DNA of 45,452 bases. It comes from Fibrobacterota bacterium (GTDB lineage Bacteria > Fibrobacterota > Fibrobacteria > UBA11236). The DNA lies in contig JAQBPN010000057.1 in the NCBI GenBank assembly GCA_028287505.1, forward strand, positions 1 through 45,452. Direction: 5' to 3'. The notes under the pieces are model-generated. The model saw only the letters and a program-made list of their open reading frames with translations, was not told the DNA's origin and did not search any database. Both the position numbers and the translations under genes were made by a program. Position 1 is the stretch's first letter. Each line of letters starts with the position of its first letter. This document shows positions 1 through 45,452 of this stretch, piece after piece.

Positions 1-812
1 AGATAGGGGATCGGACGCAGCTCGATTCCGTAGGTCTTGATCTCCGTGCGGAAGAAAACGGTGCGGATTCCGCGTTTGGGATCCGGCCCTTCCGCCAGGT
101 CCGCTTCGCCATGCATGTTGAGGTCCCCGAAAAGATTGATCAGGCCGCCGGGGGTGCTCCACAACAGGGAGAAATCGCCGTTCGCGGGCTGCGCCTGGAA
201 ATCGCCTCCCTTGTCTTCCGGAAGTTTAACCCCGCCGGAAAGCAGATCCAAAAATGCCAGTCCGACGTGGAATCCGCCGTAGAAGAAATCCGATGGCGTG
301 ATGAAGTGGAGCCCGAGATCGAATCCGGTCACTGTACTGTTGACGGCTCCGAACGCGTTATAGCCGCGCATGGGAAAGGCCGCCCCGAAAGAAAGTCCGT
401 ATCCGGATCCCTTGATATCCTTCAGGCCATAGGCGAGCATCGGATGCAAATCGTCTTGTTCATAAACGGCGCTTGAACCATCGATGGGGGACGTGTTCTT
501 GTAGTAGCCGATTCCGGCGTACAGGCCCCCGAAGAGTTTCGCGGCGAGTTGCGAGTAGGGCTGGTAACCTTTGCCGGATAGGGCGGTGTAGAAGCCGGTG
601 CGCAGATCCGCCTGGTTCGCTTCGCCGAGCATGGCCGGGTTGAATACAGCCGCCCCAGGACCGTCCCAAGGCAGCTGGAACTCGAGGTTGGAAAGGTATT
701 GTGAATAATTGAAAGCGCGAGCCCTCAACTGGGCCTGGGCCGGAAACAATGCGCAAAGGGTCAGGGCGATGATTATCCAGAAGCCCGAAGGAAATGGTTT
801 TATTGCGGGCAT
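1..812 (-). CDS. Outer-membrane beta-barrel-like protein, 3' part missing
   Basis: The frame is open from an ATG at 812 to the window edge, so the C-terminus is lost. The N-terminus has a charged start, a hydrophobic stretch and an AQA-type signal peptidase site. The mature part opens with the motif DGPGAAVFNPAML and later has LHPMLAYGL, SGYGLSFGAAFP and ELRPIP, all shared with the next protein upstream (818-1798), so the two are tandem paralogs. Alternating hydrophobic residues and aromatic girdles suggest a transmembrane barrel, but I cannot name a family or a substrate. The paralog would predict roughly 50 more residues beyond the edge. Only 5 bases separate it from its paralog, so both are probably one transcript. 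Confidence 0.75.
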   Translation of the reverse strand, partial: MPAIKPFPSGFWIIIALTLCALFPAQAQLRARAFNYSQYLSNLEFQLPWDGPGAAVFNPAMLGEANQADLRTGFYTALSGKGYQPYSQLAAKLFGGLYAGIGYYKNTSPIDGSSAVYEQDDLHPMLAYGLKDIKGSGYGLSFGAAFPMRGYNAFGAVNSTVTGFDLGLHFITPSDFFYGGFHVGLAFLDLLSGGVKLPEDKGGDFQAQPANGDFSLLWSTPGGLINLFGDLNMHGEADLAEGPDPKRGIRTVFFRTEIKTYGIELRPIPY

Positions 813-817
813 AGGGG

Positions 818-1798
818 CTACATGCCCGCGTTCAGGGCCAGGGACCACATGAAGCCGCGGCCCTCGTCCTGCGAAGTGAACCAGCCGTCATGGGACAAGT
901 CCGCTTCCGCGCCGATCATGGCTTTCCGGATCGGAGCGCGCAGCACCGCACCGGCGGTCCAGGTCTTCAGCCAGGTGCGCTCCAGTTTCAGGCCCAACAT
1001 GGGAATGGGCCGCACTTCCATCCCCAGGGATTTCACGAAGGGAACGTTGTCGTCGAACGGGCCTTCGCTCCGATCCGGCTGCTGGTGAAGATTGTATTCC
1101 GAGTACAGATCGAGGCGTCCCGCGATGGAACTCCAGAGCACGGAGAAATCGTAATTGGGACGCAAGCCTTTATACTTCGCTCCGAAATCCGAGGGCAGAC
1201 GGATTCCCTGTGCGAACAGGTTCCGTGCGGCCAAACCGGTGCGGAAGCGCCCGACCAATCCCAGCGAGGGCCATTCCAACCGCGCCCCCAGGTCGAGCGC
1301 CATCGCCGTGCTGCGCGTCGCGTCGAAGGCGTTGAAGGCATGCCGGGGCAGGGCCGCGCCCAGGCTCAGGGAGTATCCCGATCCGGCCAGGCTGTCGAGG
1401 CCGTAGGCGAGCATGGGAGTCAGGATGGATTCTTCGAACACGAACCTGGACCGGTCGAAGACGGTATTCGCAGCGATGGGGTCATAATGATCGTAGGTCA
1501 TGCCATTGGAGAAGTACGCGAGTCCCGAGAAAAGGCCTCGGTAAATCCTCGCTCCGCCCTGGTAAAACATCGTTCCCAATTTGCCGGAGACGGTCTGGTA
1601 GAGGGCGACGCGCGCATCCACATGCCGGATCCCCGTGAGCTGGGAGGGGTTGAATACCGCGGCACCGGGGCCGTCCCACGGTAAATCGAATTGCTGCACA
1701 TCAATCGGGGCGGCGGGTTGGAACGGAGTGATGCTGAGAGTTTGTGCGTATGCCCCCGACAGCGCGAGCGCGCAAAGGGCAAGGTATTTCACGGGCAT
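818..1798 (-). CDS. Outer-membrane beta-barrel-like protein, paralog of the gene at 1-812
   Basis: A 326-residue protein. The start was chosen at ATG 1798 because it gives a good signal peptide (MPVKYLALCALALSGAYA, cleaved after AYA); the same frame stays open far upstream through the antisense of the primase-like gene, which is not coding. The mature protein carries DGPGAAVFNPSQL, LTPMLAYGLDSLAGSGYSLSLGAALP and MEVRPIPMLGLKLERTW, aligned with the partial neighbour. It ends in an aromatic-rich strand, MWSLALNAGM, not the usual terminal Phe. The ribosome-binding site is weak (TTCTTTTCCC). Role unknown; a surface or outer-membrane barrel is inferred from signal peptide and strand pattern. Confidence 0.8.
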   Translation of the reverse strand: MPVKYLALCALALSGAYAQTLSITPFQPAAPIDVQQFDLPWDGPGAAVFNPSQLTGIRHVDARVALYQTVSGKLGTMFYQGGARIYRGLFSGLAYFSNGMTYDHYDPIAANTVFDRSRFVFEESILTPMLAYGLDSLAGSGYSLSLGAALPRHAFNAFDATRSTAMALDLGARLEWPSLGLVGRFRTGLAARNLFAQGIRLPSDFGAKYKGLRPNYDFSVLWSSIAGRLDLYSEYNLHQQPDRSEGPFDDNVPFVKSLGMEVRPIPMLGLKLERTWLKTWTAGAVLRAPIRKAMIGAEADLSHDGWFTSQDEGRGFMWSLALNAGM

Positions 1799-1860
1799 GG
1801 GAAAAGAATAACTATTTCGCCGCGCGTGGGCGCACCAGGGATTATGGTGCCGGGGACGAT

Positions 1861-2976
1861 TCAGCCCTTGCGGAACCAATCGTTCAGATCCATGCCGGTG
1901 GGCGGGGTGAGGCGGCGGGCCTCGATGCCGTGGGCCTGGAGTTTTTCGATGGCCTTGGCCGCTCCGGATTCTCCCGGCGCGTCCGGATCGAAAGCCACGT
2001 GCACGGACTTGTTGCGGAACAAGGCGGCCCAGGAGGGCTTGAAGTTGGCGGCCCCTGGCACCCCCACGGCGGGGAAGCCCTGCTCGATCAGGGTTAACGT
2101 GTCGATTACCCCCTCGCACAGGTAGATCTGGCCGGGCTCGCCGTTGAGCAGGCGGGAGTTGTAGGGCAGGGGGATGTGCCCGGCCATGGAAAGTTCCTTG
2201 GGCTTGGCGTCCGCCTCGATGGCGCGCGCCTGCATGTAGACCGCGCGGCCCTGGGGATCCAGGTAGGGGAAGAGCAGTTTGTGGCGGTAGAAGCGGAGAT
2301 GGCCGGCCGCGTTGAAGAAGCCGGCGCGTTCCAGATCGGCCAGGCCGAAAGCGGCTTCCAGTTTCCGGCTCACGCCTGCGTAGTCGTCGATCATCCGCAA
2401 CCTCTGGCCGTCCCAGGTGCGCTTGAAGATGCGCCGCTTCTGGAGGTACTGGGCCACCTTGCCGCTGATGGGCGCGCACGCTTCCAACAGCGCCGCCAGG
2501 ACGCGATGGCGCAGAATATCGTCTTCCACTTCCGCGTCCGGAGGCGGGGGCGGGGATTCCCGCAGGAGGGATCCCAACGCCGGAAGGGATTCCTGCAAGG
2601 TTGACGGCTCGTCGCCGCCTGGGCCCGGGGGAGCCGGATGCGCGGAGGCGGGGGAGGCTTTGGGGCGGGGGCGAAGGGGCGGCAGTGGCGCGGTGCCGAA
2701 GGTGTTCCGGCCCAGGTAGTCGAGCGCCTCGCGGAAGGTGCAGCCGCGCGCCAGGCGCACCAGGTCGATCACGTCGCCCTTCACGTCCGCGCAGACCCAG
2801 CACTTGAATTGGCCGCGATCGGGCCAGACGCTGACCGAAGGCGTGCGGTCCCCGTGGGCGTGGCCCTCGGGTTTCAGGCAGCGGATACGGTTGTTCTGGG
2901 CCGGGATCCCCAGGTCGCGGAGGACGTCCAGGATGGGATTGGCGGCTTTGACCGCCTCTATGTCCGCTTTGTCCAT
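1861..2976 (-). CDS. CHC2 zinc-finger / Toprim primase-like protein
   Basis: 371 residues. Residues 5-80 resemble the DnaG CHC2 zinc-binding domain: C33, H39 or H41, C59 and C62 are the likely ligands, with the RTPSVSV strand between them. Residues about 90-150 are a Pro-rich linker. From about 260 a Toprim fold follows, with IYLCEGVIDTLTL (glutamate of the Toprim motif) and VAFDPDAPGE (the DxD motif), ending in LNDWFRKG. Family knowledge: such proteins make RNA primers or act as primase-like accessory factors. It lacks the full RNA-polymerase core and helicase-binding domain of the about 600-residue housekeeping DnaG, so it is more like phage or plasmid primases. It stands alone, divergent from murB, with no other replication gene near. 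Confidence 0.8.
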   Translation of the reverse strand: MDKADIEAVKAANPILDVLRDLGIPAQNNRIRCLKPEGHAHGDRTPSVSVWPDRGQFKCWVCADVKGDVIDLVRLARGCTFREALDYLGRNTFGTAPLPPLRPRPKASPASAHPAPPGPGGDEPSTLQESLPALGSLLRESPPPPPDAEVEDDILRHRVLAALLEACAPISGKVAQYLQKRRIFKRTWDGQRLRMIDDYAGVSRKLEAAFGLADLERAGFFNAAGHLRFYRHKLLFPYLDPQGRAVYMQARAIEADAKPKELSMAGHIPLPYNSRLLNGEPGQIYLCEGVIDTLTLIEQGFPAVGVPGAANFKPSWAALFRNKSVHVAFDPDAPGESGAAKAIEKLQAHGIEARRLTPPTGMDLNDWFRKG

Positions 2977-3065
2977 GGCTTACGATAAGGTAAAAATCGG
3001 CGCAAGGGGATGTGGTTGCGGGCCGCACCGAAGGGATGGCTCCGATTGCTACTTTTGCAGGCAGC

Positions 3066-3953
3066 ATGTCCATCCTGGTCCGGGAAAACATCCCGCTTTC
3101 GCCCCTCATCTCCTTCAAGGTAGGCGGCCCCGCGCGTTACTTCGTGGAACCCGCCACGGCGGCGGAGTTTTCCGAAGCCTTGTCCTGGGCCAAGCAGAAG
3201 GGACTGGAAACCTTCATCCTGGGCAAAGGCACCAACCTGGTCTTCTCCGACCTGGGGTATCCGGGGCTCGTCATCTATACGGGAAAATCCTTCCATACCG
3301 TCACCTGGGACGGCAACCGTGTGCGGGCCCAGGCGGGCGCCCTGCTGCACACCGTGGTGACCCAATCGGTGGGGAAGGGGATGGCGGGCATCCAGCATCT
3401 GGCGGGGATACCCGGCACCATGGGCGGCGGCACCTACATCAATGCGGGCGCCTTCGGACAGGAACTCAAAGAGGTGATCGTGACGGTGACCTCCACCACC
3501 ATGGACGGCCGCCTGGTGGAACGCGCCAATGCGGAGTGCGGCTTCGCCTATCGGCATTCCAACTTCTTCCATTGGAACGAAATCATCCTAGAGACGGTGC
3601 TGGAATTGCTGCCAGGCGAAAAAGAGGCCATGCAAAGCGAGATGCGCGAGACCCTGCGCAAGCGCAAGGAAAAGCAGCCCTTGCATCTGCCCAACGCGGG
3701 CAGCATGTTCAAGCGGCCGCCGGGGCAGTTCGCCGGGGTGCTCATCGAGCAGGCGGGGCTCAAGGGATTCCGCATGGGCGGCGCCATGATTTCCGAGAAG
3801 CACGCCAACTTCACCGTCAACGCCGGGGGCGCCACCGCCCAGGACATCCACGATCTTTCCTCGGAAGTGATCCGCCGGGTCAAGGAGAACAGCGGCACCA
3901 CCTTGGAGCGGGAAGTCATCTTCATCGGCGAATTCCTGCCATGGCCGCGCTGA
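3066..3953 (+). CDS. murB: UDP-N-acetylenolpyruvoylglucosamine reductase
   Basis: Cytoplasmic FAD enzyme that reduces UDP-GlcNAc-enolpyruvate to UDP-MurNAc in peptidoglycan synthesis. Visible motifs are the FAD-binding TSFKVGG-like ISFKVGGPA, LGKGTNLVFSD, GIPGTMGGGTYINAGAFGQE, the AYRHSNF segment and NAGSMFKRPPG with the catalytic serine at about residue 213. I chose ATG 3066 because MSILVRENIPLSPLISFKVGG starts as MurB proteins usually do and 295 residues fits the short class; in-frame starts at 3012 (GTG) and 3036 (ATG) are possible. It overlaps the following glycosyltransferase by 13 bases, so the two are translationally linked. Confidence 0.93.
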   Translation: MSILVRENIPLSPLISFKVGGPARYFVEPATAAEFSEALSWAKQKGLETFILGKGTNLVFSDLGYPGLVIYTGKSFHTVTWDGNRVRAQAGALLHTVVTQSVGKGMAGIQHLAGIPGTMGGGTYINAGAFGQELKEVIVTVTSTTMDGRLVERANAECGFAYRHSNFFHWNEIILETVLELLPGEKEAMQSEMRETLRKRKEKQPLHLPNAGSMFKRPPGQFAGVLIEQAGLKGFRMGGAMISEKHANFTVNAGGATAQDIHDLSSEVIRRVKENSGTTLEREVIFIGEFLPWPR

Positions 3954-4813
3954 AGCGCCGGGTAACCGTCGTAATACCCACCTTCGACCGCGCCTCGGTC
4001 CTGCCCCGGGCCGTCGATTCTGTGCTGGCCCAGCAAGGCGCGGATTTCGAAGTGCTGGTGGCCGATGACGGGTCCGCCGACGATACCGATCAGGTACTGG
4101 CGCGGTACGCAGCCGACCCCCGGGTCCGCATCCTCAAGCTTCCCCATGGCGGAGTGTGCCGGGCCCGCAACGCCGCCGTCGCCGCCAGCGACACCCCCCT
4201 GATCGCCTTTTTGGACTCGGATGACGAATGGCTGCCCGGCAAGCTCGCCGCCCAGATTGGCCTTTTGGAGGCTTCCGGCGGCGAAATCTGTCAGACGGAG
4301 GAAATCTGGATCCGGAACGGCACCCGGGTCAATCCTCCCGCCCATTACGTGAAACGGGAAGGGGATATATTCGCGCTTTCCCTGAAGTACTGCATGATCA
4401 CACCATCCTCCGTGCTGATGACCCGGAAGTTGTTTGACCGCTCAGGGGGATTCAACCCGGAGTTCCCGGCCTGCGAGGACTATGAGTTGTGGCTGCGCAT
4501 CACCCACCGTCATGCGGTGGGGCTCATTCCCAAGCCCATGATGATCCGTTACGGCGGTCACGCGGACCAGCTTTCCACCCGCTTTCCCGCCCAGGATCGC
4601 TTCCGCATCCGCGGCATTGCTCTACTTTTGGACGGCAACGCCCTGGGTCCGGCCCATCGGGCCCTGGCGGTTGAGGCGCTTGAGGAGAAGCTCGGCATCT
4701 ATCAAGCCGGTTGCGAAAAACGCGGAAAGGAAGAAGAGGCGGCCTGGTGCCGGGGGATACGCTCCCGTTACCTGGGGGATTCCCAAATTCCGCCGGCTGG
4801 AATCGCCCCGTAA
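3941..4813 (+). CDS. Family 2 glycosyltransferase
   Basis: 290 residues. The N-terminal GT-A fold begins VTVVIPTFDRASVLPRAVDSVLAQ, followed by VADDGSADDT (nucleotide binding), GVCRARNAAV and LDSDDEW, the metal-binding DxD motif. CEDYELWLRI is the usual acidic acceptor-side motif of GT2 enzymes. No membrane segment is seen, so it is a cytoplasmic or peripheral enzyme that transfers a nucleotide-sugar to an unknown acceptor. The start at ATG 3941 lies inside murB (13-base overlap), which suggests co-expression with envelope synthesis. The acceptor cannot be predicted from sequence. Confidence 0.9.
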   Translation: MAALKRRVTVVIPTFDRASVLPRAVDSVLAQQGADFEVLVADDGSADDTDQVLARYAADPRVRILKLPHGGVCRARNAAVAASDTPLIAFLDSDDEWLPGKLAAQIGLLEASGGEICQTEEIWIRNGTRVNPPAHYVKREGDIFALSLKYCMITPSSVLMTRKLFDRSGGFNPEFPACEDYELWLRITHRHAVGLIPKPMMIRYGGHADQLSTRFPAQDRFRIRGIALLLDGNALGPAHRALAVEALEEKLGIYQAGCEKRGKEEEAAWCRGIRSRYLGDSQIPPAGIAP

Positions 4814-4817
4814 GTCC

Positions 4818-4846
4818 TTGACAATAAAGGCTTGCCAACCCATTTT
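4818..4846 (+). promoter_or_regulatory. Possible sigma-70 promoter
   Basis: A perfect TTGACA at 4818-4823 is followed after 17 bases by CATTTT, a weak -10. It lies between the glycosyltransferase stop and the AGGAGG ribosome-binding site of the gene at 4885, where an independent promoter would be expected. Sequence match only. Confidence 0.4.
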
Positions 4847-4884
4847 GAAATTGTTCTCTTAGCCACCCAACCAGGAGGCCGCCC

Positions 4885-5400
4885 ATGAGCAAGAGACACT
4901 TCTTCCTGTACGATTTTCTCCTCCCCTTGGCCGGCATCGCCGCCTTGGGCCGGTTCTTCTCGGACCATTTCGACTCCTTCGTTTTCCAGTGGCTGGATTC
5001 CATAAAACCTTTCGGGCTGGGCCTCTGGTTCAGCCACAGCCCCCTGCGGCAAAACCTCTGGGATTCTTCCTGGCTCTTCTTCGCGGCGGTTCCCGCCGTC
5101 GCCTGGATGATCTGGGTGCGCATCAATATGGAATACGATTGGGTGAACTCATGCCGTCGCCTCGATCGTCCCATCTATGCCTTCTTCCGGGGCCTGGCCC
5201 GTTGGGTCGAAGGCGGGAGCGAACTGGAAATGGTCCGCCAGGGCTACGAACGCCGCCTTGCCATCGAGCATGATCGCGTCCGCCGCCTGGAAGCCGAATT
5301 GGCCGAGGCGAGGGGCCCCTCCGGCGAATCCTACGATCAGTCCCTGGAATCCGAAGAAGAGTGGCAGGACGAATACCTGCCTCCCGCCCAACAGGGCTGA
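4885..5400 (+). CDS. Hypothetical membrane protein with C-terminal coiled coil
   Basis: 171 residues, not recognised. A strong AGGAGG site sits 9 bases before the ATG. Two hydrophobic segments are visible, about residues 8-24 (FLLPLAGIAALG) and 55-76 (LWDSSWLFFAAVPAVAWMIWV). The C-terminal third is charged and heptad-like (ERRLAIEHDRVRRLEAELAEA) and ends in an acidic tail, so a coiled coil facing the cytoplasm is likely. The next gene starts 12 bases after its stop, so it is probably in an operon with the VTT-domain protein. Confidence 0.7.
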   Translation: MSKRHFFLYDFLLPLAGIAALGRFFSDHFDSFVFQWLDSIKPFGLGLWFSHSPLRQNLWDSSWLFFAAVPAVAWMIWVRINMEYDWVNSCRRLDRPIYAFFRGLARWVEGGSELEMVRQGYERRLAIEHDRVRRLEAELAEARGPSGESYDQSLESEEEWQDEYLPPAQQG

Positions 5401-5412
5401 GTCCGCCGTTAC

Positions 5413-6033
5413 GTGAAACGCTACTGGATCCTGATGGGCCTGATGCTGGCCTTCTTTCTCGCGACGTTCGGCATCCTCACCGCTTTCCATGTCCGCTTCC
5501 TGGAAGACCCCACCGCCTGGATGTCCGGGCGGGGAGGCTGGGTGGCGGCGGTAACCGGCGTGGGACTCCTCATCGCCGACGTATTCCTTCCCGTCCCTTC
5601 CAGTCTGGTCATGATCGCCCACGGCGCGCTCTTCGGCGTGACCCTGGGCACGGTGCTTTCCCTGGTGGGTAGCGTGGGCGCTACCCTGTTCGGATTCGCG
5701 GTGGGACGCAGGGGAGGCCCGACCCTAGCCCGCCTGGTCTCGGCGGAAGAGAAGGTGCGCGCGGACGCCCTGCTCGCCAAATGGGGAGCCTTGGCCATCC
5801 TGATCACACGGCCCATCCCCCTGATGGCGGAAACCGTTTCCATCCTGGCAGGCGCATCCCCCATGGGCTGGGGCAAAATGACCCTGGCTGCTTTCGCCGG
5901 TTCCGCGCCCATGGCCCTGTTGTACGCCCTCACCGGCGCCACCACGAAAGGATTCGCCAACGGATTCCTCATGTTCGGCGTGGTGATCCTGATCGCCGGA
6001 ATTTTCTGGTTCCTGGCTAAAAAAGCGGGTTGA
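5413..6033 (+). CDS. VTT-domain (TVP38/TMEM64, DedA-like) membrane protein
   Basis: 206 residues starting at GTG 5413. About five hydrophobic segments surround the family hallmark regions: LLIADVFLPVPSSLVMIAHGALFG, which enters the membrane as a reentrant helix, and the later WGALAILITRPIPLMAETVSILAGAS, with the conserved Arg-Pro pair before a glutamate. Known members are undecaprenyl-phosphate or phospholipid flippases and scramblases of the inner membrane; which lipid this one moves is unknown. It follows a two-helix membrane protein and precedes a mutarotase-like gene that starts within 6 bases of its stop, so the three are one transcript. Confidence 0.85.
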   Translation: MKRYWILMGLMLAFFLATFGILTAFHVRFLEDPTAWMSGRGGWVAAVTGVGLLIADVFLPVPSSLVMIAHGALFGVTLGTVLSLVGSVGATLFGFAVGRRGGPTLARLVSAEEKVRADALLAKWGALAILITRPIPLMAETVSILAGASPMGWGKMTLAAFAGSAPMALLYALTGATTKGFANGFLMFGVVILIAGIFWFLAKKAG

Positions 6034-6038
6034 TCGGC

Positions 6039-6950
6039 ATGGCGCTGAAGATCGCAAAGACGGAATTCGACGGCCTGGAAGCGGTGGAAATCACCACCTC
6101 CAAGGCCAGGCTGGTGGCAGTGGTCTCAATGGGTCCCCGCATCGCCCACTTCGGCGCGCTCCATGCCGGCGGCCGCCCCGGGCGCAACCTCCTGTTCTGG
6201 GACTACCCCCGCAAATACAAGCGCGGCCAATGGCATCTGATGGGCGGCCATCGCGTCTGGGCCACGCGTCCCCTGGCCGATGAGGCCGAGGAGACTTACG
6301 CGGACGACAACGGGGCCTGCGCGGTGAAAATCACCGCCAAGGGCGTGGACATCCGGGGCGCGGTCCATCCCGTCTTCCGCACCCGCAAGTCCATCGGCAT
6401 CAAGGTGCTGGCGGACGATACCTTGCAAATCGAAAACCGCATCACCAACGAATCGGACATGATCTGGTCCGGAGGCGTGTGGGGACTCACCGCCACCCTT
6501 CCCAAGGGCAACACCTCCTACGGCATACCCCTGGGCCGCGGAGGCAAGTGGGACATTTTCCTGGTGGGATATCCCAAGCGCTGGGCCGGCGCGCAGAGCG
6601 CGCGCGTGAACGATCCCGCCATCCGGCTCACCGAGGACTGCATGATCTTCCGGCCCCGGGACCATATCAGCAAGCGCATGGTGCTTGCGCCCCAGGGGAT
6701 CATGGGCATGACGGATCCGGGCGAAAAGCTCAGCTTCATCAAGCGCTCGGACTTCGCGGACGGAGCCGTCTATCCCATGGGCTGCAATCTCGCCTTCTAT
6801 GCCGGGAAGAAGAAATTCATGGTGGAGATGGAAAACATGGGACCGGTCCAACCGGTGCTGCCCGGCGCGACCCTCGCCTCGCGGGAAACCTGGATGTTAC
6901 GCAAGCCCGTGGACTGGGCCAGGGTCAAAGGCCTGTTTCAGCCCGCCTGA
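6039..6950 (+). CDS. Galactose-mutarotase-like (DUF4380-type) protein
   Basis: 303 residues from ATG 6039; a TTG at 6030 overlapping the previous stop is the alternative. The pattern ARLVAVVSMGPRIAHFGAL, then NLLFWDYP, then GGHRVWATRP resembles the beta-sandwich of aldose-epimerase-like proteins, where the GGHR-W stretch lines the sugar pocket. No signal peptide or membrane segment is seen, so it is probably cytoplasmic. It lacks the His-Asp-Glu arrangement I would expect for a proven galactose mutarotase, so the reaction is open. It ends the operon that begins at 4885. Confidence 0.6.
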   Translation: MALKIAKTEFDGLEAVEITTSKARLVAVVSMGPRIAHFGALHAGGRPGRNLLFWDYPRKYKRGQWHLMGGHRVWATRPLADEAEETYADDNGACAVKITAKGVDIRGAVHPVFRTRKSIGIKVLADDTLQIENRITNESDMIWSGGVWGLTATLPKGNTSYGIPLGRGGKWDIFLVGYPKRWAGAQSARVNDPAIRLTEDCMIFRPRDHISKRMVLAPQGIMGMTDPGEKLSFIKRSDFADGAVYPMGCNLAFYAGKKKFMVEMENMGPVQPVLPGATLASRETWMLRKPVDWARVKGLFQPA

Positions 6951-6982
6951 CGGGCTGCCTCAGCCGGCCTGGCATCCGGCTC
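6939..6982. terminator. Convergent hairpin pair
   Basis: Two small stems lie between converging genes. CAGCCCG (6939-6945) pairs with CGGGCTG (6951-6957), spanning the plus-strand stop codon, and AGCCGG/CCGGCT lies just after it. Neither is followed by a clear U tract, so intrinsic termination is only suggested. Confidence 0.35.
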
Positions 6983-9863
6983 AAAGGGTGATGGACACGC
7001 TCCACACCGGTTCCCGGGCGAAGTCTTCGGCGTCGAAGCGCAGGCCCGCGGTCCAGCGCTCCGTGTTCGCGAAAAAGGTCAGGGTCTTCAGGGACAGGAA
7101 AATCCCGATTTCATGGGACATGTCCCGGTTGAGCAAGTCGTAGAATCCGCCCCCTTGGGGCAGGAAGCCTGCGCCCTGGCCGACGGCCGGTTCCGCGGCT
7201 CCCGGCGCCGAGGTCCTGGGCCCGCCCTGGCGCGCGGTCAGGTAACCTGCCTGGTACCCATATCCCGAGGTTCCGTCCATGGCGAACTGCTTCAGCCCCA
7301 GGTATTCGATGCCCGGGTACACCTGGTCCAGGAAAACCCCGGCCCCGCTCCGGGTCCCCAATTGCATGCCCAGCGGGATGGCGCAGTAGGCGGATGCGGA
7401 CCCATAGACCCATCCCCGGGATCCATGGCCCCAATCCTCGGAGTGGTACAGGGATCCGCTCAGGAACAGAAAGCGCCGCAGGCTCGCATACAGGGTGGTT
7501 CCGGCGTTGACGCTGAAATCGGGAGTGGTCGAGCCGAGCTTGGGAGGGATCTCGCCGCCCAGGAAAGCGCTGAACCCGCGGATGACGCCGTCCTTGCCGT
7601 AGTCGAGATTGGAGAAATCCAGATCCGCGGTCGCGCCGAACTGGGGATCGGAATCGAACACCTTGTCCCCGTCCGTCCCCTGATATCCGAAATCGTTTTC
7701 CACCACCCCCCGCACGGAGGAGAACCAATGTTCCGCCAGCCGGAGGTCGAACCCGGCGTAGCCGACGGCCTCGGCCTGGTAGAAGATGATGTCGACGTCA
7801 TCCACCTTCATGCCGGGCAGGTCCTGGGTATACCAGTTTCCGCCCACCACGATGGTGGGCAGGAAGGCATTCACGCGCAGCTCGAAGCCGCTTTCGTCGA
7901 AATGGTTGGGCCCCTCGTAGTCCAGCGGCGTGGACCAGCCCAGGTGCACGTTGGCGGAAGCCACGCCGGAAGGGTTTTTCCAATGCAGGCCCGCTCCGGT
8001 CAGGGCCTTGCTTCCGGGTTGGTAGGAAAAGGATCTGAGGTTGGCCGCCGGATTGGCGGGGCGTGAATATCCCGGGCCGCGGATGGCCGCCAGGGTGAGG
8101 TTGTATCCCAGGAACCCCAGGTTGGTATGGTCGTAAGTGTCGGCCTCGTATTCGGCGGGAAGGGGTGACGGCCAGGCGGGCACGGGAAGCTCCACGATGA
8201 AGGGCGTCGCGTCCGCGCCCAGCGCCTTGGCGCGCGCCAGGCGGAAGCCCTTCCAACCGTAAGAGGAAAACCAGATCCCGGCTTCCACGGGGAAGGGATG
8301 GAACGCGCCCCCCGCAACATGCGTGATACGGGTGACCTGTTCGTCCGCCAGAGCGTAGACGTCGAAGCTGCCGCCGTAGTCGGCGGAAAAATACAGAGTG
8401 TCCCCGGACCAGTGGGGATCGCGTTCATCCTGGGGCGAGTCCGCCAGGGGGGTCAATTCCCGGGACTTGAGATCGAGTTCGTAGATGTTCCCGCCGAACC
8501 CGGAGGTGGCGCCCAGGGTGAGGGTGCCGGGATCGCTTCCCGGCGCCAGGTCCGTGAGCTCCAGGGAATCGGGAGGGGAATAGACGGTGGTGAACTCCCC
8601 GTCGGCGATGCGGATGACGCTGGTGCGCCCTTCATTGTTGCGCACGCCGTAGGCGACGCCCTGGATCTCGCAGCCGCGGATCACGCGGCCTCCCGTGGTC
8701 AACTTGTCGATGGCGCCGCTTTCCGCATCGAACCGGTACAGTTCGGAAATGGCTTCTCCTTTCAGGAACTCGTAGCGCGTGGCCGTGAAGACGGCGGAGG
8801 CGCCGTCCGCGGCGGGCTGGATGGAGGTGGCGTTGCGGAAGATCCTTTTGGGTGCGCCCTTGCCGTCCGCCAGGAAAAGGTCCGTCTGGGCGAAGTCATT
8901 GTCGCGGGAGGAGAGATACAGGTAGCGGCCTTCTTTGAGGGGGGAAGGGAAGGTTTCGACTTGGTAGGGCCCGGTGGGTTCCGGAAGCAGGTAGTCTCCT
9001 TCCCCGGCGGCATCCTCCGGATGCGATCGGCTTTCCAGGGTCTTGCGCCAGTCGGCGTAGATGTCCTCGATTTTCTTTCCGAAGGCGGGCTTGAACGCCC
9101 CGCGCCAGCCCTTGGAGGAGGCCAGGGCGAGATAGCGGTTGCCTTTCTCCGGCCCGTAGGTCTTGAAGATGTAGGAGACCAGGGCGAAGCCCTGGGTATA
9201 CAGCATTTCATTGCGCCGGCCGTCCCAGGCGAACCCCTTCAGTTCGGCCAGCGTCATGAGGCTGCCGGAGGCCGCGGCCACGCGCAGGACCATCTGGCGG
9301 TGGGTGTCCAGGGTATCGTAGCCGCAAATAGAGGCGGCGAACTGCGCCAGGCCTTCGGCCAGCCAGGGGGGAACCTGCCCGTACGTCCAATCGAGACCTT
9401 CGTGGAACCGGGATCCGCTGTTGCCCCGCCAATCATGGAACACGTCCACGCCCAGGAAATGCGAGTCCTCGCCCATTTTGCGCAAGGTGAAGATATGGCC
9501 GATTTCATGGGAGAGGACGCCCGGCAGCCAGCGCGTCCGGCCCCGCAATTCGAACTCGGCGCCATGCATGTAGATGACCACCCATTCCTGGGGGGAATAG
9601 GCCAGGCCGTTGGCATAGTCCTGCTCGTCCAGGAACACCATCTGGATGCGTCCGGGAGGGGAGAATCCGAAGAAAGCCTTTTCCTTGGCGTAACATTCCT
9701 CGGCCAGGGATCCCAGGCCGGGCAGCAGGTCCTGCTTCTTCTCGTCGATGGTCAGGGAAAAGTGGTCCGTGGACCAGGTAACGCGGGGGATACCCGGGCG
9801 CAGGGCCCAGGGCCGGGATTCGCAGGAAAGCAGGACTAGGAGGAGAAGGAGGAGGAGTCGCAA
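6981..9863 (-). CDS. Lipoprotein fusing HExxH peptidase, beta-propeller and C-terminal barrel
   Basis: 960 residues. The N-terminus is a run of leucines ending in the lipobox LLSC (Cys14), so it is a lipoprotein. Residues about 25-300 look like a Peptidase_MA-type gluzincin: HEIGH at 119-123 supplies two zinc ligands and the catalytic Glu, and PPWLAEGLAQF supplies the third ligand, Glu170. Residues about 310-600 contain repeated YLSSRDNDF, LYRFDAESG, IYELDLKS and LYFSADYGGSFDVY units typical of TolB/PD40 propeller blades. Residues about 620-960 are alternating aromatic strands ending in WSVSITL, suggesting an outer-membrane barrel. It would display a protease and propeller at the outer membrane. 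It follows the small gene at 9916 on the same strand by 52 bases. Confidence 0.8.
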   Translation of the reverse strand: MRLLLLLLLVLLSCESRPWALRPGIPRVTWSTDHFSLTIDEKKQDLLPGLGSLAEECYAKEKAFFGFSPPGRIQMVFLDEQDYANGLAYSPQEWVVIYMHGAEFELRGRTRWLPGVLSHEIGHIFTLRKMGEDSHFLGVDVFHDWRGNSGSRFHEGLDWTYGQVPPWLAEGLAQFAASICGYDTLDTHRQMVLRVAAASGSLMTLAELKGFAWDGRRNEMLYTQGFALVSYIFKTYGPEKGNRYLALASSKGWRGAFKPAFGKKIEDIYADWRKTLESRSHPEDAAGEGDYLLPEPTGPYQVETFPSPLKEGRYLYLSSRDNDFAQTDLFLADGKGAPKRIFRNATSIQPAADGASAVFTATRYEFLKGEAISELYRFDAESGAIDKLTTGGRVIRGCEIQGVAYGVRNNEGRTSVIRIADGEFTTVYSPPDSLELTDLAPGSDPGTLTLGATSGFGGNIYELDLKSRELTPLADSPQDERDPHWSGDTLYFSADYGGSFDVYALADEQVTRITHVAGGAFHPFPVEAGIWFSSYGWKGFRLARAKALGADATPFIVELPVPAWPSPLPAEYEADTYDHTNLGFLGYNLTLAAIRGPGYSRPANPAANLRSFSYQPGSKALTGAGLHWKNPSGVASANVHLGWSTPLDYEGPNHFDESGFELRVNAFLPTIVVGGNWYTQDLPGMKVDDVDIIFYQAEAVGYAGFDLRLAEHWFSSVRGVVENDFGYQGTDGDKVFDSDPQFGATADLDFSNLDYGKDGVIRGFSAFLGGEIPPKLGSTTPDFSVNAGTTLYASLRRFLFLSGSLYHSEDWGHGSRGWVYGSASAYCAIPLGMQLGTRSGAGVFLDQVYPGIEYLGLKQFAMDGTSGYGYQAGYLTARQGGPRTSAPGAAEPAVGQGAGFLPQGGGFYDLLNRDMSHEIGIFLSLKTLTFFANTERWTAGLRFDAEDFAREPVWSVSITL

Positions 9864-9915
9864 GTCCCGATTTTACCAAGGGTTGGGACGGGAAACAAGG
9901 GGCCTGTGCCGGAAA

Positions 9916-10254
9916 TCAGCTTACGTCGCGCACGATCGAGAACCCGGCGTCCCCGGGAGCGAGATCCTCCTTGCGGCGGTCCAGCTTGACCACCACCCAA
10001 TCGCCTTTCTTGCGTTCCACTTCCATATAGACGGCCTTGAAGGGTCCCGTGCCGCCGCCGGCCCCGTAACGGAACCGGGAGCCTTCCCAGCGGTCCGGGG
10101 GAACGGCTTTCCCCTGCAGGTATTCCTCCGCCAGCTTGGCCAGGTCGCCCGGCTGGAAATGGTCGCAGGCGCCGGACGCGGGAGCAGGAGTAGGGGGATT
10201 GTTCGGTTCGTTCGCTTCCAAGAGGCCTCCGGGGGAAAGGGGTAAAATAGCCAT
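9916..10254 (-). CDS. Small hypothetical protein upstream of the peptidase lipoprotein
   Basis: 112 residues with no recognised family. The N-terminal 30 residues are Pro/Asn-rich and probably disordered. The rest has a regular composition (DLAKLAEEYLQGK, then VYMEVERKKGDWVVVKLDRRKED) and reads like a small beta-rich domain. Two other overlapping minus-strand frames are open here, but this one has the most protein-like composition. It is 52 bases upstream of the 960-residue lipoprotein and divergent from treS, so it is likely the first gene of a two-gene operon. No signal peptide is seen. Confidence 0.55.
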   Translation of the reverse strand: MAILPLSPGGLLEANEPNNPPTPAPASGACDHFQPGDLAKLAEEYLQGKAVPPDRWEGSRFRYGAGGGTGPFKAVYMEVERKKGDWVVVKLDRRKEDLAPGDAGFSIVRDVS

Positions 10255-10338
10255 TTGTCCGGTTCTCCGACACTTTGTCTTTTATTACTCATCCCACTAC
10301 CCAGGTTTTTTTATTTCCAAGCAGGGGCTTGCCCTGGC

Positions 10339-10358
10339 TGAAAGGCATTGAAAGGCAT
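10339..10358 (+). repeat. Tandem 10-base repeat at the treS ribosome-binding site
   Basis: TGAAAGGCAT occurs twice in tandem (10339-10348 and 10349-10358), so the AAAGG ribosome-binding site is duplicated. The second copy lies 5 bases before the GTG start at 10361. Confidence 0.7.
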
Positions 10359-10360
10359 TT

Positions 10361-13300
10361 GTGACGACTGAAAAGCCCATTCTCCCCGAACATCCCCTCT
10401 GGTACCGCGAAGGCGTGATCTACCAGGCCCATGTCAAAAGCTTCTTCGACAGCAACGGAGACGGCATCGGGGACTTCGCCGGCCTGACCCGGAAGCTGGA
10501 CTACCTGGCGGACCTGGGAGTGACGGCCCTCTGGATATTGCCGTTCTATCCTTCCCCGCTCAAGGACGACGGGTACGACATCGCCGATTACCGCGCGGTC
10601 AATCCCGCCTACGGCACCCTGGAGGATTTCCGCGCCTTCCTGGACGAGGCCCATAAGCGCGGCATCCGCGTGATCACGGAACTGGTGATGAACCATACTT
10701 CGGATCAGCATCCCTGGTTCCAGCGGTCCCGGCGCGCGGCTCCCGGTACCCTGGACCGGGAGTTCTACGTCTGGAGCGACACCACCGAGCGCTACAAAGA
10801 GGCGCGCATCATCTTCAAGGACTTCGAGGTTTCCAACTGGACCTGGGATCCGTTGGCCAAGGCCTATTACTGGCATCGTTTCTATTCCCATCAGCCCGAT
10901 CTCAACTTCGAGAACCCGCAGGTGGAAAAGGCCATGCTGGACATCCTGGACTTCTGGATGGACATGGGCGTGGACGGATTGCGCCTGGACGCGGTGCCCT
11001 ACCTGTTCGAAGCCGACCACACCAATTGCGAGAACCTGCCGGCCACGCACGAGATCCTGAAACGGATCAACGCGCATATCCTGGCCCGCTACGGTGGCGA
11101 ACGCATGCTTCTGGCCGAAGCCAACCAATGGCCCGAGGATGCGGTGGCGTATTTCGGCAAGGGCGACGAATGCCACATGGCCTTCCACTTTCCCCTCATG
11201 CCCCGCATCTTCATGGCGCTGCGCATGGAAGAACGCTTTCCCATCGTGGACATCCTGGAGCAGACTCCGGCCATCCCCGGCAATTGCCAATGGGCACTGT
11301 TCCTGCGGAACCACGATGAGCTGACCCTGGAGATGGTGACCGATGAGGAGCGGGACTACATGTACCGCGTCTATGCGCGCGACAAGGAGGCCCGCATCAA
11401 CTTAGGCATCCGCCGCCGCCTGAGCCCCCTGGTCGACAACGATCGCCGCAAGGTGGAGTTGCTGCACATCCTGCTGTTCTCCCTGCCCGGCACGCCCGTC
11501 ATCTATTACGGCGACGAGATAGGCATGGGGGACAACATCTTCCTGGGGGATCGCAACGGCGTGCGCACGCCCATGCAATGGAGCCCGGACCGCAACGCGG
11601 GTTTTTCCGTCACCAATCCCCAGCGCCTGTACCTGCCCGTCATCAGCGATCCCGAATACCATTACGAAAGCCTGAACGTGGAGAACCAGGAACGCAACCT
11701 ATCCTCTCTGCTGTGGTGGATGCGCCGCCGCCTGGCCCTGCGCCAGCGCTTTCCCGCCTTCGGGGCCGGGACCATGGAATTCCTGCACCCGGACAATCCC
11801 AAGGTGCTGTGCTTCCTGCGCCGCATGCCGGGCCGGGAGGAGCAGGCCATCCTGGTGGCCGTCAACCTTTCCGTCTCGCCCCAGGTCACCACCCTGGAAC
11901 TGCCCGCCTTCAACGGATTCAACGTGGAAGAAATCTCCAGTCTGTCTAGATTTCCCCCCATCACGTCCGCGCCCTATCCCATCATGATGGCGCCGTACGG
12001 GTATTACTGGCTGCTGCTGAAGCCGGCGTTGGAGCCCTCGCTGCTGCCGGAACGGGAAAGGACCCTGGAGATGAACCCCGCCAAGTGGATAGACGTGCTG
12101 CAAGGCCGGGGCAAGGAACTCCTGGAGCGCGAGGTGCTGCCCGCCTATCTGCCGCGCTGCCGTTGGTTCGGAGGCAAGAGCCGTTCCATCGCGGCCGTGG
12201 ACATCCAGGATCGCGTATTGGCCCCGGACGGAGCCGAGTGGGCCCTGGTCTTCCTCCACGTGGAATACGCGGAAGGCTCCGCGGAGAACTACCTGCTTCC
12301 CCTGGCCCGCGCCGAAGGCGAAGCCGCCGCCGCCGTGCGCGCGGAAGCCCCCAACGCCATCCTGACCGACCTCGCCGGCGACGGCGACCGGGGCCCGGCC
12401 ATCCTCTTCGAGGCCGTCTACAATCCCGCCTTCCGCACGCGCATGATGAGCCTGATCGCCACCGGCGGCGCCTGGCCCGGCCTCTCGGGAGTGCTGCGCG
12501 GCAACCCCAAGCAGGATGCCTTCAAGGATCACATGCCGGACGCGGCGGACGAGTCCAAGGTGCTCAAGGCCGAACAGAGCAACACCGCCATCATCTTCCC
12601 AGGCCGGCATTTCGTGAAGTTCCTGCGCCGCCTTGAGGAAGGCGAGAATCCGGAACTGGAAATCCTCCGCTTCTTCGACGAGAGCACCGCCTTCCGCCAT
12701 GTGCCGCCCTATGTCGGGTCCGTGGAATACGCCGCGGGCGCCAACGCCACGTATTCCATCGCCATCGCCGAAGGCCTGGTGGAGCATCAACAGGATGCCT
12801 GGACCTACGCTTTGACCCTGGCCGGCGAATACATGAACCGGCTGCTGGAGAGCCGCGACAACCTGGGGCCGTTGCCTCCCATGGTCGGAGGCTTCCGCTC
12901 CAAACCCGCCCTGGCGCGCGGAGAATCCGGCAAGCCCAATCTCCAGTCCCATCTGACGCCGCTAGGCATGCTGGATGACGGTCTGGCCCTCGAATTCGCC
13001 CGCCTGCTGGGCAAGCGCACGGCGGAGATGCATCTGGCGCTGGCCTCGCGGCCGGACCTCCCGGCTTTCGCTCCGGAACCCTTCTCGCGCCTGTATCAGC
13101 GTTCCCTCTACCAGAGCATGCGCAACCAGGTGGCCCGCGTCTATGAGCGCCTTTCAAAGGCCATGATCCGGTTGCCCGTAGGCACGGCGGACCTGGGCCG
13201 CAGGATCCAGGAGAACCGGCCCAAGGTGATGGGCGCTTTCGGCGGCCTGCTGGAACGGCTGATCCCGACGGTCAAAATCCGCATCCACGGCGACTACCAT

Positions 13301-13720
13301 CTGGGCCAGGTATTGTACACGGGCAAGGACGTGGTGATCCTGGATTTCGAAGGCGAGCCGGCGCGGCCCATGAGCGAGCGGAAGCTGAAGCGTTCGCCCT
13401 GGAAGGATGTAGCGGGAATGTTACGCTCGTTCCATTACGCCATCCACTCCTCCTGGCCGCGGGGGGTGGGCCTGCGCGATGAGGAACGGAAGGCCCTGGA
13501 GCCCTGGGTGGAGCTGTGGCCGGAGCGGATGACGGCGGGATTCCTGGAGGCCTACCTGGAGGCGGCCGGAAACGCGGCCTTCGTGCCGGAGGAGAAGGAC
13601 TGGGAGGCCCTGCTGCGGGCGCATTTGATGGAAAAAGCCGTGTATGAACTCGGTTACGAGTTGAACAACCGGCCGGATTGGGCGCATATCCCGATGGCGG
13701 GGATCCTGCGGTTGATTTGA
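10361..13720 (+). CDS. treS: Trehalose synthase / maltokinase fusion
   Basis: 1119 residues from GTG 10361. Residues 1 to about 560 are a GH13 trehalose synthase that interconverts maltose and trehalose: YQAHVKSFFDSNGDGIGDFAGL, then the catalytic nucleophile Asp210 (GLRLDAVPY), acid/base Glu253 (LLAEANQW) and Asp319 (LRNHDELTLEM). Residues about 570-1119 are a maltokinase (Pep2/Mak) with the N-terminal cap CRWFGGKSR, and IRIHGDYHLGQVLYTGKDVVILDFEGEP near residue 975, the catalytic HGD and metal-binding DFE loops. The fusion couples trehalose to maltose-1-phosphate, the GlgE substrate for alpha-glucan synthesis. No glgE or glgB is in the window. Cytoplasmic. Confidence 0.95.
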   Translation: MTTEKPILPEHPLWYREGVIYQAHVKSFFDSNGDGIGDFAGLTRKLDYLADLGVTALWILPFYPSPLKDDGYDIADYRAVNPAYGTLEDFRAFLDEAHKRGIRVITELVMNHTSDQHPWFQRSRRAAPGTLDREFYVWSDTTERYKEARIIFKDFEVSNWTWDPLAKAYYWHRFYSHQPDLNFENPQVEKAMLDILDFWMDMGVDGLRLDAVPYLFEADHTNCENLPATHEILKRINAHILARYGGERMLLAEANQWPEDAVAYFGKGDECHMAFHFPLMPRIFMALRMEERFPIVDILEQTPAIPGNCQWALFLRNHDELTLEMVTDEERDYMYRVYARDKEARINLGIRRRLSPLVDNDRRKVELLHILLFSLPGTPVIYYGDEIGMGDNIFLGDRNGVRTPMQWSPDRNAGFSVTNPQRLYLPVISDPEYHYESLNVENQERNLSSLLWWMRRRLALRQRFPAFGAGTMEFLHPDNPKVLCFLRRMPGREEQAILVAVNLSVSPQVTTLELPAFNGFNVEEISSLSRFPPITSAPYPIMMAPYGYYWLLLKPALEPSLLPERERTLEMNPAKWIDVLQGRGKELLEREVLPAYLPRCRWFGGKSRSIAAVDIQDRVLAPDGAEWALVFLHVEYAEGSAENYLLPLARAEGEAAAAVRAEAPNAILTDLAGDGDRGPAILFEAVYNPAFRTRMMSLIATGGAWPGLSGVLRGNPKQDAFKDHMPDAADESKVLKAEQSNTAIIFPGRHFVKFLRRLEEGENPELEILRFFDESTAFRHVPPYVGSVEYAAGANATYSIAIAEGLVEHQQDAWTYALTLAGEYMNRLLESRDNLGPLPPMVGGFRSKPALARGESGKPNLQSHLTPLGMLDDGLALEFARLLGKRTAEMHLALASRPDLPAFAPEPFSRLYQRSLYQSMRNQVARVYERLSKAMIRLPVGTADLGRRIQENRPKVMGAFGGLLERLIPTVKIRIHGDYHLGQVLYTGKDVVILDFEGEPARPMSERKLKRSPWKDVAGMLRSFHYAIHSSWPRGVGLRDEERKALEPWVELWPERMTAGFLEAYLEAAGNAAFVPEEKDWEALLRAHLMEKAVYELGYELNNRPDWAHIPMAGILRLI

Positions 13721-13733
13721 GGTTGACGGAGCT

Positions 13734-14717
13734 TCAGGCCATCACGGCTTCCCGGTTGTACTTGCTCCGGTAGCCGATAGGCGTCATGCCCGTGATGTTC
13801 TTGAAAATGGTCCTGAACGCTTTGTTGTCCGAGTAGCCCACCTGGTACATCACCTCGCTGATGTTTTTCCGGGTGGTTTCGAAGCTTTTTTTCGCCGCTT
13901 CCACCTTCACGTTCTGGATGTATTCCGAAACCGTGATCCCGGTGGCCTTCTTGAACCTGCGCTCCAGGCTTCTTCGTCCCAAGGCGAACTGGGTGGATAG
14001 CTGATCGACGGTGATTTTCCGCTGGGATTCGGCTTCGATGAACGCCTGGATTTTCCGGACGACCTCATCCTGATGGTCCCTTTGGCCGTTGAACATCATG
14101 AAGGATGCCTGGTTGTTCCGATCGATCTCTATCTCGTAATATTTGGAAGCGAACACGGCCATTTCCCGGCCGGTATATTTTTCGAGCAGGTGCAGCAGCA
14201 GGTTCCAGAAAGACAGGGCCCCGGCGCTGGAGTAGAGGCCGTCCTGGTCCGTGATGATGGTGTCGCACACCAGGTCCACGTCCGGGAACATTTTCCGGAA
14301 ATCGTTCACGGCCATCCAGTGGGTGGCGCAGCGTCTGCCCTTGAGCAGTCCGGTGGCGGCCAACAGGAACGCTCCCACGCAAAGGCTGGCCACTTCCGCG
14401 CCGCCTTTGTATTGCTCCGCTATCCACGGGAGGAATTCCCGGTTGGATTCGATGACGTTTTTCATGTCGCCGTTCACCGCGGGTATGATGATGAGATCGG
14501 TTTTCAGGACGTCCCGGATCGCCAGGTCGGGATGGACGGAAAAGGCATGGTCGTATCTTTGCGCGGCCTTGCCCAGCCCAATCAATTGCACATGGAACAG
14601 AGGGGGGCTTCCCTTGCTCACCAGGAATTCATTCGCTTTGGTGAACAGCGTATAGGAACCGTCAATACAGCCCAGGGACGCGGCGCCTTCCGGCACCAAT
14701 ATGGAGATGTGCTTCAT
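13734..14717 (-). CDS. GlxA-type AraC-family regulator with DJ-1/PfpI-like domain
   Basis: 327 residues starting at ATG 14717 (MKHISILVPEGAASLG), where GlxA-like proteins normally start; an open extension to 14816 is not needed. Residues 1 to about 185 form a class-I amidotransferase/DJ-1-like sensor with the nucleophile-elbow-like ASLCVGAFLLAATGLL. Residues about 225-320 are the AraC DNA-binding domain, with two helix-turn-helix units (LGRRSLERRFKKATGITVSEY and ISEVMYQVGYSDNKAFRTIFKNITGMTPIGYR). The ligand is unknown. It is divergent from the gene at 14815, only 97 bases away, which together with the following SRPBCC genes is a natural candidate target. Confidence 0.88.
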   Translation of the reverse strand: MKHISILVPEGAASLGCIDGSYTLFTKANEFLVSKGSPPLFHVQLIGLGKAAQRYDHAFSVHPDLAIRDVLKTDLIIIPAVNGDMKNVIESNREFLPWIAEQYKGGAEVASLCVGAFLLAATGLLKGRRCATHWMAVNDFRKMFPDVDLVCDTIITDQDGLYSSAGALSFWNLLLHLLEKYTGREMAVFASKYYEIEIDRNNQASFMMFNGQRDHQDEVVRKIQAFIEAESQRKITVDQLSTQFALGRRSLERRFKKATGITVSEYIQNVKVEAAKKSFETTRKNISEVMYQVGYSDNKAFRTIFKNITGMTPIGYRSKYNREAVMA

Positions 14718-14814
14718 ATGTCGAAAACTAGGACAAAACAATGTCGCAATCAACCCCCGAGAATGTCGTATTTGCCCCCTTAGAAAGGGAAATCGGGTCA
14801 GTACTTTTATATCC

Positions 14815-15063
14815 ATGGAATGGCCGGATTCGTTGCGTCAAGTGGAAGTCTTCAAGACCGATGTGCAGGACCGCGAGCATGCGAAAAGGCTTATCGACCA
14901 AATCCACAAAACCTTCCGAAGCTACCGGGCGAATTTCGATCTGGATGATTGCGATCGGATCTTGCGCGTGAAATCCGAATCGGGTATGGTGCAGGCCTCC
15001 AGGCTCATCGACCTGCTCAAGGATTCCGGTTTCCACGCCGAAGTCCTTACGGACGATCTTTAG
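14815..15063 (+). CDS. Small conserved protein, HMA-like fold predicted
   Basis: 82 residues from ATG 14815. The pattern EVFKTDVQDREHAKRLIDQIHK, then NFDLDDCDRILRVKSES, then RLIDLLKDSGFHAEVLTDD alternates strand-helix-strand-strand-helix-strand, like the ferredoxin-like fold of heavy-metal-associated domains, but without their CxxC metal motif. Similar small proteins occur singly in many Bacteroidota-like genomes, from memory. It is divergent from the AraC regulator at 13734-14717. No membrane or secretion signal. Function unknown. Confidence 0.7.
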   Translation: MEWPDSLRQVEVFKTDVQDREHAKRLIDQIHKTFRSYRANFDLDDCDRILRVKSESGMVQASRLIDLLKDSGFHAEVLTDDL

Positions 15064-15208
15064 GGCGCTGCGTCGTCCCTGCCACCTTCGCCAACGCAAA
15101 CCCCTCTACGATTTCCTGTCCTGGCCCCGATGCGGGTTCGTTCTCCGGCTTTGCTTGGAATTAATGGAATACCCCCTTAGATTTGATTGGTATCGAAAAG
15201 GGGATTGC

Positions 15209-15640
15209 ATGCAGGAAAATCTTATCTCGAAAACCTCCATCACCATCGACGCACCGATTGCCAAGGTATGGGATGCGCTCGTGAATCCCGCCATGACCAA
15301 GAAGTATCTGTTCGGCGCGGAAGTCGCGTCCGATTGGAAGGTGGGCAGCCCCATTACCTTCAAGGGCGAGTATCAGGGTAAAACCTATGAAGACAAAGGG
15401 ATCATCTTGGAGGTAAAGCCGGAGCGGCTGCTTAGATACACCCACTGGAGCAACCTCTCGGGTCTTCCGGACTTACCGGAGAATTACCACGGGCTGACCT
15501 GGGATTTGTCCAGCGAGGGAAACCGGACCAAACTGTCCCTGGCCCAGGACAATAACGCAACTGAAAAGGCCCGGGAGCATTCTGATCAATTCTGGACCGA
15601 CGTCCTGGCAACCATCAAGCAACTTGCGGAATCTCCGTGA
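15209..15640 (+). CDS. SRPBCC (AHSA1/START-like) domain protein
   Basis: 143 residues. AAAAGGGG at 15196-15203 fixes the start at ATG 15209. The sequence ISKTSITIDAPIAKVWDALVNPAMTKKYLFGAEVASDWKVGSPITFKGEY is the usual Bet v1-like opening, with the DAP-KVW helix, and the C-terminus has the long helix EHSDQFWTDVLATIKQLAES. Members bind hydrophobic ligands or act as Hsp90 activator-like domains; no ligand is predictable. It is 12 bases upstream of another SRPBCC gene and probably co-transcribed with it. Confidence 0.88.
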   Translation: MQENLISKTSITIDAPIAKVWDALVNPAMTKKYLFGAEVASDWKVGSPITFKGEYQGKTYEDKGIILEVKPERLLRYTHWSNLSGLPDLPENYHGLTWDLSSEGNRTKLSLAQDNNATEKAREHSDQFWTDVLATIKQLAESP

Positions 15641-15652
15641 AAGCAATCAGGC

Positions 15653-16105
15653 ATGATCAGGATTGAAGAGAAAACCCTTTTCAAGGTTCCCATCGAAACC
15701 GTCTTCGACGCGGAGCGGAACATCACCTTGCATTCCGCCACCCAAGGGCATAGGGGAGAGCGCGCGGTGGCAGGCGTCACTTCCGGCCTGATTGAAAATG
15801 GCCAGGAGGTCGAATGGGAGGCGGTGCATTTCGGGATCAAGCAACGGTTGCGCGTCCGGATAACCCATATGGAGAAGCCGGGTTATTTCCGGGACGAACA
15901 GGTTTTCGGCGCGTTCAAGACCTTTTCCCATGAGCATCGTTTCTGCGCCTTGGGCGCCGGGGAAACCGAGAAGACGGACATCATGACCATCGAAGCCCCG
16001 TTTGGGCCGCTGGGGCGGCTGGGGGAAAAACTGTTTTTGAAACGATACATGACCGCGTTCCTGCGAAAAAAGAATCGGGAACTGAAATCCTTGATCGGAG
16101 GTTGA
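15653..16105 (+). CDS. SRPBCC family protein (cell-division-inhibitor-like subgroup)
   Basis: 150 residues. Opens IRIEEKTLFKVPIETVFDAERNITLHSAT and continues EVEWEAVHFGIKQRLRVRITHMEKPGYFRDEQVFGAFKTFSHEHRF, a pattern seen in the SRPBCC subgroup often named as cell division inhibitors or sugar-nucleotide epimerase-linked ligand-binding proteins. It lacks the epimerase domain often fused to it. It follows the first SRPBCC gene by 12 bases, so the two may work on related ligands. Cytoplasmic; ligand unknown. Confidence 0.8.
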   Translation: MIRIEEKTLFKVPIETVFDAERNITLHSATQGHRGERAVAGVTSGLIENGQEVEWEAVHFGIKQRLRVRITHMEKPGYFRDEQVFGAFKTFSHEHRFCALGAGETEKTDIMTIEAPFGPLGRLGEKLFLKRYMTAFLRKKNRELKSLIGG

Positions 16106-16111
16106 AGGGGG

Positions 16112-16134
16112 GCCGCCGTTCCCCTTTCGGCGGC
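16112..16134 (+). terminator. Hairpin after the SRPBCC pair
   Basis: GCCGCCG (16112-16118) pairs perfectly with CGGCGGC (16128-16134) just after the stop at 16105. No U run follows, so termination is tentative. Confidence 0.4.
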
Positions 16135-16217
16135 TCCGGTCGATTTCAGTTGCGCCCCGCCCCTTAGAAATAAAAATTCTCCGCCGGATCCCCTCGCCGC
16201 GAAACTGGAGAATCAAA

Positions 16218-17048
16218 ATGCCTGAAATCACAGTCGGAAAAGAAAACTCCGCTCCCATCCACCTGTATTACGAAGACCATGGAATCGGAAAGCCCGTGGT
16301 CCTGATCCACGGTTGGCCGCTCAGCGGAGCCTCGTGGGAAAAGCAGATGCTGGCCCTGCTGGGCGCCGGCCATCGGGTCATCACCTATGACCGCCGGGGC
16401 TTCGGCATGTCCAGCCAGCCCGCCATCGGGTACGAATACGAGACCCTGTCCGAAGACCTGAACAAGCTCATGCTCCACCTCGATTTGCGCGATGCCGATC
16501 TGGTGGGGTTTTCCATGGGCGCCGGCGAGGTGGTCCGCTACCTCGGCAAATACGGCAAGGACCGGGTGCGCAAGGCCGTGATCCTTTCGGGAATCACTCC
16601 CTACCTTCTGAAATCGACGAACAACCCCACGGGCGTGGACGGCAGCGTGTTCGAGAAGCTCAAGGCGGGTCTGGCCGCGGACAGGCCGGGTTTTCTGCAT
16701 GCCTTTTTGCAGGACTTCTACAATTTCGACACCCTGGAGGGCACCCGCATCAGCGAACATGCGCTCACCGCCAGCTGGATCACGGCCATCCTGGCCTCGC
16801 CCAAGGCCATTTCGGATTGCGTGCAGGCCTGGCTGACCGACTTCCGTCCGGACGTGCTGCGCATGGATCTGCCCACCCTGATCATGCACGGCGCGGAAGA
16901 CCGCATCGTGCCCATCGCGTCCTCGGCCGCGGTGTTGGCCAAGTCCATGAAGGGCGCCAAATTCATCAGCCTGGAGAAGGCGCCTCACGGGATTCTGTGG
17001 ACCCATGCCGACAAAGTGAACGGGGAGCTGGTGGAGTTCCTGCGCTAG
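16218..17048 (+). CDS. Alpha/beta hydrolase, non-haem chloroperoxidase-like
   Basis: 276 residues. The fold is complete: oxyanion motif LIHGWPLSG, YDRRGFGMSSQP, the nucleophile elbow GFSMG with Ser99, catalytic Asp228 (HGAEDRIVP) and His257 (KAPHGILW). The arrangement matches the cofactor-free haloperoxidase/esterase subgroup, in which the halogenation is a side reaction and the true substrates are usually esters. No signal peptide, so cytoplasmic. It stands between the SRPBCC pair and a slipin gene, with about 110 and 60 bases on either side; a shared transcript is possible but not shown. Confidence 0.88.
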   Translation: MPEITVGKENSAPIHLYYEDHGIGKPVVLIHGWPLSGASWEKQMLALLGAGHRVITYDRRGFGMSSQPAIGYEYETLSEDLNKLMLHLDLRDADLVGFSMGAGEVVRYLGKYGKDRVRKAVILSGITPYLLKSTNNPTGVDGSVFEKLKAGLAADRPGFLHAFLQDFYNFDTLEGTRISEHALTASWITAILASPKAISDCVQAWLTDFRPDVLRMDLPTLIMHGAEDRIVPIASSAAVLAKSMKGAKFISLEKAPHGILWTHADKVNGELVEFLR

Positions 17049-17107
17049 GCACACGCGATTGAACCCGGCCGGCGGCATCGCGGCGGGCCGGGATAAAGGG
17101 GACGGTT

Positions 17108-17995
17108 ATGAAAAAGAACTCTTCCATTTCGTCCCTGGTTTTCATCGTGATCCTGGGCTTCGGATGCTTGGCGACCTACGCCGCCTACGGCCTATGGGGC
17201 GTTGCCGGGGCCGTGGCGGTCGCCCTCGCGGCTTTCCTTTTCGCCTGGTTCGCCGCCATCGCCATCAATATCGCCAACCAATGGGACCGGGCGGTGGTCT
17301 TGCGCCTGGGTCGCTTCCGCAACCTGGAAGGCCCGGGCTTCTTCCTCATCATCCCCATCCTGGATTCCATCCCCTTCTGGATCGATATCCGCATCATCAC
17401 GTCTTCCTTCAAGGCGGAGAAGACGCTCACCAAGGATACCGTTCCCGTGGATGTGGACGCGGTGCTTTTCTGGAAGGTGATCGATCCCCGCAAAGCGGCC
17501 TTGGATGTGGCCGACTACCGCAACGCCATCAGCTGGGCGTCGCAGACGGCCCTGCGCGATGTCATCGGCAAGACGGTGCTGGCGGATCTTCTGGAAGGCC
17601 GGGAGAAGCTGGGACTGGAACTTCGGAGGATCATCGACGAGCGCACCGAACCGTGGGGCATCAACGTGATCTCGGTGGAGGTTAAGGACGTGCTGATCCC
17701 GTCCGGGTTGGAAGTGGCCATGTCGATGCAGGCCCAGGCGGAAAGGGAGCGGCAGGCGCGCGTGATCCTGGGAGATTCCGAGCGCCAGATCGCGGAAAAA
17801 TTCGGTGAGGCGTCCAAGACCTACGCCGACAATCCCACCGCCTTCCATCTGCGCGCGATGAACATGCTCTATGAGGGCCTGAAGGGGAATGCCACCATCG
17901 TGATCGTGCCGAGCACGGCGGTGGAATCCATGCAGTTGGGCGCGCTTCCCGGGATCATGGCCATGGGGGACGGCGCGGCCAAGAAGGTTCCTTAG
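17108..17995 (+). CDS. SPFH-domain protein, slipin/stomatin-like
   Basis: 295 residues with AAAGGGGA just upstream. A hydrophobic hairpin of two segments (residues about 9-55) anchors it to the inner membrane. The SPFH domain follows: WDRAVVLRLGRFRNLEGPGFFLIIPILDSIPFWIDIRI, then VDVDAVLFWKVIDPRKAALDVADYRNAI and the helix-rich coiled coil MQAQAERERQARVILGDSERQIAEKFGEASKTY. Slipins form large membrane-microdomain assemblies; bacterial ones are often paired with an NfeD protein, but none is visible next to it. It converges with the molybdoenzyme gene at 18007, 12 bases apart. Confidence 0.92.
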   Translation: MKKNSSISSLVFIVILGFGCLATYAAYGLWGVAGAVAVALAAFLFAWFAAIAINIANQWDRAVVLRLGRFRNLEGPGFFLIIPILDSIPFWIDIRIITSSFKAEKTLTKDTVPVDVDAVLFWKVIDPRKAALDVADYRNAISWASQTALRDVIGKTVLADLLEGREKLGLELRRIIDERTEPWGINVISVEVKDVLIPSGLEVAMSMQAQAERERQARVILGDSERQIAEKFGEASKTYADNPTAFHLRAMNMLYEGLKGNATIVIVPSTAVESMQLGALPGIMAMGDGAAKKVP

Positions 17996-18006
17996 TAGGC
18001 CGGAGC

Positions 18007-19674
18007 CTAGAGCATGGCGCTCTTCTCGTCCAGTCCCGTGGCCCCGCTGGGGTGCGGGGGGGAGCGCTTCTCCGCCTGAAGTTCGCCCTTGCCGTCCGTG
18101 CAGCGGACGGTAAAGGTATGCTTGCCTTTCTCGAACGGCCAATCGTACCGCCAGAGTACCCAGGTGGTCCCGGAAATCGGTTCGCGAAGCAGGGCTTCCC
18201 GCCAGGCTCCGCCGTCCACTTGCACTTCCACCTTGGAGATGCCCCGCGCGCCCGCATGGGCGATGCCGCCGATGGGGACCCGGGTCTTGCTGTCCGCGCC
18301 CACGATCATCATGTCCACGCCGATGGCGTCGATGACGGAGGTGTTCTTCATGCGCGCTTCCTTGTCCCACCCGCGCCGCACCCAGTACCCGTCCACATCG
18401 CCTTCCGTCAATTCGATGGACTCGATCCATTTCGGCTGCTTCATCCCGTAGCGATCGGGGATGTAGATGCGCAGCGGAAAACCGTGCTCCGGCGTCAGGG
18501 GAAGGCCGTCCCAGGCATAGGTCAGCATGATGCGATCGTCCGCCATCACGCTCGAGAGCGCCACGGACTCATCGAACCCGTCCGCCGCCCGGATCACCAG
18601 GTAGCCCGCCGCCTTTTGGGGCCTGACGTCCTCCAGCAGTCTTCGCAGCGGGACGCCCGTCCAGCGTTGGGTTCCGATCAGGCTTCCGGCGACGGGATTG
18701 GAAATGCAGGCCAGGGTCACGAATTGATGCAGGGGGGCGTAGTGATCTTTCAATTCCGAGAGGGTCCATTCCATGGGCCGGTCCACCAGGCCTTCGATGC
18801 GCAAGCGCCATTTGCCCTCCGGGATCACCGGCGCGATGCTGTTGATATCGATGCGGTAATGCTCCGCGACGGGCGTCAGCTCCGGCCGCGTGCCGCGCAC
18901 GGGCGTCACCGCGGTGTCGGCATTGGGCAAGGGCAGGGTGGCGGACCAGGGCTTCCCCGAAGCTCGCCCGATTTTCCTCTCCCGGTCCCGCAGGGAGGAA
19001 AGCATCGCGCCCACCCAGGCTCCGCCGACCGTGATGGTGGCGACCGCGCCTCCGACGCTGATGAGGAAGGTGCGCCGGTCGACGACGGTGGCGGAAGCAT
19101 CCGTGGACCCGGCGGGGGCCAAGCCGTCCAGGCGCCGCAGGATAAACCCCATGGCCGCGCCCCAGGCCCCGAACAGGCAGAGGATCCATATCGAGGCGGC
19201 CCAGGGTCCGACGGCGGCGACCCGTTTCATGCTCAAATCGATGAGCAAGGCGGGCACACCCGCGATGAGACCGGCCGCCAATCCCGTCAACAGTCCCTGA
19301 CTTGGACCGGCCGGCGGGCGCCAACGCCTGAGCGCCAGGGTCAGGATCCCGCCCAGGACCGCTCCGGCAACCAGGAAGCCGCCGACCGCCAGAATGTTCT
19401 CGGCCAGTTTGGCGGCCGCGGAAATGTCCCTGTAGCCCAACGCGCCGATGCCTTTCACGATGGTATCGATTCCCAAGGTGATGATGGAACCCGGCAAGGT
19501 GCGGGCCATCCAATCGAAGAACTCGAAAGGGACGAAGGGAAGATCCGCGAGTTGTCCGCCCACATAGAAGAGGACGGCCAAAGGCACCGCAAGCACGGCT
19601 CCCAGCAGAGCGCCCGCGGGGACGCCGAGGGTTCGCGTCCGCGCAGGGCGTTTTGCTGGCAGGAGGTTCGGCAT
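18007..19674 (-). CDS. Membrane-anchored sulfite-oxidase-like molybdopterin oxidoreductase
   Basis: 555 residues from ATG 19674. Residues about 18-185 hold four to five hydrophobic segments. Around residue 200 lies DRRTFLISVGGAVATITVGG, a twin-arginine-like signal inside the protein. Residues about 270-470 are the sulfite-oxidase molybdopterin domain, with the likely Mo-ligand Cys323 in VTLACISNPVAG, then WTGVPLRRLLEDV, YAWDGLPLTPEHGFPLRIYIPDRYG and WIESIELTEG. The last part is the Ig-like dimerisation domain (SKVEVQVDGGAWREA, then WVLWRYDWPFEKGKHTFTVRCTDGKG). It would sit on the periplasmic face. The electron donor or acceptor is unknown and no heme partner is adjacent. Confidence 0.88.
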   Translation of the reverse strand: MPNLLPAKRPARTRTLGVPAGALLGAVLAVPLAVLFYVGGQLADLPFVPFEFFDWMARTLPGSIITLGIDTIVKGIGALGYRDISAAAKLAENILAVGGFLVAGAVLGGILTLALRRWRPPAGPSQGLLTGLAAGLIAGVPALLIDLSMKRVAAVGPWAASIWILCLFGAWGAAMGFILRRLDGLAPAGSTDASATVVDRRTFLISVGGAVATITVGGAWVGAMLSSLRDRERKIGRASGKPWSATLPLPNADTAVTPVRGTRPELTPVAEHYRIDINSIAPVIPEGKWRLRIEGLVDRPMEWTLSELKDHYAPLHQFVTLACISNPVAGSLIGTQRWTGVPLRRLLEDVRPQKAAGYLVIRAADGFDESVALSSVMADDRIMLTYAWDGLPLTPEHGFPLRIYIPDRYGMKQPKWIESIELTEGDVDGYWVRRGWDKEARMKNTSVIDAIGVDMMIVGADSKTRVPIGGIAHAGARGISKVEVQVDGGAWREALLREPISGTTWVLWRYDWPFEKGKHTFTVRCTDGKGELQAEKRSPPHPSGATGLDEKSAML

Positions 19675-19909
19675 ATCGCTATGGCCTCGCGACCGGGTTC
19701 CGGGAATCAGGCTTCCGGGAAAATAGCTGATGCATTTCCGGAGCGAAAGCGGAAAAGTGAAAGAGCGGATGGGAATGTCCGGATTGCTCCCAGTTTCCCG
19801 AACGCGCGGTTTTTCCAAGGGGACTTGGGCGAACTAATCTTACCTTCTCCCGCACAAGGAGCCCTCGGACATCGGGTTCCCGACTGATCGTACATACCAA
19901 GGAGTTTTC

Positions 19910-22867
19910 GTGAACCCGAAAATACGGGCCATGCAAATGGCCCTCATACTCTGCGTTGCCTCCGCTTTTTCCGCCGCGGGATCCCCGCCGCCCATTCCGT
20001 CCGCTACCTGGGAAAGCATGGACCATTCCGGCGATTACCTGCCGGCCGGCAAGCCTAAGGCGCAGACGGCGATGACGGCAAACGCTACGGCCGCGGTGGC
20101 GGCGGTCGAGACGCCGGACGGCGCCACGGTCCAGGTTTCGACCATCGACGGTCTCAGCGTAAGCATGCGGAAATTCAACGGCCGCTTCACGTCCATGCTT
20201 TTGACCCAGGACGAATTGGACATCGTGGGCCTGGCGCGGGTGCGCAAGCTGATCGATGAACACGATATCATCTATCAGACCTATAAGACCCTGGTAGCCA
20301 CGGAGCCGACGGGGGATGCGCTGCTCAGGGTGGTCATCGTTCCCACCACCACCTGCGGCGGCAAAGGCGGCGGTTGCGCCAATCCCGGCCAGAAGGACAT
20401 CGAGATCACCCATGAGGTCCTGTATTTCCCGGACTATCTGCATTACGCCATCCATGAAATAGGCCATTGCTTCGATCGCTATAGCGCGAGCATTTTCTCG
20501 GGGGCGGATATCGCCCATGCCTGGACCGCCTATTTCGATACCTTTATCATGTTCCAGCTGGGTATGTCCGATCTGGGATTGAACGCCCAGGACTATCTGG
20601 ATTTCCATCTCCGCACCGGGTTCGGAATGTACGAGAACTATCCCGGGGCCACCTGGGCCCAATGCATCAGCGCTTCCAATTGCGATCCGGTGGGCTTCGA
20701 GGATGCGCGCTCGATGTCCGTGACCGCCCAGGGCGGCGCCATCCTGCGCATCGCGTCCCTGTACGGAAAGGCCGCCATGCAAGGCTGGCTGACGAACGTG
20801 CGCGCCGTGATCGCGGAAAGGGGAGAGGCGGTCACCGATCAGGACCGGGCCGAAAGGCTTATCGAGTCCCTGAGCCGCACGGTGGGTGCCGACCTGGCCT
20901 GCTTTTTCGATCAGTGGAAATGGCCCATGAGCGCGGCCCTGCGCTCCCGCATGGCGGTCTACGGCGCCAACGCCTTCTGCGCGGACGCGGATCTGGACGG
21001 CTATTCCCGCCTGCGCCACGACTGCAACGATGCCGCCGCGTCCATCCATCCCGGGGCCGTGGAAACCGTCAACGGCAAGGACGATGATTGCGATGGCGTG
21101 ATCGATGATGTCCTGGCGGCCGAAACCACGGAGTTCCCCAAGGACGTGTTCAATCCCAAGCCCGTTCCCTTTCCCGTGCGCATCACCGGATCCCATCCCA
21201 CCGGCGCCGGGAACGTCACCGATTGCCTGCAGATCACTTTGGCCGCGGCGGATTCCCTGCAATTCACCTACGCATCCAAGAACACCTTCCAGGGATGGGC
21301 GCAAATCAAGAAGCAGAACAGCGCGGAAGAACTCCGCTTCCAGTTCGTATGGCCCAGCGAAACCCAGACCTTCAAAATGGGCCTGGGCGGCGGTAACTGG
21401 ACGGTATGTTCCACCGTGGATCAATTCGGCGGGGACTATGAACTGACCATCGGCAAGGCCTATGCCTATCCCATGGCGGCCGACTTCCATCCCGTGACGT
21501 TTATGCCCGCCAAGGCCACCGCCAACGGCGGCGACAAGTATTCCCTGCCGGTCCCGGCCACGCCGGCCGCGTTGGTGGGCCGCGCCGGACTCACGGCCAA
21601 ATATTGGATTTCCGGATTCGGCGATGCGGGATCGATAGCGGCCACCTCGACCGTTCCCTTCCTCTGGACCGCCCCGGCGGGAACCAACCCCCTGGCGCCC
21701 ACCTACCGGGTGGCCTTCCAGGCGGGCGGAGCCCCGGTGCATCCCTGGAGCCAGCATCAATCCCTGCTGGGTCCGGCGGGATGGGTGAGCCAGGACATCG
21801 GCGCCGTGGGTTTCCCCGGGACGCTTTCCAACTTCGGGGAGCAAGACCTTTCCGTGCAGGCCTCCGGAGCCGATATCTGGGGAACCGGGGACGGATTCCG
21901 TTTCACCTGGCTGCCGCTAACCGGTAACGGAGAAGTTACGGCGCGCATCCTCACTCTCGGCATGACCAACACCGCGGCCAAGGCGGGCGTGATGATCCGG
22001 GAAAACCTGACCGTGGGATCCCGGAACGTCTTCATGGGCCTGATGGCCGGAGGCCAGGCCGATTTCCAGGTCCGCTCCGCGGCCGGCGGGACCACGATCA
22101 ATACCAAGAGCCCCGCAACCACGCCCCTTTGGGTCAAGCTCGCCCGTAACGGGAACGTTTACACGGCCTTTTCCTCCGCCGATGGGGCTGCCTGGTCCCA
22201 ACTGGGCGCGCCGGTCACGATTCCCATGGCGGCTTCCCTGTACGCAGGCCTGGCCGTTTCCAGCCACAATAACGCGCTTGTGACCACGGCCGGGTTCGGA
22301 AACGTGGCCGTGACCTCCATGGGCCTTCCGGCCAACTGGGCCACGGGCGACATAGGCGCCACGGGCGTGGCGGGCTCGGCGACCCAGGTATCCGGGACGT
22401 TCACCGTGAAGGGATCGGGCGCCGACATCTGGGGGACCGCGGACGCCTTCCGCTATGCCTACTTCCCGATCAGCGGGAACACCCAATTGACGGTGCGGCT
22501 CGCCGCGTTGCAGAACACGGACCCCTGGTCCAAGGCGGGCGTGATGATCCGGGAAAACCTGACGGCGGGATCCCGCAATGCGTTGATGGCCGCCTCGGTC
22601 GCCAACGGGGTCACCTTCCAGGTACGGACCGCGGCGGGCGGCGCGACCACCTCCACCAAGGCGGCGGGAACCGTTCCCAAGTGGCTGCGGATCGCGCGGG
22701 TGGGGTCGCAGATCACCGGCTACGTTTCCGACAACGGCGCCGCTTGGACGCAGATCGGGACCCAGAGCATAGCCATGACCGCGAACGCCTTCGTGGGATT
22801 GGCCGTGACCTCCCATAACAATGCGGCCCTCTGCGCCGCGACCCTGCAGAACGTCACCGCCAATTGA
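19910..22867 (+). CDS. Secreted HExxH metalloprotein with MopE motif and duplicated C-terminal module
   Basis: 985 residues from GTG 19910, with AAGGAG upstream and an N-terminal signal peptide ending near AAGS. The catalytic region has HEIGH at 182-186 (YAIHEIGHCFDRYS), a zincin motif; the third ligand is not obvious. Residues about 357-398 (DADLDGY then DCNDAAASIHPGAVETVNGKDDDCDGVID) match the MopE-type metal-binding repeat. The C-terminal half holds two copies of an about 175-residue module, each with SGADIWGT-DAFRY/F and KAGVMIRENLT (see 21783-22864), resembling a concanavalin-like DUF1349 fold. Cysteines early in the protein may form disulfides. It is a secreted or surface protease by inference. 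Confidence 0.82.
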   Translation: MNPKIRAMQMALILCVASAFSAAGSPPPIPSATWESMDHSGDYLPAGKPKAQTAMTANATAAVAAVETPDGATVQVSTIDGLSVSMRKFNGRFTSMLLTQDELDIVGLARVRKLIDEHDIIYQTYKTLVATEPTGDALLRVVIVPTTTCGGKGGGCANPGQKDIEITHEVLYFPDYLHYAIHEIGHCFDRYSASIFSGADIAHAWTAYFDTFIMFQLGMSDLGLNAQDYLDFHLRTGFGMYENYPGATWAQCISASNCDPVGFEDARSMSVTAQGGAILRIASLYGKAAMQGWLTNVRAVIAERGEAVTDQDRAERLIESLSRTVGADLACFFDQWKWPMSAALRSRMAVYGANAFCADADLDGYSRLRHDCNDAAASIHPGAVETVNGKDDDCDGVIDDVLAAETTEFPKDVFNPKPVPFPVRITGSHPTGAGNVTDCLQITLAAADSLQFTYASKNTFQGWAQIKKQNSAEELRFQFVWPSETQTFKMGLGGGNWTVCSTVDQFGGDYELTIGKAYAYPMAADFHPVTFMPAKATANGGDKYSLPVPATPAALVGRAGLTAKYWISGFGDAGSIAATSTVPFLWTAPAGTNPLAPTYRVAFQAGGAPVHPWSQHQSLLGPAGWVSQDIGAVGFPGTLSNFGEQDLSVQASGADIWGTGDGFRFTWLPLTGNGEVTARILTLGMTNTAAKAGVMIRENLTVGSRNVFMGLMAGGQADFQVRSAAGGTTINTKSPATTPLWVKLARNGNVYTAFSSADGAAWSQLGAPVTIPMAASLYAGLAVSSHNNALVTTAGFGNVAVTSMGLPANWATGDIGATGVAGSATQVSGTFTVKGSGADIWGTADAFRYAYFPISGNTQLTVRLAALQNTDPWSKAGVMIRENLTAGSRNALMAASVANGVTFQVRTAAGGATTSTKAAGTVPKWLRIARVGSQITGYVSDNGAAWTQIGTQSIAMTANAFVGLAVTSHNNAALCAATLQNVTAN
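21783..22864 (+). repeat. Two tandem copies of an about 175-residue C-terminal module
   Basis: About 21783-22317 and about 22336-22864 encode copies sharing DIGA, SGADIWGT, KAGVMIRENLT, GSRN, FQVR-AAGG-T and GLAV-SHNNA in the same order. The DNA copies are clearly diverged, so the duplication is old, and recombination between them is possible. Confidence 0.85.
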
Positions 22868-22886
22868 TCGGAATCGGGGGGTGGTC

Positions 22887-22924
22887 GTGGGGGCGCGGCC
22901 TTAGGGCCGTGCCGCCCCACTTTT
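22887..22924 (+). terminator. Rho-independent-like terminator
   Basis: GTGGGGGCGCGGCC and GGCCGTGCCGCCCCAC form a long GC stem around a TTAG-type loop, followed directly by TTTT. It follows the stop of the secreted metalloprotein at 22867, as expected. Confidence 0.65.
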
Positions 22925-22984
22925 CCGGCTTGCGTCCCCTCGCCCCTTGAGCTAGCTTTTTCTCCGCGCGCTCAAGGAGGACCC

Positions 22985-23551
22985 ATCCGTTTCATACACA
23001 TCCGTGTAGCCTTTTTGCCGTTGTCCTTTCTGGGCCTGATTCTGCTGGGCGCTTGCAGTCCCTTTTCCGAAACCGGCGAGCCGGAACAGCCCTTCTTGGG
23101 GAATTGGCATTCCAGCTATTCCTTCGAGCATACCTTGCGGGATTCCCTCTATAGGGACACCCTGAATGCATACTCGCTCACCCAAGGTTTGGACCTGGAC
23201 GCCTATTTCGATATCGGGAAGTCCCACACACCGGAACAGACGGCGAAGTTCGACAGCATATTTCGGAGCTTCTCCTATCAATGTCCCGCAAGCGTGGCCT
23301 GCGATTCTGTCCTCTGGCGAGAGACGAGTACGGTCACCTTCACTCCGGATTCCACTTTCGATCTGGCCCATAGGGACTCGTTGCTTGTCCATGAATCAAG
23401 GAGGTCGTACACCTTCGACAAGGACTCGATATACTGCGAATTCCATACCTTCAAGAGCGCGATGCATTATGTGTTCTATCCGGACGGGAACACGTTGGTT
23501 CTTTACGACGGGGCTCTGAACGACACATTGACCAGAATCCCGAGGCTATAA
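22985..23551 (+). CDS. Lipoprotein with probable ATC start
   Basis: About 188 residues, unknown function. A near-perfect AAGGAGG stands at 22974-22980, and the in-frame ATC at 22985 lies 4 bases later. Reading from there gives (M)RFIHIRVAFLPLSFLGLILLGAC, a textbook lipoprotein signal ending in the lipobox LGAC. The first ordinary start codon in frame, TTG 23015, would cut off the charged part of the signal and lies 34 bases from the ribosome-binding site. The mature part has repeated acidic-aromatic segments (HSSYSFEHTLRDSLYRDTLN, STVTFTPDSTFDLAH). It is directly followed by the gene at 23552 without a gap, so both are one transcript. Confidence 0.65.
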   Translation: MRFIHIRVAFLPLSFLGLILLGACSPFSETGEPEQPFLGNWHSSYSFEHTLRDSLYRDTLNAYSLTQGLDLDAYFDIGKSHTPEQTAKFDSIFRSFSYQCPASVACDSVLWRETSTVTFTPDSTFDLAHRDSLLVHESRRSYTFDKDSIYCEFHTFKSAMHYVFYPDGNTLVLYDGALNDTLTRIPRL

Positions 23552-24325
23552 ATGGGAATCAATTGGAACCGCTTCAAAGTTTTCCGGGTTTTTCTGCCGG
23601 CGCTTTTCCTATTTGTTTCAGGATGCGCGGTGAAAAATCCGAACATCGTCCTGAACTGGTATGTTATCGGAAATGATTCTGAAGTGGTCAGGGAAAAACT
23701 GAGGCAAGGCGCCAAGGTGGACGGGGAAAAAGGGGACAAAGTCACCCCTCTTATGATCGCCGCTTGGACCGGAAACATGGACATCGTAAAGCTGTTAATC
23801 GCTTCCGGCGCGGATATCCACAGGTCCATGCCCAACGGGGTTTCGCCCATTATCCTCGCTGCCGGCAAAAACAATGTCCAGGTGGTCGAATACCTGCTGA
23901 GCAAAGGCGCCAAGCCCGACCTTGCGCCGGCCAACCAGCTCAATGCCGTTCAAGTCTGTGAAATGCTGGAGTATCAGGAACTAGGCAGGCTCTTTGCCGC
24001 CCATGGCTATGCGGTAAAACCGTACGCTCCCGGAAGCGCGCGGACGACCGATGAAATCCTGTCCATAATCCGGATCAACTCCATTCAATTCAAAATCATC
24101 TACGATCAATACCTGAAGGAAAAGCCGGGATTCCGGGGCAAGGTGGTCCTGAAAATCGGAGTGGGTCCGGATGGAGCGGTCAAGCAAACCAAAATCGTCA
24201 GTTCGACTACGGAGTACCAGGCATTCGAGGAAGCGTTGATGGCGGAAATTTCAAATTGGAAATTCGGCAGAATCATAGGGAAGGATAACGACGTCGTCAC
24301 GATCCCCTTTACGTTCGACGAATAA
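23552..24325 (+). CDS. Ankyrin-repeat lipoprotein with AgmX/PglI-like C-terminal domain
   Basis: 257 residues. The signal ends in the lipobox VSGC, so it is a lipoprotein. Two to three ankyrin repeats follow (VTPLMIAAWTGNMDIVKLLIASGADI, then VSPIILAAGKNNVQVVEYLLSKGA). The C-terminal about 90 residues (FKIIYDQYLKEKPGFRGKVVLKIGVGPDGAVKQTKIVSS then FEEALMAEISNWKFG) match the TonB-like AgmX/PglI C-terminal domain, a periplasmic module common in gliding and FCB bacteria. It begins immediately after the TAA of the preceding lipoprotein and shares no separate promoter. A periplasmic protein-interaction role is likely. Confidence 0.82.
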   Translation: MGINWNRFKVFRVFLPALFLFVSGCAVKNPNIVLNWYVIGNDSEVVREKLRQGAKVDGEKGDKVTPLMIAAWTGNMDIVKLLIASGADIHRSMPNGVSPIILAAGKNNVQVVEYLLSKGAKPDLAPANQLNAVQVCEMLEYQELGRLFAAHGYAVKPYAPGSARTTDEILSIIRINSIQFKIIYDQYLKEKPGFRGKVVLKIGVGPDGAVKQTKIVSSTTEYQAFEEALMAEISNWKFGRIIGKDNDVVTIPFTFDE

Positions 24326-24362
24326 CGGCATCATTCCGCCGCATTCGTCCTCAAATCCGGTT

Positions 24363-25517
24363 TCAATACCGGTAGCCGAAGGTAAGCAGCACCCGCTGCT
24401 CCCGGTTCTCCGAGTAAGCCTGGCTCGATCCTGCCTCCCAGAACGCATACGCATAGGCCGCGGAGATGTCCACGGTTCCCCCCGCGATAAAGCCCGCGCC
24501 CGCCGAAACGCGGTGGATGTTGTAGGTGGGATGGAGATCGGGACCCACCAGGGTATTGTACATGTAGCCCGCCCTCAGCATGACAGGCCAGGGACGCAAC
24601 ATGTATTCGCCCCCCAGCGAGGCCACGTGCTCCGTGCGGAAACCGGGGTTGTCCAGGAAATCGGCATCGTGCAGGCCTATCCGGTAACCGCTCCAGTTGA
24701 ACGCTTTGTAGTCCGCCGCGAGCATGTACCGGAGGCCCTGGTAGCACAGTCCCAACTTGATTTGCAGGGGATCGTGGACCGAGAACTCCTGCTGCACGCT
24801 GTTCTGCCCGCTTTGCTGGAAGGTCTCGTTGACGGTGAACCGTTCCAGGGCCACCAGCGAGGCTCCCATACGTAACCTTGGAGTTACCTTGAAAAGCAGG
24901 GCGGGCTCCAGGTTGAAACCGCCGTAGGAACGGAGATACCGGGTGGCGGGGACGTCCTGGATGTCGATTTTCTCGTCCCCGTTGATGTAGCTGGCGGCGA
25001 ACCCGAACACCACGTCGGGCGACAGATCGACGGCCATGCCGAAGCGATAATGCCGCAAATCCCCTTCGGCCCGGTAATCGTAAGGCCCCCGTTGCGGAGA
25101 CAAGGCATCGTTGTAGGTCAGTACGTCGGAAAAGGTCCGGGGCACGTAGGAGCCCAAGGCGAAGCACAGGCCGCCACGCTCGGTGGGAACGGGCAACACC
25201 AGTCCGAAAGACTGGACGGCCAGGTTTTCCTGGTTGCCTTGGCGGCTGGGAAAGGAACCGGTCCATCCCTTGGCCCCCAGATTGTTTCCCTCCAGGGTGA
25301 ACTGGCCTTCATGCTTGCGGATGGAAGTGAGGCCGGCGGGATTGTAGTAGAGGGCCGAAAAATCGTTGGCGACTCCGGTGAAGCTCCCGCCCAGGGCCAT
25401 GGCCCTGGCGCTCACGTCCTGATGCCGTCCCAGGTTCAGGCCGGGCACGGTGGTTCCCTGGGCCCACAGCATTCCGGCGCATATCGCCGGACTTAGCAGA
25501 CATGCAAGCGATTTCAT
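24363..25517 (-). CDS. OmpP1/FadL-like outer-membrane protein
   Basis: 384 residues from ATG 25517. A signal peptide (MKSLACLLSPAICAGMLWAQ) is followed by the FadL-type N-terminal hatch sequence DVSARAMALGGSFTGVANDFSALYYNPAGLTSI. Later strands alternate aromatic and polar residues and the protein ends in RVLLTFGYRY, a C-terminal aromatic strand typical of BAM-assembled barrels. The family transports hydrophobic compounds across the outer membrane; the substrate is not predictable. Its start overlaps the stop of the preceding lipoprotein gene by 4 bases (ATGA), so the two are translationally coupled. Confidence 0.88.
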   Translation of the reverse strand: MKSLACLLSPAICAGMLWAQGTTVPGLNLGRHQDVSARAMALGGSFTGVANDFSALYYNPAGLTSIRKHEGQFTLEGNNLGAKGWTGSFPSRQGNQENLAVQSFGLVLPVPTERGGLCFALGSYVPRTFSDVLTYNDALSPQRGPYDYRAEGDLRHYRFGMAVDLSPDVVFGFAASYINGDEKIDIQDVPATRYLRSYGGFNLEPALLFKVTPRLRMGASLVALERFTVNETFQQSGQNSVQQEFSVHDPLQIKLGLCYQGLRYMLAADYKAFNWSGYRIGLHDADFLDNPGFRTEHVASLGGEYMLRPWPVMLRAGYMYNTLVGPDLHPTYNIHRVSAGAGFIAGGTVDISAAYAYAFWEAGSSQAYSENREQRVLLTFGYRY

Positions 25518-26131
25518 TTCCGCTTCCCCCTGTCCGGAGGCGGGACGGAAGGCGGCGGATTGCCCTGCCCGTCCCCGGCCGCGGTATCCCCGGAAGCCCT
25601 TGGCGGAGGCGACTCCGGTTCCTGCGTGCTCGGCTGGGGCTCCGAGCCTTCGGATCCTTCCCTGCGCTTGCCCCGTTCCGGCGGCGGGATTCGCGGCGGC
25701 GGCGGATACAGATTGCGGCCGGAAGACCCCTTCCTGCCTCCGGTGGTATCCGGGGGATTGGTCCCGGGCGGAACCGACGGGGGGTAATACGGACGGTACG
25801 GTCGATAGGGCAGGGCCCGGCGGTAGGGCCGCCGGTACTCCCAATAGGGATCGTAATAGTATTCCCAATAGCCGCGCAGACGGGGATGCATGCGGAACTC
25901 GAAGAAGGGATCGTCCCATTCCTCATAGGGATAGCCCCGGTAGCGCCTTTGATCGTAATAGCGATTGATGATGATCCGGTCGGTGCTGTACAGGCTGTCC
26001 ACGGCGGCGGCGGAATCCATCAGAAAGGCGAGACTGTCCGCCCCGGCCCGGGCCTCGTTGTCGCCCAGATACAGACGCGTATAGCAGCCTTGCAGGGAAA
26101 ACGCCAAGGCCAGCGCGAACCATACATGCAT
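25514..26131 (-). CDS. Pro/Arg/Tyr-rich lipoprotein coupled to the OmpP1-like gene
   Basis: 205 residues. I chose ATG 26131 because GGAGG lies 8 bases upstream and the protein then begins with the lipoprotein signal MHVWFALALAFSLQGC; an in-frame ATG at 26164 is weaker. The mature part has a Tyr/Arg-rich middle (YDQRRYRGYPYEEWDDP, then YYDPYWEYRRPYRRALPYRPYRP) and a low-complexity Pro/Gly/Ser/Glu tail. It ends by the ATGA overlap with the barrel gene. Composition suggests a periplasmic or surface linker with no enzymatic fold. Function unknown. Confidence 0.72.
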   Translation of the reverse strand: MHVWFALALAFSLQGCYTRLYLGDNEARAGADSLAFLMDSAAAVDSLYSTDRIIINRYYDQRRYRGYPYEEWDDPFFEFRMHPRLRGYWEYYYDPYWEYRRPYRRALPYRPYRPYYPPSVPPGTNPPDTTGGRKGSSGRNLYPPPPRIPPPERGKRREGSEGSEPQPSTQEPESPPPRASGDTAAGDGQGNPPPSVPPPDRGKRK

Positions 26132-26171
26132 GCGTGCGACCTCCGCCATCCGCGGCTTTTTCATGCTTTTT

Positions 26172-26930
26172 TCATACCATCACGGCTCCGCCGCTCACGT
26201 CCACGACCATTCCCGTGATCCAGGAGGATTCCTCGGAAACCAGAAAGAGGGCCGCCCGGGCCACATCCTCGGGCGTTCCCAGGCGCCGGATGGGATGCAT
26301 TTCCTTCAAGGTTTCCCGTTGCGCTTCCGGAATCCATTCCATGCCCTTTTCCGTGAGGATGGTTTCCGGGGCGATGCAATTGGCCCGCACGCCGAAAGGA
26401 CCGGCCTGCGCGGCCAACTGCTGGGTGAGCAACTGGATCCCGGCCTTGGCGGCCGCGTAGGGCATGGGGGACCTGGGGTGCGGCCGACGGCCGGCCGAGG
26501 AGGAGATGGTAACGATGGACCCCTGCTTGCGTTCCTTCATGCCCGGCACGAAAGCCTTCAGGGTCAGGAAAGTAGCCGTAAGGTTACCCTCCACGGAAGC
26601 CCGCCAGCCCTCTTCGCTGATCTCCTCCAGGAGTGACGGGGGCGTATAGCTGCCGCCCGCATTGGCGATGAGGAGTTCCACCGGCCCGAACTTTTCCTGG
26701 ATGCGATCGCGCAAGGCCGTGATGTCCGCGAAGCGGGTCAAATCCCCCGTCACGGTCGTGACCTGCCCGCCCGTCCGTTCCACCCCGCTCCGCACCTTTT
26801 CCAATGCTTCCTTGTCCCGGCCATGCAGGACCACCTTCGCGCCTTCCTCCGCGAACAACCTGGCCACCGCCGCCCCGATGCCGCGGGAACTGCCCGTTAC
26901 CAAAGCCACCTTGCCGCTGATTCCGCCCAT
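26172..26930 (-). CDS. SDR-family oxidoreductase (3-oxoacyl-ACP reductase-like)
   Basis: 252 residues. GGAGG 5 bases before ATG 26930 fixes the start. The Rossmann fold has TGSSRGIG (12-19), HGRDKE and a diagnostic NAGG (90-93), with catalytic Ser143, Tyr158 and Lys162 (YAAAK). The basic residues after the second strand favour NADPH. This places it in the FabG-like classical SDR group, but that group acts on many alcohols and ketones. It is divergent from the small hydrolase at 26983. Cytoplasmic. Confidence 0.9.
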   Translation of the reverse strand: MGGISGKVALVTGSSRGIGAAVARLFAEEGAKVVLHGRDKEALEKVRSGVERTGGQVTTVTGDLTRFADITALRDRIQEKFGPVELLIANAGGSYTPPSLLEEISEEGWRASVEGNLTATFLTLKAFVPGMKERKQGSIVTISSSAGRRPHPRSPMPYAAAKAGIQLLTQQLAAQAGPFGVRANCIAPETILTEKGMEWIPEAQRETLKEMHPIRRLGTPEDVARAALFLVSEESSWITGMVVDVSGGAVMV

Positions 26931-26965
26931 GAGTTCCTCCTTGGGATTTCGGGACTTCTCGTCGA

Positions 26966-26977
26966 GAATATATATTC
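26966..26977. promoter_or_regulatory. Perfect 12-base AT-rich palindrome between divergent genes
   Basis: GAATATATATTC is its own reverse complement and sits in the 52-base gap between the SDR and hydrolase starts. It contains TATATT on both strands, so it may supply the -10 elements for both genes or be an operator. On the plus side it ends 5 bases from the ATG at 26983, implying a nearly leaderless mRNA if used as -10. Confidence 0.4.
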
Positions 26978-26982
26978 CAGAC

Positions 26983-27528
26983 ATGAAGCGGATCCTATTC
27001 CTCCATAGCGCGGGCCCCCAAGGACCCCATCAAGGCAGTAGCGATTTCCTGGCGCATCTCGAATCCGGCCTAGGCGCCGGATACCGCTTCATCCATCCGA
27101 AAATCCCCAAACCCGACGCCCCCGGCTATGCCGTATGGAAAAAGGGTTTGGAAAAAGCCTTGGCCGGCTTGGAAAGCGGATCGATCCTGATCGGCCATTC
27201 CCTGGGGGGTTCGGTATTGCTGAAATTCCTTTCCGAAGAGAAATACGAAAAGCCCATCGCCGGGCTGTTCCTGGTCGCCGTGCCTTTTTGGGGCAAGGAC
27301 AATTGGCAGGCGGATGAATTCCTTTTGAAAAACGATTTCGCCGCATCGCTTCCGCCCATCGGAAAGATTTTCCTCTATCATAGCCGCGATGACGACGGCG
27401 TGCCGTTTTCCCATCTTGGCCACTACGCCAAAAAATTGCCCCAAGCCACGGTCCGTAAACTGGAGGGCCGGGGCCATGTATACAGGGAAGGACTGCCTGA
27501 ACTGGTCGAGGATATCAAAAGCCTTTAA
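26983..27528 (+). CDS. Small alpha/beta hydrolase, RBBP9/YdeN-like
   Basis: 181 residues from ATG 26983, the shortest reading that starts with the strand MKRILFLHSAGPQGPHQGSSDF. The nucleophile elbow is IGHSLGG with Ser73. The later SRDDDGVPFSHLGHYAKKLPQA supplies the likely acid Asp and EGRGHVYREG the His. This fits the serine hydrolases of the RBBP9/YdeN family, whose natural substrates are mostly unknown. No signal peptide. It is divergent from the SDR and no ribosome-binding site is visible. Confidence 0.85.
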   Translation: MKRILFLHSAGPQGPHQGSSDFLAHLESGLGAGYRFIHPKIPKPDAPGYAVWKKGLEKALAGLESGSILIGHSLGGSVLLKFLSEEKYEKPIAGLFLVAVPFWGKDNWQADEFLLKNDFAASLPPIGKIFLYHSRDDDGVPFSHLGHYAKKLPQATVRKLEGRGHVYREGLPELVEDIKSL

Positions 27529-27626
27529 AGCGCGGCTAAAACGCCCAGCACGCGGCCCGCGGACAAGTTCAAAAGGCATTTCTATTCTTTAATCCGCGCA
27601 AAGCAGACAATCTTGGAAGGGAAAAA

Positions 27627-28157
27627 ATGAAGCGAATTCAAATCGGATCGGCGTGCATCCTACTTACCTGGTTGGCGGCCCTCGGCGGACAGCCCGGATA
27701 CAAAGTCATGAAGTTCTACAGCCTCACCTCCATCGACAAAATCGAATACTTCACCCGGGACGAATTGCTGGAGCCTTTCAAAAAGAAAATGGAAAAAGGG
27801 AAATTGGACAAGGACGAATACAAAATCAAGGAAAGCATGACGCCTAAGGGCGGCATCCTGGGGGCGAAGATCACCACCCAGAAGAAGTTCCTGTCCGAAC
27901 CGGATCCGGTGGTTTCCATCAAGGTCCTGAAGGATTCCAATGGAACCGCCCTGGAGACCTGCGACTCAGACACCCAAAATGCCGGCATCACCAATCAGTT
28001 CAATAATTTCACGCAGAAGTATGAGCTGAAGGAAGACGAAAACAATCCCACCATGGTTTTCGAATGCGGATTCAAGCGGCCGCTGCCGGATACATTCTAC
28101 CTGGATCTGGTGACATTCGAAGGAAAGTCGAAATCGAAGTATCGGATGGTAAGATGA
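27627..28157 (+). CDS. Secreted hypothetical protein
   Basis: 176 residues with GGAAGGG upstream of ATG 27627. An N-terminal signal-like segment (RIQIGSACILLTWLAALGG) is followed by a Lys-rich, extended domain (IEYFTRDELLEPFKKKMEKGKLDKDEYKIKES, then EPDPVVSIKVLKDSNGTALETCDSD). One Cys pair may be a disulfide. I do not recognise a family. It converges with the isochorismatase-like gene 4 bases away and stands on its own after the hydrolase. Confidence 0.65.
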   Translation: MKRIQIGSACILLTWLAALGGQPGYKVMKFYSLTSIDKIEYFTRDELLEPFKKKMEKGKLDKDEYKIKESMTPKGGILGAKITTQKKFLSEPDPVVSIKVLKDSNGTALETCDSDTQNAGITNQFNNFTQKYELKEDENNPTMVFECGFKRPLPDTFYLDLVTFEGKSKSKYRMVR

Positions 28158-28160
28158 AAC

Positions 28161-28727
28161 TTATTCGCCCCACTCCGCCACGGTAATCACCTGCGCCTGC
28201 CGGGGGTAAATCTTGGTCGTCAGCACCCGGTGGACCTCCTCATCCGCATCCGCGCAGCCATCGGACAGCACCGTCAGCACGTAATCCATATCGGCTGCCG
28301 CCCGCAACGTCGACAGGACCACGCCGCTGGTGGCAATGCCGGTGAGCACAAGATGCCTTATCCCCGACGCCCTCAGGACCACTTCCAAATCGCTGCCCAC
28401 GAATGCGCTCACGCGTTTCTTGTTGACGATGATATCCCCCGGCCGGGGGGCGACGGCCGGATCGATCCGGACCGCTTCTTCCGTATCGAGATTCATGGTC
28501 CCCTTCTTCAACTGGGAAAAGGACTTGTTGTCCGGGCTGATTTCCGGAAACCCCTTCCGGAACCCTAGGAAAACGTAGATAACGGGTATGTTACGGGTGC
28601 GGGCCGTTTCGATGGCCAGGGCGATGGATGCCAGCACCGGCCGGGCGTCCTTCAGAATTTTCACCACGGCCGCCTGGATGTCCATTACCAAGAGCGCCGT
28701 ATTTCGATTATCCGGTTGCGTCGACAC
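28161..28727 (-). CDS. Isochorismatase-like hydrolase lacking the catalytic Cys
   Basis: 188 residues. The fold is clear: ALLVMDIQ (Asp16), VNKKRVSAF (Lys103) and LTGIATSGVVLSTLRAAADMDYVLTVLSDGCADAD. In active isochorismatase-type hydrolases the segment reads G-A-T-x-x-C-V; here the Cys position is Val136 (GIATSGVV). I recall the same variant in a sizeable subgroup of the family, so it is probably not a mutation but a subgroup with other or no hydrolase chemistry. It overlaps the end of the MFS gene by 20 bases on the same strand, so the MFS protein is made first from one mRNA. Confidence 0.85.
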   Translation of the reverse strand: MSTQPDNRNTALLVMDIQAAVVKILKDARPVLASIALAIETARTRNIPVIYVFLGFRKGFPEISPDNKSFSQLKKGTMNLDTEEAVRIDPAVAPRPGDIIVNKKRVSAFVGSDLEVVLRASGIRHLVLTGIATSGVVLSTLRAAADMDYVLTVLSDGCADADEEVHRVLTTKIYPRQAQVITVAEWGE

Positions 28728-29979
28728 TGGGGTCCTCCAATTCTACGAGTTTTATCTTGTCCTCTTCCTTGAGATGGTCTTTCCTCAGGAACGGCAGGAA
28801 CAGGATGGCGATCAGGATGGCCGCGACCCCTTCCGCCAAAATGGTATTGGGCGCTCCGATGTATTTCGGCAGGAATCCTATCAACAATCCGCCCAGGGGC
28901 TGCATCCCGAAAAAGGCCATCGCGAAATAACTGATGACCCGGCCCCGCATTTCCGGAGACACATTGGTCTGGATGATGGTGTTGCTGACCGTGGTCTGGG
29001 ACATCCTTCCGAAGCCCGCCAGCATGGCGAAAAACAGGGCCAGGGGTAAAATGGTGGTGTGCGAGAACAACATCAATCCCACCCCCAGGATCAGGAGATT
29101 GACGAACAGGATTTTCTTCAGATCGGCGCCGGTTTTCAGGGAAGCCAGGAAAAATGTCCCGGCCACGGCCCCGAGCCCGATGAAACTGTTCAGATACCCA
29201 TAGGTGGCGGCATTCCCGTTGAATATCACCTTGGCGTAAATGGGAAGCAGGGTGGCGAAGGGCAGTACCAGAAAGCTGACGCAGGCGAGCATCAGGATGA
29301 CGAACCCGATGGAGGGCGTGCGCTTCAGATAGTCCCAGCCTTCCTTGAATTCAGTCAGCACCTTTTTCGTGCGGGGATGGGAGACGTAGCGCGGGAGTCT
29401 CATCATCAATATGGAGGCGATGACCGCCACGAAGCTCAGGGCGTTGATTCCGAAGCAGACTCCGGCCCCGAATTTTTCCAGCACGATGCCGGAAACGGCG
29501 GGCCCGATCAGGAGCGCCAGGTTCACCATGGAGGAGTTGAGGGCGATGGCGTTGGGCAGATCTTCCCGGTTGCCGATGATCTCCGGCACCATGGACTGCC
29601 TTACCGGCACGTCGAAAGCATTGATGACGCCCAACAGGGCGGTGAGCGCGTAGACCTCCCATAACGCATAATGGTTGAAAAGGATCAATGCAGCCAGCAG
29701 GGTCGCCTGGACCATGGACGCGGCCTGGGTGATCAGCAGCACCCTATAGCGGTTGTACCGGTCCGAGACCACGCCGCCCAGGGGAGAGAACAGGAAGGAC
29801 GGGAATTGCGCCGCGAATACCGCCAGGCCCAACATGAACGAGGAATGGGTCTTGAGGTAGATCAACCAGTACACGGCCGGCCGCTGCATCCAGGTTCCGA
29901 TGAGCGACAGGGATTGCCCGGCGAAGTATAATTTATAGTTGCGGCTGCGAAACGCCCTGAATGTTTCAATGTTCCCCAA
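28708..29979 (-). CDS. MFS transporter, enterobactin-exporter-like
   Basis: About 423 residues from TTG 29979; longer starts at ATG 30057 or 30102 are open, but the last lies past the start of the VOC gene at 30089. The MFS_3-type signature is visible: FRSRNYKLYFAGQSLSLIGTWMQRPAVYWLIY, then SPLGGVVSDRYNRYRVLLITQ between helices 2 and 3, VINAFDVPVRQSMVPEI and later QTTVSNTIIQTNVSPEMRGRVIS. About 12 hydrophobic segments can be counted. Proton-driven export of a small molecule is likely, the substrate unknown. The last 20 bases overlap the isochorismatase-like gene. Confidence 0.85.
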   Translation of the reverse strand: MGNIETFRAFRSRNYKLYFAGQSLSLIGTWMQRPAVYWLIYLKTHSSFMLGLAVFAAQFPSFLFSPLGGVVSDRYNRYRVLLITQAASMVQATLLAALILFNHYALWEVYALTALLGVINAFDVPVRQSMVPEIIGNREDLPNAIALNSSMVNLALLIGPAVSGIVLEKFGAGVCFGINALSFVAVIASILMMRLPRYVSHPRTKKVLTEFKEGWDYLKRTPSIGFVILMLACVSFLVLPFATLLPIYAKVIFNGNAATYGYLNSFIGLGAVAGTFFLASLKTGADLKKILFVNLLILGVGLMLFSHTTILPLALFFAMLAGFGRMSQTTVSNTIIQTNVSPEMRGRVISYFAMAFFGMQPLGGLLIGFLPKYIGAPNTILAEGVAAILIAILFLPFLRKDHLKEEDKIKLVELEDPSVDATG

Positions 29980-30088
29980 GAACCCGCCCGTTTGTCGCAA
30001 TCCGCCCCCTAAATCGGCGCATCCGCCCCTTCCTGAATGTATTTTATCGCGGTACATTTTTGGACTCAATTCACCCTTCGGAGGAAAA

Positions 30089-30517
30089 ATGGCTTCAGTC
30101 AATCCCTATCTCGGCTTCAACGATGAATGCGGTCCCGCGTTCGATTTCTACAAATCCGTGTTCGGCGGCGAGTTCACCACCAGGATGACGTTCGGCGAGG
30201 TCCCGGCGGAATACCAGGCCGGCCCCGGCGAAAATCAAAAACTCATGCACGTGGCCTTGCCCATCGGCAAGAACACCATCCTGATGGGCAGCGACCGCCC
30301 CTCTTCCATGGGCAAGGGAACCGTGGGCAGTAACTTCACCGTTTCCCTCCAAACCGAGAGCGAAGCCGAAGCCGACAAACTCTTCAAGGGCCTCTCCGCC
30401 GGCGGTAAAGTCACCATGCCCTTGTCCAAGACCTTCTGGGGCGCCTACTTCGGCATGTGGGTGGACAAGTTCGGCGTCCAATGGATGGTGAACTACGAAT
30501 ACCCCAAGCAGAAGTAA
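30089..30517 (+). CDS. VOC/PhnB-like glyoxalase-fold protein
   Basis: 142 residues. GGAGG 4 bases before ATG 30089 fixes the start. NPYLGFNDECGPAFDFYKSVFGGEFTTRMTFGEVP and HVALPIGKNTILMGSDRP are characteristic of PhnB/DUF1428-like vicinal-oxygen-chelate domains, as is the closing WGAYFGMWVDKFGVQWMVNYE. Metal ligands are not complete for a real glyoxalase. It heads the VOC-DGPF-ECF42 cluster (30089-32415), a frequent neighbourhood for these families. Cytoplasmic. Confidence 0.85.
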   Translation: MASVNPYLGFNDECGPAFDFYKSVFGGEFTTRMTFGEVPAEYQAGPGENQKLMHVALPIGKNTILMGSDRPSSMGKGTVGSNFTVSLQTESEAEADKLFKGLSAGGKVTMPLSKTFWGAYFGMWVDKFGVQWMVNYEYPKQK

Positions 30518-30534
30518 CCGTAAAAACGGGTAAA

Positions 30535-30571
30535 CGGGCCGGAATGCCCCATATCGAGGCATTCCGGCCCG
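30535..30571 (+). terminator. Perfect 14-base-pair hairpin after the VOC gene
   Basis: CGGGCCGGAATGCC (30535-30548) pairs with GGCATTCCGGCCCG (30558-30571) around a 9-base loop. It comes 18 bases after the stop at 30517. It is followed by AAAAAGATTATTC, not by a clean U run, so it could attenuate transcription or shield mRNA ends. A related motif occurs at 36478-36595. Confidence 0.55.
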
Positions 30572-30698
30572 GCAAAAAGATTATTCTTCGGCCTGTCGAT
30601 TCCGGCCGCCCCCACTCGTCGTGAGGATAGAGGGCGGGAACACCCAGCGGTCATGGCAGGCCGCGGCCCGGCCCGGAACCACCTAAAGGAGAACCACA

Positions 30699-31133
30699 AT
30701 GCGATTCATGCTGCTCATGCACCCCGATGCCAGCGCCGAAAAAGGCGTGATGCCGGATGAAAAACTCATCCATGCCATGATGAAGTACAACGAGGATCTG
30801 GCCAAAGCGGGCGTGCTCCTCTCCCTCGACGGCCTGCACCCCTCTTCCAAGGGCGCGCGCGTCAAGGTCACCGGCGGCAAACAGACCGTCATCGACGGCC
30901 CCTTCACCGAAGCCAAGGAACTGGTGGGCGGCTATTGGATCATCCAGGTCAAGTCCAAGGCGGAAGCCGTGGAATGGGCCAAGCGCGCGCCCGCTCCGGA
31001 CTCGGCCGGGAACTTCATGATCGAAGTCCGCCAAGTCTTCGAGATGTCCGATTTCGGACCCGACGTGGTCGAAGCCGAAAGCAAGCTGGTCAAGGACATC
31101 GAATCCGGGATGGCCAAAAACGCAAAGAAGTGA
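30699..31133 (+). CDS. YciI/DGPF-domain protein of an ECF42 module
   Basis: 144 residues with AAGGAG before ATG 30699. MRFMLLMHPDASAEKGVMPDEKLIHAMMKYNEDLAKAGVLL and VIDGPFTEAKELVGGYWIIQVKSKAEAVEWAKRAP are typical of the YCII-related DGPF family; the DGPF motif is intact. These proteins are regularly encoded beside ECF42 sigma factors, and I recall one study in Streptomyces linking the two; their biochemical function is unknown. The stop at 31131-31133 abuts the sigma-factor frame, which starts with no gap in the next frame. Confidence 0.9.
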   Translation: MRFMLLMHPDASAEKGVMPDEKLIHAMMKYNEDLAKAGVLLSLDGLHPSSKGARVKVTGGKQTVIDGPFTEAKELVGGYWIIQVKSKAEAVEWAKRAPAPDSAGNFMIEVRQVFEMSDFGPDVVEAESKLVKDIESGMAKNAKK

Positions 31134-31134
31134 T

Positions 31135-32415
31135 ATCGACCGCGCCATCGAGGCGGTATGGCGGATCGAATCCGCCAAAGTCATCGCCGTCCTCGCGCGG
31201 TTCGTCAGGGACGTCGGTCTGGCCGAAGAACTTGCGCAGGACGCTTTCGTCACCGCGCTGGAGAAATGGCCCGAGACCGGCATCCCGGACAACCCCGGGG
31301 CCTGGCTGACCCAAAGCGCCAAGCACGCGGCCATCGACCTCTGGCGCCGCGGCAAACTCCTGGAACGCAAACACGAGGAACTGGCCCACGAGCTGGAGGC
31401 CCGGCAGGAAATGGCCGTGCTGGCCCTGGAAAACGCCGTCGACGATAACGTGGGCGACGATCTCCTGAGCCTGGTCTTCACCTCCTGCCATCCCGTCCTT
31501 TCTCCCGAAGCCCGCGTGGCCCTGACCCTGCGCCTTTTGGGCGGCCTCACCACGGTGGAAATCGCCCGGGCCTTCCTGGTCCCGGAACCCACCGTGGCCC
31601 AACGCATCGTGCGCGCCAAGCGCACCCTCACGGAAGCGCGCGTCCCCTTCGAAGTCCCGCGCGGCGAGGAACTGTCCGCCCGCATCGCATCGGTCCTGGA
31701 AGTCCTCTATCTCATCTTCAACGAAGGCTATTCCGCCACCGCCGGCGACGATTGGATGCGCCCGGCCCTGTGCGAGGACGCCCTGCGCATGATCCGCATC
31801 CTGGCCGAACTGGCCCCCAAGGAAGCGGAAGTCCACGGCCTGGCCGCCCTGATGGAAATCCAGGCCTCCCGCTCCCGCGCCCGCATCGGCCCCAACGGCC
31901 GCCCCGTGCTGCTCCTGGACCAGAACCGCCTGCTCTGGGACCACGTCCTCATCCAACGCGGCCTCACGGCCCTGAAACGCACCGAAGACCTGGGCGGCGC
32001 CCTGGGTCCTTACGCCCTGCAAGCCGCCATCGCCGCCTGCCATGCCCGCGCCCGCGTGGCCGCGGAAACCGACTGGGTGAAAATCTCGGCCCTCTACGAT
32101 GCCCTCTCGCAACTGACGCCCTCGCCCGTGGTGGAACTGAACCGCGCCGTAGCCCTCTCCATGGCCTTTGGTCCCGCCGCAGGCTTGGAAGTGGTGGATG
32201 CCTTGATGTCCGAGCCGTCCCTCAAGGGGTATCATCTGTTGCCCACGGTGCGCGGCGAATTCCTGGCCAAGCTGGGCCGCTGGACGGAAGCCCGGGCGGA
32301 ATTGGAACGGGCGGCCTCGCTGACGCAGAACGCGCAGGAGCGGAGTCTGTTGTTGGAACGGGCGGAAGCGTGTGCGCAGGGATCGCTCTGGTCCTCTCCC
32401 AAAGGCTCGGCTTGA
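31135..32415 (+). CDS. ECF42-type RNA polymerase sigma factor, no canonical start codon
   Basis: About 426 residues if read from ATC 31135. Sigma region 2 is encoded from the very start (IDRAIEAVWRIESAKVIAVLARFVRDVGLAEELAQDAF), then IPDNPGAWLTQSAKHAAIDLWRRGKLLERKHEEL, region 4 (LTTVEIARAFLVPEPTVAQRIVRAKRTL), and the ECF42 C-terminal TPR-like extension with VVELNRAVALSMAFGP and VRGEFLAKLGRWTEARAELERAASL. There is no in-frame ATG, GTG or TTG between a stop at 31018 and ATG 31411, which would remove region 2. ATC 31135, four bases after the DGPF stop begins, is therefore the most likely start. Confidence 0.8.
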   Translation: MDRAIEAVWRIESAKVIAVLARFVRDVGLAEELAQDAFVTALEKWPETGIPDNPGAWLTQSAKHAAIDLWRRGKLLERKHEELAHELEARQEMAVLALENAVDDNVGDDLLSLVFTSCHPVLSPEARVALTLRLLGGLTTVEIARAFLVPEPTVAQRIVRAKRTLTEARVPFEVPRGEELSARIASVLEVLYLIFNEGYSATAGDDWMRPALCEDALRMIRILAELAPKEAEVHGLAALMEIQASRSRARIGPNGRPVLLLDQNRLLWDHVLIQRGLTALKRTEDLGGALGPYALQAAIAACHARARVAAETDWVKISALYDALSQLTPSPVVELNRAVALSMAFGPAAGLEVVDALMSEPSLKGYHLLPTVRGEFLAKLGRWTEARAELERAASLTQNAQERSLLLERAEACAQGSLWSSPKGSA

Positions 32416-32528
32416 TGTATCCGCACCCGCCGATTTTGTACACGAAAATGCCGTGAAATTACTCCGACCCTTTCCGGCCTGCCGGTAGGTTCTAGGAATC
32501 CAATTCTCGCTTCCGCGCGGGGGGAAAC

Positions 32529-33647
32529 ATGCGACTGCCTATCAAGCGTATCCTGCTGCTTTGCCTGCCTGTTTTTCTGTTTCCCGTCGTGGCGGCCGCG
32601 GGGTCGTGGGAAACCATCGCCGCCGGCAACGCCATCGACTTCACCAAAGTCTTTTTTGCCAATGCCGACACGGGTTTCATCACGGGCACCAGCGGCACTT
32701 TGCTGATCACGGAAAATGCGGGCAAAACCTGGAGTACCCGGAATCCGGGGGTGAGTGAACACCTGCGCGGCGGCTGTTTTGTCGACGCCAAAACGGCCTA
32801 CCTGTCCGGCTCCCACGGCCTGATTCTCAAGAGCACGGATTTCGGAATGACTTGGAAGCGCCTGCCTACGCCCGATACCACAGATCTGGGCGATATGGTT
32901 TTCACCTCCGCCGCCAAAGGTTTTGTCACCGCGGGAAACTTCGGCATTCTCAGGACCGTCGACAGCGGCAATACCTGGTCAAAGGTGGATCTCAAATCCA
33001 AGAATGCCGGGGCGACCCAAGCCATCGTTTTCCCCACCGCGCAAATCGGCTTTCTCGTCTGCACTTTGGGCGCCTTGCGGACCCAGGACGGGGGCGAAAC
33101 GTGGCGGGTCCCGCCGGGTTTCAATCTGGGCTCGGCTTACTATTCCGATGGATTCTTCCTCAATGCCGACACGGGTTTTTTCGCCTCGTACTATTACGGG
33201 ACCATCGTTAAAACCTTCGATCAAGCCAATACTCTGAAACCCACCCATGCCCCGGGCAGCTTCACGGCCCTTACATTCCTGACTCCGGAAATCGGCTATG
33301 CCATTTCCCGGGACAGGCCGGCGAGGTGTTTTCGCACGGACGATCAGGGCAGCAACTGGAACCCGGACAGCACTTTCCCCGTCGTGAATGCTACCGGGGT
33401 AGTCAGACCCATTGCCGATATCGGCTGTGCCGGCGGCAAGGTGATCCTGGCCGTGGGCGCGGACGGATTCATAGCGCGAAAAGCGGAAGCGAATCCGACC
33501 GCGATAGCCCCTTCGCGGAAATCGGCGTTGCGGATGGAAACGGCCAAGAAGGTCTACCGGGCTGATGGACGCCGGCAATCCGGATATCAGGCTGGACCGC
33601 GGACAATGAGATCGGTCTTTTCGTCCAGGCGGAAAAGGGATCGATAA
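32529..33647 (+). CDS. YCF48-like / BNR-repeat secreted protein
   Basis: 372 residues with GGGGGAAAC just before ATG 32529. A signal peptide (MRLPIKRILLLCLPVFLFPVVAAA) is followed by repeated units of the form F-DTGF-TGTSGTLLITENAGKTWSTRN and KAYLSGSHGLILKSTDFGMTWKRL, the usual YCF48/HCF136-type beta-propeller with Asp-box-like DxGxTW motifs. The last about 30 residues are basic and out of character (MRSVFSSRRKRDR) and overlap the end of the converging FapA gene by 61 bases. A true stop may be earlier through a lost site. A secreted binding protein by inference. Confidence 0.8.
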   Translation: MRLPIKRILLLCLPVFLFPVVAAAGSWETIAAGNAIDFTKVFFANADTGFITGTSGTLLITENAGKTWSTRNPGVSEHLRGGCFVDAKTAYLSGSHGLILKSTDFGMTWKRLPTPDTTDLGDMVFTSAAKGFVTAGNFGILRTVDSGNTWSKVDLKSKNAGATQAIVFPTAQIGFLVCTLGALRTQDGGETWRVPPGFNLGSAYYSDGFFLNADTGFFASYYYGTIVKTFDQANTLKPTHAPGSFTALTFLTPEIGYAISRDRPARCFRTDDQGSNWNPDSTFPVVNATGVVRPIADIGCAGGKVILAVGADGFIARKAEANPTAIAPSRKSALRMETAKKVYRADGRRQSGYQAGPRTMRSVFSSRRKRDR

Positions 33648-35425
33648 TGGGTTTCCACGACTTTGATGGAACGCCCCCGGACGGTGATGTAGACTTCCGG
33701 GTGGGCCACTTCGATGGCCTTGATCCTCCCCGGTTCCAGATGTTCCTGTTGGTATTCCAATTCCTGCCGGCGGATGGTGATGGCCGCGGAGGCTTTGAGG
33801 ATTTGCTTGCGCCTCACCGCGATGTCCTTGAGCATCTGCGCCTTGGAGGGCTCCAGGGCCCCCCGGCTGGCGAGTTCGAGCAGAGAACGCAGGAAACGGT
33901 CGATCTTGATCATGGCCTCCTTCAGATCGGCCTCTTGGCGCTTGAGCGAGACCTGTCGGCGCTTTAAGGCGTAATCCACCCCGGCGGCCACGCAGGTCTT
34001 GATCCCGGCGGTCGATCCCAGGGCTTTCGCTTCCAGGCTCTTGGCCGCCAGGGCCTCTCCGCCGATGATCGATCCCCGTTTCTTCTCCAGGAGGATGCGG
34101 CCGCTGGAATAGAGAAAGCTTTGCAGGGAGAAATTTTCGATGAGGATATCCCCTTGGGCTTCCACCCAGGCATTCTCGGTGTATCCCGCGGTGACCTCAC
34201 GGCCCGCTTCCAGGCCAAACCGACCTTTGCCCGCGCCCAACACGCCGCCCTTGACATGGATGTCGCGCCCGGCCTTGATGCGGCTGGGCTCGGCGTTTCC
34301 CAGGATAAGGATGTCGCCTTCAGCTTCCACCTCGAACCCTTTGCGCACGCTTCCGGTAATCATGATATTGCCGTCGAAGCGCACGTTGCCGGTATGGTAA
34401 TCCACGTCCGAATTGACCACGAAGACGTTCATCACGTCCAACAAGGAGCCGTTCAACTGCACGCAGCCGTTGATCTCCGAATAGAATTCGGTATCGGAAT
34501 TCTCGGCCCGCACGTTCCTTCCCGGCACCAGGTAGGACCGCGGGACGGCCTTGGCCGGCAGCACGCGGCCGGAAACATCCATACCATCGACGCCGGGAAC
34601 GGCGGGAGTGACCCGCGCCAGCAATTGGTCCTCGGTCACCACCGGGATCCATTCCACCTTGCGGTAATCGACCTTTCCCTTTTCGTCCAGATCCAAATGC
34701 ACGGGGCCCTGGAAATCCCGGTCGAAGAAATACTCGATGGAACCGGCTTTGCCGGCAACGGGGGCGAATCCCTTGGAAACGGGCACGGCCAGGACCGCCA
34801 GCCGACTTTCGGCGCAGGCGTTGAGCGCCTCGACAATGGTGGCTTCCCGGATGCCGTAGCGGATGTTTTTCTTCTCCAGGTACTCCTTCACCGCCTGGAG
34901 ATCGGGCATCTTTCCCCGTCCGGCGGCGGGATGGATGTCCAGGAAGGCGGAAAGGTTTTCGGCGTCCGTCCTGGCCGCCAATCTCCCGTTCACGTCGGAA
35001 GGCAGGATGTGGAACAGATTGCCGATGACGATTACATGGCCCCGGATTTTCGCATGATAGCGTTCCGTGCCTCCGGAGATGCGGGATGCGACGTTTTCCC
35101 CGGGACTCAGAGTGGATTTTTTTCGGCTGTCCCTCGCGGCTATCACCTCATCCTTTTCCAACTCCCTCAGGAAAATGAATTCGTGGGGATTGAGCGACTC
35201 CAATTTCCGATCCGCCTCCAACCGGGCGAAATCGACGCCCTTGGCAAAATAGGGGTTCAGGTCGGACCCGTCCCGCACATGAACGAAAGAGGCGCCATCG
35301 CAATGGGCGTTCGCGGGCCCGCCGGCGCCCGCCTCCTTCTCGGCAACCTCCTGCAGCTTTTCCACCTTCCCGATTTCCTCGAGGAGGCAATGCATCAAAT
35401 CATCGGCATTGGTCTGCGAACTCAT
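33587..35425 (-). CDS. FapA/DUF342 family polymer-forming-like protein
   Basis: 612 residues, GGAGG 5 bases before ATG 35425. The N-terminal third has the FapA N-terminal domain (ERYHAKIRGHVIVIGNLFHI, ending near LLARVTPAVPGVDGMDVSGRVLPAKAV). The middle contains a beta-helical stack of repeating VNSDVDYHTGNVRFDGNIMITGSV, EAEGDILILGNAE, AGRDIHVKGGVLG units, typical of DUF342. The C-terminus is a long coiled coil (VSLKRQEADLKEAMIKIDRFLRSLLELASRG) followed by a short strand-rich end. Relatives influence flagellar placement or envelope functions; none is adjacent. It ends inside the 3' end of the convergent YCF48-like gene. Confidence 0.85.
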   Translation of the reverse strand: MSSQTNADDLMHCLLEEIGKVEKLQEVAEKEAGAGGPANAHCDGASFVHVRDGSDLNPYFAKGVDFARLEADRKLESLNPHEFIFLRELEKDEVIAARDSRKKSTLSPGENVASRISGGTERYHAKIRGHVIVIGNLFHILPSDVNGRLAARTDAENLSAFLDIHPAAGRGKMPDLQAVKEYLEKKNIRYGIREATIVEALNACAESRLAVLAVPVSKGFAPVAGKAGSIEYFFDRDFQGPVHLDLDEKGKVDYRKVEWIPVVTEDQLLARVTPAVPGVDGMDVSGRVLPAKAVPRSYLVPGRNVRAENSDTEFYSEINGCVQLNGSLLDVMNVFVVNSDVDYHTGNVRFDGNIMITGSVRKGFEVEAEGDILILGNAEPSRIKAGRDIHVKGGVLGAGKGRFGLEAGREVTAGYTENAWVEAQGDILIENFSLQSFLYSSGRILLEKKRGSIIGGEALAAKSLEAKALGSTAGIKTCVAAGVDYALKRRQVSLKRQEADLKEAMIKIDRFLRSLLELASRGALEPSKAQMLKDIAVRRKQILKASAAITIRRQELEYQQEHLEPGRIKAIEVAHPEVYITVRGRSIKVVETHYRSLFRLDEKTDLIVRGPA

Positions 35426-35495
35426 TTAAACCTCCCGCATCCGGTCGCCAGGGGCAGGCGCATAGTCCTGATCCATTTTGCGTGCGACTCCAAAG

Positions 35496-35517
35496 AGTGT
35501 GTTAACCTTATCACACT
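35496..35517 (-). promoter_or_regulatory. Inverted repeat upstream of the FapA gene
   Basis: AGTGTG (35496-35501) and CACACT (35512-35517) are perfect inverted repeats separated by 10 AT-rich bases. They lie 71 bases upstream of the start at 35425, where a regulator could bind. Between here and the terminator at 35627 I see no gene. Confidence 0.3.
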
Positions 35518-35626
35518 TCGGCATTGGGCGAATAACTCTAGGGTAAAATGTGGCCGGCAGGTGCGCACAAACAGTAAGTGCGCACAAGTTGTAATATGTC
35601 AGCGGGTGGGCGCGCGAGAACGGGGC

Positions 35627-35660
35627 AAAAAAAAGACGCCCCCCCAAGTAGGGGGGCGCC
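35627..35660 (-). terminator. Intrinsic terminator of the SRPBCC gene
   Basis: Read on the minus strand, GGCGCCCCCC pairs with GGGGGGCGTC around a 6-base loop and is followed by a run of eight U (forward A 35627-35634). It lies 20 bases after the stop at 35680, a textbook Rho-independent terminator. Confidence 0.9.
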
Positions 35661-35679
35661 ACATTTCAAAACAATGTAT

Positions 35680-36291
35680 TTACTTGGTCTTGACGGCGGG
35701 AGCCGGAGCGGCTTCCTCCGTGACGGCAGCCTGCATGGTCGCGGCCTGCTCGGTCTTGAGCTGCGCGGCGCGGGTCTCGGAAACGGTCTTAAGCGCGGCC
35801 AATCCCTTTTCGAAATAGGGGCCGACCATCTTGTCGGACATCAGGCTCATCCAACGCTTGGCGGGATTCATGCCGGCATCGCTGGCCATGATTTCCGTCA
35901 CCTTGACGCCATCGCCCTCGGGTACGAAGGACCAAAGCGCCTTGGCTTTGCCCATGGCTCCGAAGTCCAGGCCAATCTTGATGGCGGAGGAGGGAGCGGT
36001 TTCCTCGATGGTCATGGTGCCCTTGCCCATGTCCTTGGACGTCCAGCTGGAAGTGGCGCCCTGGCCCTCGGTCACGGCACCGTAGGTGATGACCATGGTG
36101 GGATCCTTCCAAGGGGACCAGGCTTCGTTCTTCTTCAGATCGTTCACCTGATCGAAAATCACTTCAGCCGGAGCATTGATGACCAGGGACCGGGTCACCG
36201 CCGATTGGCGGGGCAGCGCAACCAGACCGATAGCGGCCAGCAGCACGACAAGGACGATGAGTCCGAGGACGATGTTCTTAAGAATCTTCAT
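35680..36291 (-). CDS. Membrane-anchored SRPBCC (polyketide-cyclase-like) protein
   Basis: 203 residues. GGAGG 4 bases before ATG 36291 fixes the start. An N-terminal hydrophobic segment (residues 7-27, IVLGLIVLVVLLAAIGLVALP) anchors it, followed by the SRPBCC domain (VTRSLVINAPAEVIFDQVNDLKKNEAWSPWKDP, then GKGTMTIEETAPSSAIKIGLDF and GMNPAKRWMSLMSDKMVGPYFEKGLAALKTV). The C-terminal tail is Ala/Lys-rich. The domain would face the periplasm. It ends in the strong terminator at 35627. Ligand unknown. Confidence 0.85.
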   Translation of the reverse strand: MKILKNIVLGLIVLVVLLAAIGLVALPRQSAVTRSLVINAPAEVIFDQVNDLKKNEAWSPWKDPTMVITYGAVTEGQGATSSWTSKDMGKGTMTIEETAPSSAIKIGLDFGAMGKAKALWSFVPEGDGVKVTEIMASDAGMNPAKRWMSLMSDKMVGPYFEKGLAALKTVSETRAAQLKTEQAATMQAAVTEEAAPAPAVKTK

Positions 36292-36695
36292 GAGACCTCC
36301 TTTATAAACTGGAACAAAATACAGGATCGAAATACCGGCTGAAAGGTAACAAATTGGCATCCCCCGGTCTCCATCTCATAGGCCAACCCCACTATTACGG
36401 CCAATTTCCGCCTTTTTAAATCTCCCCCGACGGATTGGGTCCATCCATGGCTGTCCGCATGCCTACCCTCGCCGCAAGAATGCCCCATATGGGGTGATGG
36501 GTCGCTTCGCCCGCCGACCCTCAGTGCGGCCGGCGAAGCGACCGCTTTGGACCGACTTGCATGTTTCGCCAGGAACCGAGCGCCGGCATTCCGGCCTCAA
36601 AAAAAATAAATCGTTGCAGATGTTACATAAGCTTTTACATCTTCATCTAATCATCCGCAACCGAAACCTTAACGCAGAATAGAGAGAGGCACATC
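36292..36695. other. Gene-free intergenic region with hairpins
   Basis: No convincing gene lies in these 404 bases between two divergent genes. It holds the palindrome CCCCATATGGGG (36483-36494), a 12-base inverted repeat GGTCGCTTCGCC (36500-36511) with GGCGAAGCGACC (36532-36543) around a 20-base loop, and GCCGGCATTCCGGC (36582-36595) followed by a run of A. An AT-rich stretch with TTGCAG and TACATC about 70 bases before the PEP-CTERM start could be its promoter. The combination is compatible with a structured leader or a repeated intergenic element. Confidence 0.45.
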
Positions 36696-37454
36696 ATGAA
36701 ATCCGGTTTTACATTTCTCGGAAAATCCGCTTTGTTCGTCCTTGGGCTTTCCGGATGGCACGCAGCCCATGCCACCGAAGTGATTTGGGCCAATGAATCG
36801 GGACATGCATATCCCTATCTGGAAGAGTTCGACCTGAGCACGGGCGCCTTGATACAACAGTTCCTGGCGCCCAACCTGGAAGCGCGAGGCCTGGCCGGGG
36901 ACGATGCCGGCCGGGGAATAGAAGTGCTGGGCAATATCATCTATTACACCTCAAGCGCGAGCGGCAAAGTCTTCATGACCGACGCCACCACCCACCAGGA
37001 CCTGGGATACGCATTCGACACGGGCTTCCACGGAATCCAGTCCCTGTCCTGGGATGGAGAGGCCTTTTGGTTGCAGGGCAGCTTCGACGCGTATCGCTAT
37101 TCATTAGATGGCGTCGTGCTGGACCACGTCGCCAACTTCCAATCCAGCGGGACACCGGTCGACCCCTATTTCTCGGAACTGTTGAACCGCCGGGACTATG
37201 ATGGGTCCATTTACTACCAGGGGTATCTCTACCAAAACAAAATCGGGGTATTCCAGAATAATGGGACCCTGATTAGGGACATCACCCTGCCGCCGGTCGC
37301 GGATCCATGGTTTCCCCGCTACGTAACGGACCTCTCCCTAATCAATCCCGCACCGGTTCCCGAGCCCTCCTCCGTGGCCATGATGGCCGGAGGCCTGGCC
37401 ATGCTCGGTGGGCTTGCGGTCCGCCGGAAACTTCCGCTGCTGCGCCGGTCGTAA
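36696..37454 (+). CDS. PEP-CTERM sorting-signal protein
   Basis: 252 residues. A signal peptide (FLGKSALFVLGLSGWHAAHA) starts the protein, and the C-terminus has the complete sorting signal: the motif PVPEPSSVAMM, a Gly/Ala/Leu-rich membrane segment (AGGLAMLGGLAV) and a basic end RRKLPLLRRS. Family knowledge: such proteins are cut and anchored or released by exosortase and are often extracellular. The mature part has NESGHAYPYLEEFDLSTGALI and GVVLDHVANFQSSGTP, propeller-like repeats of uncertain family. No exosortase is in the window. AGAGAGAGG precedes the start. Confidence 0.88.
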   Translation: MKSGFTFLGKSALFVLGLSGWHAAHATEVIWANESGHAYPYLEEFDLSTGALIQQFLAPNLEARGLAGDDAGRGIEVLGNIIYYTSSASGKVFMTDATTHQDLGYAFDTGFHGIQSLSWDGEAFWLQGSFDAYRYSLDGVVLDHVANFQSSGTPVDPYFSELLNRRDYDGSIYYQGYLYQNKIGVFQNNGTLIRDITLPPVADPWFPRYVTDLSLINPAPVPEPSSVAMMAGGLAMLGGLAVRRKLPLLRRS

Positions 37455-37470
37455 AAACAGCCCAGTCAAC

Positions 37471-37496
37471 GCGGGTCCCGCCGACAGGGGACCCGC
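37471..37496. terminator. Bidirectional hairpin between converging genes
   Basis: GCGGGTCCC (37471-37479) pairs perfectly with GGGACCCGC (37488-37496) between the stop of the PEP-CTERM gene (37454) and the stop of the zinc-finger gene (37497). On the minus side a TTTTT run follows about 20 bases later. Confidence 0.55.
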
Positions 37497-37778
37497 TCAG
37501 AGCCGATCCTGCCCTTCCGCAACCATTTCCACTTCGTCCACATAGCACCAAGCCCAGGCCTCCCCAGGTTCGATGGAACGCATGATGGGATGCGTGGTTT
37601 TCTCGAAATGCCTGGTGGCATGGGTGTTCTTGCTCTGGTCGCAACATCCCACATGCCCACATACCATGCACATGCGGAGGTGGACCCACGAATCCCCCTT
37701 TTTGACGCATTCAGGGCATACGTCCACATCGGTATCCGTGATTTTAATCTGATTGAGGTGGGTGCACGCAACGTCCAT
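37497..37778 (-). CDS. UBP-type zinc-finger protein
   Basis: 93 residues. The ligand pattern C-x2-H near the start (VACTHL), DVCPECVKKGDSWVHLRMCMVCGHVGCCDQSKNTHATRHFEKTTHPIMRSIEPGEAWAWCYVDE is the UBP (ZnF-UBP) finger. In eukaryotes it binds the free C-terminus of ubiquitin; in bacteria the role is unknown and it often stands alone. It starts 24 bases from the sharp drop in GC at 37802, so its promoter lies at or across the edge of the accessory array. Confidence 0.9.
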   Translation of the reverse strand: MDVACTHLNQIKITDTDVDVCPECVKKGDSWVHLRMCMVCGHVGCCDQSKNTHATRHFEKTTHPIMRSIEPGEAWAWCYVDEVEMVAEGQDRL

Positions 37779-37928
37779 AAGGAACTCCAGGTAGGGGGCC
37801 CGTTAATGCAAAGGAAGTCGATATCCTATAAAAATACCTTTTGGCCGATAGCCATTCAGGAAAAAACCGTCCGCTACACTAATGGATTTGATGGATACCA
37901 ATTAGTGTCTACAACTGTGGAAAGAGTT

Positions 37929-37956
37929 TTGACAGGAGGCCGGATTCCTTTACAGG
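37929..37956 (+). promoter_or_regulatory. Possible promoter in the first cassette
   Basis: A perfect TTGACA at 37929-37934 is followed 16 bases later by TACAGG. It lies upstream of the gene at 38053 and could serve as the array promoter. The -10 is poor. Confidence 0.3.
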
Positions 37957-38052
37957 GGACTTACAAGTTGTGCGTAGGTTTTGTTTTTTGCGAGAACATG
38001 GGTCAGCCAAGGCTGTTAGCTTCTGTGATACATATCACCTTGGGGCGAAGCA

Positions 38053-38280
38053 GTGAAGACTTTGACGACCTTTTTTATCGGTTTGTTGGTCTCCGTTTCT
38101 TTGGCGGCGTCTACGCTGACGGTTGCCTTCAATACTAAAACGCTGAAGTATCACTATACGTCCTGTGTGTGGGCGAAGAAGTGCACGGTGAATTGTGTGG
38201 AGGTGAGTTTAAAGGAGGCGATTGGGAGGGGTGGGATGGCTTGTAGGGTATGTCATCCGCCTGTTACGGTGAAGGAGTAG
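38053..38280 (+). CDS. Small secreted Cys-rich protein, Ada-like zinc-binding pattern
   Basis: 75 residues from GTG 38053. A signal peptide (MKTLTTFFIGLLVSVSLAAS) is followed by NTKTLKYHYTSCVWAKKCTVNCVEVSLKEAIGRGGMACRVCHP. The series C-x5-C-x3-C then C-x2-C, with YH-x3-C and GG-ACRVC, resembles the Ada-type metal-binding small proteins found near nucleases and phage genes. Four to five Cys could bind zinc in the periplasm or form disulfides. It is the only ORF in the first cassette and is in the same orientation as the rest. Function unknown. Confidence 0.65.
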   Translation: MKTLTTFFIGLLVSVSLAASTLTVAFNTKTLKYHYTSCVWAKKCTVNCVEVSLKEAIGRGGMACRVCHPPVTVKE

Positions 38281-38366
38281 ATAGGGGTAATGTGTTGCTG
38301 GTCTGGGACGAGCGAAAGAAAAGGGATGTGGGCTGGGTAGAGGAGGTTACAAGTACTCCTTCTTTT

Positions 38367-38420
38367 GCGCAACAACTAGTTCTAGGGTGAATAAAAGTTT
38401 CACCCTAGAACTAGTTGGGC
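38367..38420 (+). repeat. Short attC-like site with perfect 19-base-pair stem
   Basis: CAACTAGTTCTAGGGTGAA (38373-38391) is perfectly complementary to 38399-38417 around the 7-base loop TAAAAGT. It is bordered by GCGCAAC (38367-38373) and GTTGGGC (38414-38420), the latter an exact GTTRRRY core. At 54 bases it is the size of a classical attC site, unlike the other four sites here. Confidence 0.65.
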
Positions 38421-38441
38421 GACATTATGCCGTTAGATTTG

Positions 38442-38470
38442 TGCTCGCTGATCTTTTCAGTCAGCGAGCA
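38442..38470 (+). ncRNA. Leader hairpin of cassette A
   Basis: TGCTCGCTGA (38442-38451) pairs perfectly with TCAGCGAGCA (38461-38470) around the loop TCTTTTCAG. Equivalent hairpins with a different stem but nearly the same loop stand at the same place in cassettes B, C and D. It may act as RNA in the 5' leader or as single-stranded DNA. Confidence 0.6.
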
Positions 38471-38593
38471 TTGCGAAAACCAATTTACTGGGGATGGAAA
38501 TCCAAATCAACGCAAGACGTGCCTAAATCCTATCCTGAACCTTTCTCTAATCCAAATGTATTTTGGCTATCTTCCTGTAACCTAAGGAAATAA

Positions 38594-39634
38594 ATGGAAA
38601 CCTTTGAAAATACCTGGGAAATAAAAGGTGACAGCCCTGCCGTAGATTTTGCCTTTGCAGTTACAAAGGAAATCGCGGATATGGCTAGGAAACAGCTTCC
38701 CGAATTTGCCGAAATGTTTCCTTTTCGAAGACAATGGGAGGCAAATGCAACATTTTCCAATGGCTGTACTGCAATTTTGCTTCGTGAGACTACTGGAAAT
38801 GGTGTCCCTTCAATTGGCGAGATAAAAGAAACCGACTTATTGAACAAAATCCAAGAATTCTCAAGAGGAAAAGAGCACCCGTCATTCGAAGAAATTTACA
38901 GCTTCTTTGGAAGCTACTATTTCAATTTTGATCAATTCCTATACATCGGAAAATATGACAATTCAAAACTAAGCTGGCGCCACATATTAACTGTCTTAGT
39001 AGAATGGATAAATAGAATTGTGGTTCCGGTCGTTTTGAAAAACAATGAAAAAAGGGTTCTAAGCGCAATTCCTATCCCTCCACAATTTGAAGTCGGCAAG
39101 CTAACCCCAAATGTTTTTGTGCTAGAAAGTGAAAAACACTCGAGGCAGGGCACATGCTTTCATCTTGCGGGCATCGGTCTTGTAACTTGCGAACACGCTT
39201 TTTGTGAAGAAATGAGTGTTTTTCGGAGTAGTAGCATTAACAATAAAGTGAAAACACATCTCGTTAAAAGCAACGCGACCATCGATTTAGCAATCTTGAA
39301 AGCGGACGGCTTCGAGTTAGGTACTGGACTTGAAATCGGTTCCTCCGATAACTTGAAAATAATGGATCATATTGCCTCGATTGGATTTCCGAATTATCGA
39401 TATGGAGATACGGGTGTCTTTTCTCCGGGATTAGTAGTTGGTTTTAGACCAGTGTCAGGGATTAGAAGAATCCTAGTCAATACGCCATTAATTTCCGGCA
39501 ATAGTGGTGGGCCAGTGGTTGACAGATTCGGAAAAGTCATTGGAGTAGTTGTCACCGGAGCGGACCGAATGGAAAATGCAAATGGAACTGAAAATCATGG
39601 GGTTATCCCAATTGAAGCCCTAAAACTATTGTAA
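38594..39634 (+). CDS. Trypsin-like serine protease with N-terminal extension
   Basis: 346 residues; TAAGGA 5 bases before the ATG. Residues about 180-340 form a chymotrypsin-like domain: GTCFHLAGIGLVTCEHAF with His201, IDLAILK with Asp231, and LISGNSGGPVVD with Ser304, so the triad is complete. Residues 1-175 are a helical region of unknown family with WEANATFSNGCTAILLRE. There is no signal peptide, so it acts in the cytoplasm, which is typical of proteases in anti-phage systems, not of digestive ones. Low GC and the cassette borders suggest recent transfer. The target or trigger is unknown. Confidence 0.85.
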   Translation: METFENTWEIKGDSPAVDFAFAVTKEIADMARKQLPEFAEMFPFRRQWEANATFSNGCTAILLRETTGNGVPSIGEIKETDLLNKIQEFSRGKEHPSFEEIYSFFGSYYFNFDQFLYIGKYDNSKLSWRHILTVLVEWINRIVVPVVLKNNEKRVLSAIPIPPQFEVGKLTPNVFVLESEKHSRQGTCFHLAGIGLVTCEHAFCEEMSVFRSSSINNKVKTHLVKSNATIDLAILKADGFELGTGLEIGSSDNLKIMDHIASIGFPNYRYGDTGVFSPGLVVGFRPVSGIRRILVNTPLISGNSGGPVVDRFGKVIGVVVTGADRMENANGTENHGVIPIEALKLL

Positions 39635-39682
39635 TCAAGAAATAAATGCCACCCCCAGTAAATACGGAACGGCATAACGATC

Positions 39683-39960
39683 GCTCAACAAGGACCCAGC
39701 CAGGAACCCGCGGGCATGCGTTCGCATTGCGGGTTTGCAAATGGCCTGGGAAGGCTGCGCGGCAATTCGCACTCAACTTCGAGCTGGTGCTTACGCGTTC
39801 CTCCTCCCATTCGGTCGTCGTCAGCGTTAGCTGGCTCTCAGTTGGTGCTCATTGCATGCTGCGCGCGTGAACTACAGGGGCTATAGCGCCCCACTCCGTT
39901 CACGTGCTCGCATGTCGCGCGTGCCTTCCTAGGCCACTTCTGGCTGGGCCAACGTTATGT
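39683..39960 (+). repeat. Large attC-like site 1
   Basis: Cores GCTCAAC (39683-39689) and GTTATGT (39954-39960). Outer stem CCCAGCCAG (39695-39703) with CTGGCTGGG (39940-39948). Main stem AAATGGCCTGGGAAGGC (39739-39755) with GCCTTCCTAGGCCACTT (39923-39939), 15 of 17 plus one G-T pair. Central GGGGCTATAGCGCCCC hairpin inside a GTGAAC/GTTCAC stem. Fills the gap between cassette A and B genes. Confidence 0.75.
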
Positions 39961-39981
39961 GCAATAACCCGTCCTTCAATG

Positions 39982-40012
39982 TTGGCCCCCGATCTTTCCA
40001 GTCGGGGGCCAA
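39982..40012 (+). ncRNA. Leader hairpin of cassette B
   Basis: TTGGCCCCCGA (39982-39992) pairs perfectly with TCGGGGGCCAA (40002-40012) around the loop TCTTTCCAG, the same loop as in cassette D. Confidence 0.65.
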
Positions 40013-40047
40013 TTTAGAATGATTAGATTTTGGGGGCAGGAGTGGAA

Positions 40048-40107
40048 ATGAGGATTGTCTCTCGAATACTAAAACTTAAGCGCCAAAATAAAATGGAGGG
40101 AATATAA
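40048..40107 (+). CDS. Putative 19-residue leader peptide
   Basis: An ATG at 40048 with GCAGGAG 5 bases before it opens a 19-residue frame, MRIVSRILKLKRQNKMEGI, whose TAA overlaps the ATG of the next gene as TAATG. This arrangement suggests translational coupling. The peptide is basic and could be a leader or simply an entry site for ribosomes. Too short to judge by composition alone. Confidence 0.4.
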   Translation: MRIVSRILKLKRQNKMEGI

Positions 40108-40328
40108 TGAGCAAATCGACTGTTGACCTTTGTTCAATTATGAGGGCTGGAGGTGGGGTTAAATTGCCCTGTAATAGATCTGCTGTAGACTTTAGCTCGA
40201 TAGCTCGTGCCGGTGGTGACAGTGGTGCCAAACTTACAATTACGGGCGCTGAAGCACTTTCAACGGTGGACCTCTGCTCTATTGGAAGGGCAAATCCAGG
40301 AAACGTGTTTTTTGAATTTTCAAGTTAG
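40107..40328 (+). CDS. Small protein of three imperfect repeats
   Basis: 73 residues. GGAGGG lies 7 bases before ATG 40107, and the TAATG overlap with the peptide ORF suggests coupling. The protein is almost wholly three repeats: STVDLCSIMRAGGG, SAVDFSSIARAGGD and STVDLCSIGRANPG, followed by short Lys/Thr-rich or Phe-rich tails. The repeat core is S-x-VD-x-x-SI-x-RA. There is no membrane segment or signal. No family is recognised. It stands in front of the RNase H-like gene, separated by the hairpin at 40329-40358, so it could be a regulator or partner of that enzyme. Confidence 0.6.
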   Translation: MSKSTVDLCSIMRAGGGVKLPCNRSAVDFSSIARAGGDSGAKLTITGAEALSTVDLCSIGRANPGNVFFEFSS

Positions 40329-40358
40329 GATAAGATGTCTGGAATAGACACCCTTATC
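40329..40358 (+). terminator. Hairpin between the two genes of cassette B
   Basis: GATAAG (40329-40334) pairs with CTTATC (40353-40358), and GTCT with AGAC within it, starting right after the TAG of the repeat protein. No U run follows. It may set the ratio of the two proteins by attenuation or by blocking ribosomes. Confidence 0.45.
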
Positions 40359-40377
40359 AGGAAAACCCGTTTGTAAA

Positions 40378-41265
40378 ATGGATAATCCATACGCTATCTA
40401 TGTCAACTGCGATGGTGCAATGGACTATCAAAAAGGGAATCCTGGCGGAGTAGGATTCTTCGTCAGATTTCCAGAATCTGTTGCCCTTGAACCAATAGGT
40501 ATCTCGGTTGGTACCTATTTGCATGGCAATATTGAAAGATTGGAAATCGAAGCCCTTATTCAGGCTATGAAAAAAACAAAAGACATTTTTTTCGAGCATT
40601 TGGAAATGCTGAAAAATGTAAACACAATAATATTCATAACAGATAGACTTGGCCTAAGCGACAAGGCAAAGACCTCTCCCTATAAAATCAAAGAATGGAA
40701 GTCTAACGGCTGGAAAAACCACGAAGACAAACCTATCAAGAATCATAAATTACTGGGAGAGTTGGATCGAGAAAGAAGAAAACTGGCTTCGGCAACCAAG
40801 TCGCAGGTCCGAATCGAATGGAGAAGACGAAAGTTCAACAAAAAGGCTGACAAACTTGCCAAGGCTGGGAAAGGCGCTGGCACACAAAAGTTTAAGCTGT
40901 GGAATGCTGGTGAAAAGATTGGAAGAAGAAAACTCGAAGGCGATGAAGTCAATTATCGCCTCATCCTTCCGAACGATGAATATCACGTAAATATATTTCG
41001 GAAAGATCCGGTCCAGGACAAGTGGGAAGTTTGGGCCGAAATATGTAGCGGAGATTCTCAGGGACAAAAACTGAAAATCTACGCGGAAGATATTTTGGCC
41101 AAAGAATTAAACCGTGGTAATGAGTTCAAGATCAGAATCAAAAACGTATTTAATTTCCACGTGGAAATATTTGGAAGCCTTCAGAAAAAAAGGAAGGTAG
41201 TTAAGGAATCCAATTCAAAAAAGAAATCAAAAGAAGAAAAAGATGCCCCCCAAAACAGCGAATAA
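40378..41265 (+). CDS. RNase H-like domain protein with basic C-terminus
   Basis: 295 residues. The N-terminal about 165 residues match the RNase HI fold: YVNCDGA with Asp12, ERLEIEALIQAM with Glu56, IIFITDR with Asp89 and NKKADKLAKAG with Asp158, so all four acidic catalytic residues are present. Residues about 190-265 form a second, strand-rich domain of unknown family (YRLILPNDEYHVNIFRKDP). The C-terminal tail is Lys-rich. Such an enzyme would cut RNA in RNA-DNA hybrids. The ribosome-binding site is poor and the start lies just after a hairpin, suggesting low or regulated translation. The last codons overlap the inner C-rich repeat and the cassette-end repeat. Confidence 0.75.
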   Translation: MDNPYAIYVNCDGAMDYQKGNPGGVGFFVRFPESVALEPIGISVGTYLHGNIERLEIEALIQAMKKTKDIFFEHLEMLKNVNTIIFITDRLGLSDKAKTSPYKIKEWKSNGWKNHEDKPIKNHKLLGELDRERRKLASATKSQVRIEWRRRKFNKKADKLAKAGKGAGTQKFKLWNAGEKIGRRKLEGDEVNYRLILPNDEYHVNIFRKDPVQDKWEVWAEICSGDSQGQKLKIYAEDILAKELNRGNEFKIRIKNVFNFHVEIFGSLQKKRKVVKESNSKKKSKEEKDAPQNSE

Positions 41266-41279
41266 GGACGGGTTACAGC

Positions 41280-41559
41280 ACATAACACGCGCCAGTAGGA
41301 AAACCCCCGGGCATGCTCCGCATTGGGGTTTCGCAAATGGGCTGCGAGACCTACCCGGCAATTCAGATTGGGTTTCGGATTGCGCTTATGTGTTTCTCTC
41401 TCCCCATTCGGGTCGAGAGAAAACCTTAGCTTGCCTCAACCCATCTTCATTGCGCGCTGCGGGTGCTCATTTCGGGGGCGGTAGCGCCCCACTTCATTCG
41501 CATCCTCGCGCAACGGGTATGATCTCGCAGCCCACTTTCTACTGGCGCAAACGTTGGGT
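41280..41559 (+). repeat. Large attC-like site 2
   Basis: Cores ACATAAC (41280-41286) and GTTGGGT (41553-41559). Outer stem GCGCCAGTAG (41289-41298) with CTACTGGCGC (41539-41548), 10 of 10. Main stem AAATGGGCTGCGAGA (41335-41349) with TCTCGCAGCCCACTT (41523-41537), 14 of 15. Central GGTAGCGCCCC hairpin. Fills the gap between genes. Confidence 0.75.
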
Positions 41560-41578
41560 GCAATTTTGGCTCTTTATG

Positions 41579-41608
41579 TTGGCCCCTGATCTTCCAGGCA
41601 TGGGCCAA
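41579..41608 (+). ncRNA. Leader hairpin of cassette C
   Basis: TTGGCCC (41579-41585) pairs with GGGCCAA (41602-41608), then a mismatch and TG/CA, with a shortened loop TCTTCCAG. The least perfect of the four hairpins. Confidence 0.5.
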
Positions 41609-41656
41609 TTACAAAATGACTAATTTGGAGGGGCTAAGAGAAGGAGTAAGGCCCAA

Positions 41657-42415
41657 ATGGGACGGAAAACTGACAAAGAATACTTGCTTGAATTGCTGCC
41701 TCAAGATGGCACGGCCATGGGCAATTCCAATCTGAAAAAGACTTTAGGGTGGAACGAAGACAAATATTGGGATGTTCGAAACAACCTTCTGGAAGAAGGT
41801 TTAGTTTCTCTTGGCCGTGGAAAAGGCGGATCCATCTTCAAAGTGTTAACCGAAGAGAAGACCCCAAAAATTGTCTCGGTCTATCAAAGTGAGAAAAGCC
41901 TATACCAGCCATTTGCGGAAGCTATTGCAAAGGGGTATACGAAAGACAAGGATATAAAAACTTTCATTATTCAGGAAACTGCGAATCAAGGCAAGAAGCT
42001 TACTGGCGGAAGGTGGACTCGGCCAGATGTAGTAATGATTTCTATGAATACCTACTCCTTTGTGCCCGGCAAGTATCTAGATGTAATAACTTTTGAAATA
42101 AAGCCATCTACGGATTTCCAAATTACAGGCGTTTTTGAAACTGCGGCCCATTCAAGATTTGCCACCAAGAGCTATCTATGCGTGCACTTGCCTGAAGATT
42201 GGGATGACACAAATCCCGAATATGAAAGGATCAAGGCCGAGTGTGGAAGATTCGGAGTCGGTCTTATGTATTTCACTAATCCGGCCGACTACGATACCTA
42301 TGAAATCTTGGTCGAACCCAAAAGATGGAACCCCGATCCGGCAGATACCGATTCATTTATTTCGGTTCAAATAGGTGATAAGGAAAAAAAGAAAATCCTG
42401 GAATGGTCCCGCTAA
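41657..42415 (+). CDS. Winged-helix / PD-(D/E)XK nuclease-like protein
   Basis: 252 residues; TAAGG and GAAGGAG stand before ATG 41657. Residues about 20-65 look like a winged helix (NLKKTLGWNEDKYWDVRNNLLEEGLVSLGRGKGGSIFKV). Residues about 115-220 contain the PD-(D/E)XK-like arrangement: RPDVVMIS with Asp124, then 23 residues later ITFEIKP with Glu147 and Lys149, followed by a helix HSRFATKSYL. The signature is compact and complete, so a DNA-cutting or DNA-binding role is likely, though I cannot name the family. It is the only gene of its cassette, so a single-gene defence or toxin role is an inference. Confidence 0.75.
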   Translation: MGRKTDKEYLLELLPQDGTAMGNSNLKKTLGWNEDKYWDVRNNLLEEGLVSLGRGKGGSIFKVLTEEKTPKIVSVYQSEKSLYQPFAEAIAKGYTKDKDIKTFIIQETANQGKKLTGGRWTRPDVVMISMNTYSFVPGKYLDVITFEIKPSTDFQITGVFETAAHSRFATKSYLCVHLPEDWDDTNPEYERIKAECGRFGVGLMYFTNPADYDTYEILVEPKRWNPDPADTDSFISVQIGDKEKKKILEWSR

Positions 42416-42467
42416 GATTACTGTAAACAAGAACAAGAGCCCCTCCAAAACGTAGAGCCAAAACTAC

Positions 42468-42746
42468 ACTCAACACGCGCCATGGGGGGAGCCCGCGGGC
42501 ATGCGTTCGCATTGCGGGCTCGCAAATGGCTTGGGAAGGGTGCGCGGCAATTCGCACAGCGCTTCGGGCTGGCGCTTACGCGTCGCCGCCTCCCATTTGG
42601 TCGTCAGCGAGCGTTAGCTGGCCCTCAGCGGTGTTCATTGCACGCTGCGGGCGTTGGCAACGGGGCTGTAGCGCCCCACTTTGCCAACGTCCTCGCGTGT
42701 CGCGCATCCCTTCCCAGGCCACTTCGCCATGACGCAAACGTTGGGT
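42468..42746 (+). repeat. Large attC-like site 3
   Basis: Cores ACTCAAC (42468-42474, exact RYYYAAC) and GTTGGGT (42740-42746, exact GTTRRRY). Outer stem GCGCCATGG (42477-42485) with CCATGACGC (42727-42735), 8 of 9. Main stem AAATGGCTTGGGAAGGG (42524-42540) with CCCTTCCCAGGCCACTT (42708-42724), 15 of 17. A GAGCCCGC hairpin and a GGGGCTGTAGCGCCCC hairpin within a GTTGGCAA stem lie inside. Confidence 0.78.
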
Positions 42747-42764
42747 GAAATTTTGGCCATTCAG

Positions 42765-42795
42765 CTTGTACCTGATCTTTCCAGTCAGGTACAAG
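42765..42795 (+). ncRNA. Leader hairpin of cassette D
   Basis: CTTGTACCTGA (42765-42775) pairs perfectly with TCAGGTACAAG (42785-42795) around the loop TCTTTCCAG. The stem shares no sequence with that of cassette B apart from the last bases by the loop. Confidence 0.65.
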
Positions 42796-42848
42796 TAAAA
42801 ATGATTAATTTTCTGGGGGCAAGAGAAGACAATTACTCGGAGGTTTTC

Positions 42849-44870
42849 TTGGCTCAAAAGATCCAGATCGGAACAAAAGGCGTAAAAAAGGCGCTCAATA
42901 GTTTTAATTGCCAAGAGGCCATAGCTGAGTTCATCTGGAACGGATTTGATGCGCGCGCAACGATTGTAGAAGTCTCCTTTGTTGAAAACTTATTCAATGG
43001 TTTAGAATCGATTACAGTTCGAGACAACGGGGATGGAATTCCAAAAAGTGAACTTCGAGTCAAGTTCAAACCATTTTTAGAGTCAGCTAAAAGATTCGCA
43101 CTTAAAGCGGATGAGCACTCCTCAATTGCTCGAGGCAAAAACGGAGTTGGGAGGCTGACATTTTTTAAATTTGCATCGAGCGCAGTCTGGTCAACGACAT
43201 ACCAGAAAAATGAAAAACATTACAACTACAAAATTATGGTAAGTGCTGAATCGATTCAGGAATACACTGAATCCGAAGAAGTCGAAACGACAGAGCCATG
43301 CGGCACATTAGTTCGGTTCTTAGGAGTAAAGGAAGATCTGTTTCGAGGCCCGAACGAAGGAAAGCTTCTAGAACATTTGTCCAAGGAGTTTTGTTGGTAT
43401 CTTGAATTATCAAAGTCAAACAACAAAACAATCATTGTTAATGACAACAAAATTACCTATGACCACTTGGTATTGCAGCGCGAGACCCAAAACTTTTTTC
43501 ACCCCGAAAGCAAAACTGATTTTCAGGTCGATTTTATTCTATGGGACAAGAATCTCGACACTGAATATTCAAAGATTTACTATCAAGATTTTGAGGGCGT
43601 AGAAAAGTACAAGGAAAACACCACACTAAACCATCAAGGTGACCGATTTTTCCATAGCATCTACGTAAGAAGCTCCTTTTTCAATTCCTTTAGCTTTAAA
43701 AAATCCGATGCCCCACAAGAGGATCTTCTTTCCGGGAATCGCTCCTCGAACGCGTTTAAGTATTTAAAAGATGAGCTGTTAAAATTTTTAAAACTGAAGC
43801 GAAAGGGTCTGCTTCGAGAATTTGCGGACAAGCTAGTGGCATCATACGAGGTGGACGGAGTTTTTCCATCATTTGGAAACAATTCTTGGGATGGTTATCG
43901 AAAAGCCGAACTAGAGGAATTAATTCGGGGGCTATATGAAGCGCAGCCTAAAATATTCAATGGTCTTAAAATCGAGCAGAAAAAAACATTTGTGAGAATA
44001 TTGAACCTCCTGCTTGATTCAAATGAGCGAGATAACTTATTCGATATTCTCGAAGGTGTCGTTGAGCTTGATCCCGAAGAAAGGCAGGAGATTTCCTCGA
44101 TTCTTAAGGTCACAACCTTGTCCAGAATTACTCAGACAATCGGATTAATTGCTGAGAGGGAGCGAGTAATACACGAACTTAAACAATTGGTTTGGAATGA
44201 AGACATTGGCGCAAACGAAATCGACCATCTTCAATCAGCAATAGAACATCACTATTGGGTTTTTGGTGAAGAGTACAATTTAGTTTCGGCGGCAGAACCA
44301 GATTTTGAAGAGGCACTTCGCAGGTACCTATTTTTGCTCAAGGGAGAAAAAGAGGCAGTAAAAATTGCTCACCCTGGAAAAAACAAAGAGATGGATATTT
44401 TCGCTTGCCGTCAAATTCACCACTCAAAGTCTATTGAAAATATCGTTGTTGAGCTAAAGCATCCCAACATCTTATTGGGGGAAAAGGAAGTCGGGCAAGT
44501 TAAAGGATATATGAGCACGATTCTTTCTGAACAGAGATTCAATGGCTCAAATATGTCCTGGAAATTTTACTTAGTCGGCAACCGCTTCAATACAAGCAAT
44601 TTTATTGAAGGCGAACTTGAAAATGCGAAGAGCCACGGCGAGCCGTCGCTTATTTACAAATCGGGTAAGCTCAAGTTTTATGTAAAAACCTGGAGCGAGG
44701 TTTTTGCTGATTTAGAAATTCGGTTTAACTACTTGAATAAGAAATTATTAATTGAAAGAGAGCGACTTAGTTCAGCAGGGAGGTCCGCTAACGAAATTGT
44801 TGAAGACCTTTCTCGAAGCTCGGCTTCGCAACCAGGTGAAACTATTCCAGTAAAAGAAGCTGCGTATTAG
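42849..44870 (+). CDS. GHKL ATPase fused to Shedu/DUF4263-like nuclease domain
   Basis: 673 residues from TTG 42849, chosen because GGAGG lies 5 bases upstream; the ATG at 42801 falls inside the conserved leader motif AATGATTA found in other cassettes and is not a start. Residues 15-200 are a GHKL ATPase: Glu27 and Asn31 (EFIWNGFDA), VRDNGDGI (Asp59) and RGKNGVGR (96-102). Residues about 470-620 resemble Shedu/DUF4263: WVFGEEYNLVSAAEPDFEEALRRYL, DIFACR (Asp516) and NIVVELKHP (Glu535, Lys537). The middle is helical. In known defence proteins an ATPase-nuclease pair senses phage and cuts nucleic acid; here that is inference. It is the sole gene of the last cassette. Confidence 0.82.
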   Translation: MAQKIQIGTKGVKKALNSFNCQEAIAEFIWNGFDARATIVEVSFVENLFNGLESITVRDNGDGIPKSELRVKFKPFLESAKRFALKADEHSSIARGKNGVGRLTFFKFASSAVWSTTYQKNEKHYNYKIMVSAESIQEYTESEEVETTEPCGTLVRFLGVKEDLFRGPNEGKLLEHLSKEFCWYLELSKSNNKTIIVNDNKITYDHLVLQRETQNFFHPESKTDFQVDFILWDKNLDTEYSKIYYQDFEGVEKYKENTTLNHQGDRFFHSIYVRSSFFNSFSFKKSDAPQEDLLSGNRSSNAFKYLKDELLKFLKLKRKGLLREFADKLVASYEVDGVFPSFGNNSWDGYRKAELEELIRGLYEAQPKIFNGLKIEQKKTFVRILNLLLDSNERDNLFDILEGVVELDPEERQEISSILKVTTLSRITQTIGLIAERERVIHELKQLVWNEDIGANEIDHLQSAIEHHYWVFGEEYNLVSAAEPDFEEALRRYLFLLKGEKEAVKIAHPGKNKEMDIFACRQIHHSKSIENIVVELKHPNILLGEKEVGQVKGYMSTILSEQRFNGSNMSWKFYLVGNRFNTSNFIEGELENAKSHGEPSLIYKSGKLKFYVKTWSEVFADLEIRFNYLNKKLLIERERLSSAGRSANEIVEDLSRSSASQPGETIPVKEAAY

Positions 44871-44927
44871 CACGAACCTCGAATTCAAAACAAATACTGC
44901 CCCCAGAAAAAGATTAGCCAAAACTTC

Positions 44928-45184
44928 ACTCAACACGGCGCAGTGCGCTCCGCGCGGGATTCCATTCTCGCTCCAGGGCTTCGCCCAAATTGGTTTTGGG
45001 GCGTGCCCGGCAATTCAGACTGGGATTCGGCTGCGCTGACTTTCACTGATTTTTTCTCGTTCGGTCTACGTTAGCTTGCCTCAACCCGTCTTCATTGCTT
45101 GCTGCGGTCGGGAATTCCAGGGGCATAGGTCCCACTCCATTCCCGTCCTCGCAAATCGGGCAAGCCCCAAAACCAACGTCGCCC
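44928..45184 (+). repeat. Large attC-like site 4, cut by an insertion sequence
   Basis: Core ACTCAAC (44928-44934) is present; the right core is lost. The main stem TTGGTTTTGGGGCGTGCCCG (44990-45009) pairs with CGGGCAAGCCCCAAAACCAA (45157-45176), 19 of 20, the longest stem of all. GGGAAT/ATTCCC forms the apical stem. The sequence departs from the other copies at about 45185. Confidence 0.72.
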
Positions 45185-45452
45185 TGCTGGTCTTATCGGC
45201 CAATTTTCGAACCGGTTCAGGCTACAGATTTAAGGTTATAAAATTCATTCGGTGACTTCATCTCCAAAGCTGAATGCGGTGCAAAAGTATTGTAGTCATC
45301 GACCCACTCCTTGATCATTCTTCTGACCTCTTCTTCCGAGTCCAAACAATTCTGGTACACATAATCCCGCTTGAAGGTTCCATTAAAGGCCTCGCACATG
45401 CCATTGGATTGAGGCGAATACGTCGGGGTGTTGCAATTGATGATGTTCCAAT
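45185..45452 (-). mobile_element. IS3-family insertion sequence, one end only
   Basis: The element appears to start with TGCTGGTCTTATCGG at 45185, the TG terminus typical of IS3-family elements, and contains the end of an OrfB transposase on the minus strand. It runs off the window, so the other terminal repeat and any target duplication cannot be checked. Confidence 0.6.
45217..45452 (-). CDS. IS3-family transposase OrfB, C-terminal part
   Basis: The last 77 residues are in view; the N-terminus is beyond the window edge. YSPQSNGMCEAFNGTFKRDYVYQNCLDSEEEVRRMIKEWVDDYNTFAPHSALEMKSPNEFYNL is the typical end of the integrase-type DDE domain, with the third catalytic residue, the Glu of NGMCEAF, visible. 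It catalyses cut-and-copy insertion of its own element. The family usually makes OrfAB by frameshifting; the upstream orf is not visible. Its insertion has damaged the last attC-like site. Confidence 0.93.
   Translation of the reverse strand, partial: WNIINCNTPTYSPQSNGMCEAFNGTFKRDYVYQNCLDSEEEVRRMIKEWVDDYNTFAPHSALEMKSPNEFYNLKSVA

Follow-up and report, generated by a model that had tools for sequence, protein, structure and literature searches.

Gene content and layout of the cassette

Between 38.41 and 45.19 kb of the window, the 45,452-nt stretch of Fibrobacterota DNA analyzed here, non-homologous genes are separated by palindromic repeats of ~265 to 290 nt that align to one another. The second unit of this array carries a gene for a 73-residue three-repeat protein followed by an RNase H-like gene, and is closed by a long folding repeat resembling the attC site of integrons. 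The features of the array are as follows.

38372 to 38418, no strand assigned: attI-like palindrome with 19-bp arms at the array head, found at only three places in the genome
38415 to 39954, plus strand: cassette 1, with a trypsin-like protease ORF (38594 to 39634; PF13365) and its own attC
39678 to 39965, plus strand: attC-like site of cassette 1 (nhmmer E 3e-63; single-stranded DNA fold z -6.4)
39955 to 41553, plus strand: cassette 2, the subject of this analysis, with leader, mini-ORFs, 73-aa gene, RNase H-like ORF, and attC
40019 to 40051, plus strand: putative 10-aa frame MIRFWGQEWK, opening at the leader ATG and overlapping the 19-aa frame by ATGA
40048 to 40107, plus strand: 19-aa frame
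40107 to 40328, plus strand: 73-aa three-repeat alpha/beta protein, a relative of phrog_27431
40329 to 40358, plus strand: unremarkable intergenic hairpin
40378 to 41265, plus strand: RNase H1-like protein of 295 aa (domain at residues 7 to 164, a C-terminal part of ~130 aa without family, basic tail)
41275 to 41564, plus strand: attC-like site of cassette 2, 290 nt and branched (nhmmer E 8e-63; fold z -7.4 and -7.1 for the two strands)
41554 to 42740, plus strand: cassette 3, with a 252-aa ORF (41657 to 42415) of no family
42463 to 42751, plus strand: attC-like site of cassette 3 (nhmmer E 3e-60; fold z -8.7)
42741 to 45187, plus strand: cassette 4, with a MutL/HSP90-type ATPase ORF (likely start 42801, end 44870) and a 3'-truncated attC
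44923 to 45187, plus strand: attC-like site of cassette 4, R' end missing (nhmmer model positions 1 to 262 of 281)

The placement of the small gene and the enzyme in one cassette, as proposed in the original prediction, is strictly correct and well supported, both genes lying between two attC-like sites. The 19-residue frame that it had described is likewise present: the ORF at 40048 to 40107 (plus strand) encodes MRIVSRILKLKRQNKMEGI*, and its TAA overlaps the ATG of the 73-aa gene at 40107 (TAATG). Conservation of this frame was not found, as sister cassettes contain no counterpart and hold other short frames in their leaders. The peptide reads as a leader frame that may couple translation to the shared leader ATG; in cassette 4, this ATG probably serves to start the ATPase gene (42801). 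The predicted hairpin after the small gene (40329 to 40358) is real and not unusual (RNA fold z -1.0, with 32 of 200 shuffles equally stable), and it was dropped as a special element. The 49-nt gap between the stop codon of the 73-aa gene and the start of the RNase H-like ORF contains neither an attC nor a good ribosome site.

A different hairpin is found in the leader (39982 to 40012, plus strand), with a conserved, near-invariant loop GATCTTTCCAGTC and varying, compensating arms. Exact or near copies occur in the other leaders of the window (38442 to 38470, 41585 to 41610, and 42765 to 42795) as well as at G003:C82 and L083:5620-5654. It is followed by an A/T-GGGGGC box that is often mirrored near the cassette end. 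Specific pairing of leader and trailer inverted repeats within each cassette was unsupported, since other cassettes score equally because the leaders have a common sequence.

No second copy of the 73-aa or RNase H-like protein was observed elsewhere in the genome or genus, neither cargo protein was matched by PADLOC, and an Rfam scan returned no family at its gathering score. Among the neighboring cargo, the C-terminal part of the cassette 1 protease (38594 to 39634) matches PADLOC RT-Protease_XI over its protease half (E 1e-36), with no reverse transcriptase alongside, and the ATPase of cassette 4 matches phrog_6203 (E 7e-64), with a weak match to BbrUII/HgiDII. The last attC is truncated at its 3' side, where it adjoins an IS3-like transposase fragment (45217 to 45452, minus strand) at the contig end.

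A probable divergent RNase H with an additional C-terminal part

The downstream ORF matches PF00075 at 28.9 bits (cut-off, 25.8) and phrog_531 with an E value of 3e-14, its nearest relatives being phage families. The four catalytic acids that had been proposed are found as D12, E56, D89, and D158, corresponding to D10, E48, D70, and D134 of Escherichia coli RNase HI; alignment to the latter recovers D89 and D158, a longer alignment adds E56, and D12 sits in a CDGAM motif. These residues are shared with type 1 RNase H (RNase HI, PF00075), and the domain reaches residue 164. The cassette enzyme differs in scoring 36 bits against the NCBIfam model of RNase HI, whose cut-off is 160 bits, and in its extra C-terminal part of ~130 aa without family, for which a separate search returned no matches. 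Judged by its sequence, the protein is probably a divergent RNase H of type 1 that carries additional C-terminal sequence. Searches of phages and 200 related genomes yielded nothing useful, a plasmid search gave only weak N-terminal matches to RNase HI, and the single-sequence AF2 model was uninformative (pLDDT 36).

The three-repeat protein and its changing partners

The 73-aa protein had been described as made only of repeats. Three S-x-VD-[LF]-x-SI-x-RA copies are indeed present, each followed by a strand-forming segment, and together they cover 33 of the 73 residues, so the earlier description overstates their share. The AF2 model (pLDDT 94.9) displays three helix-strand (alpha-beta) units. 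A fold search against PDB and BFVD gave no confident match (best Foldseek E 0.05, best VIA Z 5.8), which is not evidence of a new fold. At the profile level, residues 4 to 69 align to positions 6 to 74 of 75 in phrog_27431 (E 1e-6), a whole-length match between proteins of similar size (73 to 75 aa). That family has no known function; here, its relative precedes an RNase H in a cassette.

The protein belongs to a real, thinly scattered family, with members in Phocaeicola, Bacteroides heparinolyticus, and Alloprevotella, on a Roseomonas plasmid, and on a human faecal phage-like contig, in addition to more distant ones. Weak matches in G216, G230, G233, G376, G440, and G566 were rejected as chance or LRR-like stretches inside long ORFs, and scans of viral contigs with either cargo protein or with alignments detected no relatives. 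The neighbors of the homologs vary. We observe a small KTSC-like ORF in two loci (L026 and L023; our own reading, with no Pfam match), a 91-aa ORF of unknown family in a third (L041), and a site-specific integrase on the Roseomonas plasmid.

The original prediction read the two genes as a small regulator or antitoxin with a nuclease of RNA-DNA hybrids. As a recurring pair, antitoxin plus hybrid nuclease is not supported: by tblastn, no RNase H lies near six of the small-protein homologs, and the seventh (G883) gave only chance-level matches of 11 to 15 residues. The original prediction had named such an outcome as refuting it, as it had a lack of conservation of the small frame, and in its specific form the pairing therefore fails. 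A weaker form of the proposal stands, in that the G883 homolog leads a cassette in front of an effector-type enzyme. No other gene separates this homolog (35% identity) from a canonical IntI (TIGR02249, 422 bits), and the two are transcribed divergently. It lies in the first cassette, where a CAP12/Pycsar-type TIR protein (PF10137, E 5e-35) and then an Mrr-type nuclease come behind it with no attC in between; an attC-like palindrome, read by eye, closes the cassette. The locus as a whole (L102:1000-7150) is a canonical integron whose first cassette joins the three-repeat protein, the CAP12-type TIR protein, and the Mrr nuclease. As in the window, the small three-repeat protein opens an integron cassette of several genes, but the G883 enzymes are a TIR-domain protein and an Mrr nuclease rather than an RNase H. 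Together, the two cassettes suggest a possible modular unit of a small lead protein and an exchangeable effector.

Two other explanations of the gene pair bear on these observations. In a toxin-antitoxin arrangement, the RNase H-like enzyme would be toxic and neutralized by the 73-aa protein (or the 19-mer), making this an addiction cassette. The layout would suit such a role, with the small gene upstream and the enzyme downstream on the same strand of one cassette, and so would the homolog preceding a TIR effector in another integron; toxin-antitoxin cassettes that stabilize large arrays are known. However, the gene pair does not recur, the homologs are solitary or stand beside unrelated small ORFs in Bacteroidota and on the Roseomonas plasmid, and RNase H1 enzymes are normally housekeeping rather than toxic, which leaves an addiction cassette quite unlikely. 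Alternatively, two unrelated genes may have been fused into one cassette by chance, for example by loss of an intervening attC, with the RNase H an accessory enzyme derived from a phage or plasmid and the small protein an unrelated passenger. The gap that lacks both attC and a good ribosome site, the partners of the small protein that differ everywhere, and the phage families (phrog_531) nearest to the RNase H are all consistent with such a fusion. That the small protein leads a multi-gene cassette ahead of an enzyme in two independent integrons argues against it, and we regard chance cargo as somewhat unlikely.

attC-like sites and the footprint of insertion

The repeats of the window fold far better than shuffled sequence (z -6.4 to -8.7). 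As single-stranded DNA, they form R''/R' and L''/L' arms, with the first box ending in AAC and the last starting with GTT. Using a profile built from four of these repeats, we count 17 sites in the genome, a draft in which arrays break at contig ends: 4 in the window, 10 on contig C85, 2 on C81, and 1 on C46. Their lengths range from ~225 to 304 nt, mostly 255 to 304. Each of the six genomes of the genus contains such repeats; among 95 other genomes, the only hit was one marginal 29-base match.

These arrays resemble sedentary chromosomal integrons (IntI, attI, attC) in their mostly single-orientation cassettes with a folding site after each gene, in the R''/R' relation of G^TT exchange, and in the presence of canonical IntI in the genus. 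They differ in sites that are branched and mostly 255 to 304 nt long, against published attC sizes of 57 to 141 bp (PMC3053210), and some R' cores deviate from GTTRRRY (GTTATGT, GTTGTGT, and GTTGCGC). Because site length and cores fall outside these typical values, we class the system as a variant rather than an ordinary integron. Two further differences are described below: the arrays begin at a long palindrome, and the recombinase beside them, which points in the same direction as the cassettes, has no IntI-specific domain.

The same palindromic character, the length beyond the cited range, and the IS element flanking the array here would also fit BIME- or MITE-like palindromes between ordinary chromosomal genes, without any integron. 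Against this stands, first, the relation between R boxes. If cassettes insert as circles cut between G and TT, the expected partner of R'' is the R' that opens its own cassette rather than the one now closing its site. R'' indeed matches the same-cassette R' at 5.44 of 7 positions and the R' of its own attC at 3.56 of 7 (Wilcoxon p 0.005, permutation p 5e-5). Cassette 2 begins with the R' of the cassette 1 attC, GTTATGTGCAAT (39954 to 39965); its R' GTTATGTGC at 39954 matches the R'' GCACATAAC ending at 41286, the R' of its own site is GTTGGGTGC, and its cut point would fall between G and TT. From the sequences, we read this matching as the footprint of G^TT insertion. Second, site orientation is uniform within arrays, with different genes between the sites. 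The array heads and recombinases add to these points.

Array heads and recombinases

The palindrome TTCTAGGGTGA-N-TCACCCTAGAACTAG is found at three sites in 6.07 Mb, all of them array heads: 38372 to 38418 in the window, C81:1422 (L036:1422-1456), and C85:45160 (L034:5161-5195). A control pattern gave no matches. A recombinase is present at only one of these heads, on C85, where the palindrome lies directly behind a tyrosine recombinase gene; the window contains none beside its own array. The ten-site array directly behind this recombinase (G000:C85:43995-66900; L034 and L035) is filled with cassette genes of which most of those checked lack a Pfam match.

This recombinase and its relatives lie directly upstream of attC-like sites, and co-directional with them, in four genomes (G000:C85, G002:C53, G003:C82, and G005:C127, the last with an interrupted reading). 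In the alignment, the C85 recombinase lacks patch III, missing exactly the segment LERK..P..WPWQWVFP of the canonical IntI of the same genus. This IntI-specific domain has been described as necessary for integron recombination (PMC9668308). Canonical IntI is encoded in four of the six genomes of the genus, including this one (C53:3225-4154; 381 bits, cut-off 265), and G001:C17 is the one case in which it adjoins a giant attC, at a distance of 1.4 kb. At a contig end upstream of the canonical IntI, the minus strand encodes ParE/RelE-like and Phd-like proteins (L033:68-642), as would be expected of a cassette array, but no long attC was found there.

With an identical attI-like palindrome confined to array heads and a recombinase adjoining arrays in four genomes, palindromes scattered between ordinary chromosomal genes are a highly improbable, already disfavored explanation of the locus.

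Proposed mechanism and implications

The integron-type array is the preferred reading: the feature at 39955 to 41553 is probably one mobile cassette in such an array, carrying the cargo described here. The sequence itself shows the cassette boundaries, the attC-like repeats, the attI-like palindrome, the recombinase, the catalytic residues of the RNase H, and the family of the small protein. The cassette would move by action of a tyrosine recombinase on the long folded attC-like site at 41275 to 41564, and would have entered the array through a G^TT cut next to either the attI-like palindrome or the site before it. Its 73-residue protein would be read after the conserved leader through the overlapping mini-frames, followed by the co-directional RNase H-like gene. 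The array may still move, and the mini-frames may couple translation.

As for function, the small protein would sense, restrain, or scaffold the enzyme, which would in turn act on invading elements by cleaving the RNA in their RNA-DNA hybrids. The neighboring cassettes hold protease and MutL-like ATPase genes, kinds seen in defense. A role of the cargo as a conflict or defense unit is a tentative suggestion. The cassette makes a compact test case, since its small protein belongs to a family without known function that heads a multi-gene cassette before an enzyme in two unrelated integrons.

The array platform is the most surprising and more novel part of the locus. It raises the idea, rather unlikely at present, of a second kind of integron, with branched attC sites of ~290 nt, a palindromic attI, a tyrosine recombinase without the IntI-specific domain, and modular cassettes of two parts, where a single type of small three-repeat protein would stand before exchangeable effector enzymes. 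Common integron finders limit attC length to near 200 bp; if the idea is true, size-limited searches would miss whole arrays, and sites of twice the length, a palindromic start, and a domain-less recombinase would widen what counts as an integron.

What the first reader, a model, noticed from the sequence alone, without database searches (positions are those of the whole stretch)
42849..44870. Single-gene GHKL ATPase plus Shedu-like nuclease as a cassette
Bergerat-fold motifs (EFIWNGFDA, VRDNGDGI, RGKNGVGR) and a C-terminal D..ELK signature in a Shedu/DUF4263-like context appear in one protein. Shedu-family proteins are known anti-phage effectors; the fused ATPase would be the sensor. Its presence on a movable cassette supports a defence cargo.
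Basis: partly seen in the sequence, partly recalled or inferred. Interest (0 to 1): 0.62.

Follow-up and report, generated by a model that had tools for sequence, protein, structure and literature searches.

The report
GHKL-ATPase Shedu-type defence nuclease
This gene encodes a single protein that joins an Hsp90/MutL-like ATPase to a Shedu-like DNA-cutting domain, the same design as VcSduA, a published anti-phage protein of Vibrio cholerae, so it is most likely one more member of a known bacterial immune family, here carried on a mobile-looking gene cassette.

Summary
One intact ORF (TTG 42849 to 44870, 673 aa, with a GGAGG ribosome-binding site) carries a complete GHKL ATPase (HATPase_c_3, E 6.7e-17) and a C-terminal PD-(D/E)XK nuclease domain. 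Pfam's DUF4263/SduA_C model does not detect it directly. However, 18 intact full-length relatives (31-47% identity, spread over bacteria and one archaeon) keep every catalytic residue. The best structural match of the predicted C-domain is the B. cereus Shedu nuclease (Z 10.3), tied with BspD6I-type nucleases. A second GHKL protein family that does pass the SduA_C cut-off links the two by profile comparison. The same architecture is published: paraMORC3 (2008), and VcSduA, a phage-defence Shedu with an N-terminal GHKL ATPase whose E27A and K557A mutants lose defence (2025). Here the corresponding residues are E27 and K537. Relatives sit in P4-satellite cargo slots, a phage moron position, plasmids, and beside restriction-modification and retron genes. 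The gene lies in an AT-rich block with ~270-nt attC-like repeats. Anti-phage activity of this gene is inferred, not shown.

The parts
42849..44870 (+). GHKL-ATPase/Shedu-type nuclease gene, 673 aa, TTG start
42839..42843 (+). Shine-Dalgarno GGAGG, 5 nt before the TTG start
   Evidence: sequence
42927..42953 (+). GHKL N-box EFIWNGFDA (E27, N31, D34); E27 is the residue number mutated in VcSduA (E27A)
   Evidence: PMC12137116
43023..43040 (+). GHKL G1 box DNGDGI (residues 59-64)
43131..43154 (+). GHKL G2/lid RGKNGVGR (residues 95-102)
44145..44810 (+). C-terminal PD-(D/E)XK (Shedu-like) nuclease domain with preceding helix, modelled on its own
44394..44396 (+). predicted catalytic D516 (MDIF)
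   Evidence: invariant; aligned to the Shedu D
44451..44459 (+). predicted catalytic E535-L-K537 (ELK)
   Evidence: E and K invariant; aligned to Shedu EIK
42468..42746 (+). attC-like element upstream: ACTCAAC ... GTTGGGT, strong imperfect hairpin
44928..45190 (+). attC-like element downstream (ACTCAAC at its 5' end; 3' GTTRRRY not found, possibly degenerate; its 3' end is approximate)

Best explanation
It is a stand-alone anti-phage nuclease of the VcSduA / paraMORC3 type (a Shedu nuclease with a GHKL ATPase regulatory domain). The N-terminal GHKL domain binds ATP and probably dimerises; the S5-like and helical middle part forms a clamp. ATP-driven closure, triggered by an unknown phage-linked DNA or protein signal, then licenses the C-terminal PD-(D/E)XK domain (D516, E535, K537) to cut DNA and restrict the phage. 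Shown here: the architecture, conservation of both active sites, the predicted folds, wide horizontal distribution and defence-type genomic settings. Shown by others for VcSduA: anti-phage activity that needs the GHKL glutamate and the nuclease lysine, with robust protection at all MOIs. Inferred: ATPase, dimerisation, DNA cleavage, the trigger and anti-phage activity of this particular protein.
For: HATPase_c_3 6.7e-17. 19-member family alignment with both catalytic sets conserved. GHKL half matches Hsp90/MORC structures, Z up to 17.9. C-domain model: best match B. cereus Shedu nuclease 8ti9 Z 10.3, 145 residues, 19% identity; E. coli SduA 8ps4 Z 9.5. PADLOC SduA models hit a few relatives, best E 1.5e-4 and 0.003. 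HSDR_N_2 (PD-(D/E)XK) hits 17 of 19 members, best 1.3e-5. Bridging protein L057 has both HATPase_c_3 (4e-28) and SduA_C above the Pfam cut-off; profile comparison: family vs bridge full length 99.6%, E 5.7e-24; C-domains 97.6%, E 2.6e-12; bridge C-domain vs annotated Shedu 95.5%, E 1.4e-8. VcSduA literature. Context: P4-like satellite cargo slot in two E. coli genomes, phage moron position, plasmids, type I/II/III RM, retron, DRT2 and ThsB neighbours.
Against: No direct Pfam SduA_C match in this protein or in 18 relatives. The direct family-vs-Shedu profile match is weak (45%, E 2e-4), no better than the HSDR_N_2 control (64%, E 6.5e-5). The structural Z for Shedu is tied with BspD6I nickase (9.8) and not far above FokI (8.6). 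VcSduA's own sequence could not be fetched, so identity to it is not measured. No PADLOC hit for this protein itself. The neighbourhood tally has no random control.
Confidence: 0.82

Rival explanations
1. A type II-like restriction enzyme of the GHKL BbrUII/HgiDII kind, cutting a fixed site and paired with a methyltransferase.
For: NCBIfam restrict_BbrUII hits the GHKL half of this protein, and PADLOC REase_II models hit some relatives, in those listed one by one within the GHKL half.
Against: The match is 38 bits against a 550-bit cut-off and covers residues 56-238 only. No methyltransferase in the neighbouring cassettes, and the relatives examined have no common partner gene.
Confidence: 0.07
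2. A GHKL protein with a generic PD-(D/E)XK domain (HSDR_N_2/FokI-like) unrelated by close descent to Shedu, working in a similar way.
For: Direct sequence signal is as good for HSDR_N_2 as for Shedu; VIA-align Z for BspD6I is tied with Shedu.
Against: Bridging GHKL family that passes the SduA_C cut-off and aligns over the full length; the Shedu hit has the top Z and the highest identity (19%) among the leading structural hits.
Confidence: 0.08
3. A DNA-repair or MutL-like housekeeping ATPase-nuclease, not a defence gene.
For: The GHKL domain resembles MutL/Mlh1 and Hsp90.
Against: Full-length relatives occur in 2 of 126 genomes of the class including this one, and elsewhere on satellites, plasmids, a phage and defence-rich loci. 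The nuclease domain is PD-(D/E)XK, not the MutL endonuclease.
Confidence: 0.03

Closest known systems
VcSduA (Shedu with N-terminal GHKL ATPase, V. cholerae VSP-II WASA; Shedu type I-D)
   Same: Single protein, GHKL ATPase then PD-(D/E)XK nuclease; catalytic glutamate at residue 27; nuclease lysine in the C-domain; found on a mobile island (PMC12137116).
   Different: Sequence not compared directly; nuclease lysine is K557 there and K537 here; anti-phage range of this protein untested; this one lies in a repeat-flanked cassette.
paraMORC3 family (Iyer, Abhiman and Aravind 2008)
   Same: GHKL + S5 + C-terminal E-D-ExK restriction-fold nuclease, partly stand-alone, sporadic and laterally moved (PMC2292703).
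   Different: Assignment here is by architecture, not by that paper's own profile.
Classical Shedu (SduA, DUF4263; B. cereus 8ti9, E. coli 8ps4)
   Same: Similar nuclease fold, D..ExK..Q order.
   Different: The annotated Shedu proteins fetched for comparison are ~350-430 aa, with no room for a full GHKL module plus middle domain; the Pfam SduA_C model does not match the window protein.
BbrUII/HgiDII GHKL restriction enzymes
   Same: GHKL ATPase in a DNA-cutting enzyme.
   Different: Score far below the family cut-off; C-terminal half unmatched; no methyltransferase nearby.

Membership tests
VcSduA-type Shedu (GHKL-Shedu, paraMORC3) | N-terminal GHKL ATPase with its ATP-binding motifs intact | tested here: met
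   HATPase_c_3 6.7e-17, motifs conserved across the family, Hsp90/MORC fold
VcSduA-type Shedu (GHKL-Shedu, paraMORC3) | C-terminal PD-(D/E)XK nuclease with D and ExK in order | tested here: met
   D516, E535, K537 invariant in 19 members; alpha-beta-beta-alpha-beta core in the model; top realigned structures are nucleases of this fold
VcSduA-type Shedu (GHKL-Shedu, paraMORC3) | C-domain belongs to DUF4263/SduA_C | tested here: inconclusive
   No Pfam hit; top structural match is Shedu but tied with others; bridge family passes the cut-off and aligns
VcSduA-type Shedu (GHKL-Shedu, paraMORC3) | Single-gene system without a conserved partner | tested here: met
   Different neighbours in annotated and fetched loci
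VcSduA-type Shedu (GHKL-Shedu, paraMORC3) | Anti-phage activity needing both active sites | not testable with these tools
   Shown for VcSduA only (PMC12137116)
Classical Shedu SduA (Pfam SduA_C) | Match above the Pfam gathering score | tested here: not met
BbrUII/HgiDII restriction enzyme | NCBIfam NF050001 cut-off and full-length match | tested here: not met
   38.2 bits vs 550, residues 56-238 only
Integron gene cassette | attC site: RYYYAAC ... GTTRRRY with folded hairpin | tested here: inconclusive
   Upstream copy has both ends and folds (z -7.6) but is ~279 nt long; the downstream copy lacks a clear 3' site
Integron gene cassette | Array linked to an IntI with the integron-specific patch | tested here: inconclusive
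   IntI over cut-off on contig C53, unlinked in the assembly; the array on C85 lies next to a recombinase below the cut-off (206 vs 265 bits)

The most novel reading that the evidence does not exclude
A full-size GHKL-Shedu defence gene travels as a repeat-flanked cassette whose ~270-nt attC-like sites are handled by a Xer-like recombinase without the integron-specific patch, that is, a defence-carrying cassette system distinct from classical integrons.
Probability: 0.1. Interest if true: 0.55.

Novelty: new member of a known kind. Interest (0 to 1): 0.27.

Why it matters
It adds to the evidence that GHKL-Shedu proteins are widespread and move as single-gene cargo on satellites, phages, plasmids and repeat-flanked cassettes. 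It also points to two concrete gaps. The Pfam SduA_C model misses this protein and all 18 aligned relatives and PADLOC models reach only a few of them, so the family is probably undercounted as a defence system. And how the GHKL ATPase gates a Shedu nuclease is, to my knowledge, still untested biochemically.

Tried and rejected
Direct Pfam/PADLOC search for DUF4263 in this protein: nothing. PDB sequence search with the C-domain profile: only a weak hit to Ceg10. The full-length model's PDB search is filled by the GHKL half and says nothing about the C-domain; Foldseek with the C-domain alone gave only weak hits, E 0.008 and up, led by nucleases, and Shedu came to the top only after realignment. 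Type II restriction enzyme with methylase: rejected for a low, half-length score and no methylase. MutL-like repair role: rejected on distribution. Cassette-region proteins next to the C85 recombinase: nearly all without a Pfam match.

Full report
What is there. The ORF at 42849-44870 (+) is real and intact. The best start is TTG 42849, preceded by GGAGG at 42839-42843. The 673-aa protein then begins like its relatives. Alignment position E43 (counted from the ATG at 42801) becomes E27, and K553 becomes K537.

N-terminal half. Pfam HATPase_c_3 matches at 6.7e-17. A structure model (mean pLDDT 79) aligns over about 180 residues to TRAP1/Hsp90 at Z 17.9 with rmsd 2.7, and to MORC2 at Z 16.7. An active ATPase is therefore likely; activity is inferred.

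C-terminal half. Pfam gives only sub-threshold restriction-endonuclease hits for this protein (HSDR_N_2 0.012, Mrr_cat 0.074). Across the family, HSDR_N_2 is hit in 17 of 19 members, best 1.3e-5, and PADLOC SduA models hit a few relatives, best 1.5e-4 and 0.003. D516, E535 and K537 are invariant. The domain modelled alone (mean pLDDT 77.5) has the alpha-beta-beta-alpha-beta order of the PD-(D/E)XK fold. Its best realigned PDB match is the B. cereus Shedu nuclease domain (8ti9, Z 10.3, rmsd 3.8, 145 aligned, 19% identity). E. coli SduA scores Z 9.5; BspD6I nickase (9.8) is tied and FokI (8.6) is not far below.

The link to DUF4263. In the same phylum a search with the Pfam SduA_C model found L057, a 589-aa protein with HATPase_c_3 (4e-28) and SduA_C above the cut-off (29.1 vs 27 bits) in one chain. 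Profile comparison gives: window family vs L057 family, full length, 99.6%, E 5.7e-24 over 563 columns; C-domains 97.6%, E 2.6e-12; L057-family C-domain vs annotated Shedu proteins 95.5%, E 1.4e-8. The direct comparison of the window family with classical Shedu is weak (45%, E 2.2e-4) and no better than the HSDR_N_2 control (64%, E 6.5e-5). So Shedu descent is supported by a bridge and by structure, not by direct sequence.

Family and context. One genome scan returned 23 loci encoding relatives. Eighteen of them are intact and full length and align with the window protein at 31-47% identity. They come from Bacteroidota, Firmicutes, cyanobacteria, candidate phyla, gammaproteobacteria and a Methanosarcinaceae archaeon. 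Within the host's class only this genome and one other of 126 carry a full-length member, which fits horizontal spread. Two E. coli relatives lie in P4-like satellites next to tRNA-Arg, downstream of the integrase, TOPRIM/DUF927 and ogr/Delta (in one also psu) genes, in the cargo position. One sits between tail genes of Pasteurella phage Pmp14. Others are on plasmids. Neighbouring ORFs within 6 kb of 18 family members include type I, II and III RM genes, a retron RT, DRT2 and ThsB; no random control was run, so this is qualitative.

Literature. Iyer et al. 2008 (PMC2292703) described paraMORC3: GHKL+S5 with a C-terminal E-D-ExK restriction-fold nuclease, partly stand-alone. The V. cholerae WASA study of 2025 (PMC12137116) showed that VcSduA, a GHKL ATPase with a C-terminal DUF4263 nuclease, protects against Drexlerviridae in E. 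coli and vibriophage X29 in V. cholerae; E27A and K557A abolish anti-phage activity, protection at all MOIs is read as direct restriction with host viability preserved, and a dimer is predicted. The authors relate it to paraMORC3 and to Shedu type I-D. The window protein matches this description in architecture and in the position of the key glutamate.

Cassette setting. The gene lies in a block that falls from about 55-66% to 41-46% GC after ~37.5 kb. It is flanked by members of a ~270-nt repeat family, whose upstream copy runs from ACTCAAC to GTTGGGT and folds far better than shuffles (z -7.6). The preceding genes (trypsin-like, RNase H-like, unknown protein) are separated by the same repeat. 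The genome has a genuine integron integrase on contig C53 (382.8 bits vs cut-off 265). The largest array of these repeats, on C85, lies next to a recombinase that scores below the integron cut-off and skips profile positions 182-236 (206 vs 265 bits). The repeats are longer than typical attC sites (own knowledge: roughly 57-141 nt). 'Integron cassette' is therefore plausible but not proved. Integron cassettes carrying phage defence are published (PMC12409362).

Mechanism. Most likely the GHKL domain cycles a dimeric clamp with ATP and licenses the Shedu nuclease to cut phage DNA once a trigger is bound. The steps up to architecture and conserved active sites are shown here; the requirement of both sites for defence is shown for VcSduA by others; the trigger, dimerisation and cutting by this protein are inferred.

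Verdict. It is a new member of a known kind.

Noticed in passing
window 39682-39960, 41279-41559, 42468-42746, 44928-45190; G000 contig C85 (L105, L106): A ~270-nt hairpin repeat family with attC-like ends separates single genes; C85 carries several more copies next to a Xer/IntI-like recombinase (L105:1996-3168) that scores below the integron-integrase cut-off and skips part of that profile. Most proteins tested in that region have no Pfam match.
   Followed up: partly
window 38594-39634: Trypsin-like protease whose catalytic domain matches the C-terminal protease part of the PADLOC RT-Protease_XI model (1.4e-36), but no reverse transcriptase is fused to it.
   Followed up: no
window 40378-41265: RNase H-like domain (E 1.5e-6) with an unknown C-terminal extension, as a separate cassette.
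   Followed up: no
window 40107-40328: Small ORF, read by eye, with a repeated motif (roughly S-T/A-V-D-L/F-C/S-S-I-x-R-A) just upstream of the RNase H-like gene.
   Followed up: no
window 41657-42415: Protein with no Pfam or PADLOC match that by eye has a winged-helix-like N-terminal part and an RPDVV...FEIKPS stretch resembling a PD-(D/E)XK nuclease; it is the cassette directly upstream.
   Followed up: no
L057 (G129:C41): GHKL + SduA_C protein with, by eye, a TIR-like ORF further downstream on the same strand, possibly a defence island.
   Followed up: no
window 45200-45452: By eye, an IS3-type transposase-like reading on the minus strand at the contig end, directly after the last repeat.
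   Followed up: no
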